Of a stretch of DNA of 64,000 nt, positions 1-64,000 are shown one piece after another. The position numbers and the translations under genes are program-made. Every line of letters starts with the position of its first letter. Position 1 is the first letter of the stretch. The stretch is from Cellulomonas timonensis (lineage in GTDB: Bacteria; Actinomycetota; Actinomycetes; Actinomycetales; Cellulomonadaceae), in NCBI RefSeq assembly GCF_900046455.1, contig NZ_FCOT01000011.1:248001-312000 (forward strand). Reading direction: 5' to 3'. A model generated the notes under the pieces. That model saw only the letters and a list, made by a program, of their open reading frames with translations, had not been told where the DNA came from and ran no database searches.

Positions 1-1452
1 ATCACCGAGGAGATGATCGCCACCAAGGGCTACAAGATCGTCACCACGATCCAGGAGCCCCTGCAGAACGCGGCCGTCGCCTCCGCCAACAGCCTCTTCG
101 ACGGCACGTTGGCCGGGGAGGTCCCCAACGAGCGGACCAAGGCCGGCCTCGTGTCCATCGACACCTCCGACGGCGCCATCGTCGCGCTCTACGGCGGCGC
201 CGACTTCATCGCCGACCAGCGCAACCGGGTCACGTGGGACAAGATCCAGGCCGGATCGACGTTCAAGCCGTTCACGCTCATCGCCGCGCTGCAGCAGGGC
301 ATCAGCCTGGGCACCACCTACTCGGGCGCGAGCCCGATGAAGGACCTGCCCGGCTGGGGCGACAAGGCGGTGCAGAACTTCGGTGGGCAGCCCTATGGGG
401 ACATCGACCTCGTGAAGGCCACCGAGCAGTCGGTCAACACGGTCTACGCCCAGCTCAACAACGACGTCACACCCGCGAAGACCGCCGAGGTGGCGGGCGA
501 GCTCGGCATCACGACCGAGGTCGGGGAAGTCGCGTCGAACGTGCTCGGCTCAGACCTCGTCCACCCGCTCGACATGGCGAGCGCGTACGCCACCATCGCC
601 GCTGAGGGCTTCTACTCCGAGCCGTTCATCGTCCGCAAGGTCACGTACATCAGCGACAACTCCGAGGCCCTCATCCCCGAGCGGGTGCATGAGAAGCGAT
701 TCGAGGCGGACGTCATGGCGGACGCCACGTACGCCATGACCCAGGTGGTCGAGAAGGGCTCGGGCGCGAAGTACGTCAAGCCGCTGGGCCGGCCCATCGC
801 CGGCAAGACGGGCACCTCGACGGAGAACAAGTCGGCGTGGTTCGTCGGCTACACCCCGCAGATCTCCACAGCCGTCGCGCTGAGCCAGGAGGCGGAGGAC
901 GGCAAGGGGCAGGACACCATCAGCCCGTTCGGCCGCGGTGTGACGGAGGTCACCGGCTCCACGTGGCCGGCGGCGCTGTGGGCCGAATACATGAAGACGG
1001 TGTTCACCGTCGAGCCGTACGCGCAGGTGCAGCAGTTCCCGGCGCGCGCCAACGTCGGGGGGAAGCCCACCGCGACGCCCACGGAGACGGAAACCGAGGA
1101 GCCGGTCGTCGAGGAGCCCGTCGTCGAGAACGTGTCGGTGCCCTCGGTGGAGGGGAAGCTCGAGGCGGACGCCGCGGCGGCCCTCTCCAACGCCGAGCTG
1201 CAGGTCGCGGTGCAGTCGCAGGCGTCCGAGACTGTCGCCAAGGGCCGCGTCATCAGCGCCAACCCCGGCGCCGGGACCAGCCTGCCGAAGGGCAGCACCG
1301 TGACGATCGTCGTCTCCTCGGGCGCTCCGCCCAAACCCACCCAGCCGCCGGTCACCGTCCCGCCGGTGGCGCCGGTCCCGACGCCGAGCCCCGAGCCGGT
1401 GGAGACGCCGGCTGCCAACCCACCGGCGGCGGGCGGGGCCGCGGGCGGGTGA
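1..1452 (+). CDS. Class A penicillin-binding protein, C-terminal part (5' end outside window)
   Basis: Bifunctional peptidoglycan synthase; the visible part is the transpeptidase domain, which cross-links peptide stems outside the membrane. The reading frame is open from base 1, so the glycosyltransferase half lies upstream. Transpeptidase motifs are visible in order: STFK (active Ser codon 256-258), SVN (430-438) and KTGTS (805-819). One PASTA domain follows (about 1135-1325), then a Pro/Thr/Glu-rich tail ending in PAAGGAAGG. PASTA-bearing class A PBPs are typical of Actinobacteria (PonA type). The next genes are rpsF-ssb-rpsR-rplI on the same strand, a common actinobacterial order. The exact paralogue cannot be decided from the fragment. 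Confidence 0.93.
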   Translation: MTEEMIATKGYKIVTTIQEPLQNAAVASANSLFDGTLAGEVPNERTKAGLVSIDTSDGAIVALYGGADFIADQRNRVTWDKIQAGSTFKPFTLIAALQQGISLGTTYSGASPMKDLPGWGDKAVQNFGGQPYGDIDLVKATEQSVNTVYAQLNNDVTPAKTAEVAGELGITTEVGEVASNVLGSDLVHPLDMASAYATIAAEGFYSEPFIVRKVTYISDNSEALIPERVHEKRFEADVMADATYAMTQVVEKGSGAKYVKPLGRPIAGKTGTSTENKSAWFVGYTPQISTAVALSQEAEDGKGQDTISPFGRGVTEVTGSTWPAALWAEYMKTVFTVEPYAQVQQFPARANVGGKPTATPTETETEEPVVEEPVVENVSVPSVEGKLEADAAAALSNAELQVAVQSQASETVAKGRVISANPGAGTSLPKGSTVTIVVSSGAPPKPTQPPVTVPPVAPVPTPSPEPVETPAANPPAAGGAAGG

Positions 1453-1500
1453 GTGGATTTCGGCAGGGTGGTCGGGCGCGGTAGCCTGTCCCCTTGCTAC

Positions 1501-1540
1501 GCCTGTCGTCGAGGTCGCAGATCGACCGCGCTCGACAGGC
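1501..1540 (+). promoter_or_regulatory. Stem-loop in the rpsF leader (possible S6:S18 autoregulatory element)
   Basis: Perfect 8-bp outer arms at 1501-1508 and 1533-1540 enclose a second perfect 5-bp stem (1513-1517 with 1523-1527). The element lies about 90 bases before the rpsF start, in a 177-base gap. An S6:S18-binding leader with a CCG element is widespread upstream of rpsF; a CCG occurs here on the 3' side of the inner stem (1526-1528). The stem-loop is observed; its identity with that leader class is inference. Confidence 0.4.
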
Positions 1541-1629
1541 AGCACCACGGCCCAGGCCCTGGTGCAGCGACGCACGATGACCCTCCTGTCACGGACAGAC
1601 CGTGACCGTTGAGACCAGAGGAGGTGGGT

Positions 1630-1923
1630 ATGAGCCTGCGTCAGTACGAGATCATGATCATCCTCGACCCCGAGATCGAAGAGCGCACCGTCGCTCCTTC
1701 GCTCGACAAGTACCTGTCCGTCATCAAGACCGATGGCGGCACGGTCGACAAGGTCGACATCTGGGGACGGCGCCGTCTGGCGTACGACATCCAGAAGAAG
1801 TCCGAGGGCATTTACGCGGTCATCGACTTCACGGCGACGCCTGCGACCGCCAAGGAGCTCGACCGTCAGCTGGGCCTCAACGAGGTCGTCCTGCGTACCA
1901 AGGTCCTTCGCGCCAACGCCTGA
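1630..1923 (+). CDS. rpsF: 30S ribosomal protein S6
   Basis: Small-subunit ribosomal protein that binds 16S rRNA as a heterodimer with S18, which is encoded two genes downstream. The 97-residue product begins [20 protein letters not shown] and has the family core, including [12 protein letters not shown]-like residues (here [12 protein letters not shown]). The start at 1630 is set by a strong AGAGGAGG at 1616-1623; an in-frame upstream start at 1609 lacks such a site. It is the first gene of the conserved rpsF-ssb-rpsR-rplI operon and may be autoregulated through the upstream stem-loop. Confidence 0.98.
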
Positions 1924-1983
1924 GCGCGTCAGACCTGCTCTTCAGTACGCACTATCTGACTCACGACGAACAAGGAGGCCCGC

Positions 1984-2508
1984 ATGGCTGGCGAGACCGT
2001 TATCACGGTGATCGGGAACCTGACCGGGGACCCGGAGCTGCGCTTCACCCCGTCGGGGGCTGCCGTCGCCAACTTCACGGTGGCCTCCACCCCGCGCACC
2101 TTCGACCGTCAGTCGAATGAGTGGAAGGACGGCGACACGCTGTTCCTCCGCTGCTCGATCTGGCGCGAGGCCGCGGAGAACGTCGCTGAGTCACTCACCA
2201 AGGGCACCCGCGTCATCGTGACCGGCCGGCTCGTGCAGCGCTCCTATGAGACCCGCGAGGGCGAGAAGCGCACGGTGTACGAGCTGCAGGTCGACGAGGT
2301 CGGCCCGTCCCTGCGCTACGCCAGCGCCAAGGTCACCCGGGCCCAGCGCTCGGGTGGCGGCGGTGGTGGCTTCGGCGGAGGCGGCGGTGGCGGCTTCTCC
2401 GGTGGCGGCAGCTCGAGCGGTGGCGGCGGCCAGCAGGACGACCCGTGGGCCACTCCGGCTCCCGGCGGCTCCGGCGGCGGCTCGTTCTCCGACGAGCCTC
2501 CGTTCTGA
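1984..2508 (+). CDS. ssb: Single-stranded DNA-binding protein
   Basis: Coats single-stranded DNA in replication, repair and recombination, usually as a tetramer. The 174-residue protein has an N-terminal OB fold (about residues 1-110, starting [21 protein letters not shown]), a glycine-rich linker (about 120-155) and the acidic tip FSDEPPF that recruits partner proteins. The start is supported by AAGGAGG a few bases upstream. It lies between rpsF and rpsR as in most Actinobacteria. The Gly-rich linker makes the DNA locally repetitive, with no other sign of anything unusual. Confidence 0.98.
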
Positions 2509-2591
2509 TCGGCGCCCAGCACCACTGACACACCCATCCCGGGGTATGGCAACGCCCCGGGCTCCCGGACTTCATGACAAGGAGCACCGCG

Positions 2592-2828
2592 ATGGCCAAG
2601 GCCGTTGTTCGCAAGCCCAAGAAGAAGCTGAACCCGCTCAAGGCGGCGAAGATCGATGTCGTCGACTACAAGGACACTGCGCTGCTGCGCAAGTTCATCT
2701 CGGACCGCGGAAAGATCCGCGCTCGCCGAGTGACCGGTGTGTCCACCCAGGAGCAGCGCGCGATCGCGCGTGCCGTCAAGAACGCACGCGAGATGGCGCT
2801 CCTGCCGTACTCGTCGTCCGCTCGCTGA
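2592..2828 (+). CDS. rpsR: 30S ribosomal protein S18
   Basis: Small-subunit protein that pairs with S6 on the platform of the 30S subunit. The 78-residue product begins [20 protein letters not shown] and contains the conserved [22 protein letters not shown] core. No CXXC zinc motif is seen at the N terminus, so this is the zinc-independent form, often paired with Zur-regulated copies elsewhere (family knowledge). AAGGAG at 2578-2583 selects the 2592 start over an in-frame upstream ATG at 2574. Fifteen bases separate it from rplI. Confidence 0.97.
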
Positions 2829-2843
2829 GAAGGAGGTAGACCC

Positions 2844-3293
2844 ATGGCCAAGCTCATCCTGACCCACGAGGTCACCGGTCTCGGTGCTCCGGGCGACGTG
2901 GTGGACGTGAAGGACGGGTACGCCCGGAACTTCCTCGTCCCCCGTGGCCTGGCCACCGGCTGGAGCAAGGGTGCTGAGAAGGAGATCGCCGCGATCCGCA
3001 AGGCCCGCAAGGCCCGCGAGATCGAGACGCTCGACGAGGCGAAGGCGACGCGTGACTCGCTGCAGTCCAAGCCCGTCGTCGTGTCGGCGAAGGCCGGCGA
3101 GTCCGGTCGTCTGTTCGGCGCCGTGACGACTGCCGAGATCGCTGACGCGGTCAAGGCTGCCGGTGGCCCGTCCGTCGACCGCCGCAAGATCGAGGTCGGT
3201 CAGCCGATCAAGGCTGTCGGCGAGTTCGAGGTCAAGGTCCGCCTTCACGCGGACGTCTCGGCGAAGGTGACCGTCAAGGTCGTCGCCGCCTGA
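2844..3293 (+). CDS. rplI: 50S ribosomal protein L9
   Basis: Large-subunit protein that binds 23S rRNA and extends from the L1 side of the ribosome. The 149-residue length is standard. The N-terminal RNA-binding domain ([30 protein letters not shown] region) is joined by a long charged helix (about residues 45-75) to the C-terminal domain. A perfect AAGGAGG lies just upstream. This is the last gene of the rpsF operon, closed by a strong hairpin at 3313-3350. Confidence 0.98.
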
Positions 3294-3312
3294 CCTGCTG
3301 CACCTGATCGTG

Positions 3313-3350
3313 CGAAGGCCCGGTCCCTCTTCGGAGGGGCCGGGCCTTCG
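3313..3350. terminator. Strong hairpin terminator between rplI and the convergent MATE gene
   Basis: Two 17-base arms (3313-3329 and 3334-3350) pair completely, with one G-U, around a TTCG tetraloop. A long U-tract is absent, as is common in GC-rich Actinobacteria. It lies 20 bases after the rplI stop and 33 bases before the stop of the convergent transporter gene, so it can serve both strands. Confidence 0.88.
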
Positions 3351-3382
3351 TGCGTCCTCGCTGTGTGGCGGCGAGCCGGCGC

Positions 3383-4696
3383 TCATGCGCCGCTGACGGC
3401 CCAGCGCTCGCCGCGCGCCCGCAGGCCGGTGGTGACGGCGCGGGCGGCCATGAACACCCCGGCGAAGGCCGCCCAGAGCCACGCGAGGCCCTCCGCGCCC
3501 GGGGGAGCCCAGGCCCGCACCGCCAGGGCCACGGGGACGTAGACGGCCAGCGTCGCGAGCCCGGCCCAGGCGAGGAACGTGCCGTCACCCGCGCCGATGA
3601 GCACGCCGTCCAGCACGAACACCCAGCCCGCCAGCGGCATCGTGACGGCGGCGACCACCAGGCCCAGGGTGACCGCGTGCCGCACGTCGCCGGACTCGGA
3701 GAACGCGACGGCGATCAGCCCGCTGCCGAGCCCCACGAGCAGGCCGAGCACCGCGCCGGCCCCCACGCCCCACTGGAGGGTGCGCCGCAGCAGCGAGCGG
3801 GCCTGGTCCACGTCTCTGGCGCCCAAGGCGTGCCCCACGAGCGCCTGCGCGGCGATGGCGAGCGCGTCGAGCGCGAACGCGATGAGGCCCCATACGGCGT
3901 GCACCACCTGGTGGCCCGCCAGGGCGACGGTGCCCAGGCCGGTGGCGACCCACACGGTGAGCAGGATCGCGACGCGCAGCGACAGGGTCCGGATGAACAG
4001 GGGGAGGCCCGCGCGGGCGTGGCCGAGGATGCCGCCGAGGGCGGGGGAGAGTGTCGCCCCGGCGGCCCGGGCGCCGCGCACCACGACGGCGACGAGCGCC
4101 GCGCCCATCGCGAGCTGGGTGAGGGCGGTGCCGAATCCGGAGCCCGCGATGCCCATGCCCACGCCGTAGACGAGCGTGATGTTCAGGACGGCGTTGACCA
4201 CGGCGCCCGAGGCGGCGACGACCAGCGGGGTGCGGGTGTCGAGCATGCCGCGCAGGGCGCCGGTGGCGGCGAGGACCAGCAGCATGCCGGGCAGACCGGG
4301 TGCTGACCAGCGCAGATAGGTGACGGCCTGGACCGCGACCTCGCCCTGCGCGCCGAGGAGCTCGACGGACCAGGGGGCGAGTGCCCAGGTGGTGACGGCG
4401 AGGACCACCCCGAGGCCGGTGGCCAGCCACAGGCCGTCGACGCCGAGCTGCAGGGCGCCCGCCCGGTCGCCAGCGCCGGTGCGGCGCGCGACGGCCGCGG
4501 TGGTGGCGTAGGCGAGGAACACGCACAGCCCGACGATGGTGAGCAGCACCGTCGAGGCCAGCGAGAGGCCCGCCAACTCGTCGGTGCCGAGACGCCCGAC
4601 GACCGCCGAGTCGACCAGGACGAACAGGGGTTCTGCGACGAGGGCGCCGAGTGCCGGGATGGCGAGGGCGAGGATCTTGCGGTCGACGGTGGACAC
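3383..4696 (-). CDS. MATE family efflux transporter (DinF-like)
   Basis: Multidrug and toxin extrusion transporter, a cation-driven exporter in the inner membrane. The product of about 437 residues has twelve or so hydrophobic segments and the family start STVDRKILALAIPALGALVAEPLFVLVDSAVVGRLG, typical of the DinF branch. Start: GTG at 4696 is chosen because the family similarity begins there; an in-frame TTG at 4726 has a better GGAG upstream and would add ten residues. The gene sits on the opposite strand between rplI and dnaB. Its promoter region is shared with the DnaA-box cluster of dnaB. The substrate is unknown. Confidence 0.9.
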   Translation of the reverse strand: MSTVDRKILALAIPALGALVAEPLFVLVDSAVVGRLGTDELAGLSLASTVLLTIVGLCVFLAYATTAAVARRTGAGDRAGALQLGVDGLWLATGLGVVLAVTTWALAPWSVELLGAQGEVAVQAVTYLRWSAPGLPGMLLVLAATGALRGMLDTRTPLVVAASGAVVNAVLNITLVYGVGMGIAGSGFGTALTQLAMGAALVAVVVRGARAAGATLSPALGGILGHARAGLPLFIRTLSLRVAILLTVWVATGLGTVALAGHQVVHAVWGLIAFALDALAIAAQALVGHALGARDVDQARSLLRRTLQWGVGAGAVLGLLVGLGSGLIAVAFSESGDVRHAVTLGLVVAAVTMPLAGWVFVLDGVLIGAGDGTFLAWAGLATLAVYVPVALAVRAWAPPGAEGLAWLWAAFAGVFMAARAVTTGLRARGERWAVSGA

Positions 4697-4733
4697 ACGC
4701 TGTCCACGCCTCGGGATGTCGTTCAAGTTTCTC

Positions 4734-4886
4734 CTGTCCACACCAGGTGGATGACGTTCGCGCCGGTGAGGGGCACTCCGCCGCTCAGGGGAACCACCGT
4801 ATCCACAGGGATGTCCACGGCCTGTGCATAACCCTGAGCGTGGGATCCACAACTGTCCACAGGCTGTCCCCAGGCCCTGTGGACAA
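4734..4886. promoter_or_regulatory. DnaA-box cluster upstream of dnaB
   Basis: Perfect boxes: TTATGCACA on the minus strand (4823-4831) and TTGTCCACA on the minus strand (4878-4886). One-mismatch boxes: 4734-4742, 4799-4807 and 4853-4861. A two-mismatch box lies at 4843-4851. Six sites in about 150 bases far exceeds chance in such GC-rich DNA. Without dnaA or dnaN nearby this is more likely a DnaA-controlled dnaB promoter or a DnaA-titrating site than oriC itself. Confidence 0.75.
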
Positions 4887-5010
4887 CGGGTTTGTGAACG
4901 AGCCCCACGCCGACCTAACCTCGCGAAGAGGCGGGGGCACGGGTGCCCACGACCGCCGACGGGGTTGGCGTGACGAACATGGTGACGGGCATGGTGTCGG
5001 ACCCTCCTGA

Positions 5011-5026
5011 TAGAACACCTGTTCGA
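5011..5026. promoter_or_regulatory. LexA (SOS) box upstream of dnaB, one mismatch
   Basis: TAGAAC-ACCT-GTTCGA differs at one position from the actinobacterial SOS box TCGAAC-N4-GTTCGA. It ends 29 bases before the dnaB GTG. The same 14-base core (GAACACCTGTTCGA) recurs in the perfect box at 55335-55350, which supports it being real. Confidence 0.7.
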
Positions 5027-5055
5027 CCAACAAGCGCGAATCTGGGGATGAGTCT

Positions 5056-7656
5056 GTGACGATCGAGGAGCTCGAATACGGCGGCCCGCCCGACGCTGGG
5101 CCCGCACGCAGCACATTCGACAGGACGCCTCCGCAAGACGTCGCAGCCGAGCAGAGCGTGCTCGGCGGCATGATGATCTCCAAGGACGCCATCGCCGACG
5201 TCGTCGAGCAGCTCCGCGGCAACGACTTCTACCGGCCCGCCCACGAGGCCGTCTACGACGCGATCATCGACCTGTACGGCCGCGGCGAGCCCGCGGACGC
5301 CGTCACCGTCGCCGACGAGCTCACCAAGCGCGGCGACATGGGCCGCATCGGCGGGGCGCCGTACCTGCACACCCTCATCTCGATGGTGCCCACCGCCGCC
5401 AACGCCGGCTACTACGCCCGCATCGTGCGCGAGCGCGCCGTGCTGCGCCGCCTCGTCGAGGCCGGCACCCGCATCGTCCAGCTCGGCTACGCCACCGACG
5501 GCGGCGACGTCGACGAGATCGTCAACAACGCCCAGGCCGAGGTCTACGCGGTCACCGAGAAGCGGACCACCGAGGATTACCACATCCTCGGCGACGTCAT
5601 CGGCGGCACCGTCGACGAGATCGAGGCCGCCGGCAACCGCGGCGACGGCATGATCGGCGTGCCCACCGGCTTCGCCGACCTCGACCGGCTGACCAACGGA
5701 TTGCACCCCGGGCAGATGATTGTTCTGGCCGCGAGGCCTGCCATCGGCAAGGCGCTCGCCCTCGACACGCCCCTGCCCACCCCAACTGGGTGGACCACGA
5801 TGGGCGAGGTCCAGGTCGGCGACGAGCTGCTCGCCGCCGACGGCACCCCGACGCTCGTCGTCGCCGCGACCCCGGTCATGACCGGGCGCCCCTGCTACCG
5901 CGTCACGTTCGACGACGGCACCACGATCGTCGCCGACGCGCAGCACGAGTGGGTGACGCGCACTCGCGCGGATCGTCGTCTGCCGGGCGGCGGTGGCGCC
6001 AGCCTCTGGAGCACGGAGGAGATCGCCGCGTCGGTCCGATGCTCCACGGCCGATGGTCGGGCGAACCACTCCATCGACACCGCTCGACCCCTCGACCTCC
6101 CAGACGCACCGCTGCCGCTCGCGCCGTACGCCCTCGGTGTGTGGCTCGGCGACGGCCACAGTGCCTCGGCCCGGTTCACCTCCGCCGATCCCGAGATCGC
6201 GATGCGCATCGAGGGGCTCGGGTTGGTGGCACGCCAGACGCACGCGACGTCCCAGGGCGAGGCGCGGCTCTACCAGCTGCAACTCCCCGCCGACGAGCCG
6301 ATCGCCGCGCGTGAGTGCGTGGTCTGCGGTGCGGACTTCGTGCCGCGCACGAGCCAGGTGCGGACCTGTGGTCGGTCATGCGGGGGGCGGGCGAAGGTCG
6401 TGTCCCGCCCGGTTGCGGCCCCCACCTGCCCCGATTGCGGGGCCCTGAGCACGGGCCTTCGCCGGTGCCAGGAGTGCCGCGATCATCACGGCACCGTCGC
6501 GGGAATCCTGCGCTCGCTGGGTGTTCTCGGCGACAAGCACGTGCCGGAGATCTACCTGCGGGCCAGCGAAGCCCAGCGACGAGCGCTACTCGCCGGCCTG
6601 CTCGACACGGATGGGACGGTCAACCCGACCGGCAGCCCGCAGATCACCTTGACGAGTCGCCGGCTGGCCGAGGACGTCCGCGAGCTCGTGCACTCGCTCG
6701 GGTACCGCACGGGGTGGTCGACCCGCACTGTGCGCGGCCGGTCCGAGGCGTCGTCGACGGCCTTCACCGTGACGTTCACGACGGATGACGACGTGTTCGC
6801 GCTCGAGCGCAAGAAGCTCGTCCACAAGGAACGCCGCCGTCCATCGACCCCGCGGTTGCATCAGCGCTTCATCACGTCCGTTGAGCCGATCGACAGCGTG
6901 CCCGTGCGGTGCGTGCAGATCGACCACGACGAGCACCTGTACCTGGCCTCCCGGTCGATGATCCCCACGCACAACTCCACCCTGGGGATCGACATCGCAC
7001 GGTCCGCCGCCATCCGGCACAACCAGGCCGCCGTTGTCTTCTCCCTCGAAATGGGGCGCAACGAGATCACGATGCGCCTGCTCTCCGCCGAGGCGCGCAT
7101 CCACCTGCAGAAGATGCGCACCGGCCAGATGGGCGAGGACGACTGGCAGAAGCTCGCCGCCACCATGGGCAAGATCTCCGAGGCGCCGCTGTTCATCGAC
7201 GACTCGCCGAACATGTCGCTCATGGAGATCCGGGCCAAGTGCCGACGGCTCAAGCAGAAGCACGACCTGAAACTCGTGGTCATCGACTACCTGCAGCTCA
7301 TGTCCTCCGGCAAGCGCGTCGAGTCCCGCCAGCAGGAGGTCTCCGAGTTCTCCCGTGCGCTCAAGCTCCTCGCCAAGGAGCTCGAGGTCCCGGTCATCGC
7401 CATCTCGCAGCTGAACCGTGGCGCCGAGCAGCGCACCGACAAGCGCCCGCAGATGAGCGACCTTCGCGAATCTGGCAGCATCGAACAGGATGCCGATATT
7501 GTTATTCTGCTCCATCGCGAAGACGCCTATGAGAAGGAATCGCCTCGTGCTGGTGAGGCCGATCTGATTGTCGCTAAGCACCGTAATGGGCCTACCGACA
7601 CGATCACCGTGGCGTTCCAGGGGCATTACTCGCGGTTCGTGGACATGCAGGCGTAG
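5056..7656 (+). CDS. dnaB: Replicative DNA helicase DnaB, interrupted by an in-frame intein
   Basis: Hexameric 5'-3' helicase that unwinds DNA at the replication fork. The 866-codon frame is a 458-residue helicase interrupted by a 408-residue intein. Residues 1-232 form the N-terminal DnaG-interacting domain and the start of the RecA fold, up to the P-loop ARPAIGK. Residues 641-866 resume with STLGIDIARSAA and include VIDYLQLMSS (Walker B region) and the SQLNRGAEQR and DLRESGSIEQDADI motifs. The intein splits Walker A between Lys and Ser, so only the spliced protein can bind ATP. The GTG start at 5056 follows a GGGGATGAG stretch; the ATG at 5049 meets a stop after two codons. From about 7470 the codon usage shifts to A/T-ending codons. 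Upstream DnaA and LexA boxes suggest coupling to initiation and to SOS. Confidence 0.97.
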   Translation: MTIEELEYGGPPDAGPARSTFDRTPPQDVAAEQSVLGGMMISKDAIADVVEQLRGNDFYRPAHEAVYDAIIDLYGRGEPADAVTVADELTKRGDMGRIGGAPYLHTLISMVPTAANAGYYARIVRERAVLRRLVEAGTRIVQLGYATDGGDVDEIVNNAQAEVYAVTEKRTTEDYHILGDVIGGTVDEIEAAGNRGDGMIGVPTGFADLDRLTNGLHPGQMIVLAARPAIGKALALDTPLPTPTGWTTMGEVQVGDELLAADGTPTLVVAATPVMTGRPCYRVTFDDGTTIVADAQHEWVTRTRADRRLPGGGGASLWSTEEIAASVRCSTADGRANHSIDTARPLDLPDAPLPLAPYALGVWLGDGHSASARFTSADPEIAMRIEGLGLVARQTHATSQGEARLYQLQLPADEPIAARECVVCGADFVPRTSQVRTCGRSCGGRAKVVSRPVAAPTCPDCGALSTGLRRCQECRDHHGTVAGILRSLGVLGDKHVPEIYLRASEAQRRALLAGLLDTDGTVNPTGSPQITLTSRRLAEDVRELVHSLGYRTGWSTRTVRGRSEASSTAFTVTFTTDDDVFALERKKLVHKERRRPSTPRLHQRFITSVEPIDSVPVRCVQIDHDEHLYLASRSMIPTHNSTLGIDIARSAAIRHNQAAVVFSLEMGRNEITMRLLSAEARIHLQKMRTGQMGEDDWQKLAATMGKISEAPLFIDDSPNMSLMEIRAKCRRLKQKHDLKLVVIDYLQLMSSGKRVESRQQEVSEFSRALKLLAKELEVPVIAISQLNRGAEQRTDKRPQMSDLRESGSIEQDADIVILLHREDAYEKESPRAGEADLIVAKHRNGPTDTITVAFQGHYSRFVDMQA
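5752..6975 (+). other. DnaB intein, class 3 type, with LAGLIDADG endonuclease and Cys-rich insert
   Basis: The intein spans A233 to N640 of the dnaB product (408 residues), with Ser641 as first residue of the C-extein. Position 1 is Ala instead of Cys or Ser. The three residues that define class 3 inteins are present: Trp299 in the DAQHEW block, Cys619 in block F (RCVQIDHDEHLYLAS), and Thr638 in the terminal IPTHN. In class 3 inteins the block-F Cys is the first nucleophile (established knowledge). Two dodecapeptide endonuclease motifs are intact: ALGVWLGDG (359-367) and LLAGLLDTDG (511-520), so homing activity is plausible. Between them residues 421-474 hold eight cysteines as CxxC, CxxxC, CxxC and CxxC. 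Confidence 0.92.
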
Positions 7657-7700
7657 CTCTCATTGCCACGGTTCATCGAGTTCTGGAACTGGAAACGGCT

Positions 7701-7961
7701 CTAGGAATCCAGGTCCTTGTCCTTGGGTGGGATGGGCGGGGCTGTATCGAGCTTCGCCGCGGCAATCCTGAGTGACAGGAACACGGCGACGATGCTGAGA
7801 CCGCCGGCTATGTACCACGCCGGCGTGTAGGCGCCGTAGTGGTCTCTTGTCATTCCGGCCGCCGTCGCGGCGATGGCTGCGCCGATCTGGTGGCAGGCGA
7901 CGACCCAGCCGAAGACGAGCGGCGCCCTCATGCCGAAGTGGACCCGGCACAGCGCCACTGT
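7701..7961 (-). pseudogene. C-terminal fragment of an MFS transporter
   Basis: About 85 residues match the end of a 12-TM major facilitator protein: TVALCRVHFGMRAPLVFGWVVACHQIGAA, then a last hydrophobic segment and a short charged tail ending KDKDLDS. Everything upstream (TM segments 1-10) is missing. The reading frame loses family character at about 7960, exactly where a DUF6571-like fragment begins on the other strand. No start codon with a plausible ribosome site is present. It is a deletion relic and is unlikely to encode a working transporter. Confidence 0.8.
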
Positions 7962-8451
7962 GGGGGCGGGGGACTTCTCCCTGGCGTTCCTCGGCCGGCT
8001 CTCCGAGGGCGTGTACGACTACGAGCGCGAGTACGCCCAGAACCATCGGGGCGACGTCTGGGGGCTGCGCAGCGGCGACCCGTCGACCAGGTTCGTGGTC
8101 TACGGAGCCGACGGGCAGATCTTCCGTGACCCGATGGCCGGGATCATGAGCGCGCTCGGCAAGAGCCCGGCAGCCGCGCAGAACTTCTTCTCCGGGGGCG
8201 ACCACGTCACCATCAAGGTCGACGGCGCCGACGTGGAGGTCTGGGAGCGGCTCTCCTACATGCTCGTGGGCCGCGATGGCCCGGCGACGAGCGACGCGGC
8301 GATCGGCAGCGCGGTGGAGTCCGCCACGACGCGGCTGCGCAACAAGAACGGCACGGGCCGCATCTCCGCTGAGCTCGCGGCGCAGACATTCGCCTTGGTC
8401 GGGCAGGAGACGCACAGCGGCGGAGGACTGCCCGACGGGATGCGGAGGTGA
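7962..8451 (+). pseudogene. C-terminal fragment of a DUF6571-like protein
   Basis: The frame from about 7962 (GDFSLAFLGRLSEGVYDYERE onward) to the stop at 8449-8451 looks like the end of the large DUF6571-type proteins of Actinobacteria: a run like ALGKSPAAAQNFFSGGD, then WERLSYMLVGRDGPATSDAAIGSAVESATT. These proteins are usually several hundred residues long and linked to WXG100 or polymorphic-toxin-like loci (family knowledge). The N-terminal part is gone. The open frame can be extended to 7873, but that part only reads antisense MFS sequence. The stop abuts the GTG of the next gene, a sign of former coupling. The family assignment rests on pattern memory and is moderate. Confidence 0.6.
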
Positions 8452-9543
8452 GTGGATCGTCACCGGCTACCAACGAGTCGACTCATGTTGAACGAGCCAC
8501 GCCGATTCCCCGGCTGGCTCGCGGCAACTCTCGGTGTGATCACCTTCCTTTCGATGACAGGCGGCTGGGCGGCGCCCGCGGAGGCGGCGCCAGGCGGGTG
8601 CTGGCCATACTGCGGCGACCCTGCCCCTGAGCCTGGCTCGTCCACGGGTGGATCGGCGACGGACGGGTCGGTCGCGGTGCACGTCTCGCAGACCTCGACG
8701 TCGGGCGGATCCACAACGGTGACCACATCGCGCGCGGTGTGGGTGCCCCCGGTGTGCTCCTACCGGCGCCTGGGCTCGGGCGCGGAGTACTGGGACGCGT
8801 TGTCCAAGCACGGGTGGGATGCGGGGCTGCTGCGCCAGCTCCCGCCTGCCTGGCGGTTCACGACGCTGCCCGGGGCCGAGGAGCACGCCACGGACACGGA
8901 GGGCTCCTGGTACCTGGGCGGGTGCCGCTCCGCACTGTGGGCGGGCACCCCGGAGGAGTTGGCGGCCATGGCGGCAGCCTTCGATGTGGACCATCCGCCG
9001 GTGTATGTGATGCCCGGCGATCCGGTTCCCCAGGCGGTCGTCATCCCGCCGGAGGTCTTGGCGCAGGTGGCCTATGACGCGATGGAGCTGCCGGACGGGC
9101 GGGTGGACTGGAACCCGCGCCTGGTGGGCCTCGGGGCAACGGTCGTGGGCCTGGACACCTGGGTGTGGTTGACGGACGCTCCGGCAGCGGTGCAGGTGAC
9201 CGCGGAGATCCCCGGCATGTGGGCCCGGGTGGACGCGGTGCTCGCCGGCATCGACATCGACGCGGAAGGGGCGGCGCCAGTGTCCTGCCTGGGCCCTGGC
9301 ACGCCGTGGGCAGTGGGCGCCAGCGGCGCCCACTGCGGGGTGGAGTTCCTGCGCTCGAGCGCGAACCAGCCGCGAGCCCACGGACAGTCGGTCCCCACGT
9401 CGACGATGGAGGTCAGCGCCCGGTGGACGGCCTCGTGGGTGTCCTCGGCCGACCCGGCGCCGCGCGAACTGGACGGGCAGACGGTGAGCGTCGCGACAGA
9501 GATCCCCGTCGCCGAGGTCCAGGCGATCGTCACCACGAGTTGA
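8452..9543 (+). CDS. Secreted protein of a conserved actinobacterial family, function unknown
   Basis: A 363-codon frame. A signal peptide is clear (LAATLGVITFLSMTGGWAAPAEAA) with likely cleavage after AEA. A low-complexity Ser/Thr/Gly stretch follows, then a conserved C-terminal domain with LVGLGATVVGLDTWVWL and a Cys pair in VSCLGPGTPW and GAHCGVEF. Start is uncertain: GTG at 8452 touches the preceding stop (TGAGTG), while ATG at 8485 gives a more compact signal peptide. Similar secreted proteins often sit beside large DUF6571 genes, which matches the fragment just upstream. Enzymatic activity cannot be assigned; this is likely a cell-envelope or secretion-locus protein. Confidence 0.75.
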   Translation: MDRHRLPTSRLMLNEPRRFPGWLAATLGVITFLSMTGGWAAPAEAAPGGCWPYCGDPAPEPGSSTGGSATDGSVAVHVSQTSTSGGSTTVTTSRAVWVPPVCSYRRLGSGAEYWDALSKHGWDAGLLRQLPPAWRFTTLPGAEEHATDTEGSWYLGGCRSALWAGTPEELAAMAAAFDVDHPPVYVMPGDPVPQAVVIPPEVLAQVAYDAMELPDGRVDWNPRLVGLGATVVGLDTWVWLTDAPAAVQVTAEIPGMWARVDAVLAGIDIDAEGAAPVSCLGPGTPWAVGASGAHCGVEFLRSSANQPRAHGQSVPTSTMEVSARWTASWVSSADPAPRELDGQTVSVATEIPVAEVQAIVTTS

Positions 9544-9559
9544 TCGTCGTTCGGCGAGA

Positions 9560-10204
9560 TCAGTCAGGTCGGCCGACGCCGCGATCGGGCGCGCCCATAT
9601 CTCCTGTGGTGGGAGTACCGTCGGCGAGCCCGTAGTGCAGGAACACGGTGCCCTTCGGGCTGGCGATGGGGGGTTCGAGGAGCGTGAGGTTGGTGGGAAC
9701 CGCGCCGCCGTCGAACACCTTCTTGCCGACGCCGAGCACGACGGGGTGCACCCACAGGTTGAGGCGGTCGAAGAGCTTCTCGCGGAAGAGCGTCTGCACC
9801 AGGTTCAGGCTCCCGACGACCTTCACGTGCTGGTGCCGGTCGCGGACCTCGCGCACGGCGCCGGGCAGGTCGGGCCCGAGCTGGGTGGACCCGGACCACG
9901 AGAGGTCGGGAGTGCCGCGGGAGGCGACGTACTTGGGGACGCGGTTGAAGAGCGTGGCGATCTCGTTGTCCTCGCCGCCCTCCTGGTGCGGCCAGTACGC
10001 GGCGAAGATGTCGTACGTCCGCCGGCCCAGCAGCAGGGCGTCCGTGCCCTCGTAGGCCTGGGCGATCTGCGCGCCGGCGACCTCGTCCAGCAGGGGCGCC
10101 TGCCAGCCGCCGAACCCGAATCCCGCAGGGTCCTCGTCAGGGCCGCCGGGGGCTTGCGCGACTAGGTCGAGGGTGGCGAACAACTCAATCTCGATGAGGC
10201 CCAC
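9560..10204 (-). CDS. Dihydrofolate reductase family protein (RibD C-terminal domain)
   Basis: Stand-alone RibD-C/DHFR-fold reductase, probably NADPH dependent and cytosolic. The 214-residue product begins MGLIEIELFATLDLVAQAPGG, with the fold-typical YEGTDALLLGRRTYDIFAAYWP near residue 55 and the VKVVGSLNLVQTLF nucleotide-binding segment near residue 130. It lacks the deaminase domain of riboflavin enzymes, as usual for this large family of unknown substrate. It is divergent from the methyltransferase gene, with about 110 bases between the starts. Confidence 0.88.
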   Translation of the reverse strand: MGLIEIELFATLDLVAQAPGGPDEDPAGFGFGGWQAPLLDEVAGAQIAQAYEGTDALLLGRRTYDIFAAYWPHQEGGEDNEIATLFNRVPKYVASRGTPDLSWSGSTQLGPDLPGAVREVRDRHQHVKVVGSLNLVQTLFREKLFDRLNLWVHPVVLGVGKKVFDGGAVPTNLTLLEPPIASPKGTVFLHYGLADGTPTTGDMGAPDRGVGRPD

Positions 10205-10313
10205 GGCTTGCTCCCGATGTCGTCGGTGACGTCTGCCCTGTGGTGCGACTCGCTGTTCTGACTATGCCGCACGGCGCATCGGGCGTCCATCGACACCGCC
10301 CTGACCTGGAAGA

Positions 10314-11048
10314 ATGCGCGCTATGGCTGATGAGTGCTTCGGGGAGCCTCGGCTGGCGGCGATCTACGACCCGCTCGATCCCGACCGTGGCGACCTCGAC
10401 GCCTACCTCCAGATGGTGGAGGAGTTCGGGGCGCGGACCGTGCTGGACGTCGGCTGCGGCACCGGCGTGTTCGCGCGGCGGCTCGCAGATCGCGGGATCG
10501 AGGTGGTGGGCGTCGATCCGGCCCGCGCGTCCCTGGATGTCGCCCGGGCCAAGCCGGGGAGCGAGCGGGTGCAGTGGATCTGCGGCGACGCCACGAGCCT
10601 CCCGCCGATGCAGGTCGACCTGGTGACGATGACGGCGAACGTCGCCCAGGCGATCGCCGACCCCGTGGCGTGGCAACAGACGCTGAAGGGCGCCTACGAC
10701 GCGCTGTGCCCGGGCGGGCGCCTGGTCTTCGAGACTCGCGTGCCTGCCCGCCGTGTGTGGGAGGGGTGGACCCCGGAGTCCTCCCGCGAGGTCATCGAGA
10801 TCCCGGGAGTTGGGGCCGTGGAGACCTGGGTGGAGGTCGTCGAGGTCGCGGAGCCACTGGTGACGTTCCGCGAGACCTTCGTCTTCGCCTCGGACGGCCA
10901 GGCGCTGACGTCGGAATCGACCCTGCGCTTCCGCGAGCGGGATGAGGTCGAGGCTGACCTAGCAGCGCATGGCTTCGCGGTCGAGGACGTGCGCGATGCG
11001 CCGGACCGCCCAGGCGCGGAGTTCGTCTTCGTGGCGCGGCGTCCCTGA
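10314..11048 (+). CDS. Class I SAM-dependent methyltransferase
   Basis: Transfers a methyl group from S-adenosylmethionine to an unknown small molecule. The 244-residue protein has motif I TVLDVGCGTGVFARRLA (about residues 42-58), the acidic ribose-binding residue in VVGVDPARASLDVA, and DATSLPP for motif II. The C-terminal half is the beta-rich cap common in small-molecule methyltransferases. ATG at 10314 follows GGAAG; ATG at 10323 is also possible. The gene is followed by a promoter region for the next hydrolase gene. Confidence 0.88.
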   Translation: MRAMADECFGEPRLAAIYDPLDPDRGDLDAYLQMVEEFGARTVLDVGCGTGVFARRLADRGIEVVGVDPARASLDVARAKPGSERVQWICGDATSLPPMQVDLVTMTANVAQAIADPVAWQQTLKGAYDALCPGGRLVFETRVPARRVWEGWTPESSREVIEIPGVGAVETWVEVVEVAEPLVTFRETFVFASDGQALTSESTLRFRERDEVEADLAAHGFAVEDVRDAPDRPGAEFVFVARRP

Positions 11049-11078
11049 TCTCTGCCATCGAGCCTCCGCGAAAACCCG

Positions 11079-11108
11079 TTGGCTGGCCACGATGACCGGA
11101 CCTAGCCT
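11079..11108 (+). promoter_or_regulatory. Putative sigma-70 type promoter for the leader-peptide/hydrolase unit
   Basis: A TTGGCT hexamer at 11079-11084 and TAGCCT at 11103-11108 are 18 bases apart. Transcription would start near 11115 and include the small frame at 11146 and two hairpins before the hydrolase gene. Confidence 0.4.
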
Positions 11109-11145
11109 GAGGGGAGCCGTGCGAGAGGACGAGGAGGTGGTACCC

Positions 11146-11199
11146 GTGAACGCAATGTCGACATGGGTGCTCCTCTCCGGGGTCGCGGTCGGACGATAG
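11146..11199 (+). CDS. Putative 17-residue leader peptide
   Basis: A short frame (MNAMSTWVLLSGVAVGR) starts with GTG six bases after a very strong GAGGAGGTGG site, better than that of the gene downstream. Its stop codon lies in the loop of a hairpin (7-bp arms 11190-11196 and 11201-11207). A second hairpin (7-bp arms 11207-11213 and 11225-11231) follows, ending about ten bases before the hydrolase start. The arrangement resembles translation-coupled attenuation. It could also be chance. Confidence 0.4.
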   Translation: MNAMSTWVLLSGVAVGR

Positions 11200-11238
11200 G
11201 TCGTCCGGGAGTGCCGTTCCAGAACACTCCCGAAAGGC

Positions 11239-11970
11239 ATGACCATGCGATTCACTGCTGAACGGCGCGTCGACGACGGCGTCCTCGAACGCGAGTTCCT
11301 CCTCGGCGAGATCCCCGGCTACCTGTGGACGGCTGGATCCGCGCCTGCCCCGCTGCTCCTGATCGGCCATCCCGGCGGGCTGCGCCTGATGCACCCCCGG
11401 CTGTCAGGCCGGGCGCGGTACTACGCGGCGGAGTACGGCTTCGCCGCCGCTGCCATCGAGCTCCCCGGGGGCGGTGACCGGCCACCTCTGCGGGCCATCG
11501 AGCAGGCTCGTGCCGACTTGCGCCGGGCGTTGGAGGCCGGCGAGCCGGTCGAGGAGGTCGTCGACGCGCTCGTCCTCCCGCTGGTCGAGAAGGCGGCGCC
11601 GGAATGGCAGGCCACCCTCGACGCCCTCCTCGCGCTGCCTGAGGTCGGTGGCCCGGTCGGGTTCGAGGGGGGAGTGATCTCCATCGGCATCCGGCTGGCG
11701 GTGGTGGAGCCGCGCATCTCGGCGGCGGTGCTCTTCGCCGGGAGCTTCGTGCCAGGCACGATGCTGGAGGAGGCCCGGAAGGTCGCGATTCCGCTGCAGG
11801 TCCTGCTGCAGTGGGACGACGAGGCGAACGACCGGCAACTGGCCCTGGACCTGTTCGACAGATTCGGCTCCCAGGAGAAGACGCTGCATGCCAATCTGGG
11901 CGGCCACTCCGGCGTCCCACGGTACGAGCTCGAGGCCGCGGGGCGGTTCTTCGCCCGGCACCTGACCTGA
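11239..11970 (+). CDS. Alpha/beta hydrolase (dienelactone-hydrolase-like)
   Basis: Cytosolic alpha/beta-hydrolase fold enzyme, substrate unknown. The 243-residue protein has an oxyanion region (LLIGHPGGLR), a nucleophile elbow VISIG in GGVISIGIRLA, the acid in QWDDEAND, and the histidine in GGHSGVP. The elbow deviates from GxSxG because its first Gly is Val. ATG codons at 11239 and 11245 are both possible; AAAGG spacing favours 11245. The gene is preceded by a putative leader peptide and two hairpins, so its expression may be attenuated. It is followed by a long palindrome (11996-12039). Confidence 0.82.
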   Translation: MTMRFTAERRVDDGVLEREFLLGEIPGYLWTAGSAPAPLLLIGHPGGLRLMHPRLSGRARYYAAEYGFAAAAIELPGGGDRPPLRAIEQARADLRRALEAGEPVEEVVDALVLPLVEKAAPEWQATLDALLALPEVGGPVGFEGGVISIGIRLAVVEPRISAAVLFAGSFVPGTMLEEARKVAIPLQVLLQWDDEANDRQLALDLFDRFGSQEKTLHANLGGHSGVPRYELEAAGRFFARHLT

Positions 11971-11995
11971 GCACAGGGCCACCGGGTCAGCACAC

Positions 11996-12039
11996 TCCGG
12001 TTCTGCGGTATCCAGGACTCCGAATACCGCAGAACCGGA
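11996..12039. terminator. Palindromic hairpin between convergent genes
   Basis: Perfect 16-bp arms at 11996-12011 and 12024-12039 around a 12-base loop. The site lies 26 bases after the hydrolase stop and about 85 bases before the stop of the convergent membrane-protein gene. It is best read as a bidirectional terminator without a U-tract. Confidence 0.7.
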
Positions 12040-12124
12040 TCGCCGCCGCGTGCGTCGGACGTCGCCTGCTCTGTCGTGTTCGCGACCGGTGACCGGGCAG
12101 CCCTCGCCAATGTCGGCCTGAGCC

Positions 12125-13120
12125 CTAGGGGATCTCGATACCGGACTGCGCCAGGTAGCTCCGAGACGCCGCCACAGCCCTCTCGACCGTCGCCCGGTAG
12201 GCGGCGACGTATGCGGGCGCGGAGTCCAGGTACTCCTGCTGGTTCACGGCGTCGATGTCGGCAAGCCGCTGCCGAAGCCCTGTGGACTCCTTGCAGTCGA
12301 TGTCGACCATCCCGATCCTGAGCTGCTCCTGGGAGCTCATCCTCAGCACGCCGGCTGGCAGCAAGGAACCGGCTTCGTCTGGGCCCGCGACCCCCGCGGC
12401 GTCGAGACAGGCCGTCCACTCGTCGACGACGGCCTGTCCTTGCGACGTGTAGGTGGCTGCGGTCACGCCCTTCGCGGGTGCGACGGCGTCGAACGATGTG
12501 GGCTCGAAGATGAACCCCATCGGGCGGACCTGGTCCATGCACGTCTGCATCGCCGTCTCCGCCTGGGGCGACGAGGTCTTGATGCTGCTGCCCTCGAAGC
12601 GGTCGTCGACGGCAGTGTCGTACCCAGACCGTCGGAGGTCGTCCCGGTTCCAGATGCCGTAGTCGAGGGACGTGTCGCGCGGCGGGGTCCGGGTCGGCGC
12701 GAACACGAAGTCGGACGCGTAGCCGAGGTCGGCCATGCACTGGGATCGGGCCAGGTCCCAGGCGCTTCCCATGATGTCCAGCTCGCGCGAGGTGACGTGG
12801 AACGTCGTGAAAGGCGTGGTGATCGCGCCGGTGACCGGGTCGATCTGTGCACGCGCTGGGCTTGGCGGCGCCGTGGCGGGGGGCGCGGAAGGCGTCGAGG
12901 TCGTCGCGGGCAGCGCGGCGTCATGTGGGCTGGGCGCAGCGGAGATCGCAGCCGACATCAGCCCGGCGACGAGGGCGACGGACGCCGCGCCGATTCCGGC
13001 TCCCCGCGCGGCCCGTCGGCGACGGCCGATGGCCAGGACTCGGTCCCGATCCACAGAGATCGGTGGCGGGTCCGCCTCGAGCGAGCGCAGGTGCGCGGCG
13101 AAGGTGTCGTCGCGGCTCAT
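12125..13120 (-). CDS. Membrane-anchored extracytoplasmic protein, partner of an ECF sigma factor
   Basis: 331 residues: a short cytoplasmic part (residues 1-40), one hydrophobic segment (AAGIGAASVALVAGLMSAAI region), a Pro/Ser/Thr linker, then an extracytoplasmic domain with conserved-looking cysteines (ARSQCMADLGY, AMQTCMDQV, EWTACLDAAG, DIDCKES). Its ATG overlaps the sigma-factor stop (ATGA, 13117-13120), so the two genes are translationally coupled. This position is typical of anti-sigma factors or co-regulated surface proteins, but no zinc-binding anti-sigma motif is seen. The Cys-containing domain resembles periplasmic domains of unknown role in Actinobacteria. Confidence 0.8.
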   Translation of the reverse strand: MSRDDTFAAHLRSLEADPPPISVDRDRVLAIGRRRRAARGAGIGAASVALVAGLMSAAISAAPSPHDAALPATTSTPSAPPATAPPSPARAQIDPVTGAITTPFTTFHVTSRELDIMGSAWDLARSQCMADLGYASDFVFAPTRTPPRDTSLDYGIWNRDDLRRSGYDTAVDDRFEGSSIKTSSPQAETAMQTCMDQVRPMGFIFEPTSFDAVAPAKGVTAATYTSQGQAVVDEWTACLDAAGVAGPDEAGSLLPAGVLRMSSQEQLRIGMVDIDCKESTGLRQRLADIDAVNQQEYLDSAPAYVAAYRATVERAVAASRSYLAQSGIEIP

Positions 13121-13698
13121 CGGGTCTCCTCCGTGGTGAGGGCGTGGGAAGCGGCGAGGATCGTCCGGAGCTGGACGAGCCCTCGCGATGCGGTGGACTT
13201 CACGGTCCCGACCGAGATGCCCAGGTCGTCGGCGACCTCGCGCTCCGAGAGGTCCACGAGGTAGCGCAGGACGATGACCCGGCGGCGGCGCGGGCTGAGC
13301 TGCAGCAGCGCCCGCACCAGGACATCCCGGTCGGCTTGTGCGTGCGTGCCCGCACCCATCGCTGTCTCGGGCATGCCGTCCGGTGCCGTGAGCAGCTCGC
13401 GCCGGTGCTTGCGCCAGGTGTCGATGCGCAGGTTGGTCAGGGTCTTGCGGGCGTATGCGAGCGGATCGCCGGCTCGCGCGCGAGGCCACGCCACGTAGGT
13501 GCGGACAAGGGCCTGCTGGACCAATTCCTCGGCGCGATGCACATCGCCGCACAGCAGCCACGCCATCCGCCCGAGCAGCGGCTCCGCCTCGAGCATGAAC
13601 GCCGAGAACTCCGTCGCGCGGTCGTCCCCCTCACGGGCGACGGCCAGGTCGATCACCTCGTCCGGCCCTACCAGTGGCCCGCTGATCGACGTCGTCAT
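13117..13698 (-). CDS. ECF RNA polymerase sigma factor, SigE family
   Basis: Directs RNA polymerase to a small regulon, usually in response to envelope stress. 193 residues: region 2 (FMLEAEPLLGRMAWLLCGDVHRAEELVQQALVRTYVAW, about residues 25-65) and region 4 with the helix-turn-helix (LSEREVADDLGISVGTVKSTASRGL, about 150-175). ATG at 13698 is preferred because the upstream extension has no sigma-factor character. The gene is coupled to the membrane protein at 12125-13120, which may control it or be its target. Confidence 0.9.
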   Translation of the reverse strand: MTTSISGPLVGPDEVIDLAVAREGDDRATEFSAFMLEAEPLLGRMAWLLCGDVHRAEELVQQALVRTYVAWPRARAGDPLAYARKTLTNLRIDTWRKHRRELLTAPDGMPETAMGAGTHAQADRDVLVRALLQLSPRRRRVIVLRYLVDLSEREVADDLGISVGTVKSTASRGLVQLRTILAASHALTTEETR

Positions 13699-13914
13699 GC
13701 GCAGAACACGGTGCCGGCAGTCGTTTGGTTGCTCGGTCTGCCGAATCGGGCGCCCCGGGCTGCGCCGCTGCTGGGTCGCCGGTGAGGGCGGGACGGGGAG
13801 CACTCCTGCTCGGACACGACGCGGAGCGTAGCCAAGAGGGGCTGCGCTATCTCGGTGCCTGCCGACCAGAAGCCGAAGTCCTCGCCTGGCGGGACGAGCC
13901 TAGGCTGACGAGGA

Positions 13915-14517
13915 CTACGGACGAGCGTGCCGCATGTGGTCGGCGAGCGCGGGGTTGCTGGCCTCGAGGTGGCCGATCACGTTCTGCGCGACGTCGTCGG
14001 GCTTGTTCTGGCTGAGCTTGGCCCGGGCGTCGAAGCGGTCGACGCGCAGCCGGAGCCCGACCGTGCCCTGCGCCGCACGGCGGGCGCCGGCCTCGTCCTC
14101 GCTGAGGCTGCGGCCACCGGGGCGGTGGTGCTCGAAGTGGTCGGTGAGGCGGGCGAGCATCGCGTAGTTCTCCTCGTCCGAGAGGATCTCGGGGGCGCCG
14201 TAGAGGTGTGCGGTGACGTGGTTCCACGCGGGCACGAGGTCGCCGGGGGCGTACCAGCTCGACGAGATGTAGTCGTGGGGGCCTTGGATGATGACGAGCA
14301 CCTCATGCCGTCCGAGCTCGTGCTGGACCTCGTCGGGCCGTCCGAAGTGGCTGATGATCGTGATGCCTGTCGTGTCGGCCTCGTCGAGCAGCACCGGGTA
14401 GTGCGAGGCGACTAGCCCATCCGATGTCGCGGAGACGAATGTCGCCCAGGGGTGCTGCCGGATGAGGTCCTTGACCTGGTCAGGGTCGGTCATGACGTAG
14501 CGCGGGGTGTGGCGCAT
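13915..14517 (-). CDS. FMN-binding negative transcriptional regulator, PaiB family
   Basis: 200 residues with the flavin split-barrel PaiB signature: LIRQHPWATFVSATSDGLVASHYPVLL near the N terminus, IISHFGRPDEVQ, and SSSWYAPGDLVPAWNHVTAHLYG in the middle. PaiB proteins were named for effects on protease genes in Bacillus, but most have no known target. The start codon overlaps the stop of the EamA gene by one base (TGATG at 14515-14519), giving a two-gene operon. The C-terminal AKLSQNKPDDVAQNVIGHLE matches the family. Confidence 0.9.
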   Translation of the reverse strand: MRHTPRYVMTDPDQVKDLIRQHPWATFVSATSDGLVASHYPVLLDEADTTGITIISHFGRPDEVQHELGRHEVLVIIQGPHDYISSSWYAPGDLVPAWNHVTAHLYGAPEILSDEENYAMLARLTDHFEHHRPGGRSLSEDEAGARRAAQGTVGLRLRVDRFDARAKLSQNKPDDVAQNVIGHLEASNPALADHMRHARP

Positions 14518-15401
14518 CAGCGGGCTCCGGTGCGGTCGAGGCGGGTGCGGACGGCGAGCCCGGCGCACAGGATGACGGCGACTCCTCCGGCGATCGTGGC
14601 CCAGGTGAGGTGCTCGTGCAGCAGGAGCGCGGCCCACAGGATGCTCAGCACCGGCTGGACGAGCTGCACCTGGCTGACCTGGGCCATCGGGCCGATCGCG
14701 AGGCCGCGGTACCACGCGAAGAACCCGAGGAACATGCTCACCACCCCCAGGTAGGCGAAGGCCGCCCATTGCGTCGCCGTCGCGGTGGGCGTCTGGTCGA
14801 TCACCGAGGTGAACATGAGCGCGACCATCAGGGGCGAGGCGAGGACGAGCGCCCAGGACACGGTCTGCCAGGACCCGAGCTCGCGGGCGAGCAGGCCGCC
14901 CTCCGCGTAGCCGATCGCGGCCGCCACGACGGCGCCGAAGAGCAGCAGGTCGGACCAGGCCAGCGTGGCCGCGCCGCCCTCCATCCCCGCGAAGCCCAGC
15001 GCGGCGACGGCGCCGATGGCGGCGAAGACCCAGAACGACGTGGTGGGCCGTTCCTTGGTGCGCAGGACCACCATCACCGCTGTCGCCGCTGGCAGCAGCG
15101 CGATGACGACGGCGCCGTGGCTGGCCGGGGCGGTCTGGAGCGCGTAGGAGGTCAGCAGCGGGAAGCCGATGACGACCCCGCCGGCGACCACGGCCAACCG
15201 GGCCCACTGTGCCGGGTGCGGAAGGCTCTGCCGGGTGAGCGCCAGGGCGGTGACCGCGAGGATCGCGGCGACCACCGCGCGCGCCGATCCGATGAACAGG
15301 GGTGACAGGCTCTCGACGGCGACCTTCGTGAACGGCACCGTGAACGAGAAGGCCGCGACGCCGAGCAGGCCCCACCACAGGCCCGACGTGTCGGAAAGCA
15401 C
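14517..15401 (-). CDS. EamA/DMT family transporter
   Basis: Drug/metabolite-transporter superfamily exporter in the inner membrane. About 294 residues with ten hydrophobic segments arranged as two EamA repeats. The first begins GLWWGLLGVAAFSFTVPFTKVAVESL. The GTG at 15401 is the last in-frame start before the intergenic region and gives the usual family length; its ribosome site is weak. It is divergent from a MocR regulator 36 bases away. That regulator probably controls this gene through the palindrome at 15417-15428. DMT/MocR pairs often concern amino acids or vitamin B6-like compounds (family knowledge); the substrate here is unknown. Confidence 0.88.
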   Translation of the reverse strand: MLSDTSGLWWGLLGVAAFSFTVPFTKVAVESLSPLFIGSARAVVAAILAVTALALTRQSLPHPAQWARLAVVAGGVVIGFPLLTSYALQTAPASHGAVVIALLPAATAVMVVLRTKERPTTSFWVFAAIGAVAALGFAGMEGGAATLAWSDLLLFGAVVAAAIGYAEGGLLARELGSWQTVSWALVLASPLMVALMFTSVIDQTPTATATQWAAFAYLGVVSMFLGFFAWYRGLAIGPMAQVSQVQLVQPVLSILWAALLLHEHLTWATIAGGVAVILCAGLAVRTRLDRTGAR

Positions 15402-15416
15402 CTGAGGCGAATCGAC

Positions 15417-15428
15417 AGTAGCGCTACT
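15417..15428. promoter_or_regulatory. Palindromic operator between EamA and MocR genes
   Basis: AGTAGCGCTACT is a perfect 12-bp palindrome, 9 bases before the regulator ATG and 15 bases before the transporter GTG. It is centred in a 36-base divergent gap, as expected for the operator of the adjacent MocR protein. Confidence 0.65.
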
Positions 15429-15437
15429 CTCTAACTC

Positions 15438-16847
15438 ATGGCCAACGATAGCAGCGAGCGAATCACCGCAGCGCTCCGGGAGTGGGTCGCGAACGCCCCG
15501 CCCGGGGCCCGGCTGCCGTCGAGTCGCGCCCTGACCGCTGAGCACGGCGCCAGCCCGGTCACGGTGGCCAGGGCGATGCGGAACCTGGCCGCGCTGGGGC
15601 TCATCGAGACCAGGCCGGGTGTCGGCGCCTTCGTCCGGCACATCCACACGTCACGACCGGCCGATTACGGATGGCAGACCGCGGCGCTCGGCGCTCCGCA
15701 CAGCCGCCTCTCGCTCCTGTCCTCGACGCAGCGGCCCATGGCGCCCGACGCGATCGGGCTGCACTCCGGCTACCCCGACCGCAAGCTCCTGCCCGAACGG
15801 CTCGTGCGCGCCGCAATCACCCGCGCCGCCCGCGCCGACATCGCCATGACCCGCGCGCCCGTCGCCGGGCTGCCGGAATTGCAAGCGTGGTTCGCGACCG
15901 AGCTCGCCGATGCCGCCCCGGTCGGCGTGGCGCCCGCCTCGGCGCGCGACGTGCTGATCCTGTCGGGCAGCCAGTCCGGCCTGAGCTCGATCTTCCGCGC
16001 CGTGGTCGGCGTGGGGCGCCCGCTCCTCATCGAGTCGCCGAGCTACTGGGGCGCGATCCTCGCCGCCGCCCAGGCCGGGGTCGAGCTCGTCCCTGTCCCG
16101 TCGGGGCCGGATGGACCGGACCCGGACGACGTCGCGCGCGCATTCGACGAGTCCGGCGCCCGCGCGTTCTACGCCCAGCCGACCTACGCCAACCCGACAG
16201 GGGCGCAGTGGTCCGAGCAGCGGGGCCACGACGTCCTCGACATCGTCCGCGACCGTGGCGCCTTCCTTATCGAGGACGACTGGGCGCATGACCTGGCCAT
16301 CGACACCGATGTGCGCCCGATCGCCGCGCAGGACGACGACGGCCACGTGATCTACCTCCGCTCGCTCACCAAGAGCGTCTCGCCCTCGCTGCGGGTCGCG
16401 GCCGTCATCGCGCGTGGCCCCGCCCGCGACCGCATCCTCGCCGACCGGGGGGCGGAGTCGATGTACGTCAGCGGGCTGCTGCAGACCGCGGCCCTGGACG
16501 TCGTCACCCAGCCCGCATGGCGCGGGCACCTCCGCGGCCTGCGCGCCCAGCTCCGCAACCGCCGCGACCTGCTCGTCGAGGCCCTGCGCGAGCACGTCCC
16601 CGAAGCCCGCCTGGAGCACATCCCCGCCGGGGGCCTCAACCTGTGGCTGCGCCTCCCGGACGGGACCGACCTCGACCTGCTCGCCCGCGACTGCGAGGCC
16701 CGCGGCGTGCTCATCGCCCCCGGCGCCGAGTGGTTCCCCGCTGAGGCGCCTGGGCCGCACATCCGGCTGAACTACTCCGGCCCCGACCCTGAGCGCTTCC
16801 CCGAGGCGGCGCAGATCATCGGCGCAGCACTCCGGGCGCTTCGCTGA
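15438..16847 (+). CDS. MocR-family regulator (GntR HTH fused to aminotransferase-like domain)
   Basis: A transcription factor that senses PLP or an amino compound. 469 residues: a winged helix (about 1-75; ITAALREWVANAPPGARLPSSRALTAEHGASPVTVARAM) and a fold-type I aminotransferase domain (about 110-465). The PLP-binding lysine is in IYLRSLTKSVSPSLR, with QPTYANPTGAQWS and EDDWAHDLAI as further cofactor contacts. It is divergent from the EamA gene and likely regulates it through the 15417-15428 palindrome. Confidence 0.93.
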   Translation: MANDSSERITAALREWVANAPPGARLPSSRALTAEHGASPVTVARAMRNLAALGLIETRPGVGAFVRHIHTSRPADYGWQTAALGAPHSRLSLLSSTQRPMAPDAIGLHSGYPDRKLLPERLVRAAITRAARADIAMTRAPVAGLPELQAWFATELADAAPVGVAPASARDVLILSGSQSGLSSIFRAVVGVGRPLLIESPSYWGAILAAAQAGVELVPVPSGPDGPDPDDVARAFDESGARAFYAQPTYANPTGAQWSEQRGHDVLDIVRDRGAFLIEDDWAHDLAIDTDVRPIAAQDDDGHVIYLRSLTKSVSPSLRVAAVIARGPARDRILADRGAESMYVSGLLQTAALDVVTQPAWRGHLRGLRAQLRNRRDLLVEALREHVPEARLEHIPAGGLNLWLRLPDGTDLDLLARDCEARGVLIAPGAEWFPAEAPGPHIRLNYSGPDPERFPEAAQIIGAALRALR

Positions 16848-16856
16848 CAGCGCGGG

Positions 16857-16885
16857 TGCGCGCGGCGAGGCGATTCCTCGCGCGT
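16857..16885 (+). terminator. Imperfect hairpin after the MocR gene
   Basis: GC-rich arms (about 16859-16870 and 16876-16885) form a stem with one bulged base around CGATT, ten bases after the stop. A weak terminator candidate. Confidence 0.35.
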
Positions 16886-16935
16886 CCGGTGCGGGGGCTG
16901 GCAGGATCGCCGCAGCCGATCAGGGGAGGCGTCAC

Positions 16936-17463
16936 ATGCGGGCTCAGCACACGCGGCGCAGGGTGTTCGGCGCGGTCGCGCTCACCGTTGCGCTCGCGGC
17001 TTCGGTCATGTGGTCGTGGCAGCCCTCGACGCCCCTCGACACGGCGTCAACGGCCGTGACGGCTGGGCTGCGCGTTGGCGAGACGGTGGAGATGCCCGAC
17101 GTCGGGGCGGGTGTCGCTGCTCGGGTCGACAGGGTCGAGCCGCTCTTCCGGTGCCCGGGTCGGTGGTGGCAGCCCCGGGGGACAGGGGTCCTGTTCAGCG
17201 GCCCGGTCACGCGGGTGACAGTGACAGTCCGTGGGATACCCGAGGTGGTCGGCGTGAGCCCGCGTCGCTCGTGGGCTGCGCTGAACGTGTTGGGTGACGC
17301 CTACACGGGGCCGACGGCGTGTGAGTGCGACGAGAGTTGCGAGGTGGAGCCGGTGACGACCGCGGACGGGCTGCGCTACACCGTGGTGTTCTTCACGGGT
17401 GGGACGTTCTCCGGCCTCGCGTTCACACCCGAGCCCGGCCAGCGCTTCGAATGGACGCTCTGA
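16936..17463 (+). CDS. Membrane-anchored or secreted protein, unknown
   Basis: 175 residues with a basic N terminus (MRAQHTRRR), one hydrophobic segment (VFGAVALTVALAASVMW), and an extracytoplasmic domain of about 135 residues that looks beta-rich. Cysteines occur in LFRCPGRW and in the CECDESCEVE cluster, suggesting disulphides. ATG at 16936 follows GGGGAGG at good spacing. No family was recognised. It stands alone between the MocR gene and the convergent ynfA-like gene. Confidence 0.72.
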   Translation: MRAQHTRRRVFGAVALTVALAASVMWSWQPSTPLDTASTAVTAGLRVGETVEMPDVGAGVAARVDRVEPLFRCPGRWWQPRGTGVLFSGPVTRVTVTVRGIPEVVGVSPRRSWAALNVLGDAYTGPTACECDESCEVEPVTTADGLRYTVVFFTGGTFSGLAFTPEPGQRFEWTL

Positions 17464-17484
17464 CCCCGATGCCCGCCCTGCCCC

Positions 17485-17814
17485 CTACTGGGGCCGCGGC
17501 GCGTACATGATGACGGCGACGCCCGCGAGGCAGATGAGGGCGCCGATGACGTCCCACCGGTCGGGCTTGAATCCGTCGACCACCATCCCCCAGGCGAGCG
17601 CCCCGGCCACGAACCCCCCGCCGTAGGCCGCGAGGATCCGCCCGAAGTTCGCGTCCGGCTGCAGAGTCGCGAACCCCCCGTACACGCCGAGGGCGATGAC
17701 ACCGGCGCCGATCCACGCCCAGCCCCGGTGCTCGCGGATGCCCTGCCACACCAGCCAGGCGCCGCCGATCTCGAAGAGCGCGGCGGCGGCGAACAGCGAG
17801 ATGGATCGGCCCAT
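17485..17814 (-). CDS. YnfA/UPF0060 family small membrane protein
   Basis: 109 residues with four hydrophobic segments and the UPF0060 pattern: [20 protein letters not shown] at the N terminus, [22 protein letters not shown] in the middle, and [27 protein letters not shown] at the end. The family resembles small multidrug resistance proteins; efflux of organic cations has been proposed, with the physiological role unsettled. It is divergent from the first of the two paralogous membrane proteins. Confidence 0.95.
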
Positions 17815-17878
17815 CGCCGGATCATGTCAGGCGGCGGGCCTGCCCGGTGTTCCCGTGATCGCACCTCAGCGGCCTCAA

Positions 17879-17894
17879 TGTGACGCGGGTCACG
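17879..17894. promoter_or_regulatory. Crp/GlxR-type box upstream of paralogue A
   Basis: TGTGA-N6-TCACG matches the Crp-family half-sites TGTGA/TCACA with one mismatch. It lies about 100 bases before the ATG at 17996. An equivalent box at nearly the same distance precedes the paralogue at 29451. A second block shared by both promoters lies at 17939-17975. Confidence 0.65.
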
Positions 17895-17995
17895 CCGTGG
17901 GTCCAGCCGAAGTGACGGCGGCGGAAGTGGACTTCGGGTGGGATGCGGGGGCACGCGGGCCAGCAGCGGACCGCCGGATCTCATCTGGGGGATCG

Positions 17996-19471
17996 ATGCC
18001 CGAGCTCGACGTCGAGGAACTCTGGATCGCGTGGGTGAACAGCGCCAACGAGATGGACGAGTTCGTGCTGGTCTCCGACCTGCTCGAATCGGCGGCGGCT
18101 CGCGGCCACGGGGACGGGATCGAGCTCGGGCGGGCGAGGGCCGCAATCCTCGCAGGGCGTCCTGCCCTGGCAGCAGGCCTCCTGGCAGACGTCGACCGCT
18201 CAGTCCTCACCAACAGTGAGCTCACATGGCGTGACGTCACCGCGATGGCGGCGTGGGCTGCGCTGGGTGATGTCGAGGCGCTCGAAGCGCTGGTCCGCGC
18301 GGGTCAGCACACCGACGGGCCGCGGAAGGCGAGCCACCTGTACCTCCTGGCCGCCGCAGCGGAGCAGGCAGGTCAGCTCGACCTGGCCGACGCCGTGTGG
18401 AGGGAGCTCTCGGAGACGACGAACCTGACGTCGGCCGTGCTCACGCCGAACATCGTCGCCGACATCCTCCAGCGCTCGACCACTGACCCTGGCCTGGCTG
18501 CTGGGACGCTCGGCAAGGCAGCGCGCGAGGTCATCGAGCTGATTCCGATGCCCGAGGACAGCCTGCGTCCGACACTCGACGTCGTGGCGCGGCTCGAGGC
18601 CCGTGGCGACCGTGCCGGGGCCTGGCTCCTGCTCGAGGCGATGTCCGCGCTGCGACCTGTCGCCAAGGGCCTGGGCCCCCTGCGTAAGGAGCGCTCGTCG
18701 GGTGGCGGGTGGTGGTGGGAGCGGCTCCCGGGGCTCATGGCGGTGGTGGCCGCGGCCGTGATCACCGTCGCTGGGACGTTGAGGGGGCTCCCCAACGGGT
18801 TCGCGCTCGGCAGCGTGCTCTTCGCGGTCGCGGTGTGGAAGCTGTGGCGCCTCCCGCAGGGGAGGGGCCTCTCCGGTGTCGACCCCGTCGTGCTGGCCGC
18901 GGTGCGCAGGCTCCTGCCGGACGTCGTGTCCGAGATCCCCGCGCGGATCCGGACCGTCGCGGCGCACATCACCGGCGGCGGGATCGGGCTCCTCTGGGCG
19001 ATCCTCGTCGTGAGCCTGTGCACCGAGCTGCTGCTGACGGACCTCTACGACGCGAACCGCGAGACCAGCGACGCGATCATCTTCCCGTTCATCGCGCTGT
19101 GCACGGTGATCGGCGGCATCGTCGGACCCCGCCAGCTCCGGCGCCTGCAAATCGCGTCCGCGCGGCAGCTCGTGAACACGCGACGGGCCGCTCAGGTGAT
19201 TCCCGCGGGCCAATGCGTGTGCGTGAGCTCGAGCCGTATGCGCGACATCAAGGCCGAGAGGTACCTCGCCGACCACCTGCGCGCCCCCCAGCCCGATGTC
19301 GCCGCGGCCGTGCCCGTCATCCCGTCGGCCACGCTCACGGCGCACCAGTGCCCCCTGTCGAAGACGCCGTGGCTCGAGGTGCGCCGGCCAGATAGAGAGG
19401 TGCTGCTGCTCAGGGGCGCCCTCGCCTACGTGTCGGACGAGAGCGAGGACACGGTGGGCGGCTACCTCTGA
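17996..19471 (+). CDS. Paralogue A of an unrecognised 491-residue membrane protein family
   Basis: No known family was recognised. The N-terminal half (about 1-235) is soluble, Ala/Leu-rich and helical, looking like degenerate TPR/HEAT repeats: WVNSANEMDEFVLVSDLLESA, GRPALAAGLLADVDRSVL, WRDVTAMAAWAALGD. Two hydrophobic segments follow (about 245-285), then a linker and two more (about 325-385). The C-terminal cytoplasmic or exposed domain (about 385-491) has CVCVSS, HQCPLSKTPW and a terminal DTVGGYL. The ATG is preceded by GGGGGAT. The same length and layout recur at 29451-30926, with near-identical motifs (MDEFV, RPALAAGLLADV, HQCP-S-TPW, VGGYL). Expression is probably under a Crp-type regulator. 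Confidence 0.8.
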   Translation: MPELDVEELWIAWVNSANEMDEFVLVSDLLESAAARGHGDGIELGRARAAILAGRPALAAGLLADVDRSVLTNSELTWRDVTAMAAWAALGDVEALEALVRAGQHTDGPRKASHLYLLAAAAEQAGQLDLADAVWRELSETTNLTSAVLTPNIVADILQRSTTDPGLAAGTLGKAAREVIELIPMPEDSLRPTLDVVARLEARGDRAGAWLLLEAMSALRPVAKGLGPLRKERSSGGGWWWERLPGLMAVVAAAVITVAGTLRGLPNGFALGSVLFAVAVWKLWRLPQGRGLSGVDPVVLAAVRRLLPDVVSEIPARIRTVAAHITGGGIGLLWAILVVSLCTELLLTDLYDANRETSDAIIFPFIALCTVIGGIVGPRQLRRLQIASARQLVNTRRAAQVIPAGQCVCVSSSRMRDIKAERYLADHLRAPQPDVAAAVPVIPSATLTAHQCPLSKTPWLEVRRPDREVLLLRGALAYVSDESEDTVGGYL

Positions 19472-19500
19472 GGCGCGTGCCGGCGGCGGTCGCGGCCTGC

Positions 19501-19830
19501 TCAGCCCGGTTGCAGGTCGAGCACCACGTCGAGATCGGCGTCGTCGAACGGCAGCAGGCACGCCCGCAGGTTCGCGCGGTGCTCCTCATCGATGGGGAGC
19601 GTCGACGCGTAGGCGACCTTCCTCGCACGCTCGAAGTCCTCGGACTGCATCGCGTAGACCAGCAGCAGGCCGTCGCCGGTGTCGATGAGCGCGGCGGTCT
19701 CGTGGTCGATGCCCTCCTCGATGAGCGTGGCCTCGGCCTCGGCGCGACGCGGTCCCTGAACCTCGGCGAACCAGTCACGGAGCCGCTGCTCCTGGCCGGG
19801 CCTGACGCGGCGGATGGTCAGGTCGATCAT
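19501..19830 (-). CDS. DUF6176 family protein
   Basis: 109 residues, predicted cytosolic, beginning MIDLTIRRVRPGQEQRLRDWFAE and continuing RAEAEATLIEEGIDHETAALID and LLVYAMQSEDFERARK, then PIDEEHRANLRACL. This matches the small DUF6176 family, a dimeric alpha-beta-barrel-like fold of unknown role. ATG at 19830 follows GGAGGAA at good spacing. It is convergent with paralogue A and divergent from the HNH gene. Confidence 0.85.
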   Translation of the reverse strand: MIDLTIRRVRPGQEQRLRDWFAEVQGPRRAEAEATLIEEGIDHETAALIDTGDGLLLVYAMQSEDFERARKVAYASTLPIDEEHRANLRACLLPFDDADLDVVLDLQPG

Positions 19831-19954
19831 CGGGTTCCTCCGGGCGGATGGCGTGGCGGAGCGAGCCCGCCACCCTAGCCACACGCCGACAACGGGGGAC
19901 AGGCCTGCTGGCATCTCTCCGAGCGACGACCTGGCCCACCGGTGTGTCCACAGG

Positions 19955-20971
19955 ATGGCGCGCCGGCAGATGAGGGATCGTGCTCCCGTGGTGTTCACCG
20001 AGCGCGACTACCTCGACCTGACCTTGGGTGATGCCCAACGTCAGTGGCAGGGCATCGCGGCGCGACGGGCGGTGCCGACGGGCAGCAGACAGGTGGCGTT
20101 CGTGCCCGTCGAGACACTGCTGTGTCTGGCGGCGATGTATGTGGTGGACCATTCGCGTTTCGGAAGCAGTTCGGCCCACCGCGCTCCCGATCCGATACAG
20201 CAGCTGGGCCGGCTCTTCAAGCGGCCGCCGTCCAGCATCCTCGCCAAGATGGCGAATTTGGACGGCAGCCGGGCGCATGGAGCTCGATTCGACCTCCTTG
20301 CCGGCGCGACACTGCGCTCGGACTCGGCTCGCATGGCCGAGGTCTACCGCACGATTCTCGCGGGCGCGCGATCTGCCGGGATCGGTGAGGAGCCCTTGCC
20401 CGACTTTCTGCACATCGAGCGCGGCGGCGTTCTTGAACTGCTCGGGCAGGAGGAGCTCGCCGACAGTTCCACCGAGGCATCGCTGGAACGCGAGCTCCAA
20501 CAGTGGGTCGAACTGCAGGGTGACCTGCCGGAGTCGGTCACTGAGCGGCTCCTGTGGGCCCGCGTCCGAGTGGGGCAGCACCGCTTCGCCAAGGACGTGC
20601 TGACCAACTGCGGCAGTGCGTGCGTGTTCTGCGGCTTCGCGATGGGCGGTGCCGTGGGCCCGAGCCTGCTTCGCGCGAGCCACATCAAACCGTGGCGGGA
20701 CTCCAACCATCGAGAGCGCCTCGAGGTGACGAACGGCATCGCTGCCTGCCCGACACATGACGCGGCGTTCGACGTCGGGCTCATCACCGTGGACAGCGAT
20801 CTGACAGTGCATCGCTCTGGTCGGCTGCGATCGGCGATGGCACACAACGAGGCAGTGCGCCGCGCGTTCGAGCCGGGGGCAATGCGGGCCTCCATCGCGC
20901 TTCCCTCCGATGCTGTCGCCCCGGGGAGGGTCTTCGTCGACTGGCATCGCGCCAACGTCTTTGCGGCGTAG
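19955..20971 (+). CDS. HNH endonuclease with N-terminal restriction-like domain
   Basis: 339 codons. The N-terminal domain (about 1-150) contains LGRLFKRPPSSILAKMANLDGSRAHGARFD, a pattern found in putative HNH restriction enzymes of Actinobacteria. The C-terminal HNH core (about 205-290) has CVFCGF, LLRASHIKPW and GIAACPTHDAAFDVG, with the catalytic His in SHIKPW and Asn/His in the NGIAACPTHDAAFD helix. Start uncertain: ATG 19955 and ATG 19970 lack good ribosome sites, while GTG 19988 has GAGGGA at the right distance. No methyltransferase gene is adjacent, so a modification-dependent (type IV-like) or orphan nuclease is possible; that is inference. Confidence 0.85.
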   Translation: MARRQMRDRAPVVFTERDYLDLTLGDAQRQWQGIAARRAVPTGSRQVAFVPVETLLCLAAMYVVDHSRFGSSSAHRAPDPIQQLGRLFKRPPSSILAKMANLDGSRAHGARFDLLAGATLRSDSARMAEVYRTILAGARSAGIGEEPLPDFLHIERGGVLELLGQEELADSSTEASLERELQQWVELQGDLPESVTERLLWARVRVGQHRFAKDVLTNCGSACVFCGFAMGGAVGPSLLRASHIKPWRDSNHRERLEVTNGIAACPTHDAAFDVGLITVDSDLTVHRSGRLRSAMAHNEAVRRAFEPGAMRASIALPSDAVAPGRVFVDWHRANVFAA

Positions 20972-21079
20972 GCGGTCCGGGCCGTCCGCCCGCCCTGCGT
21001 GGATGCAGGCATTCGCACCTCGTGACGCTGGCAGGGCGGCAGTAACGTCAGCGGGAGCGTCCGATCCGCGAGGAGTCCG

Positions 21080-22216
21080 ATGACCGCGCACCGTCGTCCC
21101 GCCCGGCTCGCCGTGACGCTCGCGGCTGGCGTGATCGCACTGCTCACCGCGTGCACCGGCGCGGGCGATCCGACTCCGTCGCCGTCGGATGCCAGCCCGC
21201 CTGCGACGGGCCCCACCACCGCTGGCCCGTCCACAGCATTGATGCCCACCGGCGTCCCGCAGCCCATCGCCACCGGCCTCGACACCCCGTGGTCCGTCGC
21301 GTTCCTCGAGGGGACGCCGTTGGTCAGCGAGCGGGACACCGCCCGGATCCTCGAGCTCGCGCAGGACGGCGCGGCGCGTGAGGTGGGGGTCGTCGAGGGA
21401 GTGGTGAGCCGGGGCGAGGCCGGGCTGCTGGGCCTGGCGGTCGATGATCAGCGGCGCCTGTACGTGTACTCGACGGCGGCCGACGGCAACCGCGTCCAGC
21501 GGTTCGACGTCTCAGGGGAGCCCGGCGCGCTGAGCCTCGGCGAGCCGACGACGCTCATCGACGGTCTGCCCGCCGCGGGCAACCACGACGGCGGGCGGCT
21601 CGCCTTCGGCCCCGACGGGATGCTCTACGCGACAGTCGGGGACGCGGGCCGCCCCGACAGCGCCCAGGACCTGGACTCGCTCGCGGGGAAGATCCTGCGG
21701 ATGACCCCCGACGGCGACGTCCCCGCCGACAACCCCTTCGACGACTCCCTCGTGTACAGCTACGGGCATCGCAACCCGCAGGGCCTGGCATGGGCGCAGG
21801 ACGGCACGATGTTCGCCACCGAGTTCGGGCAGGACACCTGGGACGAGCTGAACGTCATCACCGCTGGCGGCAACTACGGCTGGCCCGTCGTGGAGGGCAT
21901 CGCCGGCGAGGAGGGCTACCTCGACCCGGTGCAGCAGTGGAACCCGGACGTCGCCAGCCCCAGCGGCATGGCGCACGTCGACGGGACGCTGTTCCTCGCC
22001 AACCTGCGCGGACGCGTGCTGCGGGCCGTCCCCGTGAGTGACCCCGGGACGTCGACGGACCTCTACTCCGGCGAGTACGGGCGCATCCGCGACGCGGTGC
22101 TGGCGCCCGATGGGCGGCTGTGGTTCGTCACCCAGAACACCGACGGGCGCGGCGATCCAGGGCCGGACGACGACCGCATCCTCGCGGTGGATCTCGCGGT
22201 GGCGCCCACGCCCTAG
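21080..22216 (+). CDS. PQQ-dependent sugar dehydrogenase-like lipoprotein
   Basis: A secreted soluble aldose/sorbosone dehydrogenase-fold protein, lipid anchored: signal peptide with lipobox LLTAC (Cys near residue 25) and a Ser/Pro/Thr linker. The six-bladed propeller covers about residues 60-370, with GLDTPWSVAFLEG at the start, GEAGLLGLAVDD, NHDGGRLAFGPDGMLYATVGDAG and SYGHRNPQGLAWAQDGTMFATEFGQDTWDELN. The His and Arg residues that contact PQQ and glucose in this family appear present. The family oxidises aldoses, but many actinobacterial members have no proven substrate. GAGGAG precedes the ATG. Confidence 0.93.
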   Translation: MTAHRRPARLAVTLAAGVIALLTACTGAGDPTPSPSDASPPATGPTTAGPSTALMPTGVPQPIATGLDTPWSVAFLEGTPLVSERDTARILELAQDGAAREVGVVEGVVSRGEAGLLGLAVDDQRRLYVYSTAADGNRVQRFDVSGEPGALSLGEPTTLIDGLPAAGNHDGGRLAFGPDGMLYATVGDAGRPDSAQDLDSLAGKILRMTPDGDVPADNPFDDSLVYSYGHRNPQGLAWAQDGTMFATEFGQDTWDELNVITAGGNYGWPVVEGIAGEEGYLDPVQQWNPDVASPSGMAHVDGTLFLANLRGRVLRAVPVSDPGTSTDLYSGEYGRIRDAVLAPDGRLWFVTQNTDGRGDPGPDDDRILAVDLAVAPTP

Positions 22217-22364
22217 ACGGCGATCGCACCACGCGGGAAATCACGGGTCAGGTGGGTGGCATTTCCGTTACGTTCCACGGGGTCGTGTCGTGCCGAGGCC
22301 CGGAGAGCACTCGCTGGCGGCGGCAACGCGTTCGGCCGCAGCCGTCAGCAACGAAGGAGCCCCT

Positions 22365-24274
<1,910 letters not shown>

Positions 24275-24278
<4 letters not shown>

Positions 24279-26056
24279 ACGACGTCCTGTTCTGCCTGGG
24301 CCGGCTGTTCGCGATCGGATGGCGGCTCGACCGTCGGCGGCTCGTGGTCGGCGGGAGCCTGCTGCTGCTGGGCGCGGTCGCCACGCCGCTCGTCGCGCTC
24401 GGCGCCGGGCGCCTCGTGGACGGCGTGCTCGAGGGTGATGCCGGGCGGGCGACGGGCTGGGTGGTCGTCGTCGCGCTCGCGTTGACGGGCGAGCTCATGC
24501 TCGGGCACTTCGCGCACCTGTACTACTTCGAGCTCGCGGAGCTCACCGAGGAGGAGTTCAACCGGCAGCTGCTCCGGCTGGTCAACGGCCCGCGCCACCT
24601 CGACCGCGCCGACGATCCCGCGTTCGCGGACCGCGTCGACCTGCTGCGCCAGGACGTCATGCAGATGCGCACGACGGTGCACCTCGGGCTCCAGCTCGGC
24701 GCCACGTGCGTGCAGGTGCTGCTGACGGCCGTTGTGTTGGCGACCGTGTCGCCGTGGCTTCCGCTGCTCGCGGTCGTCGCGGTGCTGCCGGTGCTGGTCG
24801 GCCGTCGCGCCGAGACGGGGCTCCAGGCTGTGCGCGAGGAGCAGGCGCCTGTCACCCGGGCCATCCGCTCGCTGCGCGGGCTTGCGGCGAGCCCGGCGTC
24901 GCAGAAGGAGATCCGGCTCAGCGGCGGCGCGGACTTCATCGTGGAGCGGCAGCGGGCGCTGCTCACCTCCTATGGCTCCGCGATGTCGCGGGCCGACGTG
25001 CGGTACGCGTTGCTGCGCACCGGCGGGCAGCTCGCGTTCGGCGTCGCGTACGCGGGCGCTGTCGTCGGGGCGTTCGCGCTGGCCCGCGACGGGCGCGCGA
25101 GCGTCGGCGACGTGGTGCTGACGATCACGCTCGCCACGCAGCTCAGCGTGCAGATGTCCGCGGGCGTCGAGCTGCTCGGCTCGGTGCATCGCGCGTCGGC
25201 GGGCCTGCGGCGCTTCGTGGCTCTCGCCACCGAGGTCGCGGCCGATGACGAGGCGCCGGCCACCGACCCACTGCCCGCCGACACCGGCGACGGCATTCGG
25301 ATTGAGGGCCTCACGTTCCGGTACCCGGGCTCCGAGCGCACCGTCCTCGACGGCGTCGACCTGCACCTGCCCGCGGGCGCGTCGGTGGCCCTCGTCGGTG
25401 AGAACGGCGCCGGCAAGAGCACGCTGCTCAAGCTCCTCGCCGGCCTGTACCGGCCGACGTCCGGGCGCATCCTGATCGGCGGCTCCGACCTCGCGGCCGT
25501 CGAGCCCGACCGGTGGCGCGAGCGCACCGCCGCCCTCTACCAGGACTTCGCGCGCGTCGAGCTCTCGCTCCAGCAGAGCATCGGCATCGGCCGCGTGGAC
25601 TCCGTCGACGCCCCGGAGCCCGTCCGTGCGGCCCTCGCCCGCACCGGCGCCCCCCTCGCCGACGAGCTGGCGCTCGGCGACGTGCTCGGCATCGGCTACG
25701 ACGACGGACGCGAGCTGTCGGGCGGGCAGTGGCAGAACATCGGCTTCGCGCGGTCGCTGATGCGCGACGACCCGCTGCTGCTCATCCTCGACGAGCCCGC
25801 GGCGGCCCTCGACGCGCTCGCGGAGCAGCGGCTCGTCGACGCCTACCAGTCCACAGCGGCAGAGGTCGCCGCGCGGGTCGGCGGCGTCACGCTGTTCGTC
25901 ACCCACCGCATGTCGACGGTGCGGCTCGCGGATCGGATCGTCGTGCTCGACGGGGGGCGCGTCGTCGAGCACGGCACGCATCCCGAGCTGATCGCGGCCG
26001 ACGGCCGGTACGCCGAGCTCTGGGCGCTGCAAGCACGGGCCTACGCGGAGTCCTGA
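24275..26056 (+). CDS. ABC transporter, fused permease/ATPase, subunit 2
   Basis: Partner of the preceding gene, translationally coupled by a 4-base ATGA overlap. 593 residues: six-TM domain (about 20-310) and nucleotide-binding domain (about 345-585) with Walker A GENGAGKSTLLKL, signature LSGGQWQNIGFARS, Walker B LLILDEPAAALD and switch His in LFVTHRMSTVRLADR. Catalytic glutamates are present in both subunits, so neither site is obviously degenerate. The next gene starts 30 bases later behind its own palindromic operator. Confidence 0.93.
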
Positions 26057-26067
26057 TCCACCGGGCG

Positions 26068-26087
26068 ATGTGTACGCTCGTACACAT
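26068..26087. promoter_or_regulatory. Perfect 20-base palindrome overlapping the acetyltransferase start
   Basis: Nine-base arms (26068-26076 and 26079-26087) with a 2-base centre. The palindrome contains a -10-like TACGCT (26073-26078) and ends in the first two bases of the ATG at 26086. No Shine-Dalgarno site is present, so the message may be leaderless. The TetR gene downstream is the obvious candidate repressor. Confidence 0.75.
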
Positions 26088-26673
26088 GACGACGACTGAC
26101 TACTTCGCGGGCGACGACCGGACCAACCACGAGCGCATGCTCGCCGGCGACCTGTACATCGCCGACGACCCGGCCATCGCCGAGAGCCAGAAGAAGGCCG
26201 TCCAGCTCGCCGCGCGGTTCCAGGCCGCCTACGACCAGGACCCCGACGCCGGCCAGCGCGTCGCGCGCGAGCTGTTCGGAAGCCTCGACGAGACCGCCTT
26301 CGTGCGGGCGCCCGTCTACGTCGACTACGGCGACCAGATCACCGTGGGCCCCCGCACGTTCATCAACATGGGCCTGACGGCGCTCGACGTGGCGCCCATC
26401 AGCATCGGCGCCGACTGCCAGATCGGCCCGCACGTGCAGCTCCTCACGCCCACGCACCCCGTGGAGCCGCAGCCCCGCCGCGACAAGCTCGAGGCCGCGC
26501 AGCCCATCACCATCGGCGACAACGTGTGGCTCGGGGGCGGCGTCATCGTGTGCCCCGGCGTGACGATCGGCGAGAACTCCGTGATCGGCGCCGGCTCGGT
26601 CGTCACCAAGGACATCCCCGCGAACGTCGTGGCCGTCGGCAACCCCGCGCGCGTCATCCGCGAGAACATCTGA
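26086..26673 (+). CDS. Sugar O-acetyltransferase (Maa/LacA/NodL type)
   Basis: Trimeric left-handed beta-helix enzyme that transfers acetyl from acetyl-CoA to sugars such as maltose or galactosides. 195 residues: N-terminal cap with ERMLAGDLYIADDPAIAESQ, hexapeptide repeats from about residue 75, VYVDYGDQITVGPRTFINMG, the catalytic His in LLTPTHPVEP, and the C-terminal VWLGGGVIVCPGVTIGENSVIGAGSVVTKDIP. The ATG lies inside a palindrome and has no ribosome site, which suggests a leaderless transcript. It is followed after two bases by its probable TetR repressor. Confidence 0.93.
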   Translation: MTTTDYFAGDDRTNHERMLAGDLYIADDPAIAESQKKAVQLAARFQAAYDQDPDAGQRVARELFGSLDETAFVRAPVYVDYGDQITVGPRTFINMGLTALDVAPISIGADCQIGPHVQLLTPTHPVEPQPRRDKLEAAQPITIGDNVWLGGGVIVCPGVTIGENSVIGAGSVVTKDIPANVVAVGNPARVIRENI

Positions 26674-26675
26674 CG

Positions 26676-27251
26676 ATGCCTCCCACGGAGGCCGCCCCCG
26701 ACGCCCGCACCCGCCGCCACGACCCCGGGCGCCGGGACCGGATCATCGAGGCGTGCATCGAGGTGATCGCCGAGGACGGCGTCGACGGCACCTCCCACCG
26801 CCGCGTCGCCGCCCAGGCCGGCGTGCCGCTGGGCTCGATGACGTACCACTTCACCGGTCGGGACGAGCTGCTGCGCGAGGCGTTCACCCGATTCGCCACC
26901 GCCATGTCCGAGCGGTTCGCCGCGCGGCTCGGCCAGGTCGAGCCGGGGGACCGTGAGGGCGGCGCCCAGGCGGTCGTCGACATCATCTTGCGCGACGTGT
27001 TCCCCGACCGGCGCGAGCTCGTGCTCACCCACGAGCTGTACACCCTCGCGGCCCGTGACCCCGCCTACCGGGATCTGACGAACGCGTGGATGCGCCGTAG
27101 CCGCGCCGCCCTCGAGCGGTGCTTCGACCCGGCGACCGCGCGCATCGTCGACGCGCTCATCGAGGGGATGACCATCCACCGCGCCCTCGACACGCAGCCG
27201 CATGACGACGCCGACGTGGAGCTCGCGGTCCGGCGCATCACCGCGGCATGA
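26676..27251 (+). CDS. TetR family transcriptional regulator
   Basis: 191 residues: N-terminal helix-turn-helix (about 18-65; DRIIEACIEVIAEDGVDGTSHRRVAAQAGVPLGSMTYHFTGRDELLREAF) and an alpha-helical ligand domain with no recognisable ligand signature. It starts two bases after the acetyltransferase stop and is likely cotranscribed with it. The 20-base palindrome over the acetyltransferase start is the natural operator, giving an autoregulated pair. The inducer is unknown. Confidence 0.92.
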   Translation: MPPTEAAPDARTRRHDPGRRDRIIEACIEVIAEDGVDGTSHRRVAAQAGVPLGSMTYHFTGRDELLREAFTRFATAMSERFAARLGQVEPGDREGGAQAVVDIILRDVFPDRRELVLTHELYTLAARDPAYRDLTNAWMRRSRAALERCFDPATARIVDALIEGMTIHRALDTQPHDDADVELAVRRITAA

Positions 27252-27294
27252 CGCGCACCCCTGCGGCGTTGCGTGCGGCCGCATCCGACGCCTA

Positions 27295-27326
27295 CCCTCC
27301 GGATTCGCGCGCGCGAACCCGGAGGG
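27295..27326. promoter_or_regulatory. 32-base palindrome containing the LacI gene's ribosome site
   Basis: The sequence is self-complementary over 32 bases except one mismatched pair (27303/27318), with a CpG-rich TTCGCGCGCGCGAA core (27304-27317). The 3' arm includes the GGAGGGG that serves the ATG at 27336. It may be an autoregulatory LacI-type operator, an RNA hairpin that hides the ribosome site, or the terminator of the TetR unit. Confidence 0.65.
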
Positions 27327-27335
27327 GCTGAGTCC

Positions 27336-28367
27336 ATGGCGACGATCGGTGAGGTGGCGCAGGCCGCCGGGGTCTCCCGCAGCACGGCGTCCAACGTGCT
27401 CTCCGGCAAGAAGGCGACCTCCCTGGAGATCCAGCGGCGCGTGCGCCGCGCCGTCGAGGAGCTCGGGTACACGCCCAACGCCGGGGCCCGCGCCCTCGCC
27501 ACCTCGCAGACTCGCGTGATCGGGCTGCTCGCCCACTTCTTCGACGACGAGTTCGCCCCCGCGATGCTCCAGTACATCCTCGGGGTCTCGAACACCGCCC
27601 GGGAGCTCGGGTACGACATTCTGCTGGTCTCGGAGGCGGACGGCGCCCACGCGCTCAAGCGGATCACCGATTCGCTCATGGTGGACGGCGTCGTGCTGCT
27701 CAACGTCGCGGACCAAGACGACAGGCTCGACGTGCTGCGCGCGGCCAAGCGCCCCGGAGTGCTCGTCGGGCTGCCCGGGGACCCCACCGGCGTCGACGTC
27801 TTCGATCTCGACTTCGCCGAGGCCGGCCGCCTCATGGTCGAGCACCTGGCCCGGCTCGGGCACCGCGAGCTGCTGCTCGTGTCGCAGCCCGACCACGTCG
27901 TCGAGCGCGGCGGCGCCTATGTGTGGCGGCTGCGCGACGCCGCCCTGGCAGAGGCCCGGACACGTGGCCTCGCCCTGCACGCGGTGTCCGGCGCGTCGAG
28001 CCAGCCACAGGTCGGCGAGGACATGCGCGCGGCCCTCGACGCCCACCCTGGCGTCACCGGGCTGCTGGTGAACAACGAGGCCGCAGCCGCCGCCCTGCCA
28101 TTCGTGCTGCGCGAGCGCGGCCTTGAGGCGCCCCGTGACATGTCGGTGATCGGCCGCTACTCCAACGAGTTCGCGCGCACCTTCTCGCTGCCCTTCAGCT
28201 CGATCGAGAGCGCGCCCGACCGGCTCGGCCAGCTCGCGGTGCGGCAGCTCGTGCGGCGCATCGAGTCACCGGACGCGCGGGAGGCCGCGCACGGGGTGTG
28301 GTTCATCTCCCCGGAGCTCGTGGACCGGGGCAGCACGGGTGCGCCGCGAAGCGTCCCCTCTGACTGA
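27336..28367 (+). CDS. LacI family transcriptional regulator
   Basis: 343 residues: N-terminal LacI headpiece (MATIGEVAQAAGVSRSTASNVLSGKKATS, hinge helix about residues 48-58) and a periplasmic-binding-protein-like ligand domain (about 60-335). Such proteins control sugar or nucleoside use. The GGAGGGG ribosome site sits in the arm of a 32-base palindrome. No sugar operon is adjacent; the convergent neighbour is the arginase-like gene, 11 bases away. The GH3 gene at 44797 has a LacI-like palindrome, but a link is speculative. Confidence 0.93.
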   Translation: MATIGEVAQAAGVSRSTASNVLSGKKATSLEIQRRVRRAVEELGYTPNAGARALATSQTRVIGLLAHFFDDEFAPAMLQYILGVSNTARELGYDILLVSEADGAHALKRITDSLMVDGVVLLNVADQDDRLDVLRAAKRPGVLVGLPGDPTGVDVFDLDFAEAGRLMVEHLARLGHRELLLVSQPDHVVERGGAYVWRLRDAALAEARTRGLALHAVSGASSQPQVGEDMRAALDAHPGVTGLLVNNEAAAAALPFVLRERGLEAPRDMSVIGRYSNEFARTFSLPFSSIESAPDRLGQLAVRQLVRRIESPDAREAAHGVWFISPELVDRGSTGAPRSVPSD

Positions 28368-28378
28368 CTGGCTGGACG

Positions 28379-29305
28379 TCAGCGCCGCTGGGGCGCCAAC
28401 GCCTGCGCGATCCCGTCGACCAGGCGCGTCGCTGACGCGTCGTCCAGATCGTGGTCGGGGTTGTACTCCACGAGCGTGAGCCCGCTGAACCCCGGCTCGG
28501 CCACCAGCGGGGCGAGCAAGGCGACGAGGGTGTCGAGGGTCAGCCCACTGCCGTACTGGGGGATGTCGGGACCGGGCAGCAGCAGCGCATCGAGCACGTC
28601 CACATCGACGTGGACGACGAACCGCCGCGCTCCATCGGGGCCGGCGGCCACTGCGGCGACCGCCCGGGCGGCGGCCCCCGCCGGGTCCGCGGTCGCCTCG
28701 TCGGCGGGCACGCGCACGCTCGGCGCCAGCCCGTGCACGTCCTCGTCGTCGTCGGCGTACCCCAGGAAGCACACGGCACCCGGCGCCAGCAGCGGTTGCC
28801 GCGGCCCTCGGCCGGCTAGCTCGGCGACCGCGCCGGGCAGGTCGAGCAGGTGCGCGACGCCCATGGAGTCGAGGATCGGCTCATCCGGGTTGTCGGCGGG
28901 CAGGTGCAGGTCCTGGCCGCCGTCGATGTAGACGAGGCCGATGTCCCCGTGGACGCGCACCGCCGCGGCGACCAGCGCCAGGGCGACCGTGCACTCGCCG
29001 CCCAGCACGAGTGGCGTCTCGCCGCTGGCGATCACCTCCGCGATCGCGGGCTCGGCATCGTCCAGCACCTCCAGCACCCCGTCGACGTCATGCGGGCGGC
29101 CGGTGACGAGGGGGAGGGCGCGCCACCGCGCGATGGGCCGGTCGCCGTGGTCGGTGACGTGGAGGCCCGCTTGCTCGAGCGCCGCGATCAGCCCTGCGGC
29201 TCGGAGCGCCGCCGGTCCTTGCTCGAGTCCTGGCCAGTGCGCTGCACGGCTGGACGGCACGCCGAGGACTCCCCAGCGTCGGGCGGTGGCGGCCGGTGGT
29301 GTCAT
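28379..29305 (-). CDS. Arginase/agmatinase superfamily protein with altered metal site
   Basis: 308 residues of ureohydrolase fold. The usual Mn-binding motifs are changed: GGDHS is GGECT (His to Cys), DAHxD is DGGQD (His to Gly), while HVDVDVLD keeps two Asp ligands. GLEQGPAALRAAGL matches the N-terminal substrate loop of the family. Two of six metal ligands are therefore non-canonical, so classical arginase activity is doubtful. ATG at 29305 is chosen because similarity starts at RRWGVLGVPSS. It is divergent from paralogue B, and the Crp-type box at 29339-29354 lies in the shared gap. Confidence 0.85.
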   Translation of the reverse strand: MTPPAATARRWGVLGVPSSRAAHWPGLEQGPAALRAAGLIAALEQAGLHVTDHGDRPIARWRALPLVTGRPHDVDGVLEVLDDAEPAIAEVIASGETPLVLGGECTVALALVAAAVRVHGDIGLVYIDGGQDLHLPADNPDEPILDSMGVAHLLDLPGAVAELAGRGPRQPLLAPGAVCFLGYADDDEDVHGLAPSVRVPADEATADPAGAAARAVAAVAAGPDGARRFVVHVDVDVLDALLLPGPDIPQYGSGLTLDTLVALLAPLVAEPGFSGLTLVEYNPDHDLDDASATRLVDGIAQALAPQRR

Positions 29306-29338
29306 CACACGAACGTAGGGGGTGAAGGCCGCGGCGAG

Positions 29339-29354
29339 TGTGACGCAGGTCACT
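29339..29354. promoter_or_regulatory. Crp/GlxR-type box upstream of paralogue B
   Basis: TGTGA-N6-TCACT matches Crp half-sites with one mismatch. It lies about 97 bases before the ATG at 29451. The block GGGATGCG...CGCG.GCCA.C.GCGG.CCGCC follows 43 bases later (about 29397-29433), against 45 bases in paralogue A, so the whole promoter layout is duplicated. Confidence 0.65.
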
Positions 29355-29450
29355 CTTCACTCCGGCGATGCGCCTGCGGCGACCAGCGGAATCCGCTGGG
29401 ATGCGTGTACGCGAGCCAACGGCGGCCCGCCTGACGCACCGGACGGGACG

Positions 29451-30926
29451 ATGTCGAAGATTGACCGGAATGAACTGCTCGACGGCTGGGCCACCAGTGC
29501 CGCCCGGATGGACGAGTTCGTCATCGTGTCCGACATCCGCGAAGCCGCTGCCGCAGGCGCCGGAGCCCACGACATGGACGCCGAGCGGGCGAGGGCGGCG
29601 ATCTTGGCCAGGCGCCCCGCGCTCGCAGCAGGCCTGCTCGCGGATGTCGAGCGGTCCGTGCTCACCGCCACGAGCCACTCGTGGCGGGATGTCATCGCGA
29701 TGGCCGCGTGGGCGGCCCTCGGCGACGCCGACGCGCTCTCCGCGCTGCACCGCGCCGGTCAGAACATCGACGGCCCCGCCATGGTCGTCCACCGGTACCT
29801 GCTCGCCTCAGCCGCGGATCAGGCGGGCCGGACCAAGCTCGCCGACAGCGTGTGGCAGGACCTGGCCGAGGTGACCGAGGCGACCATGCTGGTGACCCGA
29901 CGGAAGATCGTCGCCGATGTGATCCGCAGGTCCACCTCGGACTCGGGCGCGGCGGGCGCGGTGATCGGACGGTCGGCGCGCGTGCTCATCGAGCTCCCTC
30001 CCCTCCCCGAGGACGACCTACGGCATGTGCGTGATGTCGTCACCCAGCTCGAGGCGCGGGACGATCACGCCGGGGCGCTGCTCATACTCGAGGCGATCGC
30101 CGCGCTGCGACCCGTCGCGAAGGAGGCCCGCCCCCTCCTCAAGGAACGGGCTCGTGGGGGCGGGTGGTGGCGTGAGCGCATCCTCGGGCTCGCCGCGGTG
30201 GTGGGCGCGACAGCACTGGCCATCGTCTGCACGCTGACGGGCCTGTCCCACTGGGTCTCGCTCGCAGGCGCCCTGGCGGCGTTCGCGGTCTGGCGCGAGT
30301 GCCGGCTTCCGCAGGGCCAGGGGCTGTCGCCGGTCGATGCTCGCGTGCTGGCCGAGGTGCGCGCGCTGATGCCCGACGTCGCGGGGAGCCTGCCCGATCT
30401 GGCCCGCAGGATCGGGGGCGTCATCACGGGTGGGACGCTTGCCTTCCTCGCGGGTGTCGCGTTGGCGACCCTCGTCACCGAGGTGCTCATCGTGGACGTC
30501 TACCGGGCGAACGTGGAGACGTCGGACGCGATCGCATGGCTGCTGATCTTGATGCTCACGGTGATGGGCGGCGCCGCGGGCCCGCACCTGCTGCGCGTGG
30601 CGCAGAGGCCCGCCGCGCGCAAGTACGTGGACCAGGTGCGGTCCACTCAATTCCAGCCCATCCGCGGCTGTGCGTGCCTCACCACCGTGGGCATCCGCGG
30701 CGCCGACGCCAAGCGGTACGCCTCGCGTCATCTGCGCGAGGCCGACCCGGAGGTCGCCGCGATGGTCCCCACGATCACGCGGGCCACCGTCAAGGCCCAC
30801 CAGTGCCCCGACTCGCAGACGCCGTGGCTGGCGGTGCGGCTCCCCGGCCGGGAGGCGATGATCTTCCGGGGGACGCTCGTGCGCGTGGCGGACACGCAGG
30901 GCGACGCGGTGGGCGGCTACCTCTGA
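29451..30926 (+). CDS. Paralogue B of an unrecognised 491-residue membrane protein family
   Basis: Exactly as long as the protein at 17996-19471 and collinear with it. It has a helical N-terminal half (WATSAARMDEFVIVSDIREAA, RRPALAAGLLADVERSVL, WRDVIAMAAWAALGD), two hydrophobic pairs (about 245-285 and 325-385) and a C-terminal domain with GCACLTT, AHQCPDSQTPWLAVRLPGREA and a final GDAVGGYL. Sequence identity is moderate, so the duplication is not recent, yet motifs and promoter layout are kept. Function is unknown; a membrane sensor or scaffold is possible. The next gene encodes a membrane protein with HExxH. Confidence 0.8.
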   Translation: MSKIDRNELLDGWATSAARMDEFVIVSDIREAAAAGAGAHDMDAERARAAILARRPALAAGLLADVERSVLTATSHSWRDVIAMAAWAALGDADALSALHRAGQNIDGPAMVVHRYLLASAADQAGRTKLADSVWQDLAEVTEATMLVTRRKIVADVIRRSTSDSGAAGAVIGRSARVLIELPPLPEDDLRHVRDVVTQLEARDDHAGALLILEAIAALRPVAKEARPLLKERARGGGWWRERILGLAAVVGATALAIVCTLTGLSHWVSLAGALAAFAVWRECRLPQGQGLSPVDARVLAEVRALMPDVAGSLPDLARRIGGVITGGTLAFLAGVALATLVTEVLIVDVYRANVETSDAIAWLLILMLTVMGGAAGPHLLRVAQRPAARKYVDQVRSTQFQPIRGCACLTTVGIRGADAKRYASRHLREADPEVAAMVPTITRATVKAHQCPDSQTPWLAVRLPGREAMIFRGTLVRVADTQGDAVGGYL

Positions 30927-30998
30927 GGGCGCTCGGCGCTTGGGTCGGGTTTCGCGCCGCGGCTCCAGTGCTGGCACGGTTCGTCCGATGGTGACCAC

Positions 30999-32243
30999 GT
31001 GACCTCTCCTCCTGACGACCTGCCGCGCTCGCCCACGGGCCGGGTGCCCCAGTGGGTCGTCGATGAGGCGAGGGGGGTCCGGGTCGATCCGGCGGGATGG
31101 CGCGCCCCGGAGCCGACTCGGAGGCGGAGGCCGGACCGGCGTGGGCGGGGGCGCGGCGTCGCGGTGGTCGTCAGCCTCGTGGCCCTGGTGCTCGCCGTCG
31201 CGTGGTGGCTGCAGAGCGGCGCGCCGGGGCTGCAGTACGGCGTGGGCAGGCTGCTCGACCCCGATCCCTCGCAGGGCGCCCCGGTGGAGCCGTCGGCCGA
31301 GGCCATCGCGTTCGCGCAGGAGGCGCACCTGACGGAGGAGGGGAGCCAGCTCTTCTACAACGCCCGCCCGGAGCTCCTCGGCGCGGCGGAGTTCGTGGGC
31401 CGTTGCGTCGACGACGTGGGGGTGCCACGGGTGCGGGCGGACGGGGCCGTGGGCTGCTACTCCAGCGGCGCCAACAGCATCGTCGTCTACGTGCCGGCGG
31501 ATCCGCGCCTGCGCGGGTTCGCGGTGGAGACCGTGGCCCATGAGGCGTTGCACGCGGCCTGGGATCGGTTGGCGCAGGACGAGCGCGACCAGCTCACGCC
31601 CCTCCTCGAGGCCGAGCTGGCGGCCGTCGCCGCGGACGACATGATCCACCTGCAGCTCGCCGGCTCTGTGGGCGACCATCCCGAGAACCGCCCGACGGAG
31701 TTGTTCGCCTACCTGGGGACGCAGGTCTGGCATGACGGCGGCCTCCATCCCCGCGTCGAGGAGGTGTACGCGCGGTTCATCGCGGACCGACCAGCCCTCG
31801 TGGCAGTGCATGAGGGGTGGGGCGCGTTGCTCGACGGCCTCGGGGCGGAGGTCGACGCCGCGTCGCAGGCGCTCACCGCCCAGGAGGCGGCCAACGGCCA
31901 GGAGCGTGCACAGCTCACCGCCGACGCCGAGTCGGTGGAGTTCTACCGCCGCAGCCACCAGGAGAAGGTCGCCGAGCTCGCCGCGATGCGGGCGGAGCAG
32001 CGTGAGGGGCTGCGGTTGTCGTGGGAGTGGTGGGACGGCACGCCACTGCCGATGGCGGCCGCCGACAAGACGCTCGCCAAGGCCGCCGCGTTGCTGGCGC
32101 GGGACGACGTGGAGCTGCCGGCGCGGGACGCCGTGATCCGCGCCGCCGAGGAGGCCGCCGCTGCGGAGCGCCTCCGCGTCCAGGCGCTCGTCGACGACGT
32201 GAACGCGTTGCAGGCGCAGCTCGACCCGGCCTCGGTGGGGTAA
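30999..32243 (+). CDS. Membrane-anchored protein with HExxH (putative zinc protease-like)
   Basis: 414 residues. A basic, Pro-rich N terminus (about 1-50) precedes one transmembrane segment (VAVVVSLVALVLAVAWWL). The outer domain contains VETVAHEALHAAWDRL, a zincin-type HExxH near residue 183, and PTELFAYLGTQ about 50 residues later, whose Glu could be the third ligand as in gluzincins. The C-terminal 150 residues are a coiled-coil-like Ala/Glu/Arg-rich region. GTG at 30999 has no clear ribosome site; other starts are possible. Protease activity is inferred from the motif only. It lies 72 bases after paralogue B on the same strand. Confidence 0.72.
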   Translation: MTSPPDDLPRSPTGRVPQWVVDEARGVRVDPAGWRAPEPTRRRRPDRRGRGRGVAVVVSLVALVLAVAWWLQSGAPGLQYGVGRLLDPDPSQGAPVEPSAEAIAFAQEAHLTEEGSQLFYNARPELLGAAEFVGRCVDDVGVPRVRADGAVGCYSSGANSIVVYVPADPRLRGFAVETVAHEALHAAWDRLAQDERDQLTPLLEAELAAVAADDMIHLQLAGSVGDHPENRPTELFAYLGTQVWHDGGLHPRVEEVYARFIADRPALVAVHEGWGALLDGLGAEVDAASQALTAQEAANGQERAQLTADAESVEFYRRSHQEKVAELAAMRAEQREGLRLSWEWWDGTPLPMAAADKTLAKAAALLARDDVELPARDAVIRAAEEAAAAERLRVQALVDDVNALQAQLDPASVG

Positions 32244-32248
32244 CCCGG

Positions 32249-33265
32249 TCAGGGGCGGAGCAGCACCTTGATGGCGCGGCGCTCGTCCATCGCCCGGTAC
32301 GCCTCGGGGGCCTGGTCGAGCGGGAGCTCCAGGTCGAAGACCTGGCCAGGGTCGATGGCGCCGTCCCAGATGAGGTCGATCAGCCCGGGCAGGAACCGGC
32401 GCACCGGGGCGGGGCCGCCGTGCAGGTGGACGAGGGAGAAGAACAGCGGGCGGCCGCTCAGCTCGACGTCGTGGGAGACGCCGACGTAGCCGACATGGCC
32501 GCCGGGGCGCGTGGAGCGGATGGCCTGCAGCATCGCCTGCTGGGTGCCGACGGCCTCGACCACGCTGTGCGCCCCGAGCCCGTCCGTGAGGTCCAGGATC
32601 TCGGCCACGCCCTCGTCGCCGCGAGCTGTGACGATGTCCGTCGCCCCGAACGCCCGCGCGAGCCGTTGGCGGGACTCGTGGCGGCTCATCGCGACGACCC
32701 GATCGGCGCCGAGCTGCGTGGCGGCGAGCACGGCGAGCAGCCCCACGGCGCCATCGCCCACGACGACGACGGTCTTGCCCGGACCGGACTCGGCGGCCAC
32801 GGCGCCGAACCAGCCGGTGCCGAGCACGTCGGACGCGGTCAGCAAGCTGGGCAGCAGGTGCTCGGGCGGCGCCTCGGGGGTGGGGACGAGGGTGCCGTCG
32901 GCGAGGGGGACGCGCAGGAGCTCGGCTTGGGCGCCGTGCACAGGCTGCCGGTGCACGCAGCCGGACTGGTAGCCGGCCAGGCAGATCTCACAGGTGTCGT
33001 CCGAGGCGATGAACGACCCGATCACCGTCTGGCCGGGCGCGACCGTCGTGACCGCGGCGCCGACCTCCTCGACGACGCCCACGTACTCGTGGCCCATGTG
33101 CCGGGGCTCGCCCACCGGCTCGATGCCGCGGAAGGGCCATAGGTCGGAGCCGCAGACACACGCCACGGTGATGCGGAGGATCGCGTCCGTGGGCTCCTGG
33201 ATCGTGGGATCGGGCGCCTCCTCGACGCGGACGTCGCCGGGGGCGTGCAGGATGGTTGCGCGCAT
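32249..33265 (-). CDS. Zinc-dependent alcohol dehydrogenase family protein
   Basis: Medium-chain dehydrogenase/reductase, 338 residues. Catalytic zinc ligands are visible: Cys in CVCGSDLWPFRG, His-Glu in GHEYVG, and a structural-zinc-like region reduced to DDTCEICLAGYQSGCVH. The nucleotide fold has VVVVGDGAVGLLAVLAATQLGA (about 165-190). The substrate is unknown. AGAGGAG precedes the ATG. It is last in a two-gene unit, 10 bases after... the start of the aldo/keto reductase stop on the same strand, i.e. AKR is transcribed towards it in tandem order on the minus strand. Confidence 0.92.
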   Translation of the reverse strand: MRATILHAPGDVRVEEAPDPTIQEPTDAILRITVACVCGSDLWPFRGIEPVGEPRHMGHEYVGVVEEVGAAVTTVAPGQTVIGSFIASDDTCEICLAGYQSGCVHRQPVHGAQAELLRVPLADGTLVPTPEAPPEHLLPSLLTASDVLGTGWFGAVAAESGPGKTVVVVGDGAVGLLAVLAATQLGADRVVAMSRHESRQRLARAFGATDIVTARGDEGVAEILDLTDGLGAHSVVEAVGTQQAMLQAIRSTRPGGHVGYVGVSHDVELSGRPLFFSLVHLHGGPAPVRRFLPGLIDLIWDGAIDPGQVFDLELPLDQAPEAYRAMDERRAIKVLLRP

Positions 33266-33275
33266 CGTGGCTCCT

Positions 33276-34268
<993 letters not shown>

Positions 34269-34347
34269 TCATCTCCTCGGGGCGGGGCCGTTGATGGCTC
34301 GCGCCCCACACCTGAACCTAGGCCGGGCGCCCGTCAGTCGCGAGGCG

Positions 34348-34554
34348 TCAGTCGTCCACCCACTCGAGGAGGTCGCCGGGCTGGCACTCGAGCACCCGGC
34401 ACATGGCGTCCAGGGTGCTGAAGCGCACGGCCTTGGCGCGGCCGTTCTTCAGCACCGCGACGTTGGCGGGGGTGAGGCCGACGCGCTCGGCGAACTCCCC
34501 GACGCTCATCTTCCGCTTGGCGAGCTCCACGTCGATGCGCACGACGATGGGCAT
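34348..34554 (-). CDS. Small XRE-type helix-turn-helix regulator (YozG-like)
   Basis: 68 residues, almost only an HTH: MPIVVRIDVELAKRKMSVGEFAERVGLTPANVAVLKNGRAKAVRFSTLDAMCRVLECQPGDLLEW. This matches the compact YozG/Cro-like regulators that accompany DUF2975 proteins. Its ATG shares one base with the stop of the DUF2975 gene (34554), so the pair is translationally coupled. A near-perfect 21-base palindrome upstream of the pair is the probable operator. Confidence 0.92.
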   Translation of the reverse strand: MPIVVRIDVELAKRKMSVGEFAERVGLTPANVAVLKNGRAKAVRFSTLDAMCRVLECQPGDLLEWVDD

Positions 34555-35051
34555 CAGATCACCGCGTCCATGTCGGACCGCAGGCTGGCGGCCTGCCGCA
34601 GCAGGGTGCGCAGCACCACCATGAGCAGCACGAGCACCCCGCCGATCAGCACCATCCCGGCCAGCGCCATGGGGAGCCCCGGGTCGCGCAGCTCGGGGGT
34701 GGCGTAGATGGTGACGGAGGTCGCGACGGCCGCGCCGAGGAGCAGCAGCCAGGCGCCGGTGATGGCCCAGACGATCGCGTCGACCCAGGCGAAGGCGTCG
34801 GTGCTGAAGATGCGGTCGGCGGTGACCATCGTCAGCAGCCGCCACGTGGAGACGATCACGATCTCGACGCACAGCAGCGCCAGGATCGCGATCACCGTCA
34901 GCGGCCAGCGCAGGTGGGCGAGGTCCGGCTCCTCCTGGGCGAGGTGGGCGAACTGCCCGGGCCAGGACAGCGTCTGCCCGACGACCGAGGCGGCGAACAG
35001 GAGCACGAGCAGGACCCGGAGCAGTCCCACGGCCTTCCGCGTCAGGTTCAT
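34554..35051 (-). CDS. DUF2975 membrane protein
   Basis: 165 residues with four hydrophobic segments: KAVGLLRVLLVLLFAASVVG, LTVIAILALLCVEIVIV, AIVWAITGAWLLLLGAAVA and MALAGMVLIGGVLVLLMVVL. IFSTDAFAWVDAI lies between segments 2 and 3, typical of DUF2975. Family members almost always sit beside a small HTH protein, as here; the membrane protein may modulate that regulator. Its function is unknown. Confidence 0.9.
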   Translation of the reverse strand: MNLTRKAVGLLRVLLVLLFAASVVGQTLSWPGQFAHLAQEEPDLAHLRWPLTVIAILALLCVEIVIVSTWRLLTMVTADRIFSTDAFAWVDAIVWAITGAWLLLLGAAVATSVTIYATPELRDPGLPMALAGMVLIGGVLVLLMVVLRTLLRQAASLRSDMDAVI

Positions 35052-35070
35052 AGACTGAGTGTCAGCAGAT

Positions 35071-35091
35071 ATCTATCGACTGTCAATAGAT
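35071..35091. promoter_or_regulatory. Palindromic operator upstream of the DUF2975/HTH pair
   Basis: Ten-base arms (35071-35080 and 35082-35091) around a central T differ at only one pair. The site is AT-rich in a GC-rich genome and lies 20 bases before the DUF2975 start. It is the expected autoregulatory operator of the coupled HTH protein. Confidence 0.75.
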
Positions 35092-36394
35092 CACGTGCTG
35101 TTCAAGGCAGCCAGCTTCTGTCGCAGCACCTCACGCTCCCGATCACTCGCGCACAGCCGGATGGCGAGCTCGATCTCGCGCCGCGCCTCGGCCGCCCGCC
35201 CCAAACGCCGCAGCAACTCGCCGCGCACACTCGGCAGCAGGTGGGAGCCGTCGAGCCGCCCGCCCGCGACCAGGTCGTCCACCACCAGCAGCGCCGCCGC
35301 CGGCCCACGCGCCATCGACAGGGCCACCGCGCGATTCAGCTCGACGACAGGGGAGGGGGCCAGCCGCCCCAACGCCTCGTACAGCACGACGATCCGCTGC
35401 CAATCCGTCTCGGCCACCGACGGCGCCACCGCATGGCACTCGGCGATCGCCGCCTGCAGCCCATACGCGCCCAGGCCCAGACCGCGGAGGGTGGTGGAAG
35501 GGGTAGATGGGGAGAAGAGAACGAAGCAGGGGGGCCGGCGGCGGGGGATTGCGCCGTGCCCAGCGCCGCCCGGCCCCGGCGGATCGCCGCCCGATCCCAC
35601 CGCCGGCGGTCCTGGTCCTCGAGCAGCACAGGCGTGCCGTCCTCCCGCATCCGGGCGGGGAACCGCGCGGCCGTCAGCTCGAGCAACGCCAGCAAGCCAT
35701 GCGCCGCCGCGTCCCGCGGCGCCAGCCGGGCCAGGATGCGGGACATCCGGATCGCCTCCCGGGCCAGGTCGGGCCGGATCCACTCCGCTCCCGAGCTCGC
35801 CGTGGAGCCCTCGGTGAAGATCAGGTAGATCACGTTGAGCACCGCGCCCAACCGCTCCCGGCGCTCCTCGGGCGACGGCGCCGCGAACGGCACCCGCGCC
35901 GCCGCCAACGTCTTCTTGGCCCGCGTGATCCGGGCCTGCATCGTGGCCGCAGGCGCCAAGAACGCCCGGGCGATCTCGGTGCTCGTGAGCCCGCCGACCA
36001 CGCGCAGCGTGAGCGCCACCTGGGACTCGCGGGACAGCACCGGGTGGCAGGCGATGAACATCAGCGCGAGCACGTCGTCGTCGATCTGGTCGGGGTCCCA
36101 CAGCAAGTCGGCGTTCGGGCCGCCTTGGGGCGACAGGGGGCCGCCGCCCTCGCCCAGATCGTGGGCGAGGGCGGCGTGCCTGTCGTCGAGCGCCGAGCGC
36201 CGCCGGAACGCGTCGATGGCGCGCCGGCGCCCCACGGTCAGCAGCCAGCCGGCCGGGTTCCGCGGCACGCCGTCACGCGGCCACGACACGAGAGCCTCCG
36301 CCAGCGACTCCTGGGCGACGTCCTCCGCAAGCGAGAAGTCGCCGGTGAACCGGGCCAACGTGGCGACGATGCGGGCGGACTCGATCCGCCACAC
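35091..36394 (-). pseudogene. ECF42-type RNA polymerase sigma factor, interrupted by a frameshift
   Basis: Two overlapping frames together make one sigma factor with the long C-terminal extension of the ECF42/DUF6596 group. The upstream frame gives regions 2 and 4 (VWRIESARIVATLARFTGDFSLAEDVAQESLAEALVSW; SRESQVALTLRVVGGLTSTEIARAFLA) up to RRGRAALGTAQSP. The downstream frame resumes with GLGAYGLQAAIAECHAVAP and ends REREVLRQKLAALNST. The switch falls at six G (35529-35534, plus strand) inside an extra purine-rich stretch (about 35485-35550) not expected in the family. GTG at 36394 starts the sigma-like sequence. Either a real frameshift or a one-base homopolymer sequencing error; if an error, the protein has a 20-residue linker. 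The YCII partner gene is just upstream. Confidence 0.8.
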
Positions 36395-36429
36395 CGCCTC
36401 GACGGCGTCCCGGCCACCGCCCGGACGGC

Positions 36430-36849
36430 TCAGAGCTGCCCGGTCGCCTCGCGCCACGCCCGTTCCTTCTGGATCCACACGTTGTCCTGCGGGAACTCGT
36501 CGATGCTCGCGACGCGGCGGATCTCCGTCTTCATGCCGGGGCCTGCCAGGGGCGCCCGGGAGGCCCATTCGACCGCCTCCTCCCTCGAGGCAACGTCGAG
36601 GATCCAGAAGCCGCCGAACAGCTCCTTGGTCTCCCCGTACGGGCCGTCGGTGACCACGGGCGGGACAGAGGAGTAGTCGACGACGACGCCCTCGCCCGCG
36701 TCGTCGAGCCCCTCGGCCGCCACCAGCACGCCGGCGGAGATCATCTCGTCGTTGAAGCGCCCCATCGTCTCGAGCATGAGCGCGGGGTCGACGTCCTCGA
36801 ACGCCGCGAAGGCCTCGTCCGATGAACGCATGATCAGCATGTACTTCAT
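36430..36849 (-). CDS. YCII/DGPF-domain protein, partner of the ECF sigma factor
   Basis: 139 residues with the DGPF signature: MKYMLIMRSSDEAFAAFEDVDPALM, VVTDGPYGETKELFGGFWILDVASREEAVEWA and IRRVASIDEF. YCII-related proteins form dimeric ferredoxin-like barrels and are regularly encoded beside ECF42 sigma factors in Actinobacteria (family knowledge); their role is unclear. ATG at 36849 follows AGGAG. The sigma gene begins about 36 bases after its stop, in the same direction. Confidence 0.93.
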   Translation of the reverse strand: MKYMLIMRSSDEAFAAFEDVDPALMLETMGRFNDEMISAGVLVAAEGLDDAGEGVVVDYSSVPPVVTDGPYGETKELFGGFWILDVASREEAVEWASRAPLAGPGMKTEIRRVASIDEFPQDNVWIQKERAWREATGQL

Positions 36850-36966
36850 GGTCGTCTCCTCATGAGCGCGGGGTCCCTCTTGGACCCTCTCACCCTTGAG
36901 TCGAACGAGGGAACCGCTGAATCGACATCGGCGCCACAGCACTTCACGCGCGCCCATGCGGGGTGG

Positions 36967-37434
36967 TCAGACGGAGCCGCCGAGCGCGCCCGAGAGGAAC
37001 GCGACCATGCCGGCGGTGCCGAGCACCCCGCAGACGATGCCCACGATCGCCCGGCCCCGCCCGTGGCCGCCGTGCCGCGCGCGGGCCATCGCCCAGGCGC
37101 CGAGGCCGATCGCGAACGGGCCGAGCATCCAGATGCCGAGCGAGAGCAATCCGAGATACCCGGCGGTCACCGACTGCCACGAGCGGCCCACGGGGACGAT
37201 CCAGTGCATGACTGAGCCGGGGCCGTGGTCCGGTCCGGGCGCTGCGTACTGATAGCCGCCGTCAGGCTGCTGCGCGCCGAACGGCTGCGCGGCGTAGGGC
37301 TGCGCGCTGAACGGCGCCGCGGCAGGGTCGGGCGTGGTGTGCGTGGTCCACTCGACGCCGTCGAACCAGCGGAGCGAGCCGTGCGTGACGCCGTCGGGGT
37401 ACCAGCCGGGCGCAGCGGTCGGCGAGGTCGTCAT
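36967..37434 (-). CDS. DUF2510/DUF4190 small membrane protein
   Basis: 155 residues. The N-terminal DUF2510 motif ([26 protein letters not shown], about 8-33) leads into an Ala/Gln/Pro-rich linker and a C-terminal pair of hydrophobic segments ([33 protein letters not shown] and [23 protein letters not shown]) of the DUF4190 type. Both domains are common actinobacterial modules of unknown function, often together. ATG at 37434 or 37443; neither has a strong ribosome site. It is divergent from the maltokinase-cap-like gene. Confidence 0.88.
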
Positions 37435-37519
37435 GTGGCGCATATCGACGCGACCCGGGCCGGGCTTGAGCCTGCTGAACGGCCGTCACTCATTCGGTCG
37501 CGACCCTAGGATCGGCCCC

Positions 37520-38170
37520 ATGGCCCTCCTCTACTCAGCACAGCTCCGCCCGACCAAGTTCGAGCTCCTGGCCGGGTGGCTCCCGGCGCAGCAGTGGTTC
37601 GCCCACGACCCGGGCGCGGAGCTGGGGCGGCTCGGCGCGTTCCGGCTCGACGACCCGGCCGGCGAGGTCGGCGTCGAGGTCCTGCTGGTCGAGGTCGAGG
37701 GCGAGGTGCTGCAGGTGCCGCTGGCCTACCGCGGGGCGCCGTTGCCGGGCGCGGAGCAGTGGCTGGTCGGCACGATGGAGCACTCGGTGCTGGGCTCGCG
37801 CTGGGTGTACGACGCATGCGCCGACCCCGTCTACGCGAACGTGCTGGCCGCCGTCATGCGCGGCGACGCGGCGCAGGCGGAGGAGGTGCTGGTGGGTGAG
37901 GACGGCGTCGCGCGCCCGCGTGCCGCGAGTGTCACGGTGGGCGCGACGGGTCCCGCGGCGACCCTCCCCGAGGTGGCTCCGCTGCCCGATGACAGCCCGG
38001 CGCCGTGCGCCACCTCGGGCTCCGTGACGGCCATCCGCCTCGGGGCCGTCGATCTCGCCGTGAGGCGCGTGCTGGACCTCGACGCCCGCGGCCAGGACCT
38101 GCCCGGCGTGGTGGCCACGTGGCCCGGCCAGGCGGACCCCGTGCTGCTCGTCGCCGCCAGCCCGGCCTGA
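37520..38170 (+). CDS. Maltokinase N-terminal cap-like domain protein
   Basis: 216 residues resembling the N-terminal cap of actinobacterial maltokinases, without the kinase domain: LRPTKFELLAGWLPAQQWFAHDP at the start, then GVEVLLVEVEGEVLQVPLAYRG and VGTMEHSVLGSRWVYDACADPVYANVL. Stand-alone cap proteins are common in Actinobacteria; the role is not settled, perhaps carbohydrate-related. The ATG follows a weak site. It is followed by the regulatory region of the second MATE gene. Confidence 0.85.
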   Translation: MALLYSAQLRPTKFELLAGWLPAQQWFAHDPGAELGRLGAFRLDDPAGEVGVEVLLVEVEGEVLQVPLAYRGAPLPGAEQWLVGTMEHSVLGSRWVYDACADPVYANVLAAVMRGDAAQAEEVLVGEDGVARPRAASVTVGATGPAATLPEVAPLPDDSPAPCATSGSVTAIRLGAVDLAVRRVLDLDARGQDLPGVVATWPGQADPVLLVAASPA

Positions 38171-38230
38171 CCTCGGGCCGCAGCGCCCGTACCCGCATCA
38201 CACCCAGGAAAAATGTGCGTGACCATGCGG

Positions 38231-38246
38231 ATCGTAACGATACGAT
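38231..38246. promoter_or_regulatory. Dyad operator upstream of the second MATE gene
   Basis: ATCGTA and TACGAT arms (38231-38236, 38241-38246) with a 4-base spacer, in an AT-rich patch. TACGAT can serve as a -10 element. It lies 66 bases before the GTG at 38312 and looks like a TetR- or MarR-type operator. No such regulator is adjacent. Confidence 0.5.
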
Positions 38247-38263
38247 TCGGGGGCCACGACCAG

Positions 38264-38294
38264 AACGGCCATGGCGTCGCCGCTCCTGGCCGTT
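38264..38294 (+). promoter_or_regulatory. Hairpin in the 5' leader of the second MATE gene
   Basis: Perfect 8-bp arms (38264-38271 and 38287-38294) with a 15-base loop, ending 17 bases before the GTG. A leader hairpin here could be an attenuator or part of a riboswitch. No known riboswitch consensus was recognised. Confidence 0.35.
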
Positions 38295-38311
38295 GTTCGT
38301 GAGGCTGTGCT

Positions 38312-39799
38312 GTGTCCAAGGTCTTGACCACGGGAAGCCCGTGGCGCGTCGTGCTCGCCTTCGCTGTGCCGTTGCTCATCGGCAACGTCGTCCAGCAGCT
38401 CTACCAGGTGGTCGACGCGATCGTCGTGGGCCGCGTGATCGGCGTCGACGCGCTCGCGGCCGTGGGCGCCACCGGGAGCTTCCTGTTCCTGCTGCTCGGC
38501 TTCGCCTGGGGCCTGACGAACGGCTTCGCGATCCCGACGGCACAGGCCTTCGGCGCCGGCGACGCGGCAGCCGTCCGTCGCTCCGTCGCGGCCGGCGCGG
38601 TGCTCACGGGCGCGACCAGCGTCGTCCTCACCGTGCTCGCCCCGATGCTCGCGGGGCCCGCGCTGCGCCTGCTGCGCACCCCCGAGGAGCTCGTCCCGGA
38701 GGCCACCACCTTCGCCGTCGTGAGCTTCCTCGGCGCGAGCACCATGATGTTCTTCAACTTCCTCGCCGCGATCATCCGGGCCATTGGCGACTCCCGCACC
38801 CCGCTCGTGTTCCTCGCGATCAGCTGCCTGCTCAACATCGGCCTCGTGCTGGCGTTCGTCGGGAGCCTCGGCCTCGGCGTCGGGGGAGCGGCGTGGGCGA
38901 CTGTCGTCTCGCAGGGTGTCTCAGTGGCGCTGTGCCTGGCGTATGTGCGCCGCCGCGTCCCGGTGCTGCACGTGCGCCGCGAGGACTGGCGGGTCATCAG
39001 CCGCGCCGACCTGGGGCTGCACCTACGGCTCGGCCTGCCGATGGGCTTCCAGGCGTCGATCATCGCCATCGGCGCCATCGCCGTGCAGGTGCGCCTCAAC
39101 GACCTGGGCTCCGACGCGGTGGCCTCGTACACCGCCGCCACGCGCGTCGACGGCCTCGCGGTGGCGCTGCTCGCGTCGCTGGGCCTGGCCATGTCGATGT
39201 TCGTCGCACAGAACCACGGAGCGGGCCGGCCCGATCGCATCCGCCAGGGCGTGGCGCAGGGCGTGTGGATCTCGGTGGCCGGCGCCGTGGTGCTCGGCGC
39301 CGTGCTCATTGCGGCCGGCGCCCCGATCGTCCGGCTCTTCGTCGGGCAGGGGGAGGAGGAGGTCGTCGCGGCGGCCACGACCTACCTGGTCGTCAACGGC
39401 GCCCTGTACGTGGTGCTCGGCGTCCTCTTCGTGCTGCGCGGCGCCCTGCAAGGGCTGGGACACACCTTCGTCCCGACGCTCACCGGCGCGGTCGAGCTGG
39501 TCATGCGCGTGGGCGCCGCGATCGTGCTGGGCGCGGCCTTCGGGTTCGCCGGTGTCGTGTGGGGCAACCCGCTCGCCTGGATCGGCGCCGTCGCGATCCT
39601 CATCCCGGCGTATCTGAGGGCGCGCCGCCGTCTCGCCGAGACCCCCATCACCGCGCCCGTCGGCGAGGACGTGGTGGCGGACGTGCTGGTGCTGGAGGGC
39701 CCGATCGAGGGCTCGTCGGTGGTCGACGCCGTCATCCCCACGCAGATGGGCCCGCGCGACGCCACGGACGCGACGCCAGCGCCCCTCGCCCGGCACTAG
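38312..39799 (+). CDS. MATE family efflux transporter
   Basis: 495 residues with twelve hydrophobic segments: GSPWRVVLAFAVPLLIGNVVQQLYQVVDAIVVGRVIG at the start is typical of the NorM/VmrA-like bacterial MATE branch. The second half repeats the pattern (LGLPMGFQASIIAIGAIAVQVRLN, MSMFVAQNHGAGRPDRI). The C-terminal 50 residues (from about 445) are a hydrophilic tail. It exports cationic drugs or metabolites in exchange for H+ or Na+; the substrate is unknown. GTG at 38312 has a weak ribosome site. A dyad and a hairpin in the leader suggest regulation. Confidence 0.92.
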   Translation: MSKVLTTGSPWRVVLAFAVPLLIGNVVQQLYQVVDAIVVGRVIGVDALAAVGATGSFLFLLLGFAWGLTNGFAIPTAQAFGAGDAAAVRRSVAAGAVLTGATSVVLTVLAPMLAGPALRLLRTPEELVPEATTFAVVSFLGASTMMFFNFLAAIIRAIGDSRTPLVFLAISCLLNIGLVLAFVGSLGLGVGGAAWATVVSQGVSVALCLAYVRRRVPVLHVRREDWRVISRADLGLHLRLGLPMGFQASIIAIGAIAVQVRLNDLGSDAVASYTAATRVDGLAVALLASLGLAMSMFVAQNHGAGRPDRIRQGVAQGVWISVAGAVVLGAVLIAAGAPIVRLFVGQGEEEVVAAATTYLVVNGALYVVLGVLFVLRGALQGLGHTFVPTLTGAVELVMRVGAAIVLGAAFGFAGVVWGNPLAWIGAVAILIPAYLRARRRLAETPITAPVGEDVVADVLVLEGPIEGSSVVDAVIPTQMGPRDATDATPAPLARH

Positions 39800-39910
39800 G
39801 GCCGATATAGGCCGTATGTCCCTGCCGTCCACGGCATGCGCGCCCGACGATGGTGGGGGTCGGACACCCACCGACGCCACCATCCGCCGCCCCACACCCC
39901 GGAGCGCACC

Positions 39911-40129
39911 ATGAGCACCGTGACCCTGACCGTTCCTGCCCGCCGGACGCGTCCGGCCGATGCGCTGCGCCGGGCGCTGGAGTCCGCGCCGCCCCGCTGG
40001 GAGGCCGGCACCCGCGGACGCCTCGCCGGCTACGTCGTGGTGAGCGCTGCGGCGTGGACTGCCGTGGGGCTGCTGGGCGCCGCGGGTGTGAACCTGCTGC
40101 TCGAGTCACTGGTCGTGCTCGTCGGCTGA
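39911..40129 (+). CDS. Small single-pass membrane protein, unknown
   Basis: 72 residues: a basic N-terminal half (TVPARRTRPADALRRALESAPPRWEAGTRGRLAG) and one C-terminal hydrophobic segment (YVVVSAAAWTAVGLLGAAGVNLLLESLVVLVG). CGGAGCG lies just before the ATG. The topology suggests a small inner-membrane protein with a cytoplasmic N terminus. No family was recognised. Third-position GC is high, in keeping with a real gene. It is convergent with the RHH/SPFH operon. Confidence 0.6.
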   Translation: MSTVTLTVPARRTRPADALRRALESAPPRWEAGTRGRLAGYVVVSAAAWTAVGLLGAAGVNLLLESLVVLVG

Positions 40130-40136
40130 CGTCTCT

Positions 40137-40165
40137 GCCGCCGAGGGGGTTAGCCCTCCGGCGCG
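40137..40165. terminator. Imperfect hairpin between convergent genes
   Basis: CGCCG-AGGG and CCCTCCGGCG arms pair with a single bulged base around GGTTAG, between the small membrane protein stop and the RHH gene stop. It is a plausible bidirectional terminator. Confidence 0.4.
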
Positions 40166-40416
40166 GGTGACGCCGGGCGGCCCGGGCGGCGCTGCGGTCG
40201 GACATCGCGGGGGAGGCGCCCGGCGTCGGCCAGCGCGCGCCGCAGCAGCATCTCGATCTGGGCGTTGACGCTCCGCAGGTCGTCCGCCGCCCAGTGGGCG
40301 AGCGCGTCGTGCACGGAGGGGTCGAGCCGGAGCAGGACGGACTTGCGCGCCGCCGCCCGTGTGGGCGGCGGCGTCGCGGCTGGATCCGCAGCCCCCTGGG
40401 GATCCTCCGCCGTCAT
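40150..40416 (-). CDS. Ribbon-helix-helix (Arc-type) DNA-binding protein
   Basis: 88 residues. Between a Pro/Ala-rich N terminus and a basic tail, [41 protein letters not shown] has the strand-helix-helix pattern of Arc/MetJ repressors. Its start overlaps the SPFH gene stop by four bases (40413-40416), so the two are coupled. Similar small RHH proteins regularly follow SPFH-domain genes in Actinobacteria (pattern knowledge). It may repress its own operon through the GTGATATCAC site at 41432. Confidence 0.82.
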
Positions 40417-41381
40417 GAATACAGCGAGCCCGCGTTGATGACGGGGGTGGCGCGGGACTCACTGCACAGCACGACGAGCAGGTTCGACACCATGGAGGCG
40501 CGGCGCTCGTCGTCGAGGTTGACGATGCCGTCCTTCTCGAGGCGGCCCAGCGCGTCCTCGACCATGGACACCGCGCCCTCGACGATGCGCGAGCGGGCGG
40601 CGATGATCGCGCCGGCCTGCTGGCGCTGGAGCATGGCCTGGGCGATCTCCGGGGCGTAGGCGAGGTTGGAGATGCGCGCCTCGACGACCTCGATGCCGGC
40701 GATGACGACGCGGGCGGCGACCTCGGCGGCGATCTCGCCAGAGATGACGTCGGTGGCGCCGCGCAGGCTCTCCTCGCCCTCGTCGGCCTGGTCGTACGGG
40801 TGGGACATCGCGACGTGGCGCAGTGCCGACTCGGACTGCACCCGGACGAAGTCCGCGTAGTCCTCGACGGCGAAGCTGGCCCTGGCCGTGTCGGCCACCT
40901 GCCACACGACGATCGCCGCGATGTTGATCGGGTTGCCGTCGGCGTCGTTGACCTTGAGCTCGCTGGTCTCGAAGTTGCGGACCCGCACGGAGACCCGCTT
41001 GCGAGTGGTCAGCGGGACGGTGAAGACCAGGCCGGTGCGGCGGATGGTGCCGAGGTAGCGGCCGAAGAGCTGCACGACGAGGGTCTGCCCGGGGCTGATC
41101 ACGGACAGGCCGGTCATCAGCAGGGAGCCCAGGACGATCAGGCCCACGCCTGATGTCCCGAGCAGGCCTCCGCCGGTGGTGGCGGCCTCGGCGGCGACGA
41201 ACAGCGGGATCGAGGCGCCGAGCAGGGCGAGGGACACGAGGAGCATCAGCAGCGCGCCCCCGCTGCCCCAGGACCACGCGAGGCGTTCGGTGACGTCGAC
41301 GCGGGTGCCGTCGTGCCCCACCGGGCGGCCCGCGGGCTCGCCTCCGACGGACTCCTGCGGGGGTGTGGTGGTCTCGCTCAT
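40413..41381 (-). CDS. SPFH/band-7 domain membrane protein
   Basis: 322 residues: two N-terminal hydrophobic segments ([42 protein letters not shown]), then a stomatin/prohibitin-like SPFH domain (about 95-290) with [40 protein letters not shown] and the C-terminal helix [33 protein letters not shown]. Such proteins form membrane microdomain scaffolds. ATG at 41381 follows GAGAGGACC; an upstream ATG at 41441 lies in the promoter palindrome. It is coupled to the RHH gene. Confidence 0.93.
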
Positions 41382-41431
41382 CTCACGGTCCTCTCTGATG
41401 TCACGGGCGTCCCTGCCTCGCGTATAGCAAA

Positions 41432-41441
41432 GTGATATCAC
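41432..41441. promoter_or_regulatory. Palindrome in the SPFH promoter region
   Basis: GTGATATCAC, a perfect 10-bp AT-containing palindrome, lies 50 bases before the SPFH start and beside a -10-like TATACG on the minus strand. It also lies 66 bases before the divergent SDR gene. The coupled RHH protein is a candidate binder. Confidence 0.5.
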
Positions 41442-41506
41442 ATTACGCGATCGACAGAAGCAGAAATCAGCCCGACGTCCCCCGCCGGCGCTGCCAGACT
41501 GGGCCG

Positions 41507-42253
41507 ATGGCCGACAGGGCAGTGCTGGTGACGGGCGCGTCGCGGGGGATCGGAGCGGCGATCGCGCGGGCGTTCGCGGCGACGGGGGACCGGGTGGCCG
41601 TCCACCATGGCCGATCGACAGCGGCGGCGCAGGACGTGCTGGCCTCGCTCGACGGCGACGGCCACCTGCTCGTCCAAGCCGACCTGGCCGATCCGGTCGC
41701 CATCCTCGACATGGTCGACGCCGTCGCAGCGGAGTTCGGCCGGATCGACGTGCTGGTCAACAACGCCGGCGTCTTCATCCCGCACCCGATCACCGACACG
41801 TCCTACGAGCAATGGCAGAGCGCCTGGGCCGAGACCCTGGGCGTCAACCTCGTTGGCGCCGCCAACGCCACCTGGTGCGCCGTGCGGCACATGCCCGAGG
41901 GTGGCCGCATCGTCAACATCTCCTCGCGCGGCGCCTTCCGTGGCGAGCCGGGGCAGCCCGCCTACGGGGCGAGCAAGGCCGGGCTGATCGCCTTCGCGCA
42001 GTCGATGGCCCGCGCGCTGGGACCCCGCGGCATCGCGGTGACCACCGTCGCGCCCGGCTGGGTCGCCACCGACATGGCCGCCGCCCGGCTCGAGGGCCCC
42101 GAGGGCGATATCCGCCGCGCGGAGAGCCCGCTGGGCCGCGTCGCCACCCCGGAGGAGGTCGCCGCCGCGGTGCTCTACCTCGCGTCCCCCGAGGCCGAGC
42201 TGGCCAGCGGGACGGTGCTGGACCTCAACGGCGCCTCGCTCCTGCGGATGTAG
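41507..42253 (+). CDS. SDR family oxidoreductase
   Basis: Short-chain dehydrogenase/reductase, 248 residues. NAD(P)-binding [16 protein letters not shown] (about 8-23), NNAGV (about 84-88), catalytic Ser in [11 protein letters not shown] and YxxxK in [16 protein letters not shown]. Classic SDR sequence ending [11 protein letters not shown]. Acidic residues after the first strand are absent (VHHGRS), which favours NADP(H). The substrate is unknown. Divergent from the SPFH operon and convergent with the flavoprotein gene, 5 bases apart. Confidence 0.94.
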
Positions 42254-42258
42254 CCGGC

Positions 42259-43581
42259 CTAGGCGCCCGCGTCCTCCGCCATGAGCGGCGCGAGGCCGTG
42301 GAAGACACCCTGCGGGTCGTGGCGGCGCTTCACCTCGGCCAGGCGCTCGTACGTGGCGCCCGGGTAGGCGTCCCGCGCCAAGTCCGGCCGGGGGTCCGAG
42401 GTGTACGCCGCGTAGACGCCGTCGAGGCGCGGCTCGACGGTCGACCACGCGTCACGCAGGTCGTCTTCCCGATCGGGCTTCGCCCACACCGCCACCAGCA
42501 CCTCGGCGGTGCGGTGCGCGAACGCCATCGCGTCGGGGGCCACGTCGTTGATGGCGCCGCCCGTCGAGCGGAGCTCGATCTGCGCGATCACGCGGTGGTC
42601 GAGCAGGGCGGCGACGGCCTTGGCGTCGGACGCCGTCATGCGCGGGAGGTAGCCGTTGCGCATCTTGATCCGCTGCTGGCCGGTGTGCCGATTGTCGCTG
42701 GGCGCCACGAGGGCGGCGTAGGGGACGAGCTGCGCCTGCTGCTGGAGCAGGGGCCCGATGTCCAGCACCTCTTCGAGGGCGGCGGTCGCGGCGTCCACGT
42801 CATCGCCGGCCCACACGAGCAGCGCCTGGGCGACGTGCGGCTCGCCCCGACGACCGCGGTACACGTTGAGGAAGCTGGTCAGCTCGCGGGGCGCGGCGGC
42901 CAGGTGATCGGCCCAGCGCTCGATGACGCCCGCCGTGTCGCTCGCGTCGAAGAGGAGGTTCGCGAAGACGACGTTGCCGCTGGGCAGCGCGACGGCCTCG
43001 AGCTCCAGGGCCGTGACGATGCCGACGTGCGACCCGGCGCCGCGCACCGCCCAGAACAGGTCGGGGTGGTGGTCGGCGTCGACGCGCAGCTGGCTGCCGT
43101 CCGCGAGGACCAGCTCCGCGGCGGTGACGTGGTCGACGGTCATCCCGTGCTTGCGGGCCAGGTAGCCGAGCCCGCCGGCGGTGGCGAGCCCGCCGACGCC
43201 GGTGTCGCCGAAGTTGCCGGACGTCATGGTCCAGCCACGCTCGGACAGCCGCTCGGCGACGTTCCCCCAGGTGGCGCCCGGTCCGACGCGGAACCGCCGG
43301 GCGGCGGGGTCCAGCACCTCGTAGCCGTCGATCCGGGAGACGTCGATGATGATGCCGCCGTCATTCGTGGACAGCCCGGCGATGCCGTGCCCGCCGGACC
43401 GCACCGACAGCGGCACGTCCTGCGTTCGGGCGTAGAGGACTGCCGCGGAGACGTCGTCGGCGTCCTTGGCCATGATCACGAGCGCGGGCCGGCCGACGGC
43501 CATGTAGGTCGATCGGACGTCGTCATACCCGGCGTCGCGCGGCGTGAACGTCTTGCCCTCCAGGCTGTCTCTTAGCCCCAT
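42259..43581 (-). CDS. FAD-binding oxidoreductase (PCMH/BBE, berberine-bridge type)
   Basis: 440 residues: FAD-binding PCMH domain (about 30-205) with SVRSGGHGIAGLSTNDGGIIIDVSR, whose His (about residue 65) is the usual covalent FAD site, and GNFGDTGVGGLATAGGLGYLARKHG; a substrate domain; and the C-terminal BBE segment (YERLAEVKRRHDPQGVFHG). Oxidises sugars or secondary alcohols with O2 in characterised relatives. ATG at 43581 begins one base after the stop of the luciferase-like gene, implying an operon. Confidence 0.92.
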   Translation of the reverse strand: MGLRDSLEGKTFTPRDAGYDDVRSTYMAVGRPALVIMAKDADDVSAAVLYARTQDVPLSVRSGGHGIAGLSTNDGGIIIDVSRIDGYEVLDPAARRFRVGPGATWGNVAERLSERGWTMTSGNFGDTGVGGLATAGGLGYLARKHGMTVDHVTAAELVLADGSQLRVDADHHPDLFWAVRGAGSHVGIVTALELEAVALPSGNVVFANLLFDASDTAGVIERWADHLAAAPRELTSFLNVYRGRRGEPHVAQALLVWAGDDVDAATAALEEVLDIGPLLQQQAQLVPYAALVAPSDNRHTGQQRIKMRNGYLPRMTASDAKAVAALLDHRVIAQIELRSTGGAINDVAPDAMAFAHRTAEVLVAVWAKPDREDDLRDAWSTVEPRLDGVYAAYTSDPRPDLARDAYPGATYERLAEVKRRHDPQGVFHGLAPLMAEDAGA

Positions 43582-43582
43582 C

Positions 43583-44626
43583 TCACGCTGCCGACGTTCT
43601 GCCGCGTGTGCTCCCCCTACGTCGTCCGCCGCGGCCGCAGGTGGGGAAAAGGGGCCGGGGCCGGGGGGGGCCCCCCGCCCCGCCGCGGCCCGGCGCCACA
43701 CGGATGACGGGCCGACCGCCTTCCGTGCCCGCCGCTGCGCGGTCCGCGGTGACGAGCTCGCGCAGCGCGGGGGCGACCTCCTGGCCGAACCTCGCGAGGT
43801 CGCGCGGGTTGTCGCTGCCGAGGATGAAGGTGGAGATCCCGTGGTCCAGCGCGACCACGGCGAGCTGCTCGACCCACTCCTCGGGCGGTCCGGAGAGCAG
43901 GCCGCCGCCGGCGGCGCCGAACTGGCCGTTGATGTTGAGCATGCGGCGGATCTCGGCGGGGTCGCGGCCCGCGTTCTGGGCGGCCTCGTCGATGACCGTG
44001 TTGCCAGCGGACAGGTCGGCGAGCGACTTCAGGTACCCGAGGGAGGGCAGCCAGCCGTCAGCCTTGGCGCCGGTGAGCCGCAGCATGCGCGGCTTGTAGG
44101 CGCCGAGCCACAGCTCGATGGGGTGCAGCGGGGCGGGGCCGCGCTTGGCGCCCTGGACGTGGTGGTGCGTGCCCCCGACGCGCAGCGGGCTGCGGTCCGA
44201 GGTGTCCCAGAGCCCGCGGAGGACGTCGATCGCCTCGCTGAGCGCGTCGACGGCCTGGCCGGGGGTCAGCCGCGTGGCGCCCATGGCCTCGATCGCGTCC
44301 CAGAACGATCCGGCGCCCAAACCGAGGTCGAGGCGCCCGCCGCTGAGCAGGTCGAGGCTGGCGGCGGCGCGGGCGAGCACGGCGGGCGGTCGCAGTGGCA
44401 CGTTCAGCACGTTGGGCGCGAGGCGCACGCGCTCGGTGCGGGCGGCGACGTAGCTGAGCAGCGTCCAAGTGTCGAGGAATCCGGGCTGGTACGGGTGGTC
44501 TTGGAAGCTGACCAGGTCCAGGCCCGCGCGCTCGGACTCCTGCGCGAGGCGGACGACCTGCTCGGGGGCGTTGTTGGCCGGGGTGAGGAAGGAGCCGAAG
44601 GTCAGGTCGTGCCCGTAGTCAGTCAT
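43583..44626 (-). CDS. LLM-class flavin-dependent oxidoreductase
   Basis: Luciferase-like monooxygenase fold, F420 or FMN dependent, 347 codons. LTFGSFLTPANNAPEQVVRLAQESERAGLDLVSFQDHPYQPGFLDTWTLLSYVAARTERVRL at the start and LGAGSFWDAIEAMG in the middle are typical. The last 30 residues (after VIRVAPG) are Gly/Pro/Arg-rich with rare codons (AGG, AGA, ACA), so the natural end is unclear; a run of eight G and six C at 43663-43676 may hide a frameshift or sequencing error. Transcribed before the BBE flavoprotein, with which it may form a redox pair. Confidence 0.88.
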   Translation of the reverse strand: MTDYGHDLTFGSFLTPANNAPEQVVRLAQESERAGLDLVSFQDHPYQPGFLDTWTLLSYVAARTERVRLAPNVLNVPLRPPAVLARAAASLDLLSGGRLDLGLGAGSFWDAIEAMGATRLTPGQAVDALSEAIDVLRGLWDTSDRSPLRVGGTHHHVQGAKRGPAPLHPIELWLGAYKPRMLRLTGAKADGWLPSLGYLKSLADLSAGNTVIDEAAQNAGRDPAEIRRMLNINGQFGAAGGGLLSGPPEEWVEQLAVVALDHGISTFILGSDNPRDLARFGQEVAPALRELVTADRAAAGTEGGRPVIRVAPGRGGAGGPPRPRPLFPTCGRGGRRRGSTRGRTSAA

Positions 44627-44648
44627 GTGGTGTGCGCCTCGCAGGATC

Positions 44649-44669
44649 GATGCCAGATCGTCTGGCATC
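44649..44669. promoter_or_regulatory. 21-base palindrome in the LLM-gene promoter
   Basis: Perfect 9-bp arms (44649-44657 and 44661-44669) around TCG, 23 bases before the LLM start on the minus strand. It is a likely repressor site or an RNA hairpin in the leader. Confidence 0.55.
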
Positions 44670-44688
44670 CCGATCGTAGGCCTCAGTA

Positions 44689-44702
44689 GTTGAAACTGCA
44701 AC
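44689..44702. promoter_or_regulatory. GTTG-N6-CAAC dyad (MarR-like site)
   Basis: GTTG (44689-44692) and CAAC (44699-44702) flank six bases in an AT-rich patch in the middle of the LLM/GH3 divergent region. The pattern is like MarR- or HxlR-type operators. The cognate regulator is not adjacent. Confidence 0.4.
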
Positions 44703-44718
44703 CAAATGCGATGGGTGT

Positions 44719-44732
44719 TCGAATCGATTCGA
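44719..44732. promoter_or_regulatory. LacI-type palindrome upstream of the GH3 gene
   Basis: TCGAATCGATTCGA is a perfect 14-bp palindrome, 64 bases before the GH3 GTG. Palindromes of this form are typical LacI-family operators at glycoside hydrolase genes. The regulator may be encoded elsewhere. Confidence 0.6.
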
Positions 44733-44796
44733 TGGAGAGGGCCACGGCGGGTACGGTGGGCGCGCAACTCCCCCGATGCCGTGAGAGGACACCCCC

Positions 44797-47082
44797 GTGA
44801 CCGACCTTCTGCCCTACCTCGACAGCTCGCTCCCCGTCTCCGATCGGGTCGACGACCTGGTGGGCAGGATGACGCTGCCGGAGAAGGTCGGGCAGATGCT
44901 CCAGCTCAACGCCCAGGACGGCGTGCGGCGCCTGGTCGAGGACCTGCACGTCGGATCCATCCTCCACACCTCTCCCGAGAACGTCCTCGAGGCGGCCGCG
45001 CTCGTCGAGCAGACCCGGCTGCGCATCCCGCTGCTCGTCGCCGAGGACTGCATCCACGGCCACTCCTTCTGGGAGGGCGCCACGATCTACCCGACCCAGC
45101 TCGGCATGGCCGCCACCTGGGACACCGGCCTCGTCGAGCAGGCCGCCCGCGCCACCGCCGTCGAGGTCGCCGCCACCGGCATCCATTGGACGTTCTCCCC
45201 AGTGCTCTGCATCACCCGCGACCTGCGCTGGGGCCGCGTGAGCGAGACGTTCGGCGAGGACCCGCACCTCATCGGCGAGCTGGCCTCCGCGATGGTGCGC
45301 GGCTACCAGGGCGACGGGCTCGACGACCCCACCGCGATCCTCGCGTGCGCCAAGCACTTCGCCGGGTACTCCGAGACACAGGGCGGGCGCGACGCCAGCG
45401 AGGCGGACATCTCCCAGCGCAAGCTCCGGTCCTGGTTCCTGCCGCCGTTCGAGCGGGTCGCCCGGGAGGGCTGCCGCACGTTCATGCTCGGCTACCAGTC
45501 CACCGACGGCGTGCCCATCACCGTGAACGAATGGCTGCTGTCCGACGTGCTGCGCGGCGAGTGGGGCTACACCGGCACGCTCGTCACCGACTGGGACAAC
45601 GTGGGCCGCATGGTCTGGGAGCAGCGCCTGTTCCCCGACATCGTGGAGGCCTCCGCAGCCGCCCTGCGCGCGGGCAACGACATGGTGATGACCACGCCGC
45701 AGTTCTTCGACGGCGCCCTGGAGGCCATCGCCCGCGGCCTGGTCACCGAGGCCCACGTCGACGCCGCCGTCCGCCGCATCCTCACGCTCAAGTTCGAGCT
45801 CGGCCTCTTCGAGAACCCGCGCCTGCCCGACCCCGGCCGGCAGGCCGAGGTCATCGGCTCCGCCGACCACGCCGCGCTCAACCTCGAGGTCGCCCGGCGC
45901 GCGCTGGTGCTGCTGGCCAACGACGGCACGCTCCCGCTCGCAGGCGGCCTCACCGCCGACGCCGACGGGCGCGCCGTGGGCGACGGGACGCCGCGCACGG
46001 TGGCCGTCGTCGGCCCCAACGCCGACGACGCGCAGACGCAGCTCGGCGACTGGGCCGGCGCCTCCGGGCAGGTCGACTGGATGACCGGCGGGATGCCCCG
46101 GCACATGACGCAGACCGTCCTCGACGGCTTCCGCGACCACGTGCCGTCCGACTGGACCGTGACGCATGCGCGCGGCGCCGAGATCCTCACCGTCGGCCCC
46201 GACCCCGACGGCGAGTTCTTCCCCGACGGCCAGCCCCGGCCCGAGATCGTCATCCCGGCCGAGCCCGACGACGCGCTGATCGCCGAGGCGGTCGCCACCG
46301 CGCAGGCCGCCGACTACGTCGTCGCCGTGGTGGGCGACCGCATCGAGCTGATCGGCGAGTGCCGGTCCACCGCGACCCTCGAGCTGGTCGGCCAGCAGGT
46401 CGCGCTGCTCGACGCCCTCGCTGAGACCGGGACGCCGATGATCGTGGTCCTCATCAGCTCCAAGCCGCTGGTGCTGCCGCCCTCGGCGATGGGCGCCGCC
46501 GCGATCGTCTACGCCGCCAACCCCGGCATGCGCGGCGGCCGCGCCGTGGCCGAGCTCGCCCTCGGCCTGATCGAGCCCACTGGCCGCCTGCCCATCTCGT
46601 TCGCGCGGCACGTCGGCCAGCAGCCCACCTACTACAACCAGATCCGCGGCCAGCACGGCACGCGGTACGCCGACCTCACCCAGAGCCCGGCGTTCGCGTT
46701 CGGCGAGGGCCTCGCCTACACGACGGTCGAGTACGCCGACCTGGAGGTGCTGACCCCCGAGGTCGGCGTCGGCGACACCGTCCGCGCCCGGGTCACCGTG
46801 CGCAACACGGGTTCACGGTCGGCGCGGGAGACCGTGCAGGTGTACGTCAGCGACACCGTCACCTCCGTCACCTGGGCGGACAAGGAGCTCAAGGCGCACC
46901 GCCAGGTCGACCTCCCGGCCGGTGAGAGCCGCGTCGTGGACCTCGAACTGCCGGTATCGGCCTGCACACTGGTCGACGCCGCCGGGCGTCGCGTGGTGGA
47001 GCCGGGTGGCTTCGAGCTGCTGGTCGGGCCGTCGTCACGCGACGAGGCGCTGCTGCGCGCGGGGTTCACCATCACGGGCTGA
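44797..47082 (+). CDS. Glycoside hydrolase family 3 beta-glucosidase
   Basis: 761 residues, no signal peptide, so cytoplasmic. Cleaves beta-glucosides such as cellobiose with retention. The GH3 N-terminal barrel (about 20-330) contains KHFAGYSETQGGRDASEADIS and the nucleophile Asp265 in LVTDWDNVGRM. The GH3-C domain (about 365-600) has VAVVGPNADDAQTQLGDWAG. A fibronectin-III-like domain ends the protein (about 665-755; VRARVTVRNTGSRSARETVQVYV). GTG at 44797 follows GAGAGGA. A LacI-type palindrome upstream suggests repression in the absence of sugar. Together with the LPMO it fits cellulose use. Confidence 0.95.
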   Translation: MTDLLPYLDSSLPVSDRVDDLVGRMTLPEKVGQMLQLNAQDGVRRLVEDLHVGSILHTSPENVLEAAALVEQTRLRIPLLVAEDCIHGHSFWEGATIYPTQLGMAATWDTGLVEQAARATAVEVAATGIHWTFSPVLCITRDLRWGRVSETFGEDPHLIGELASAMVRGYQGDGLDDPTAILACAKHFAGYSETQGGRDASEADISQRKLRSWFLPPFERVAREGCRTFMLGYQSTDGVPITVNEWLLSDVLRGEWGYTGTLVTDWDNVGRMVWEQRLFPDIVEASAAALRAGNDMVMTTPQFFDGALEAIARGLVTEAHVDAAVRRILTLKFELGLFENPRLPDPGRQAEVIGSADHAALNLEVARRALVLLANDGTLPLAGGLTADADGRAVGDGTPRTVAVVGPNADDAQTQLGDWAGASGQVDWMTGGMPRHMTQTVLDGFRDHVPSDWTVTHARGAEILTVGPDPDGEFFPDGQPRPEIVIPAEPDDALIAEAVATAQAADYVVAVVGDRIELIGECRSTATLELVGQQVALLDALAETGTPMIVVLISSKPLVLPPSAMGAAAIVYAANPGMRGGRAVAELALGLIEPTGRLPISFARHVGQQPTYYNQIRGQHGTRYADLTQSPAFAFGEGLAYTTVEYADLEVLTPEVGVGDTVRARVTVRNTGSRSARETVQVYVSDTVTSVTWADKELKAHRQVDLPAGESRVVDLELPVSACTLVDAAGRRVVEPGGFELLVGPSSRDEALLRAGFTITG

Positions 47083-47136
47083 CAGCTGGCGGCCCGGCGA
47101 GGGCGGCGCGGCGAGGGGCCGGCCCGGCGTGGGCGC

Positions 47137-48255
47137 TCAGCCCAGCCGGAGCTGCCACTCGCCGGAGCCGCCCGCCGCCCGGAAGCCCAGGGCCGCGTTG
47201 ATGGCGAGCATGTGCGCGTTCTCCTCGGCGTTCCAGGTGCCCACCCGCCGCACCTCGGGCCGGGCCTGCGCCAGGCTCCGCAGGTTCACCGCCTTCACGA
47301 GCATGCCGAGCCGGTGGCCACGGTGCTCCGGCAGCACGAGGGTGTCGTCCTGGTCGACGTACTCCGGCGTGTGCGCCGGGCACTCGAACGAGGTGAACGC
47401 CACGAGCCGGCCCGAGGGCACATGCTCCGCAGCGGTCGCCCGGTACTGCCGGCGGCTGCGGAACAGCTCGTCCTGCATCGCCTGCACCCGGGCGGCGCCC
47501 CAGGCCTCCTCCTCGATCTCGAGACCGCCGCGCGGCGCGTCCGTGCTCATCTGGGCCAGCAGCGCCGCGAACTCACTGACCCAGCGCTCGGGGCACGACC
47601 CCTCCCACGAGATGGTGCGGTAGTCGGCGCCCGCCGCCGCCGCTGCCCCAGCCTCGAAGCCAGCGAGGGCTGACTCGTCGAGCGGCAGGTCGAGCACCGA
47701 GAACCGCCCCACCTGTTCGAGGGCGTAGTGGTGCTTCAGCGCGAGGCGGACGCCGGGCAGGCGCCGGTCCACGAGTCCCTGCCCGGTCGCGGGCACGAGC
47801 GACGTCGGGCCGGGGCCGGGCTCGACGCGCTGGTCGGTCGAGGCGATGACGTGTGTGCGCCCAGCGGCCCGCACCTGATCGAGCACGGCGGTGTGCAGGG
47901 CCGTGCCGATCCCGGCGCGTCGAGAGGGCGGCCGGACGGCCACGTCGACCTCCGCCGTGTGGGTGTTGTCCGTGAGGGGGAGGTGCAGGGTGGCGAATCC
48001 GAGGACGCGGGCCGGGTCGGGCATGCCGTCGGCGTCGTCTCGGACCGCGACGAGGCAGGCCTTCGCGGCGAACCGCTGATCGGCGAGCCACGCCCGATAG
48101 TCGTCCACTGTCTGCGTGTGGTCGGTATTGCCCCAGGTGTCGATACGGCTCTCGTTCAACGCCTCGACGCCGCCGCGCAGCAGCCAGTCGTCGGCGTCGA
48201 GCGCATCCGGGGTGGGCACGCCGCGCACGCTCCAGGGCGTCGTCCTCGCGGTCAT
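47137..48255 (-). CDS. GNAT family N-acetyltransferase with two GNAT folds
   Basis: 372 residues. An N-terminal GNAT domain (about 55-165; VDVAVRPPSRRAGIGTALHTAVLDQVRAAG, with the acetyl-CoA loop RRAGIG) and a second one (about 255-370; VLPEHRGHRLGMLVKAVNLRSL, loop RGHRLG; then GTWNAEENAHMLAINAALGFRAAG). Tandem GNAT proteins like this are frequent in Actinobacteria and are related to mycothiol synthase in layout; the substrate is unknown. ATG at 48255 fits the family start. Divergent from the flavoprotein gene at 48367. Confidence 0.9.
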   Translation of the reverse strand: MTARTTPWSVRGVPTPDALDADDWLLRGGVEALNESRIDTWGNTDHTQTVDDYRAWLADQRFAAKACLVAVRDDADGMPDPARVLGFATLHLPLTDNTHTAEVDVAVRPPSRRAGIGTALHTAVLDQVRAAGRTHVIASTDQRVEPGPGPTSLVPATGQGLVDRRLPGVRLALKHHYALEQVGRFSVLDLPLDESALAGFEAGAAAAAGADYRTISWEGSCPERWVSEFAALLAQMSTDAPRGGLEIEEEAWGAARVQAMQDELFRSRRQYRATAAEHVPSGRLVAFTSFECPAHTPEYVDQDDTLVLPEHRGHRLGMLVKAVNLRSLAQARPEVRRVGTWNAEENAHMLAINAALGFRAAGGSGEWQLRLG

Positions 48256-48366
48256 CTTTCGAGGGTAAAACCAGGAGAGCGCCGCATGGGATGGCTCGTG
48301 TGGGCGCCCTGATCCACGATGAGAGGAGCTCAGCTCGTCTGCCCTGCACTCGACTGGAGGCGTCCC

Positions 48367-49776
48367 ATGTCCGATGTTGTCGACCCGCCGTTGTCCGACA
48401 CGGTGCTCGAGCTGCTGCGCTCCCGGGTGCGTGGTCCCGTGGTCGGCGCACTGGACGATGGTTGGGACACGTCCCGGCGCGCTTGGCACTCGGGCGTCGA
48501 CCAGCAACCCGCGGCGGTGGCGCACGTCGCGGACGCCGCCGACGTCGAGGCTGTCGTGAGGTTCGCCGCCGAGCACGGGCTGAGAGTGGCCGCCCAGCCG
48601 CGCGGCCATGGCGCGACGCAGCACCTCGACGGCGCGGTGCTGGTGCGGACCGGCGACCTCGACGAGATCACCATCGACACCGCCGCCCGGACGGCGCGCG
48701 TGGGCGCCGGGGTCGCCTGGCAAGAGCTGTGCGACGCGCTCGACGGCACCGGGCTGGTCGCGCTCTCCGGCTCCAACCCGAGCGTCACCGTCGTGGGGCT
48801 CATGCTCGGCGGCGGGCTGTCCTGGTTCGGCCGGGCCTTCGGCACCCCCGCGAGCTCGCTGCTCGCCGTGGACCTGGTCGACGCCACCGGTGTGGCGCGC
48901 CGCGTGACCGCCGACTCCGACCCCGACCTGTTCTGGGCGTTGCGCGGCGGCGGCGGGGACTTCGGCGTCGTCACCGCCGTCGAGTTCGCGCTGCACCCGG
49001 CCCCCGCGCTCTACGGCGGCCGGATCTCCTTCCTCGGCGAGCACGCGCCGCAGGTCATGCCGGCCTGGGCGGAGCTGACCCGCACGGCGCCGCATGAGCT
49101 GTCGAGCTGGCTGCTGCTCGCCCACATGCCGGACCTGCCGCAGGTCCCGGAACCCCTGCGCGGCCGCTCGTTCGTCAACGTCGACCTGATGTTCGTCGGG
49201 TCCCCCGACGCGGCGGAGGCCCTGCTGGCCCCGCTCCGCGCCGCCGCGCCGGCGGTCCGCGAGACCGTGCGGGTGCTGCGCGAGCCCGAGATCGTCAGCA
49301 TCGCCGAGGAGCCGACCGAGCCCGGACCGCCGATGCGCGCGGTGTCCCACCCGTTCGACGAGCTCACCGACGACGTGGTGGACCACGTGCTGGCCACTGC
49401 CGGGGTCGGCAGCGGCACCCCGATCATGGGCCTGCAGATGCGGCACCTGGGTGGCGCGCAGGCGGCCGCCGATCCGGCCACCGGGCCGGGCGCGCAGATC
49501 CGGCCCGGCTTCGTGCTCTCGGCCATGGCGCCCGTCTTCGACCCGGAGACGGCCGCGCTCGTGGACGAGGCGCTCGCCGCGCTGGTCGCCCCCGTGCCGC
49601 GCTCGGAGCACGGCCTGGGCCTCACCTTCCTCCAGGAGGAGCAGCCCATCGAGGACGCCTACGGCCCCGAGGCGCTGATCAGGCTGCGGGACGTGAAGCG
49701 GGCCGTGGACCCGGCGGGGGTGTTCCGCTCGAACCACCCCGTCGACACCGGGCCCGCGCAGGCCGGCCGGCCCTGA
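48367..49776 (+). CDS. FAD-binding oxidoreductase (PCMH type)
   Basis: 469 residues: PCMH FAD domain (about 40-215) with VAAQPRGHGATQHLDGAVLVRTGDLDEI and LSGSNPSVTVVGLMLGGGLSWFGRAFG, a substrate domain, and a C-terminal BBE-like segment (LIRLRDVKRAVDPAGVFRSNHPV). It is related to the protein at 42259-43581 but not a close copy. The substrate is unknown. ATG at 48367 follows GGAGGCG. Its stop lies inside the 5' part of a strong terminator hairpin. Confidence 0.91.
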   Translation: MSDVVDPPLSDTVLELLRSRVRGPVVGALDDGWDTSRRAWHSGVDQQPAAVAHVADAADVEAVVRFAAEHGLRVAAQPRGHGATQHLDGAVLVRTGDLDEITIDTAARTARVGAGVAWQELCDALDGTGLVALSGSNPSVTVVGLMLGGGLSWFGRAFGTPASSLLAVDLVDATGVARRVTADSDPDLFWALRGGGGDFGVVTAVEFALHPAPALYGGRISFLGEHAPQVMPAWAELTRTAPHELSSWLLLAHMPDLPQVPEPLRGRSFVNVDLMFVGSPDAAEALLAPLRAAAPAVRETVRVLREPEIVSIAEEPTEPGPPMRAVSHPFDELTDDVVDHVLATAGVGSGTPIMGLQMRHLGGAQAAADPATGPGAQIRPGFVLSAMAPVFDPETAALVDEALAALVAPVPRSEHGLGLTFLQEEQPIEDAYGPEALIRLRDVKRAVDPAGVFRSNHPVDTGPAQAGRP

Positions 49777-49800
49777 CCTGGGAGGGTCAGGGCCGGCCGG
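49763..49800. terminator. Perfect terminator hairpin between the flavoprotein and LPMO genes
   Basis: Sixteen-base perfect arms (49763-49778 and 49785-49800) around TGGGAG. The left arm includes the stop codon of the flavoprotein gene (49774-49776). The LPMO gene ends 40 bases further in the opposite direction, so the hairpin can stop both transcripts. Confidence 0.85.
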
Positions 49801-49839
49801 GTGCGGACGCAGTGGGCCCGCTGTGGGTGGACAGATCGG

Positions 49840-50883
49840 TTAGGCGAGGGCGCAGGTGGCCGTCAGGTTCGTCGACCCGGTGCCCAGGAAGCCGGCGGTG
49901 GTCGAGGCCCCGGCTCCGAGGCTGCCGTTCCAGGAGGCGTTGGTGATCGTGTTGCCGCCGGACAGCGTGCCGTTCCACGCCTGCGTGATGGTGGCCCCGT
50001 TGACCGTGACCTTCCATCCGGTGATCGCGCTGGCGCCGGCGGTGACCGTCACCTGCGCCTGGTAGCCGCCGTTCCAGCTATTGCCGACGGTCACGGTGGC
50101 CGCGCAGGCGCCGGTGGGCGGCGTGGTCGGGGTGGGCGTCGGCGTCGGCGTCGTCATGGTGGGCGTCGGCGTCGGGGTGACGGTGGGCGAGACCGTCGGG
50201 GTGGGCGTGGGCGTCGTCGTGCCGCCGATGTTGACGTCGCTGCAGATGTAGTACGACTGGTCGAGGTGGCTGGCCTGCCAGATCGTGTAGATCACGGCCC
50301 GGCCACTGCGGCCGGACAGGTTGAGGTCCGTCTGGTACTGGCCGGCGGAGGCGTAGCGGCCCGTCTCCTTGAGGAGAGTCAGGTCACCCCAGCCGAGGCT
50401 CTGCGTGGTCGGGTCGAAGCCCGGCTTCGTGATGTAGACCTTCAGGTAGTCGGCGCCGTGCTGCGCGCCGTCGGTGAGCGTGAGCGTGAAGTTGGTGGGC
50501 ACGTTCTTCGCGGTCCAGTTGCCCGGCGTGTCCATGGAGCGGTAGCGGCCGCCCTCCGTGAGGCCGCCGGAGCAGAGCTGGCCGTTGGGGATGACCTGCT
50601 CGTGGCGTCCCGCGACACCCTCGCGGAACAGGCCGTTCCAGTTCCACATCGCGGCCGGGTTGTCTTGGAAGGCGGCCCAGCACATCGGGTCCTGCTGCGC
50701 CATCTCGGGGGCCTGGTGCCGGTCGCCCCAGCGGTCCAGACAGCCCCAGTTGCGGCTGGGCGGGTCGGTGACCGACCCGTGGGCGGAGGCGGGTGCGGCG
50801 ACGAGCGAGGTGGTGAGCGCCGCGGCGACGACGGCGAGGGGTAGGGCGAGGGCGATCTTGCGCAGATGCGCGCGTATGGACAT
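49840..50883 (-). CDS. Secreted lytic polysaccharide monooxygenase, AA10 with CBM2
   Basis: Copper enzyme that oxidatively cleaves cellulose or chitin outside the cell. 347 residues: signal peptide (1-34, ending APASA), so the mature protein starts with the copper-binding His1 in HGSVTDPPSRNWGC. The second brace His is His142 in GAQHGADYLKV. The AA10 domain (about 35-230; MWNWNGLFREGVAGRHE, VIYTIWQASHLDQSYYICSDV) looks like the Streptomyces LPMO10B subgroup. A Pro-Thr repeat linker (about 233-262) leads to a CBM2 (about 265-347) with Cys at both ends. ATG at 50883 begins the signal peptide. No CebR-type operator was found upstream. Confidence 0.96.
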   Translation of the reverse strand: MSIRAHLRKIALALPLAVVAAALTTSLVAAPASAHGSVTDPPSRNWGCLDRWGDRHQAPEMAQQDPMCWAAFQDNPAAMWNWNGLFREGVAGRHEQVIPNGQLCSGGLTEGGRYRSMDTPGNWTAKNVPTNFTLTLTDGAQHGADYLKVYITKPGFDPTTQSLGWGDLTLLKETGRYASAGQYQTDLNLSGRSGRAVIYTIWQASHLDQSYYICSDVNIGGTTTPTPTPTVSPTVTPTPTPTMTTPTPTPTPTTPPTGACAATVTVGNSWNGGYQAQVTVTAGASAITGWKVTVNGATITQAWNGTLSGGNTITNASWNGSLGAGASTTAGFLGTGSTNLTATCALA

Positions 50884-51045
50884 GCGTTCTCCCGGTGGTC
50901 GACGTGGTGACTTCGTGGTCGCCCGCCAGTGCGGCGCACCCGCTCGGGAGGACGGCGATGTCACTCACGAGGGCCAGGACCACGACAGTCCGGTGCGCCT
51001 CCACCTTCGGACGCCCGATGGACGGACGACCAGGACGCGAATGGT

Positions 51046-51450
51046 TTAGGGCGCGATCTCGACCACGACCAGCTCGTTGCCGTCGCCGTCGCGGAACGTG
51101 AACATCGGCGGGGCGCCGGGCAGGGAGAGCAGGTCGTCCACATCAACCCCGCCGTCTGCGAGCGCCCTCCAGGCAGCGGCTGCGTCGGAGGTCGACAGCC
51201 GGATGCCGGTGTTCACCCCGGTGGGCAGGCCGCTGCCGCTCATCAGCCCGATGGTGGTGGCTGCGGCGTCGGCGTCGTGCGCGGCGACCTCGACCCAGTG
51301 CTGGCCCTCGCCGAACGGACTGTCCATCTGGACCTCGAAGCCGAGGGCGCCCGTCCAGAAGGCCAGCGCCTGGTCCATGTCCGCGACGGGCACCACGACG
51401 GTGTGGATGCCGGTGATCGACGAGAGGCCCGAGGTGTCGTCTGCGCTCAT
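51046..51450 (-). CDS. VOC/glyoxalase family protein
   Basis: 134 residues with two betaalphabetabetabeta modules: GIHTVVVPVADMDQALAFWTGALGFEVQMDSPF at the start and NTGIRLSTSDAAAAWRALADGGVDVDD followed by FTFRDGDGNELVVVE at the end. A His near the N terminus and a Glu near the C terminus can bind metal. Family members include glyoxalases, dioxygenases and resistance proteins; the specific activity is unknown. Divergent from the YchJ gene; it lies just upstream of the LPMO gene on the same strand. Confidence 0.9.
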   Translation of the reverse strand: MSADDTSGLSSITGIHTVVVPVADMDQALAFWTGALGFEVQMDSPFGEGQHWVEVAAHDADAAATTIGLMSGSGLPTGVNTGIRLSTSDAAAAWRALADGGVDVDDLLSLPGAPPMFTFRDGDGNELVVVEIAP

Positions 51451-51589
51451 GGTCGCCCCCTGATTGGTCCTGCCCCGCAGGCGGGTCTCGGGCGAGGCCC
51501 GCCTTTCGGACCCTAGACCGCGGCTCAGGCGCCCACATCTCGGAGCGATGGCACGCCCTCCACGGATCAGGCCTGCGCTGGGGCGCGGG

Positions 51590-51985
51590 ATGATGGACCC
51601 CGTGACAGTCGACCGGTGCCCCTGCCTGAGCGGCCTGCCCTATGACGAGTGCTGTGGGCGGTTCCACCGCGGCCAGGCGCAGGCGCCCACCGCCGAGGCG
51701 TTGATGCGGTCGAGGTTCAGCGCCTTCGCCGTCGGCGACGCCGACTATCTGCTGCGGACGTGGCACCCCAGCGCCCGTCCCGCTGTCCTCGACCTCGAGC
51801 CGGATGTCCGCTGGTACCGGCTCGACATCGTCGCCTGCTCGGCGGGTGGCCTGCTCGACGCGGAGGGGACCGTCGAGTTCCGCGCGTACTACCGATCGCC
51901 CGATGGCGCGGGGTCGCAGCATGAGGTCAGCAGGTTCGAGCGCGAGGACGGCGCCTGGGCGTACGTCTCGGGGGTGACGTCATGA
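51590..51985 (+). CDS. YchJ family protein (UPF0225)
   Basis: 131 residues. CPCLSGLPYDECCGRFHRGQAQAPTAEALMRSRFSAFAVGDADYLLRTWHPSARP is the YchJ/SEC-C-like pattern, with Cys residues that probably bind zinc, followed by an NTF2-like domain (about 30-130). Function is unknown. Starts at ATG 51590, ATG 51593 and GTG 51602 are all possible. The stop overlaps the start of the methyltransferase gene (ATGA, 51982-51985), a sign of translational coupling. Confidence 0.92.
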   Translation: MMDPVTVDRCPCLSGLPYDECCGRFHRGQAQAPTAEALMRSRFSAFAVGDADYLLRTWHPSARPAVLDLEPDVRWYRLDIVACSAGGLLDAEGTVEFRAYYRSPDGAGSQHEVSRFEREDGAWAYVSGVTS

Positions 51986-53127
51986 GCGAGGAACTGCTGG
52001 ACACGCTGCGCCGCGCCCCGGACTTGGAGGCGCCGAACCTGTTCGCCGTGGACGCCTCGGACCGGCTCATCCTCGACGAGGCCGCTCCCGAGCTGGAGCA
52101 GGCGCCGGCCGGCACGGTGGTCGTGATCGGCGACCATTACGGCGCGCTGACCCTGGGCGCCGCCGACCGCTTCGGCGCGACGGGCATCCGGACGCATCAG
52201 GACCGCCTCACGGGGGAGCTCGCGCTCGCGGCCAACGCCGAGCGCGTGGGCCTGACGGGCGCCTTCGTGTCGCTGCCACTCGGGCCGTCGCTGGTGGCGG
52301 GCGCCCGCGTGGTGCTGCTGCAGCTCCCGCGCTCGCTGGAGGCGCTCGACGAGATCGCCGGACTGATCGCGGAGCATGCCGACCCGGGTGTCGTGGTGGT
52401 GGCCGGTGGCCGGGTGAAGCACATGAGCCGCACGATGAACGACGTGCTCGGCCGGCATTTCTCCTCGGTGCAGGCCCGGCTCGCGCGGCAGAAGTCGCGG
52501 GTGCTGATCGCCTCTGACCCGTTCTCCGTGGAGCAGCAACCCGCGCCGCGCTGGCCCGCTGCGGAGCGCCATGAGGACCTGCCCGGCGGGCGCCACGTGA
52601 CGGTGTGCGCGCATGGCGGCGCGTTCGCGGGCACGAGCGTGGACATCGGGACGCGGTTCCTGTTGGAGCACCTGGACCAGATGTCCCCGGATGCCGCCAC
52701 GGCCCTTGACCTGGGCTGCGGCACGGGCGTGCTCGCGGTGGCACTGGCCCAGGCGCGGCCGGGCCTGCGGGTCACCGCGACGGATGAGTCGTTCGCGGCT
52801 GTCATGTCGGCCCGCGCCACTGCGGAGGCTAATGGCGTCGCCGACCGGGTGACGGTGCTCCGGGCGGACGCCGCGACGGACGTGCCGGACGCCAGCGTCG
52901 ACCTGGTGGTGCTCAACCCGCCCTTCCACGTGGGCGCCGCGGTGCACCCCGGGCTGGCCCGACGGCTGTTCGCCGACGCGGCGCGGGTGCTGCGCCCGGG
53001 CGGCGAGCTGTGGGTGGTGTGGAACTCTCACCTGATGTACCGGCCGACGCTGGAGCAGGTGTCCGGCCCGACACGTCAGGTGGACCGCAACGCCAAGTTC
53101 ACGGTGACGGTCTCGACTCGTCGCTGA
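51982..53127 (+). CDS. RlmG/RsmC-like rRNA (guanine-N2) methyltransferase
   Basis: 381 residues with a duplicated Rossmann layout as in RsmC/RlmG: a degenerate N-terminal domain (about 20-185) and an active C-terminal SAM domain (about 200-375) with LDLGCGTGVLAVALAQ and the N6/N2 motif NPPFH (VVLNPPFHVGAAVHPG). The NPPFH motif marks base-amino methylation, here probably guanosine N2 in 16S or 23S rRNA. Which site cannot be told. Coupled to ychJ; the stop overlaps the convergent HxlR gene by 29 bases. Confidence 0.88.
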   Translation: MSEELLDTLRRAPDLEAPNLFAVDASDRLILDEAAPELEQAPAGTVVVIGDHYGALTLGAADRFGATGIRTHQDRLTGELALAANAERVGLTGAFVSLPLGPSLVAGARVVLLQLPRSLEALDEIAGLIAEHADPGVVVVAGGRVKHMSRTMNDVLGRHFSSVQARLARQKSRVLIASDPFSVEQQPAPRWPAAERHEDLPGGRHVTVCAHGGAFAGTSVDIGTRFLLEHLDQMSPDAATALDLGCGTGVLAVALAQARPGLRVTATDESFAAVMSARATAEANGVADRVTVLRADAATDVPDASVDLVVLNPPFHVGAAVHPGLARRLFADAARVLRPGGELWVVWNSHLMYRPTLEQVSGPTRQVDRNAKFTVTVSTRR

Positions 53128-53452
53128 CCTCTCGCCCGGGATCGGGCAGGTAGGCCTTCGCCCACCGGCTGAGCTCTCTCAGGCCGGGCACGAGCGCCTG
53201 CCCGGATGCGGTCAACGAGTACCGGACGCTCACCGGCGGGCCGGCGTCGACGTCACGGGCGACGACGCCCGCGGCGGCGAGCTCAGCCAACCGCGCCGCC
53301 AGCACTGAGTCGCTGACCCCCACCGCGCGACGGAGCGCGGAGTAGCCGAGGGACCCGTCGGCCAGGCAGCCGAGGATCACCCCGTTCCACCGCTTCCCGA
53401 GCAACCCGAAGGCTCGCGCCAGGGCGCCGGCGCGCTCGGGGTCGGCGGTCAT
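53099..53452 (-). CDS. HxlR-type winged-helix regulator
   Basis: 117 residues: RAFGLLGKRWNGVILGCLADGSLGYSALRRAVGVSDSVLAARLAELAAAGVVARDV and VRYSLTASGQALVPGLRELSRWA, a standard HxlR fold. HxlR proteins often sense redox or reactive carbonyls. It is divergent from the FMN reductase gene with a 53-base gap that holds two direct repeats, so it likely regulates that gene and itself. Confidence 0.92.
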   Translation of the reverse strand: MTADPERAGALARAFGLLGKRWNGVILGCLADGSLGYSALRRAVGVSDSVLAARLAELAAAGVVARDVDAGPPVSVRYSLTASGQALVPGLRELSRWAKAYLPDPGREVSDESRPSP

Positions 53453-53469
53453 CTGTGTGAGACTACGGG

Positions 53470-53496
53470 AAGAGAAGTTGCTTCGAAAAGAGAAGT
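53470..53496. promoter_or_regulatory. Direct repeats in the HxlR/FMN-reductase gap
   Basis: AAGAGAAGT occurs at 53470-53478 and again at 53488-53496 (18-base period), in an unusually purine-rich gap. They are candidate half-sites for the HxlR regulator. The second also overlaps the leader of the reductase gene. Confidence 0.45.
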
Positions 53497-53505
53497 GGGT
53501 GGATC

Positions 53506-54057
53506 GTGGCGGACCTGTTGATCGGATGCCTCGTCGGGAGCCTCGCGCAGGGCTCGCTCAACCGGCTGCTGGCGGAGGCGCTGGCCTCCCGGGCGCCCGA
53601 GGGCGTCAAGATCGCGGAGATCCCCATCGGCGACCTGCCGCTGTTCAACCGCGACCTCGAAGTCGACTACCCGCAGGTCGCGCTCACGTTCAAGGAGGCG
53701 CTCGTCGCCTCCGACGCCCTGCTCTTCGTGACGCCGGAGCACAACCGCAGCATCCCGGCCGTGCTGAAGAACGCCATCGACTTCGCGAGCCACCCCCAGG
53801 GCACCAACGCCCTCGCGCACAAGCCCGCCGCCATCCTCGGCGCCTCGCCCGGCCCCATCGGGACCGCCGCCGCCCAGGCGCACCTGCGGTCGATACTGCC
53901 CACCCTCGACATGGTGCTCATGGGCCAGCCCGAGATGTACCTGCAGGTCACGCCCACATCCTTCGACGACACGGGAGCGCCGGAAGACGAGCTCGCCGCG
54001 CGGCTCGACCAGTTCCTCGAGAAGTTCGTCGCGTTCGCGCGCCGCCACCACGCATGA
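53506..54057 (+). CDS. NADPH-dependent FMN reductase
   Basis: Flavodoxin-like NAD(P)H:quinone or azo reductase, 183 residues. LIGCLVGSLAQGSLNRLLAEALASRAPEG binds FMN phosphate; TPEHNRSIPAVLKNAIDFASHP is the family's signature; and PAAILGASPGPIGTAAAQAHLRSILPTLDM completes the flavin site. GTG at 53506 follows GGGTGG. The adjacent divergent HxlR gene is the probable regulator. Coupled to the small membrane protein by ATGA at 54054. Confidence 0.94.
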   Translation: MADLLIGCLVGSLAQGSLNRLLAEALASRAPEGVKIAEIPIGDLPLFNRDLEVDYPQVALTFKEALVASDALLFVTPEHNRSIPAVLKNAIDFASHPQGTNALAHKPAAILGASPGPIGTAAAQAHLRSILPTLDMVLMGQPEMYLQVTPTSFDDTGAPEDELAARLDQFLEKFVAFARRHHA

Positions 54058-54254
54058 GCCCCGCCGTGGACCGGGGGCTCAAGCTCCGCAAGGCGATGGC
54101 CGTCGCCGCCGCGCTCGCCGTCTTCGCGAGCTCATTCGCCGCCGCGCAGTCCACCAGCCCGGTCCGCGCCTTCGCCACAGTGCTGCTCATCGCGCTGGCC
54201 GGCATCGCCGTGATCGGCGGGCTGATCCACCTCGCCACCCGCAACCGCCGGTAG
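54054..54254 (+). CDS. Small two-helix membrane protein
   Basis: 66 residues with two hydrophobic segments (AMAVAAALAVFASSFAAAQS and FATVLLIALAGIAVIGGLIHLA) and basic ends (DRGLKLRKA; TRNRR). The ATG overlaps the FMN reductase stop by four bases, so it is in the same operon. Function is unknown. High GC in third positions supports coding. Confidence 0.7.
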   Translation: MSPAVDRGLKLRKAMAVAAALAVFASSFAAAQSTSPVRAFATVLLIALAGIAVIGGLIHLATRNRR

Positions 54255-54262
54255 CGCGGGGC

Positions 54263-54964
54263 TCAGCCCGCCGACCGGGCGAGCGCGTCCTCGACTCCGG
54301 GCTCATGCGGCCCCAGGTGCACGGGCTGGCGCCCGGGGACCGCGTCGAGGGCCGCGCGGACCGACGCCGGGACCTCGCGGAGCCGGTACATCGCGAGACT
54401 GCGCGGGTCCTGAGTCGTGGACGACGCCGCGACCCCCGTGGCGTCGATGCCCGCGTGGCCGCAGGAGAACAGCGCCCGGCGCAGGTGGTAGTCCTGCGTG
54501 ATGACCACGGCGCGGTCGACCCCGAAGACCTCGTGCGCGCGCACGCAGGTGTCGTGGGTGTCGAAGCCCGCGTAGTCGAGCACCACGGCGTCGGCGGGGA
54601 TGCCGTGCTCGACCAGCCAGGCCTGCATCGCGGTGGGCTCGCCGTGGCCGGCGCGGGAGTTGTCGCCCGAGACGAGGATCGCGCGCACACGGCCCTGGTC
54701 GTAGAGCTCGCGGGCGAGGTCGAGGCGTCGGCTGAGGAACGGCGACGGTGTGCCGTCGGGCCGCAGCCCGGCGCCCAGCACCAGCGCGACGGGAGCGTCG
54801 GGCACGTCCTCCACCGTGTGGACGCGGGACCCGGGGGAGAGTTGCACCCAGGCCGTGGGCGCGCCGACCAGCACCACAGCGGCGGCGACCACGGCGGCCG
54901 CGGCGGCCCTCCACGGGTGCGCGGTGACGCGGTCCCGCAGCGTCAGGGTCGAACCGGATGTCAT
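54263..54964 (-). CDS. SanA/YdcF-like DUF218 protein
   Basis: 233 residues: one N-terminal transmembrane segment (RAAAAAVVAAAVVLVGAPTAWV) and an extracytoplasmic DUF218 domain with VALVLGAGLRPDGTPSPFLSRRLDLARELYDQGRV, ILVSGDNSRAGHGEPTAMQAWLVEHGIPADAVVLDYAGFDTHDTCVRA and VITQDYHLRRALFSC. Related SanA affects cell-envelope barrier function in Enterobacteria; YdcF binds SAM. The role here is unknown but is probably envelope-related. Confidence 0.92.
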   Translation of the reverse strand: MTSGSTLTLRDRVTAHPWRAAAAAVVAAAVVLVGAPTAWVQLSPGSRVHTVEDVPDAPVALVLGAGLRPDGTPSPFLSRRLDLARELYDQGRVRAILVSGDNSRAGHGEPTAMQAWLVEHGIPADAVVLDYAGFDTHDTCVRAHEVFGVDRAVVITQDYHLRRALFSCGHAGIDATGVAASSTTQDPRSLAMYRLREVPASVRAALDAVPGRQPVHLGPHEPGVEDALARSAG

Positions 54965-55038
54965 CGGCTCATCATCGCCGCTGCGCGGAGTGCACGGCCG
55001 GGACCCGGCACTGCGCGGAGGAGTTCACCTGCCGGCGC

Positions 55039-55320
55039 CTACACCGCGGCGCGCAGCGAGTCGGGGAGGTCGACCGGCGCCGTCGACGCGATCCACCGGC
55101 TCACGTCAGTGCACCCCTCAGCGGCGTACGCGCCGCAGGCCGGGCAGCGCCAGATGGTGTGCCGGCGACGTGGCGTGCATGTGCAGCCGACGTTCCGCTC
55201 AGCAGGCCGGCTCGGTCCGCGCCGTCTCCACAGCGCCCCGCACAGCGGGCACTGGCGTGGCGGAACCCGCTCCCAACCGCCCTGCGGCACGCGGGCCCAG
55301 CGGGACCATTCGATCGACAT
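55039..55320 (-). CDS. Small zinc-ribbon protein under a LexA box
   Basis: 93 residues. Cys24/Cys27 (CPLCG) and Cys59/Cys62 (CPACG) make a likely zinc ribbon, with further Cys at 46, 48 and 70 and His54. It is rich in Arg and Trp (MSIEWSRWARVPQGGWERVPPR), so nucleic-acid binding is possible. No family was recognised. ATG at 55320 is preceded by a short GTGAGGCC. A perfect SOS box ends 14 bases upstream of the start (55335-55350), so the gene should be repressed by LexA and induced by DNA damage. It is next to the MNT/HEPN toxin-antitoxin operon but on the other strand. Confidence 0.68.
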   Translation of the reverse strand: MSIEWSRWARVPQGGWERVPPRQCPLCGALWRRRGPSRPAERNVGCTCTPRRRHTIWRCPACGAYAAEGCTDVSRWIASTAPVDLPDSLRAAV

Positions 55321-55334
55321 GGCCTCACGGTAAC

Positions 55335-55350
55335 TCGAACACCTGTTCGA
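55335..55350. promoter_or_regulatory. Perfect LexA (SOS) box
   Basis: TCGAAC-ACCT-GTTCGA is an exact match to the actinobacterial SOS consensus TCGAAC-N4-GTTCGA. It lies 14 bases upstream of the zinc-ribbon gene (minus strand), in the core promoter position. It shares 14 consecutive bases with the dnaB site at 5011-5026. Confidence 0.85.
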
Positions 55351-55409
55351 TCGAACCTTGGCCAACCGGGCCTGGGGGTGCGTGTGTGAGGTGGGACGGC
55401 TGGCGAGGC

Positions 55410-55449
55410 GTGAGTAATATGCTACTCGCGTGAGTGGTATTCCACTCAC
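55410..55449. promoter_or_regulatory. Two tandem palindromic 20-mers, operator of the MNT/HEPN operon
   Basis: Copies at 55410-55429 and 55430-55449 abut and agree at 14 of 20 positions. The second is a perfect dyad (GTGAGTGG and CCACTCAC arms); the first has GAGTA and TACTC arms. The first contains TAATAT (55415-55420), a good -10 element. The operator therefore covers the promoter, and the winged-helix MNT protein is the likely autorepressor. Confidence 0.8.
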
Positions 55450-55477
55450 GTCAGTCTCCGTGCGGAAGGGGTGGCTT

Positions 55478-56104
55478 GTGGATGTGAGTGCGCCCATCCG
55501 GGCTGTGTTGCCCTCGTCCCACGGCCCCGTGCTGACCGTCCTCGCCCGGGCTGGCCAGCCTCTGACGGGGCGTCGCATCGCCGATCTCACGCATCCGTCG
55601 GTCTCGCAGAAGCAGACCTCGACAGTCCTCTCCTCCCTGGCCGCGCACGGGCTCGTCACCGTCACTCCCGCTGGCAGCAGCAACCTCTACTCGCTCAACC
55701 GCGATCACCTCGCGGCCGACGCGATCACCCAGCTCACCACGCTGCGCGAGCGCCTCTGGGATCGGATCCTGGGCCACGTCGCCACCTGGGCGCACCAACC
55801 CGACGCGCTCGTGGTGTTCGGCTCCACAGCCCGAGGAGACGGAGGAGTCGACAGTGACATCGACATCCTCGTGGTCCGACCTGAGGCCGTCCTGGACAGC
55901 GACAGCGCCTGGCAGGAAGATCTGACCCGGTTCGCCGCTCAGGTCACCACATGGACGGGGAACGGCGTCGATCTGCTCGACATGTCCCCAGCCGACCTCT
56001 CCGCGATGGCCGCGGCGGGGGAGGCGCTCCTGAGCAACATCCGCAGCGAGGGTCGGTTCCTCATCGGGGCGCCGCACGTCGTGCCTGTCCCCGAGGAGGG
56101 CTGA
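55478..56104 (+). CDS. Antitoxin: winged helix fused to MNT nucleotidyltransferase
   Basis: 208 residues from GTG 55478: N-terminal winged helix (about 10-75; PVLTVLARAGQPLTGRRIADLTHPSVSQKQTSTVLSSLAAHGLV) and a minimal nucleotidyltransferase domain (about 100-200) with GSTARGD and the catalytic SDIDILVV. MNT proteins pair with HEPN toxins and in characterised cases inactivate them by adding AMP to a Tyr or by binding. The HTH adds DNA binding, so it likely represses its own operon. Start: GTG 55478 has AAGGGG at good spacing; an in-frame GTG at 55430 lies inside the operator and is unlikely. Coupled to the HEPN gene (stop/start overlap at 56104). Confidence 0.88.
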   Translation: MDVSAPIRAVLPSSHGPVLTVLARAGQPLTGRRIADLTHPSVSQKQTSTVLSSLAAHGLVTVTPAGSSNLYSLNRDHLAADAITQLTTLRERLWDRILGHVATWAHQPDALVVFGSTARGDGGVDSDIDILVVRPEAVLDSDSAWQEDLTRFAAQVTTWTGNGVDLLDMSPADLSAMAAAGEALLSNIRSEGRFLIGAPHVVPVPEEG

Positions 56105-56481
56105 TGCACCCATTGGCTGCTGCGAAGGCGCATCTGGCCAAGGCGCGGGAGTTCCTCACGGCCGCGGATGTCGAGCTCAGCGGCGAGCTGTACACCGCCG
56201 CGGCATCCTCATCCGTCCTAGCCGGGATCAACGCGAAGGACGCGATCTGTCTACGGACAGTGGGGGTCACTCGCAAGGCCGACGACCACGCGGCCGCGAT
56301 CAACGAACTGGCGAGATCGGGGCCAGTTGGCAAATCTCTGGAGTCGACATTCCGTCGGCTGATGGAGATGAAGACCGTTGCGCAATACACCCACGCGCCG
56401 ACTAGTGCGGCGGATGCGCGCAAGGCGCTCGACTGGGCAACCCGCATGGTGCGCAGTGCCTCGGACGTCGTGGACGCCTGA
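56104..56481 (+). CDS. HEPN-domain toxin
   Basis: 125 residues. Family members are ribonucleases of HEPN/MNT toxin-antitoxin systems. The RX4-6H motif is present as Arg57-x4-His62 (TRKADDH), near a helix with INAKDAICLR. A Tyr occurs late (AQYTHAP), which in related systems is the AMPylation target. The four-helix pattern extends over residues 1-115. Its start overlaps the antitoxin stop (TGATG), as in most HEPN/MNT pairs. Toxicity is inferred from the motif. Confidence 0.85.
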   Translation: MHPLAAAKAHLAKAREFLTAADVELSGELYTAAASSSVLAGINAKDAICLRTVGVTRKADDHAAAINELARSGPVGKSLESTFRRLMEMKTVAQYTHAPTSAADARKALDWATRMVRSASDVVDA

Positions 56482-56484
56482 GCC

Positions 56485-56576
56485 CACGGCGAACTCCGGC
56501 CTGCTATCCGGGGACATCACCGCGCGTCCGTGCTCGATGGCGTGTGCCGCGATGATCAGCGTGTTCGTGTCGAGGA
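56485..56576 (-). pseudogene. Relic of a PIN-domain (VapC) toxin
   Basis: LILDTN, the acidic start of a PIN nuclease, runs directly into TLIIAAHAIEHGRAV-SPDS, which is the end of a PIN domain in intact proteins. About 80 residues between them, including the other catalytic acids, are missing. No stop of its own is recognisable before the HEPN gene end. It follows the antitoxin relic on the minus strand. Confidence 0.72.
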
Positions 56577-56832
56577 TCAGTATGCGGGCCGCGTGTCGCT
56601 CTCTTCTGCTGTCAGCAGTGAGGTGGCTGCGGCGATGTCCGACGCGAGCTCGTCGTCCAGGCGGGGCGCGCCAGCGAGCGCGGCGCGCAGTGCGCGGCCG
56701 GTGGTGGCTGGCTGGACGGATCTCGGCGCCGACACGGCCAGCGCGGGTCACGTGGATGGTCTCGCCGCGCTCGACCGCGTCGAGCAGATCGGAGAAGCCG
56801 CGTGAGGCATGGGTGGCGGTGACGATCCTCAT
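56577..56832 (-). pseudogene. Relic of a Phd/YefM-type antitoxin (frameshifted)
   Basis: MRIVTATHASRGFSDLLDAVERGETIHVTRAGRVGAEIRPA is a typical Phd/YefM N terminus. After it the frame is lost; a one-base shift near the CCACCACCGG run restores TGRALRAALAGAPRLDDELASDIAAATSLL and the stop at 56577-56579. Translation in the original frame would give an abnormal tail. The cognate VapC gene is also broken, so the system is dead. Confidence 0.78.
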
Positions 56833-56959
56833 CTCTCGATCATTCTCCCGAAGCAGAGAGTCCGATAGATGGGAGAGGGTTGATCTGACGGGTGGACGTC
56901 GGCGGCCTGGGCTCTCGCGGGAGCGCTGCGGCGGGCAGAGGCGGTCTGTTGGAGGCCAA

Positions 56960-57146
56960 CGCCAACCGCAACTCTCCACCATCGGTTGTCGCCGACGCGA
57001 TCGGCAGGGCGGTCACCGGGCCCCGCCCCAAGACCCGCCACGTGGTCGGGTATGGCGCCAGGCCCCTCATCTCCGCACGCAGCATCCTCACCGACCGCCA
57101 GCTCGACTCGCTCATCACCCGGGCCACTGGATTGCCGCGAGGCTGA
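56960..57146 (+). pseudogene. C-terminal relic of a short-chain dehydrogenase
   Basis: SPPSVVADAIGRAVTGPRPKTRHVVGYGARPLI and the end DSLITRATGLPRG match the last 60 residues of classical SDR proteins found in Actinobacteria. The Rossmann fold and catalytic residues upstream are missing. The open frame can be read from 56892, but the extra part has no SDR character. A further sign of decay in this island. Confidence 0.68.
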
Positions 57147-57215
57147 CCCGGCCGGTGAGCCCTATTCCCGCGGATCGGGGCGTCTGTGCGACGTCGTTGG
57201 CGCTGAGGCCAGGGC

Positions 57216-57620
57216 TCAGGCAGGTTGGCGCGGGCGGAAGCGCTGGCCGATCGCCGCCACGAGAGCGACGCCTGCGACCGAGCCCAGGGCCACGAGTGCC
57301 GCGCCGATCGGCCACAGCCCGTCAGCGGTGGCATCAGTGGCGGCGTCCACCGCGAAGGCGAGCGTCAGGGTCACCGGGATCGCCACCAGCGCGGCCAGGA
57401 ACCGGCCCGCGCGCCCGGCGATGAATGCCGCGCCCGCCAGCGCCACGACCAATGCCACGACCTGCCAGGCGTCATAGGGGCCGGTCTCGTTCTGGGTGAC
57501 CGGGTCGAGGGTCTTGGCCTGGTCCCAACCGAGCAGCGCGAGGTAGGCGATCAGGGTCACGGCGGCGAGGCCGGCGACCCAGAGGAGGGTGCTGCCACGG
57601 GGTGTGGTCGGTGCGCTCAT
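57216..57620 (-). CDS. Four-helix membrane protein, unknown
   Basis: 134 residues with four hydrophobic segments: LLWVAGLAAVTLIAYLALLGW, AWQVVALVVALAGAAFIAG, FLAALVAIPVTLTLAFAVDAA and IGAALVALGSVAGVALVAAIG. The loop after segment 1 reads DQAKTLDPVTQNETGPYDAW. It ends with a basic RFRPRQPA tail. No family was recognised with certainty. ATG at 57620; it is divergent from the GNAT gene, and its stop lies about 70 bases from the SDR relic. Confidence 0.75.
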   Translation of the reverse strand: MSAPTTPRGSTLLWVAGLAAVTLIAYLALLGWDQAKTLDPVTQNETGPYDAWQVVALVVALAGAAFIAGRAGRFLAALVAIPVTLTLAFAVDAATDATADGLWPIGAALVALGSVAGVALVAAIGQRFRPRQPA

Positions 57621-57749
57621 GGGGTCAGGCTCCCACGCGGCATTCCACCGGCACGGACAAATCAAGGGATGACTTGCGCGGATGTGCCGGGCGGCCTCGC
57701 GAGTGGATATCGCGTGGACGGGGCGCCGGGGCCGTGCGACGGTCGGGCC

Positions 57750-58292
57750 ATGACCACAGGCGATGTGGCGGATCCCGCCCTCCCACCCCGACCCGAGCCC
57801 AGGACGCCGCCCGCGACGATCCACGCCCTGGCCGCCGGCGATCTCGACACCGCGAACCTGACCTCCCCGGCGCCGCTGACGGCGTACCTCGTCGAGCCCG
57901 ACGCGAGGTACGTGTGGGGGCTCCGGAGCCGACAGGTCGACGCCGACCCGGCGACCGCGCAGTGGATCACGGGCGTCATCGTCGATGCGGGAAGTGGGGT
58001 GGTCGTGGGCCGTGCGGGGTTCCACGGGCCGCCCGACGCGCGGGGGATGGTGGAGGTCGGCTACTCCGTCGACCCGGACTACCGGCGTCGGGGATACGCC
58101 CGCGCGACCCTCCGCGCGATGCTCGACCGGGCCCGGCGGGACCCGTCGGTGCGGACCGTGCGCGCGACCATCAGCCCCGACAACATCGCCTCACGGGCGC
58201 TCGTGCTGCAGCACGGGTTCGTGGAGGTGGGCGAGCAGTGGGACGCCGAGGACGGCCTGGAGATCGTCTTCGAAGTGCCCGCCGAGTCCTGA
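57750..58292 (+). CDS. GNAT family N-acetyltransferase (RimJ-like)
   Basis: 180 residues of the RimJ/RimL type: WGLRSRQVDADPATAQWITGVIVD, GVVVGRAGFHGPPDARGMVEVGYSVDPDYRRRGYARATLRAMLDRAR with the acetyl-CoA loop RRRGYA, and ISPDNIASRALVLQHGFVEVGEQ. A typical acetyltransferase of unknown substrate. ATG at 57750; the ribosome site is weak. Same strand as the pentapeptide-repeat gene, 127 bases apart. Confidence 0.9.
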   Translation: MTTGDVADPALPPRPEPRTPPATIHALAAGDLDTANLTSPAPLTAYLVEPDARYVWGLRSRQVDADPATAQWITGVIVDAGSGVVVGRAGFHGPPDARGMVEVGYSVDPDYRRRGYARATLRAMLDRARRDPSVRTVRATISPDNIASRALVLQHGFVEVGEQWDAEDGLEIVFEVPAES

Positions 58293-58419
58293 GCAGATGG
58301 GCGCCGACGCGGCCCGGCCCCGAGGCCGACGGAGAGCGGACTCGGTGGGCTGACGTGCGACAGTGGCCGCATCAGCCGTCTGCCAGGACCAGGCACGGCG
58401 CCGCACGGACAGGACGCAC

Positions 58420-59307
58420 ATGACCCCGGATCCGAGCAGGGCGCCTGGGATCGGCGGCCCGATCGACCCCGGAGCACTGCGCGCGGACTGCGCACGGTGC
58501 GCCGGCCTCTGCTGCGTGGTCCCCGCGTTCTCCCGGTCGTCAGACTTCGCGATCGACAAGCCCGCCGGACGCCCCTGCCCGAACCTGCAGCGCGACTGCC
58601 GGTGCGGCATCCACAGCGAGTTGGAGGAGCGCGGGTTCCACGGCTGCACCGTCTTCGACTGCCTGGGCGCCGGCCAGAAGATCGTCCAGACGGTGTTCGC
58701 CGGACGCGACTGGCATGACGACCCCGACGCCGCGGCGCAGATGTTCGCCGTCTTCCCCGTCATGCGACGGCTCCACGAACTGTTGTGGCACGTCGCCGAG
58801 GCGCTCGCCCTGGACCTGCCCACGGCCCTGCGCGCCGACCTCGACCTCGCGGCGACGCGGATCGACGCGCTGACCCGGCAGACGCCCGAGGCGATCGCGG
58901 ACGTGCGGCCCGACGACGAGTTCCAGGCCGTCAACCCGCTGCTCCAGCGGGCCAGCGAGCATGCGCGCTCGGGGGCCAGGGGCGCCGACCGGCGCGGCGC
59001 ACAGCTCATGGGCGCCCGACTGCGGGGGGCGGATCTGCGCGGCTCGAGCCTGCGTGGCGCCCGCCTCGTCGGCGCGGACCTGCGCGGGGCCGACCTGCGC
59101 CTGGCCGATCTCACCGGCGCGGACCTGCGGGGCGCCGATCTGCGCGGCGCGGACCTCAGCACAGCGCTGTTCCTCTGCCAGTCGCAACTCGACGCCGCGC
59201 GCGGCGACACGAGCACACACATCCCGGCTGGCCGGGTGCCCCCTGCGCGCTGGACCAGGCCGGCCGTCGCCGTGCGGGTGGACCCGCCGCGGCGACGGCG
59301 GCGCTAG
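58420..59307 (+). CDS. Pentapeptide-repeat protein with N-terminal cysteine cluster
   Basis: 295 residues. The N-terminal part (about 15-95) is Cys-rich: DCARCAGLCCVVPAF, CPNLQRDCRCGIH and GFHGCTVFDCLGAGQ, likely binding a metal or an iron-sulphur cluster as in YkgJ-like proteins. A helical region follows, then about 12 pentapeptide repeats (about 190-265; ARLRGADLRG-type, A(D/N)LxG consensus), which fold as a right-handed beta-helix. A basic tail ends RRRRR. ATG at 58420 begins MTPDPSR. Known pentapeptide proteins can mimic DNA or bind gyrase, but this fusion has no assigned role. Confidence 0.88.
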   Translation: MTPDPSRAPGIGGPIDPGALRADCARCAGLCCVVPAFSRSSDFAIDKPAGRPCPNLQRDCRCGIHSELEERGFHGCTVFDCLGAGQKIVQTVFAGRDWHDDPDAAAQMFAVFPVMRRLHELLWHVAEALALDLPTALRADLDLAATRIDALTRQTPEAIADVRPDDEFQAVNPLLQRASEHARSGARGADRRGAQLMGARLRGADLRGSSLRGARLVGADLRGADLRLADLTGADLRGADLRGADLSTALFLCQSQLDAARGDTSTHIPAGRVPPARWTRPAVAVRVDPPRRRRR

Positions 59308-59984
59308 ACCGACTGCTCCGCAGCGTCGTCCTTCTCGTCCTCGTCGAGGTCCTCCAGCACCTCGAATGGCGACTCGAGTTCGCCGCCCCACGCCTCCAGG
59401 CCCTCGCGCACGGCGAGGACGGCGACCACGAGCGCGGCGACCGAGTCGGCCCAGGCCCAGCCGAACAGGCTGTTCGCCAGCAGTCCCACCAGCACGGCGC
59501 CGGACAGGTAGCAGCACAGCAGGAGCTGCTTCGCGTCCGCCTGCACGGAGCGTGATCCGAGCTCGCGGCCGGTGCGGATCTCGAACCAGGCGAGCGCCGG
59601 CATGATCAGCAGGCTCGCCGTCGCGATGCCGATGCCGAGGGGGCTGTGGTCCACCTCGCCCACACCCGCCAGGCTCAGCACGGCGTCGATGCTCACGTAG
59701 GCGGCCAACGCGAAGAACGCGATCGCGATCACCTTGACGGTGGCCTTCTCCCACCGCTCGGGATCGGCCCGGGTGAACTGCCATGCCACCGCGGCGGCGG
59801 AGGCGACCTCGATGATGGAGTCCAGCCCGAACCCGATGAGCGCCGCCGAGGACGCCAGCGAGCCGGCGGTGATCGCCAGGGCCGCCTCGATCACGTTGTA
59901 GGTGATCGTGAACGCGACGATGGCGCGCACGCGGCGGTGCAGTGTGGCCCGTCGTGCGGCCGTGAGGGTGGCGTTGGCGCTCAT
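59304..59984 (-). CDS. Cation diffusion facilitator-like transporter
   Basis: 226 residues with five to six hydrophobic segments. It is a short CDF-like form: ITYNVIEAALAITAGSLASSAALIGFGLDSIIEVASAAAVAW carries the metal-site Asp (FGLDS) in helix 2, and GWAWADSVAALVVAVLAVREG the second (WADS) in helix 5. The cytoplasmic C-terminal domain is replaced by an acidic tail (EDLDEDEKDD). Likely exports divalent metals. The ATG overlaps the CmtR stop by four bases (59981-59984), so it is coupled to the metal sensor. Confidence 0.9.
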   Translation of the reverse strand: MSANATLTAARRATLHRRVRAIVAFTITYNVIEAALAITAGSLASSAALIGFGLDSIIEVASAAAVAWQFTRADPERWEKATVKVIAIAFFALAAYVSIDAVLSLAGVGEVDHSPLGIGIATASLLIMPALAWFEIRTGRELGSRSVQADAKQLLLCCYLSGAVLVGLLANSLFGWAWADSVAALVVAVLAVREGLEAWGGELESPFEVLEDLDEDEKDDAAEQSV

Positions 59985-60334
59985 CGGACGCAGCCTCCGT
60001 CGCAGCCGGCGGGGCATGCGGAGTCGGTGCACTCCGCGCCCTCGTCCACGGCGAGGGTGACGTCGAGGAGCAGCGACAGTGCTGCGGCGAGCCGGGGCTC
60101 GCTGATCTCGTACCGGGTCTGCCGCCCCTCGGGCTCGCCGACGACGATGCCGCAGTCGCGCAGGCACGTCAGGTGGTTCGAGACGTTCGACCTGGTCAGA
60201 TCGAGGTCGCGTGCCAGCACCGCCGGGTAGTTGGGGCTCTCCAGCAGGCTCATCAGGATCCGCGAGCGGGTCGGATCGGCCATGGCCCGGCCCAGTCGGT
60301 TCATCACGTCGAGGCGCGAGGCAATGGTCAGCAT
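59981..60334 (-). CDS. cmtR: ArsR-family metal sensor, CmtR type
   Basis: 117 residues. The winged helix includes LARDLDLTRSNVSNHLTCLRDCGIVVGEPEGRQTRYEI. Cysteines in HLTCLRDC match Cys57/Cys61 of mycobacterial CmtR, the Cd(II)/Pb(II) sensor, and the C-terminal CTDSACPAGCDGGC supplies further ligands, more numerous than in the mycobacterial protein. ATG at 60334 is chosen; a TTG at 60352 lies in the operator. Metal binding should release the TACAG-N6-CTGTA operator and turn on this gene and the coupled CDF exporter. Confidence 0.9.
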   Translation of the reverse strand: MLTIASRLDVMNRLGRAMADPTRSRILMSLLESPNYPAVLARDLDLTRSNVSNHLTCLRDCGIVVGEPEGRQTRYEISEPRLAAALSLLLDVTLAVDEGAECTDSACPAGCDGGCVR

Positions 60335-60344
60335 GCGCTGACCA

Positions 60345-60360
60345 TACAGCAACTACTGTA
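60345..60360. promoter_or_regulatory. Operator of the CmtR/CDF unit
   Basis: TACAG (60345-60349) and CTGTA (60356-60360) form a perfect dyad with six bases between, directly upstream of the cmtR start and beside a -10-like TATGGT on the minus strand. This is the typical position and form of an ArsR-family operator. Confidence 0.75.
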
Positions 60361-60393
60361 CCGAGCCGCCATCCGGAGCCCGCCGAACTCCTC

Positions 60394-60399
60394 TTGACA
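60394..60399 (+). promoter_or_regulatory. -35 element (TTGACA) upstream of the oxidoreductase gene
   Basis: A perfect TTGACA, 150 bases before the oxidoreductase start. No convincing -10 was seen at the expected distance. It is reported as a candidate promoter for the 60550-62428 pair. Confidence 0.35.
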
Positions 60400-60549
60400 G
60401 TCTTCACTCAGTGTGCGGACGGTTGAGCGTGAAGCGGCCGAGGGCGCGCGAGGTACAGGAGATCCCCGCGTCGGGCCGACCAGTGGCTTCCAGTGCCGCG
60501 GACGCCGCGCTGTCCCGACGATCCCTCACGACCAAGGAGCGGGACCCAC

Positions 60550-61539
60550 ATGCGCACGTTCGGCATCACCGCCTACAAGCAGCCCCTGACGCAGCTCGAC
60601 GTCGCGGAGCCGGTCGTCGGACCGCACGACGTGCTGGTCGACGTCGAGGCCGCGGGGCTGAATCACCTGGATGAGAAGGTCCGCACCGGCGAGTTCAAGG
60701 CGATCCTGCCTGCGACGATGCCCCTGGTCCTGGGCTACGACCTGGCCGGGACCGTGCTGCGGGTCGGATCCGAGGTGCGGGGGTTCGCGACGGGCGACCG
60801 GGTGTACGCGCGCCCCGCCGCAGGTGGGACCTTCGCCGAGCGGGTAGCCGTTCCCGACCACGAGCTCGCGCACAGCCCTGGCTCGCTCAGCATGGCTCAG
60901 GCCGGCGGCATGCCCTTGGTCGCTCTGACCGCGTGGCAGGTGCTCGTGGAGCGCGGACACCTGCAGGCCGGGCAGAAGGTGCTGATCCACGCCGGCGCCG
61001 GCGCCGTCGGCTCGCTCGCGATCCAGCTCGCGAAGCACCTCGGCGCGTACGTGGCCACCACCGCCAGCGGCGCGGGCGCCGACCTGTTGCGCGAGCTCGG
61101 CGCGGACGTCGTGATCGACTACCGGACGCAGGACTTCGAGGCTGAGCTGTCGGGCTACGACTTGGTCCTGGACAGCCTCGGCGGGGAGAGCCTCACGAAG
61201 TCGCTACGGATCCTGCGCCCCGGGGGCAAGGTCGTCGGTATCGCCGGACCGCCCGATCCGGCCTTCGCCCGGCAGTCCGGTCTCAATCCCGCGCTGCGCC
61301 TGGCCATTGCGGTCCTGAGCAGCAAGGTCCGCCGCCAGGCGAAGAAGCTGGGCGTGACGTACGAGTTCCTGTTGATGCACGCTTCCGGCGAGCAGCTGCG
61401 CCAGATCACCACCCTGGTCGAGGGCGGCACGCTGCGTCCCCTGCCCGTCGAGGCTTTCCCCTTCGAACAGACCCCCGAGGCCCTTGCGGCCCTCGCGGCC
61501 GGTCGCATCCGGGGTAAGGCCGTCGTCGTCCGCTCGTGA
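60550..61539 (+). CDS. NADP-dependent quinone/zinc-less oxidoreductase (MDR)
   Basis: 329 residues, medium-chain reductase without zinc ligands. AGLNHLDEKVRTGEFK and PLVLGYDLAGTVLRVGSEVRGFATGDRV in the catalytic domain, AGAGAVGSLAIQLAKHLGA for the cofactor fold (about 145-165), and GGKVVGIAGPPDPAFARQSGL in the second half. Quinone oxidoreductase or alkenal reductase activity is typical. AAGGAG precedes the ATG. The alpha/beta hydrolase follows 28 bases later in the same direction. Confidence 0.93.
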   Translation: MRTFGITAYKQPLTQLDVAEPVVGPHDVLVDVEAAGLNHLDEKVRTGEFKAILPATMPLVLGYDLAGTVLRVGSEVRGFATGDRVYARPAAGGTFAERVAVPDHELAHSPGSLSMAQAGGMPLVALTAWQVLVERGHLQAGQKVLIHAGAGAVGSLAIQLAKHLGAYVATTASGAGADLLRELGADVVIDYRTQDFEAELSGYDLVLDSLGGESLTKSLRILRPGGKVVGIAGPPDPAFARQSGLNPALRLAIAVLSSKVRRQAKKLGVTYEFLLMHASGEQLRQITTLVEGGTLRPLPVEAFPFEQTPEALAALAAGRIRGKAVVVRS

Positions 61540-61567
61540 CCCGCCTATCGCCTCGAGGAGCACACTC

Positions 61568-62428
61568 ATGAGTACCACCGGTGGTGAACCCGTCATCACG
61601 TCCTACGGCCACGCCCCCACGCGCACCGTCGCGACCGACGGCAACACCTTCGCCTACCGCGAGCTGGGCCCGAAGGGTGGTGTCCCGGTGGTGCTGTTCG
61701 CCCACCTCGCTGCGACCCTGGACAACTGGGATCCGCGCATCGTGGACCCGATCGCCGCGAGCCGGCGCGTCATCGCCTTCGACCAGCTCGGGGTCGGCGC
61801 CGCCAGCGGTCAAGTCCCGCCCACCATCGAGCAGGCCGCCGACGACGCCTACGCGTTCATCACGGCACTCGGCCACCACAGGATCGACGTCGTCGCGTTC
61901 TCGATGGGCGCGATGATCGCCCAGGACCTCGTCATCAAGCACCCCGACCTGGTCCGCAAGCTCGTCCTGACCGGCACAGGGCCGCGCGGCGGCAAGGGCA
62001 TCGACAAGGTCGTGGGCACCACCTATTGGGACATCCTGCGCGCCACCGTGACCCGCTCGGACCCCAAGGAGTTCCTGTTCTTCAACCGGGACGCCGCCGG
62101 CAAGGCGGCCGGCAAGGCGTTCGTGAACCGCCTGAAGGAGCGAACTGCCGATCGTGACCAGCCGATCAGCACCAAGGCGTTCCGCACCCAGCTCAAGGCC
62201 ATCCAGCGCTACGGGCGCTCGGAGCCGTCGGACCTGTCGCTGATCACTCAGCCCACGCTGATCGCGAACGGTGACAACGATCGGATGGTCCCCTCGGCCC
62301 TGTCCGAGGACCTGCATCGCCGGATCTCGGGATCCGAGCTGATCATCTACCCCGACTCCGGGCACGGCGGCATCTTCCAGTACCACGAGCAGTTCGCCCC
62401 TGTGGTCGTGGAGTTCCTCGACCGCTGA
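61568..62428 (+). CDS. Alpha/beta hydrolase
   Basis: 286 residues of the haloperoxidase/epoxide-hydrolase-like type: VVLFAHLAATLDNWDPRIVDPIAASRRVIAFDQLGVGAA, nucleophile Ser in VVAFSMGAMIAQDL, acid Asp in IANGDNDRMVPS, His in DSGHGGIFQYHEQF. The nucleophile elbow lacks its first Gly (AFSMG in place of GxSMG). The substrate is unknown. GAGGAG precedes the ATG. It is likely cotranscribed with the preceding oxidoreductase. Confidence 0.92.
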   Translation: MSTTGGEPVITSYGHAPTRTVATDGNTFAYRELGPKGGVPVVLFAHLAATLDNWDPRIVDPIAASRRVIAFDQLGVGAASGQVPPTIEQAADDAYAFITALGHHRIDVVAFSMGAMIAQDLVIKHPDLVRKLVLTGTGPRGGKGIDKVVGTTYWDILRATVTRSDPKEFLFFNRDAAGKAAGKAFVNRLKERTADRDQPISTKAFRTQLKAIQRYGRSEPSDLSLITQPTLIANGDNDRMVPSALSEDLHRRISGSELIIYPDSGHGGIFQYHEQFAPVVVEFLDR

Positions 62429-62836
62429 TCTCTGCCTGGGCGCCCTCGGGTCCAGGCGCACATGGGGGCAGACCTGATCGATTCCAGTCTGAACCCGCGC
62501 GCGCAGAGTGGGCGGATGTGGTCAGCCCCAGCGACCTCGATCGGATCGTGCTTGACGACGGCCCGGCTAGGCGAACAGACGACTCTAGCCCAATGCGTGC
62601 CTGTGTGATCGTGGTTTGCGAAGTGATATTCGCCATGTTCGCACCCTGTCACAATGCACTTGCGATCATTGACTGGGTGCGTTGACGTCGATAACGTCAG
62701 CAGCGTCGAAACGGGCATCTCGGACATGTCTGCGACGCTGCAGAGCCTTTCGATCCGTCAATGACGCCGGTTTGGTGCCACGTCGATCTCAGTGTCAACG
62801 TTCCGTGCATCCAATTTCAAGAAAGAGGTGCTACAC
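62429..62836. other. 408-base intergenic region before the I36-type gene
   Basis: No convincing gene. It is less GC-rich than its surroundings, as expected for a promoter or acquired DNA. A weak hairpin (GCCTGG 62434-62439 with CCAGGC 62452-62457) may end the hydrolase transcript. Two dyads are visible: GCGAA-N6-TTCGC at 62618-62633 and TGACGT-N5-ACGTCA at 62683-62699. They are candidate operators for the secreted-protein gene. Confidence 0.6.
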
Positions 62837-63205
62837 ATGCGAAGACTCCGCAAGTTCGCTGCCGCGGCTGGTGCTGTGGCTGTCATGACGGTTGGCACCG
62901 TCGCAGTCGCCACCCCGGCGTCAGCGGGCGATGGGGCGTGCTCCCTGGGGTACGCCTGCGCCTGGCAGCACTCGAACTACGACGGGTCCCGGGTGACCTT
63001 CCAGAACTTCATCAACAACTTCGGGAGCCTCAGTTTCGACAACCAAGCGAGTTCCCTCCGCAACAACGGCCGCACCTCGAATGCGGCCTTTTATTTGGAC
63101 GCCTACTTCCGTGGGTCCAGTGTCATTCTGAACCGCGGCTACCTGTGGTCCAACCTGCAGGGCACCGGGTTCCAGGACTCGATCTCGTCCGCAAGTTTCA
63201 TCTGA
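62837..63205 (+). CDS. Secreted peptidase inhibitor family I36-like protein
   Basis: 122 residues: signal peptide (MRRLRKFAAAAGAVAVMTVGTVAVATPASA) and a mature domain of about 90 residues with GDGACSLGYACAWQHSNYDGSRVTFQNF, the beta-gamma-crystallin-like fold of I36 proteins such as the Streptomyces metalloproteinase inhibitor. Two Cys near the N terminus can form a disulphide. AGAGGTG lies before the ATG. Function as an inhibitor is inferred from the family. A lipoprotein gene follows 12 bases after the stop. Confidence 0.9.
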   Translation: MRRLRKFAAAAGAVAVMTVGTVAVATPASAGDGACSLGYACAWQHSNYDGSRVTFQNFINNFGSLSFDNQASSLRNNGRTSNAAFYLDAYFRGSSVILNRGYLWSNLQGTGFQDSISSASFI

Positions 63206-63208
63206 GAT

Positions 63209-63253
63209 GAGGACCCCGTGAGTCTCACGCGGCTCGCGGGCAGTGGGGTCCTC
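63209..63253 (+). repeat. Inverted repeat around the lipoprotein start codon
   Basis: Perfect 9-base arms, 63209-63217 and 63245-63253, flank the GTG start at 63218. A smaller stem (GTGAG and CTCAC) lies just inside. In RNA the start codon and ribosome site would be buried, which could act as a translation switch or as the terminator of the I36-type gene. Confidence 0.5.
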
Positions 63254-64000
63254 GCCGCCACGTTGTTGCTTTCCGGCTGCGCCGGGCAGCTCGACGATGG
63301 CGGCGATGGCCCCGCCGGCCGCTACCAGGATCCGCTTGGCCTTCCGCTGGAAGGCCGTTCCGTCGATTTCTTCCTCTACGGCGCAGCCGTCGACTCTTTC
63401 ATGGCGGAATGCATGGCGCAGGCCGGCCATGAGTACACGGTCGCGACGTGGGATCTGAGCCTCCCGGCAGTCCCGGCGTACACCTCGCTCGGGTATCCGA
63501 ACTTGGACGCTGAACTCGTCCGGAATTACGGATATCGCGCTCCACGAGACCCCCGGGAGATTATTCCACCGGCTCCGCTCGATTCCGCGATCGGCGTTGG
63601 CGAGGAGGAGGCGTACCTGCGCGCGCAGCAGGAGTGCACCGACGAGTCTCGCGGCGCGGTGCCCGACATCGCTGAGTCGGCGAACATCCTCAGGAGACTC
63701 GACTCTAAGAGTCGTGAGGGTGTTCTGAGCGATGGCGAGGTCGCCTCGAGTGTTGACCGGTGGCGAGCGTGCGTGACGCGCGCTGATCCACCACTTGGTG
63801 ATCCGAGCGGCGGGCCGGACGACTTCCGAGTCTCCGTGCTGACAGCTGTTGACGCGCGGGACCATCCTGGACAGGTCGACACGATGACAGCAAAGGCGCC
63901 CGCAGATGAGATCGAGACTGCCATGATTGACGTCGAGTGCCGGAATGAGTCCGGTTATGACACCGCGTACTTCTCTGCTGTCGGCGAGGAGCAGGAGCGC
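63218..64000 (+). CDS. Lipoprotein, unknown (3' end outside window)
   Basis: The frame is open from GTG 63218 to the last base (261 codons, no stop). A signal peptide ends in the lipobox LLLSGC (MSLTRLAGSGVLAATLLLSGC), so the product is lipid-anchored. The outer part has paired Cys motifs (FMAECMAQAGHEY, QQECTDES, WRACVTRAD, DVECRNESGYD), similar in spacing to the extracytoplasmic domain of the protein at 12125-13120. Codon usage is clearly less GC-rich than in core genes. GAGGACCCC before the GTG is weak as a ribosome site and is part of an inverted repeat. No family was recognised. Confidence 0.78.
   Translation, partial: MSLTRLAGSGVLAATLLLSGCAGQLDDGGDGPAGRYQDPLGLPLEGRSVDFFLYGAAVDSFMAECMAQAGHEYTVATWDLSLPAVPAYTSLGYPNLDAELVRNYGYRAPRDPREIIPPAPLDSAIGVGEEEAYLRAQQECTDESRGAVPDIAESANILRRLDSKSREGVLSDGEVASSVDRWRACVTRADPPLGDPSGGPDDFRVSVLTAVDARDHPGQVDTMTAKAPADEIETAMIDVECRNESGYDTAYFSAVGEEQER

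Follow-up and report, generated by a model that had tools for sequence, protein, structure and literature searches.

The two genes P0001 (copy 1) and P0002 (copy 2), located in the 64,000-nucleotide stretch of Cellulomonas timonensis DNA analysed here (the window), encode members of an undescribed, lineage-restricted membrane-protein family. Comparison of the regions upstream of the family genes predicts two kinds of promoter, Crp/GlxR-type in the clade to which the window copies belong and sigma-WhiG/FliA-type in most of the remaining members, and both assignments are well supported by sequence. The features of the two loci are listed in Table 1.

Table 1. Features of the two family genes and their upstream regions in the window
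Feature	Position	Strand	Basis
Copy 1 gene P0001, 491 aa	17996..19471	+	ORF translation, paralogue comparison
Copy 2 gene P0002, 491 aa	29451..30926	+	ORF translation, paralogue comparison
Copy 1 N-terminal half (approximately residues 5-230), helical and TPR-like	18008..18685	+	Structure model, other members with weak hits to TPR
Copy 1 membrane region, residues 242-381, with two hydrophobic pairs	18719..19138	+	Hydropathy, structure model
Copy 2 membrane region, residues 242-381	30174..30593	+	Hydropathy
Copy 1 Cys/His domain (C407, C409, H427, C452, W459), ends GGYL	19214..19468	+	Alignment, residue counts
Copy 2 Cys/His domain, identical invariant residues, ends GGYL	30669..30923	+	Alignment, residue counts
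Copy 1 Crp/GlxR-type box TGTGACGCGGGTCAC	17879..17893	+	9/10 consensus positions
Copy 2 Crp/GlxR-type box TGTGACGCAGGTCAC	29339..29353	+	9/10 consensus positions
Copy 1 second conserved block, probable core promoter/-10 region	17939..17975	+	Role inferred, hexamer chosen by eye
Copy 2 second conserved block, probable core promoter/-10 region	29397..29433	+	Role inferred, hexamer chosen by eye

The paralogous proteins and their distribution

The two proteins share 53 % amino acid identity over residues 2-491 (E 2.5e-149), and both translations contain the MDEFV, RPALAAGLLADV and HQCPxSxTPW motifs and terminate in VGGYL, which bears out the description, in an earlier note on this DNA, of two 491-residue paralogues with common motifs. 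Their equal length is unremarkable, since members of their clade range from 489 to 494 aa. The proposal that both copies are under selection receives indirect support, as both retain the residues which are invariant across the family. A search of the genome identified P0001 and P0002 as its only two family members. The family presented in the earlier note as this pair is wider, with strong profile matches in 30/221 genomes of the taxonomic family of the window, named relatives in Cellulomonas, and further members in three genomes of another taxonomic family. Among the named species, C. cellasea has a member belonging to the clade of the window copies. Thirty-seven frames were collected, of which thirty-two were used for the tree and residue counts, with five frames shorter than 380 aa omitted.

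Neither protein matched a Pfam or NCBIfam model above the curated cut-off, and neither had an entry in PHROGs or PADLOC, in agreement with the earlier view of an unrecognised family. Comparison of twenty members against NCBIfam yielded two weak families (best E 0.0026 and 0.0063), and three matches obtained in a sequence search of solved structures (E 0.1-0.67) are taken as chance. A viral, phage or defence origin was rejected, with no match in PHROGs or PADLOC and no relative on viral contigs when the close-clade alignment served as sole query.

No pilus family was found in the eight neighbouring window frames that were scanned. The window and the orthologous loci L021-L023 have only the family gene and a frame antisense to it in common, besides one L021 frame with 32-35 % identity to the two ABC transporter frames of the window, a likeness taken as a common ATPase domain. 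L022 and L023 have several neighbours in common, in a different order.

Domain architecture

Structure prediction gave poor models (mean pLDDT 58.9 and 57.7), and that of copy 1, a helical model, is confident only for about residues 41-140. On weak evidence, the N-terminal half looks like TPR-like helical repeats. TPR_14 matched 5/20 members at E<=1 (best E 5.5e-4, not established as passing Pfam's cut-off), P0001 matched TPR_16 below the cut-off (E 1.1), and one member matched PUCC slightly better than TPR_14 (E 2.5e-4). With the poor models as queries, TPR and PPR proteins are numerous among the leading Foldseek PDB rows (E 0.048 or higher), and the fold searches returned nothing below E 0.04. 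The helical repeats of the earlier note, which recognised no match for the fold, may be TPR-like. The family would resemble TPR proteins (TPR_14 and related) in its helical, repeat-like N-terminal half, but differs from them in the addition of membrane hairpins and a Cys/His tail.

Hydropathy analysis of copy 1 distinguished three strong segments in the membrane region, and the structure model places a fourth helix at residues 268-284. Two hairpins in a cytoplasmic-membrane protein would be the best explanation of this region, and charge counts suggest a possible cytosolic location for the two soluble parts. In the C-terminal domain, the C-x-C pair, H, C and W are kept in all thirty-two near-full members, twenty-nine of which end in (G/A)-x-Y-(L/I). 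This tail had no family match and, with the poor model, no fold match. Its C-x-C/H/C set may bind a metal such as zinc.

Crp/GlxR-type boxes in the clade of the window

A TGTGA-N6-TCAC box scoring 8-10 of 10 positions occurs in the 200 bases upstream of all nine clade members, found in eight genomes. Among 4500 trials with shuffled upstream regions, scores of at least 8 and at least 9 were reached in 1.7 and 0.04 %, respectively. In a second control (60 shuffles for each member, 230 bases), the observed score was reached in 0/60 shuffles for seven of the nine members, and in 2/60 for both copy 2 (L002) and L003. The box resembles the GlxR consensus (TGTGA-N6-TCACA; PMC7999487), and on this predicted likeness the nine genes would resemble those of the Crp/GlxR regulon of Actinobacteria.

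The box centres are located 109 (copy 1) and 104 (copy 2) bases upstream of the ATG, and the second block starts 45 (copy 1) and 43 (copy 2) bases downstream of the box, so that the alike promoters reported in the earlier note are confirmed in both position and distance. The second block is most simply read as the core promoter. The distance from box centre to hexamer centre, with the hexamer chosen by eye, is 56 bases in copy 1 and 54 in copy 2, and in the nine clade members, all with the box at an activating distance, these spacings fall into two classes (44-46 or 54-56) about one helical turn apart. Absence of the promoter similarity from orthologous loci of related genomes had been named in that note as grounds for abandoning its interpretation; the box is present in all nine clade members found. 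The genome-wide motif scan that had been suggested returned 21 rows for TGTGAN6TCAC versus 3 rows for the reversed-pattern control, and among the sixteen distinct places in the genome two are the boxes of P0001 and P0002. The window genes may answer to a cAMP-dependent Crp-type activator, and so to nutrient state. As to possible Crp control of whiG itself, which has no part in the present interpretation, a 9/10 Crp box precedes xerC-whiG in the same genome, whereas G028 and G006 have nothing better than 8/10 strings and G102 has no such string.

WhiG/FliA-type sites in the remainder of the family

A Crp-type promoter is not general to the family. Outside the clade of the window, a sigma-WhiG/FliA-type site (>=10/12 positions) is found upstream of 19/25 members, a count made with a threshold chosen after the first sites were seen and omitting L024-L037 and L045, which are repeat copies of loci already included. 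The spacing of the pattern was widened, the first version being too short for most family sites. For sixteen of the nineteen sites the score was reached by 0/60 shuffles, and for the other three by 1, 1 and 4 of 60. One of the nineteen sites is that of L185, a member from another taxonomic family, and where measured (L085 and L106) the start codon follows 7 bases after the site. The six members without a good site are L011, L012, L038, L041 and two partial members, L186 and L187, which score 9/12. In the window, copy 2 scores 9/12, equalled in 12/60 shuffles, and copy 1 has a 10/12 WhiG-like string about 100 bases from the start that overlaps its Crp box; neither was accepted as a WhiG-type site.

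The FliA_WhiG sigma was found in 12/12 genomes tested, including that of the window. In four genomes (G028, G060, G102 and G104) with a family member behind a WhiG-type site, neither flagellin nor a second, flagellar-type FliA was matched, but a FliA_WhiG sigma scores over the cut-off, and this sigma is therefore the likely reader of the sites. Flagellar function as a general role was rejected, as six of the thirty strong carriers (G028, G037, G060, G100, G102 and G104) lack a flagellin match.

To see which genes follow WhiG-type sites, forty places chosen among the matches listed were read, together with loci given in that listing and all thirteen sites in the genome of the window (G000), where the reversed pattern gave one. 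These include PilT-type ATPases in at least seven genomes (L089, L090, L124, L132, L141, L149 and L160), pilins in at least four (L081, L125, L142 and L161) and LuxR-type genes in at least four (L082, L109, L140 and L162). Pfam confirmed both PilT-type genes (L160 and L154), the pilin and the LuxR-type gene found in G000, as well as two additional pilins. Several of the sites look like chance. The pilin and PilT-type genes of G000 are on other contigs than the window, and hence not beside the family genes. PilT occurs in 30/30 strong carriers, but no weight is given to this co-occurrence, since every listed genome of the three main genera has PilT.

In Rubrobacter, WhiG has been reported to govern type IV pili (PMC8325347), and the present sites resemble that regulon in the flagellar-type element preceding pilin, PilT-type and family genes, and in the presence of the FliA_WhiG sigma. 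The -35-like part of the element is CTCAA here, in contrast to the TAAA of the WhiG/FliA regulon, and the family, predicted here from sequence to lie behind such sites, does not figure as a target in the portion of PMC8325347 consulted.

Proposed promoter history and function of the family

In the tree of thirty-two frames, the clade of the window forms one branch of nine members (support 100/100), with 41-53 % identity of its members to copy 1, and within it P0001 and P0002 pair as sisters (95/94). Although the tree is midpoint-rooted, the spread of the promoter label over it points to the WhiG-type promoter as the older state, which would have been replaced once by the Crp-type promoter. The reading we prefer, tentatively and at somewhat less than even chance, is that of a membrane-anchored, TPR-like scaffold which ancestrally belonged to a WhiG/type IV pilus regulon, was once moved to Crp-type control, and was duplicated here. 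The ancestral gene would have stood behind a WhiG-type sigma promoter in common with pilus genes, this promoter would have been exchanged for the Crp/GlxR-type box and second block in the ancestor of the clade, and duplication in the window lineage would have given rise to P0001 and P0002. That their promoters are alike merely as a functionless residue of duplication is very improbable. Part of the likeness is inherited, as the copies are sisters, but the box persists in 9/9 clade members despite the divergence of the proteins, and the box-to-hexamer spacings fall into two classes.

The protein may serve surface machinery, with type IV pili the likeliest, as a membrane-anchored scaffold or as an assembly or regulatory factor. 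Such a pilus role would compete with the somewhat unlikely alternative that the family belongs to the WhiG-type programme as a membrane factor of a general kind, acting in a dispersal, stationary or biofilm state, with the pili merely co-expressed. WhiG-type sites also stand before genes for a PP2C phosphatase, for LuxR-type regulators and for an Excalibur-domain protein, and before frames that lack a Pfam family, and pili manage without the family, which is strong in 30/221 genomes versus 141/221 for PilT; against this, the most recurrent recognisable genes at the sites read, among the matches listed, are PilT-type and pilin genes. Zinc-containing anti-sigma factors provide the comparison for a membrane-bound redox or metal sensor, in which the C-x-C/H/C tail would sense and the TPR-like half hold a partner such as a regulator. 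The invariance of C407, C409, H427 and C452 and the possible cytosolic location of both soluble parts agree with such a sensor, but the tail resembles no family or fold and no regulator gene recurs beside the family gene in the three orthologous loci and the window, making it quite improbable. Also unlikely is a more elaborate form of the preferred pilus reading, namely a membrane component of an actinobacterial type IV pilus/dispersal programme, with a tail that binds metal and a fixed C-terminal G-x-Y-L as docking signal. Its control would have moved once from WhiG-type to cAMP-Crp-type, and from lineage to lineage the activator site would then have shifted by roughly one turn of the helix.

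In Streptomyces and Rubrobacter, RsiG mediates the gating of the WhiG-type sigma by c-di-GMP. The family would be a clear case of a promoter apparently moved between two second-messenger-linked systems. It is also a protein family that lacks annotation and has a Cys/His end domain of striking invariance, and the sites upstream of its genes outline a putative WhiG-type regulon, including pili, in the relatives of Cellulomonas.

The gene pair and its family

The two membrane proteins of the window, P0001 and P0002, are 53 % identical from end to end and are encoded by the only copies of the gene found in the C. timonensis genome (4.06 Mb). The earlier note had described two collinear frames of equal length, a set of shared peptides, and a Crp-type box followed by a second block before each copy; all are present, with box centres 109 and 104 bases 5' of the respective ATG codons. 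Its statement that the proteins are unrecognised holds likewise, with no Pfam or NCBIfam model above cut-off and no PADLOC or PHROGs entry for either protein.

Window features (frames and box)
Feature	Position	Length or sequence	Remark
Copy 1 gene	17996-19471	491 residues	open frame
Copy 2 gene	29451-30926	491 residues	open frame
Neighbouring frame	16936-17463	175 aa	without Pfam match
Neighbouring frame	30999-32243	414 aa	without Pfam match
Third TGTGA-N6-TCAC box	939-953	TGTGACGGAGGTCAC	

A Pfam scan of twenty family members gave weak and scattered matches, including TPR_14 in five (best 5.5e-4) and a weak PUCC match in one (2.5e-4), with the remainder weaker still. Relatives were found in 17/221 genomes of the taxonomic family by single-protein search, while a 20-row profile matched 37/221, thirty strongly (E <= 1e-20) and seven weakly or partially. 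Those with names belong to Cellulomonas cellasea and two Cellulomonas spp. Across the order, 20/396 sampled genomes yielded a match, and the convincing ones outside the taxonomic family were confined to three genomes of a single genus (L185-L187); the other order-level rows outside it, at E 1e-4 or worse, were regarded as chance. A second, shorter family-like frame of 309 aa, starting at base 439 of locus L039 (genome G020), comprises the membrane and C-terminal parts only and ends in VGYYL.

Protein anatomy

By hydropathy, three segments stand out as strongly membrane-like (about 242-267, 320-353 and 357-381), and the structure model adds a helix at 268-284, in agreement with the two hydrophobic pairs previously proposed. 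In both copies basic side chains outnumber acidic ones at 284-323 and beyond residue 381, and the balance is reversed in the outer loop (346-360) and the N-terminal half; these charge counts weakly suggest a cytosolic location for the soluble parts. The whole-protein model is poor (mean pLDDT 58.9, five sequences), with a helical N-terminal half that is confident only at about residues 41-140. Foldseek searches with this poor model gave a best PDB match of E 0.048, the leading rows comprising TPR, PPR and other helical-repeat proteins and several 14-3-3 proteins, and nothing better in the viral library. Seven residues (R160, C407, C409, H427, L428, C452 and W459) are invariant in all 32 near-full members, and 29/32 end in (G/A)-x-Y-(L/I), the exceptions being L046, L047 and L049. 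A candidate metal site in the C-terminal domain is a natural guess; the poor model of this domain (57.7) matched no fold (best E 1.8).

Upstream elements and the WhiG-type regulon

Usable upstream DNA was available for 34 members, nine in the window's clade and 25 outside it. A TGTGA-N6-TCACA box at 8-10/10 positions precedes all nine clade members. Outside the clade the best is a single 8/10 box (L012, 11 bases 5' of the anchor position), the others scoring 7 or less. There, CTCAA-N15/16-GCCGATG occurs at 10-12/12 positions in 19/25 members. For sixteen of these nineteen the score was never equalled in 60 shuffles each, while L018, L043 and L044 were weaker (equalled by 1, 1 and 4). The six without a good WhiG-type site are L011, L012, L038, L041 and the partial L186 and L187 (9/12 each). 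Within the clade, only window copy 1 has a 10/12 WhiG-type match, which lies some 100 bases from the start and overlaps the Crp box. The start codons of L085 and L106 lie 7 bases 3' of the site, which fits the expectation for leaderless transcripts.

In the C. timonensis genome (G000) the WhiG-type element occurs 13 times, against once for the reversed pattern, and is followed by two PilT-type ATPases (Pfam T2SSE, 9.9e-47 and 2.8e-52), a pilin (N_methyl, 3.6e-9), a LuxR-type regulator (GerE, 1.9e-15) and an Excalibur-domain protein; several further sites look like chance. Among the places read in six other genomes, it precedes PilT-type genes in six, a pilin in three, a LuxR-type gene in three, and also a PP2C phosphatase; these gene names come from reading, with Pfam support for two pilins and the phosphatase. 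Genes directly 3' of WhiG-type sites in several genomes (L116, L145, L148, L103 and L122) are possibly further, uncharacterised regulon members; a Pfam scan of the L116 protein (388 aa) gave no family. L152 and L153 (G000:C9), separated by about 73 kb and in opposite orientation, have identical WhiG-type pattern matches followed by identical frames, and are a repeated segment.

A FliA_WhiG sigma factor scored above the NCBIfam cut-off in all twelve genomes tested, six of which gave no flagellin match. Type IV pilus genes of Rubrobacter are reportedly under the direction of WhiG (PMC8325347); here too a predicted WhiG-type element precedes pilus genes. On the basis of this precedent, the sigma factor and the element shared with pilus genes, the family members beyond the window's clade seem, for the most part, to be in a regulon of this kind.

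The Crp-type promoter and its history

TGTGAN6TCAC is found at sixteen distinct places in the genome, and the next frames after some are presumably citrate-synthase-like, thiolase-like, ROK-like, glycosidase-like and adenosine-deaminase-like. A palindromic box (L182, around G000:C12:402427-402442) lies between the FliA frame and genes we take to be FlgN/FlgK-like, and suggests Crp-type control of flagella. The published GlxR consensus (PMC7999487) has the same pattern as these predicted sites.

The second block opens with a hexamer (GGGATG, GAGATT, CAGACT or CACAAT, depending on the member). Box-centre to hexamer-centre distances fall into two classes about one helical turn apart: 44, 44, 45 and 46 bases (L005, L006, L009 and L008, the last two with an additional hexamer copy at 40 and 41) and 54, 55, 55, 56 and 56 (L002, L007, L010, L001 and L003). 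Since the hexamers were picked by eye in the alignment, the fit of these classes to an activator confined to one DNA face is only suggestive.

In a midpoint-rooted tree of 32 members, the Crp clade forms one branch (support 100/100) and the window copies are sisters (95/94), with a warning from the tool that both deviate from the rest in letter make-up. The three promoter labels require four changes on the tree against a shuffled mean of 11.8, and only one copy of the gene is present in G001, a genome of the same genus. Together these are read as a single promoter change, then duplication in this lineage. The WhiG-type promoter, spread on both sides of the root, may be the older state.

The earlier interpretation was largely right; the family extends beyond the two window copies, and its function is something that we infer. 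Most of its members lie downstream of a WhiG/FliA-type element that also precedes type IV pilus genes, in place of which the window's clade has a predicted Crp-type promoter.
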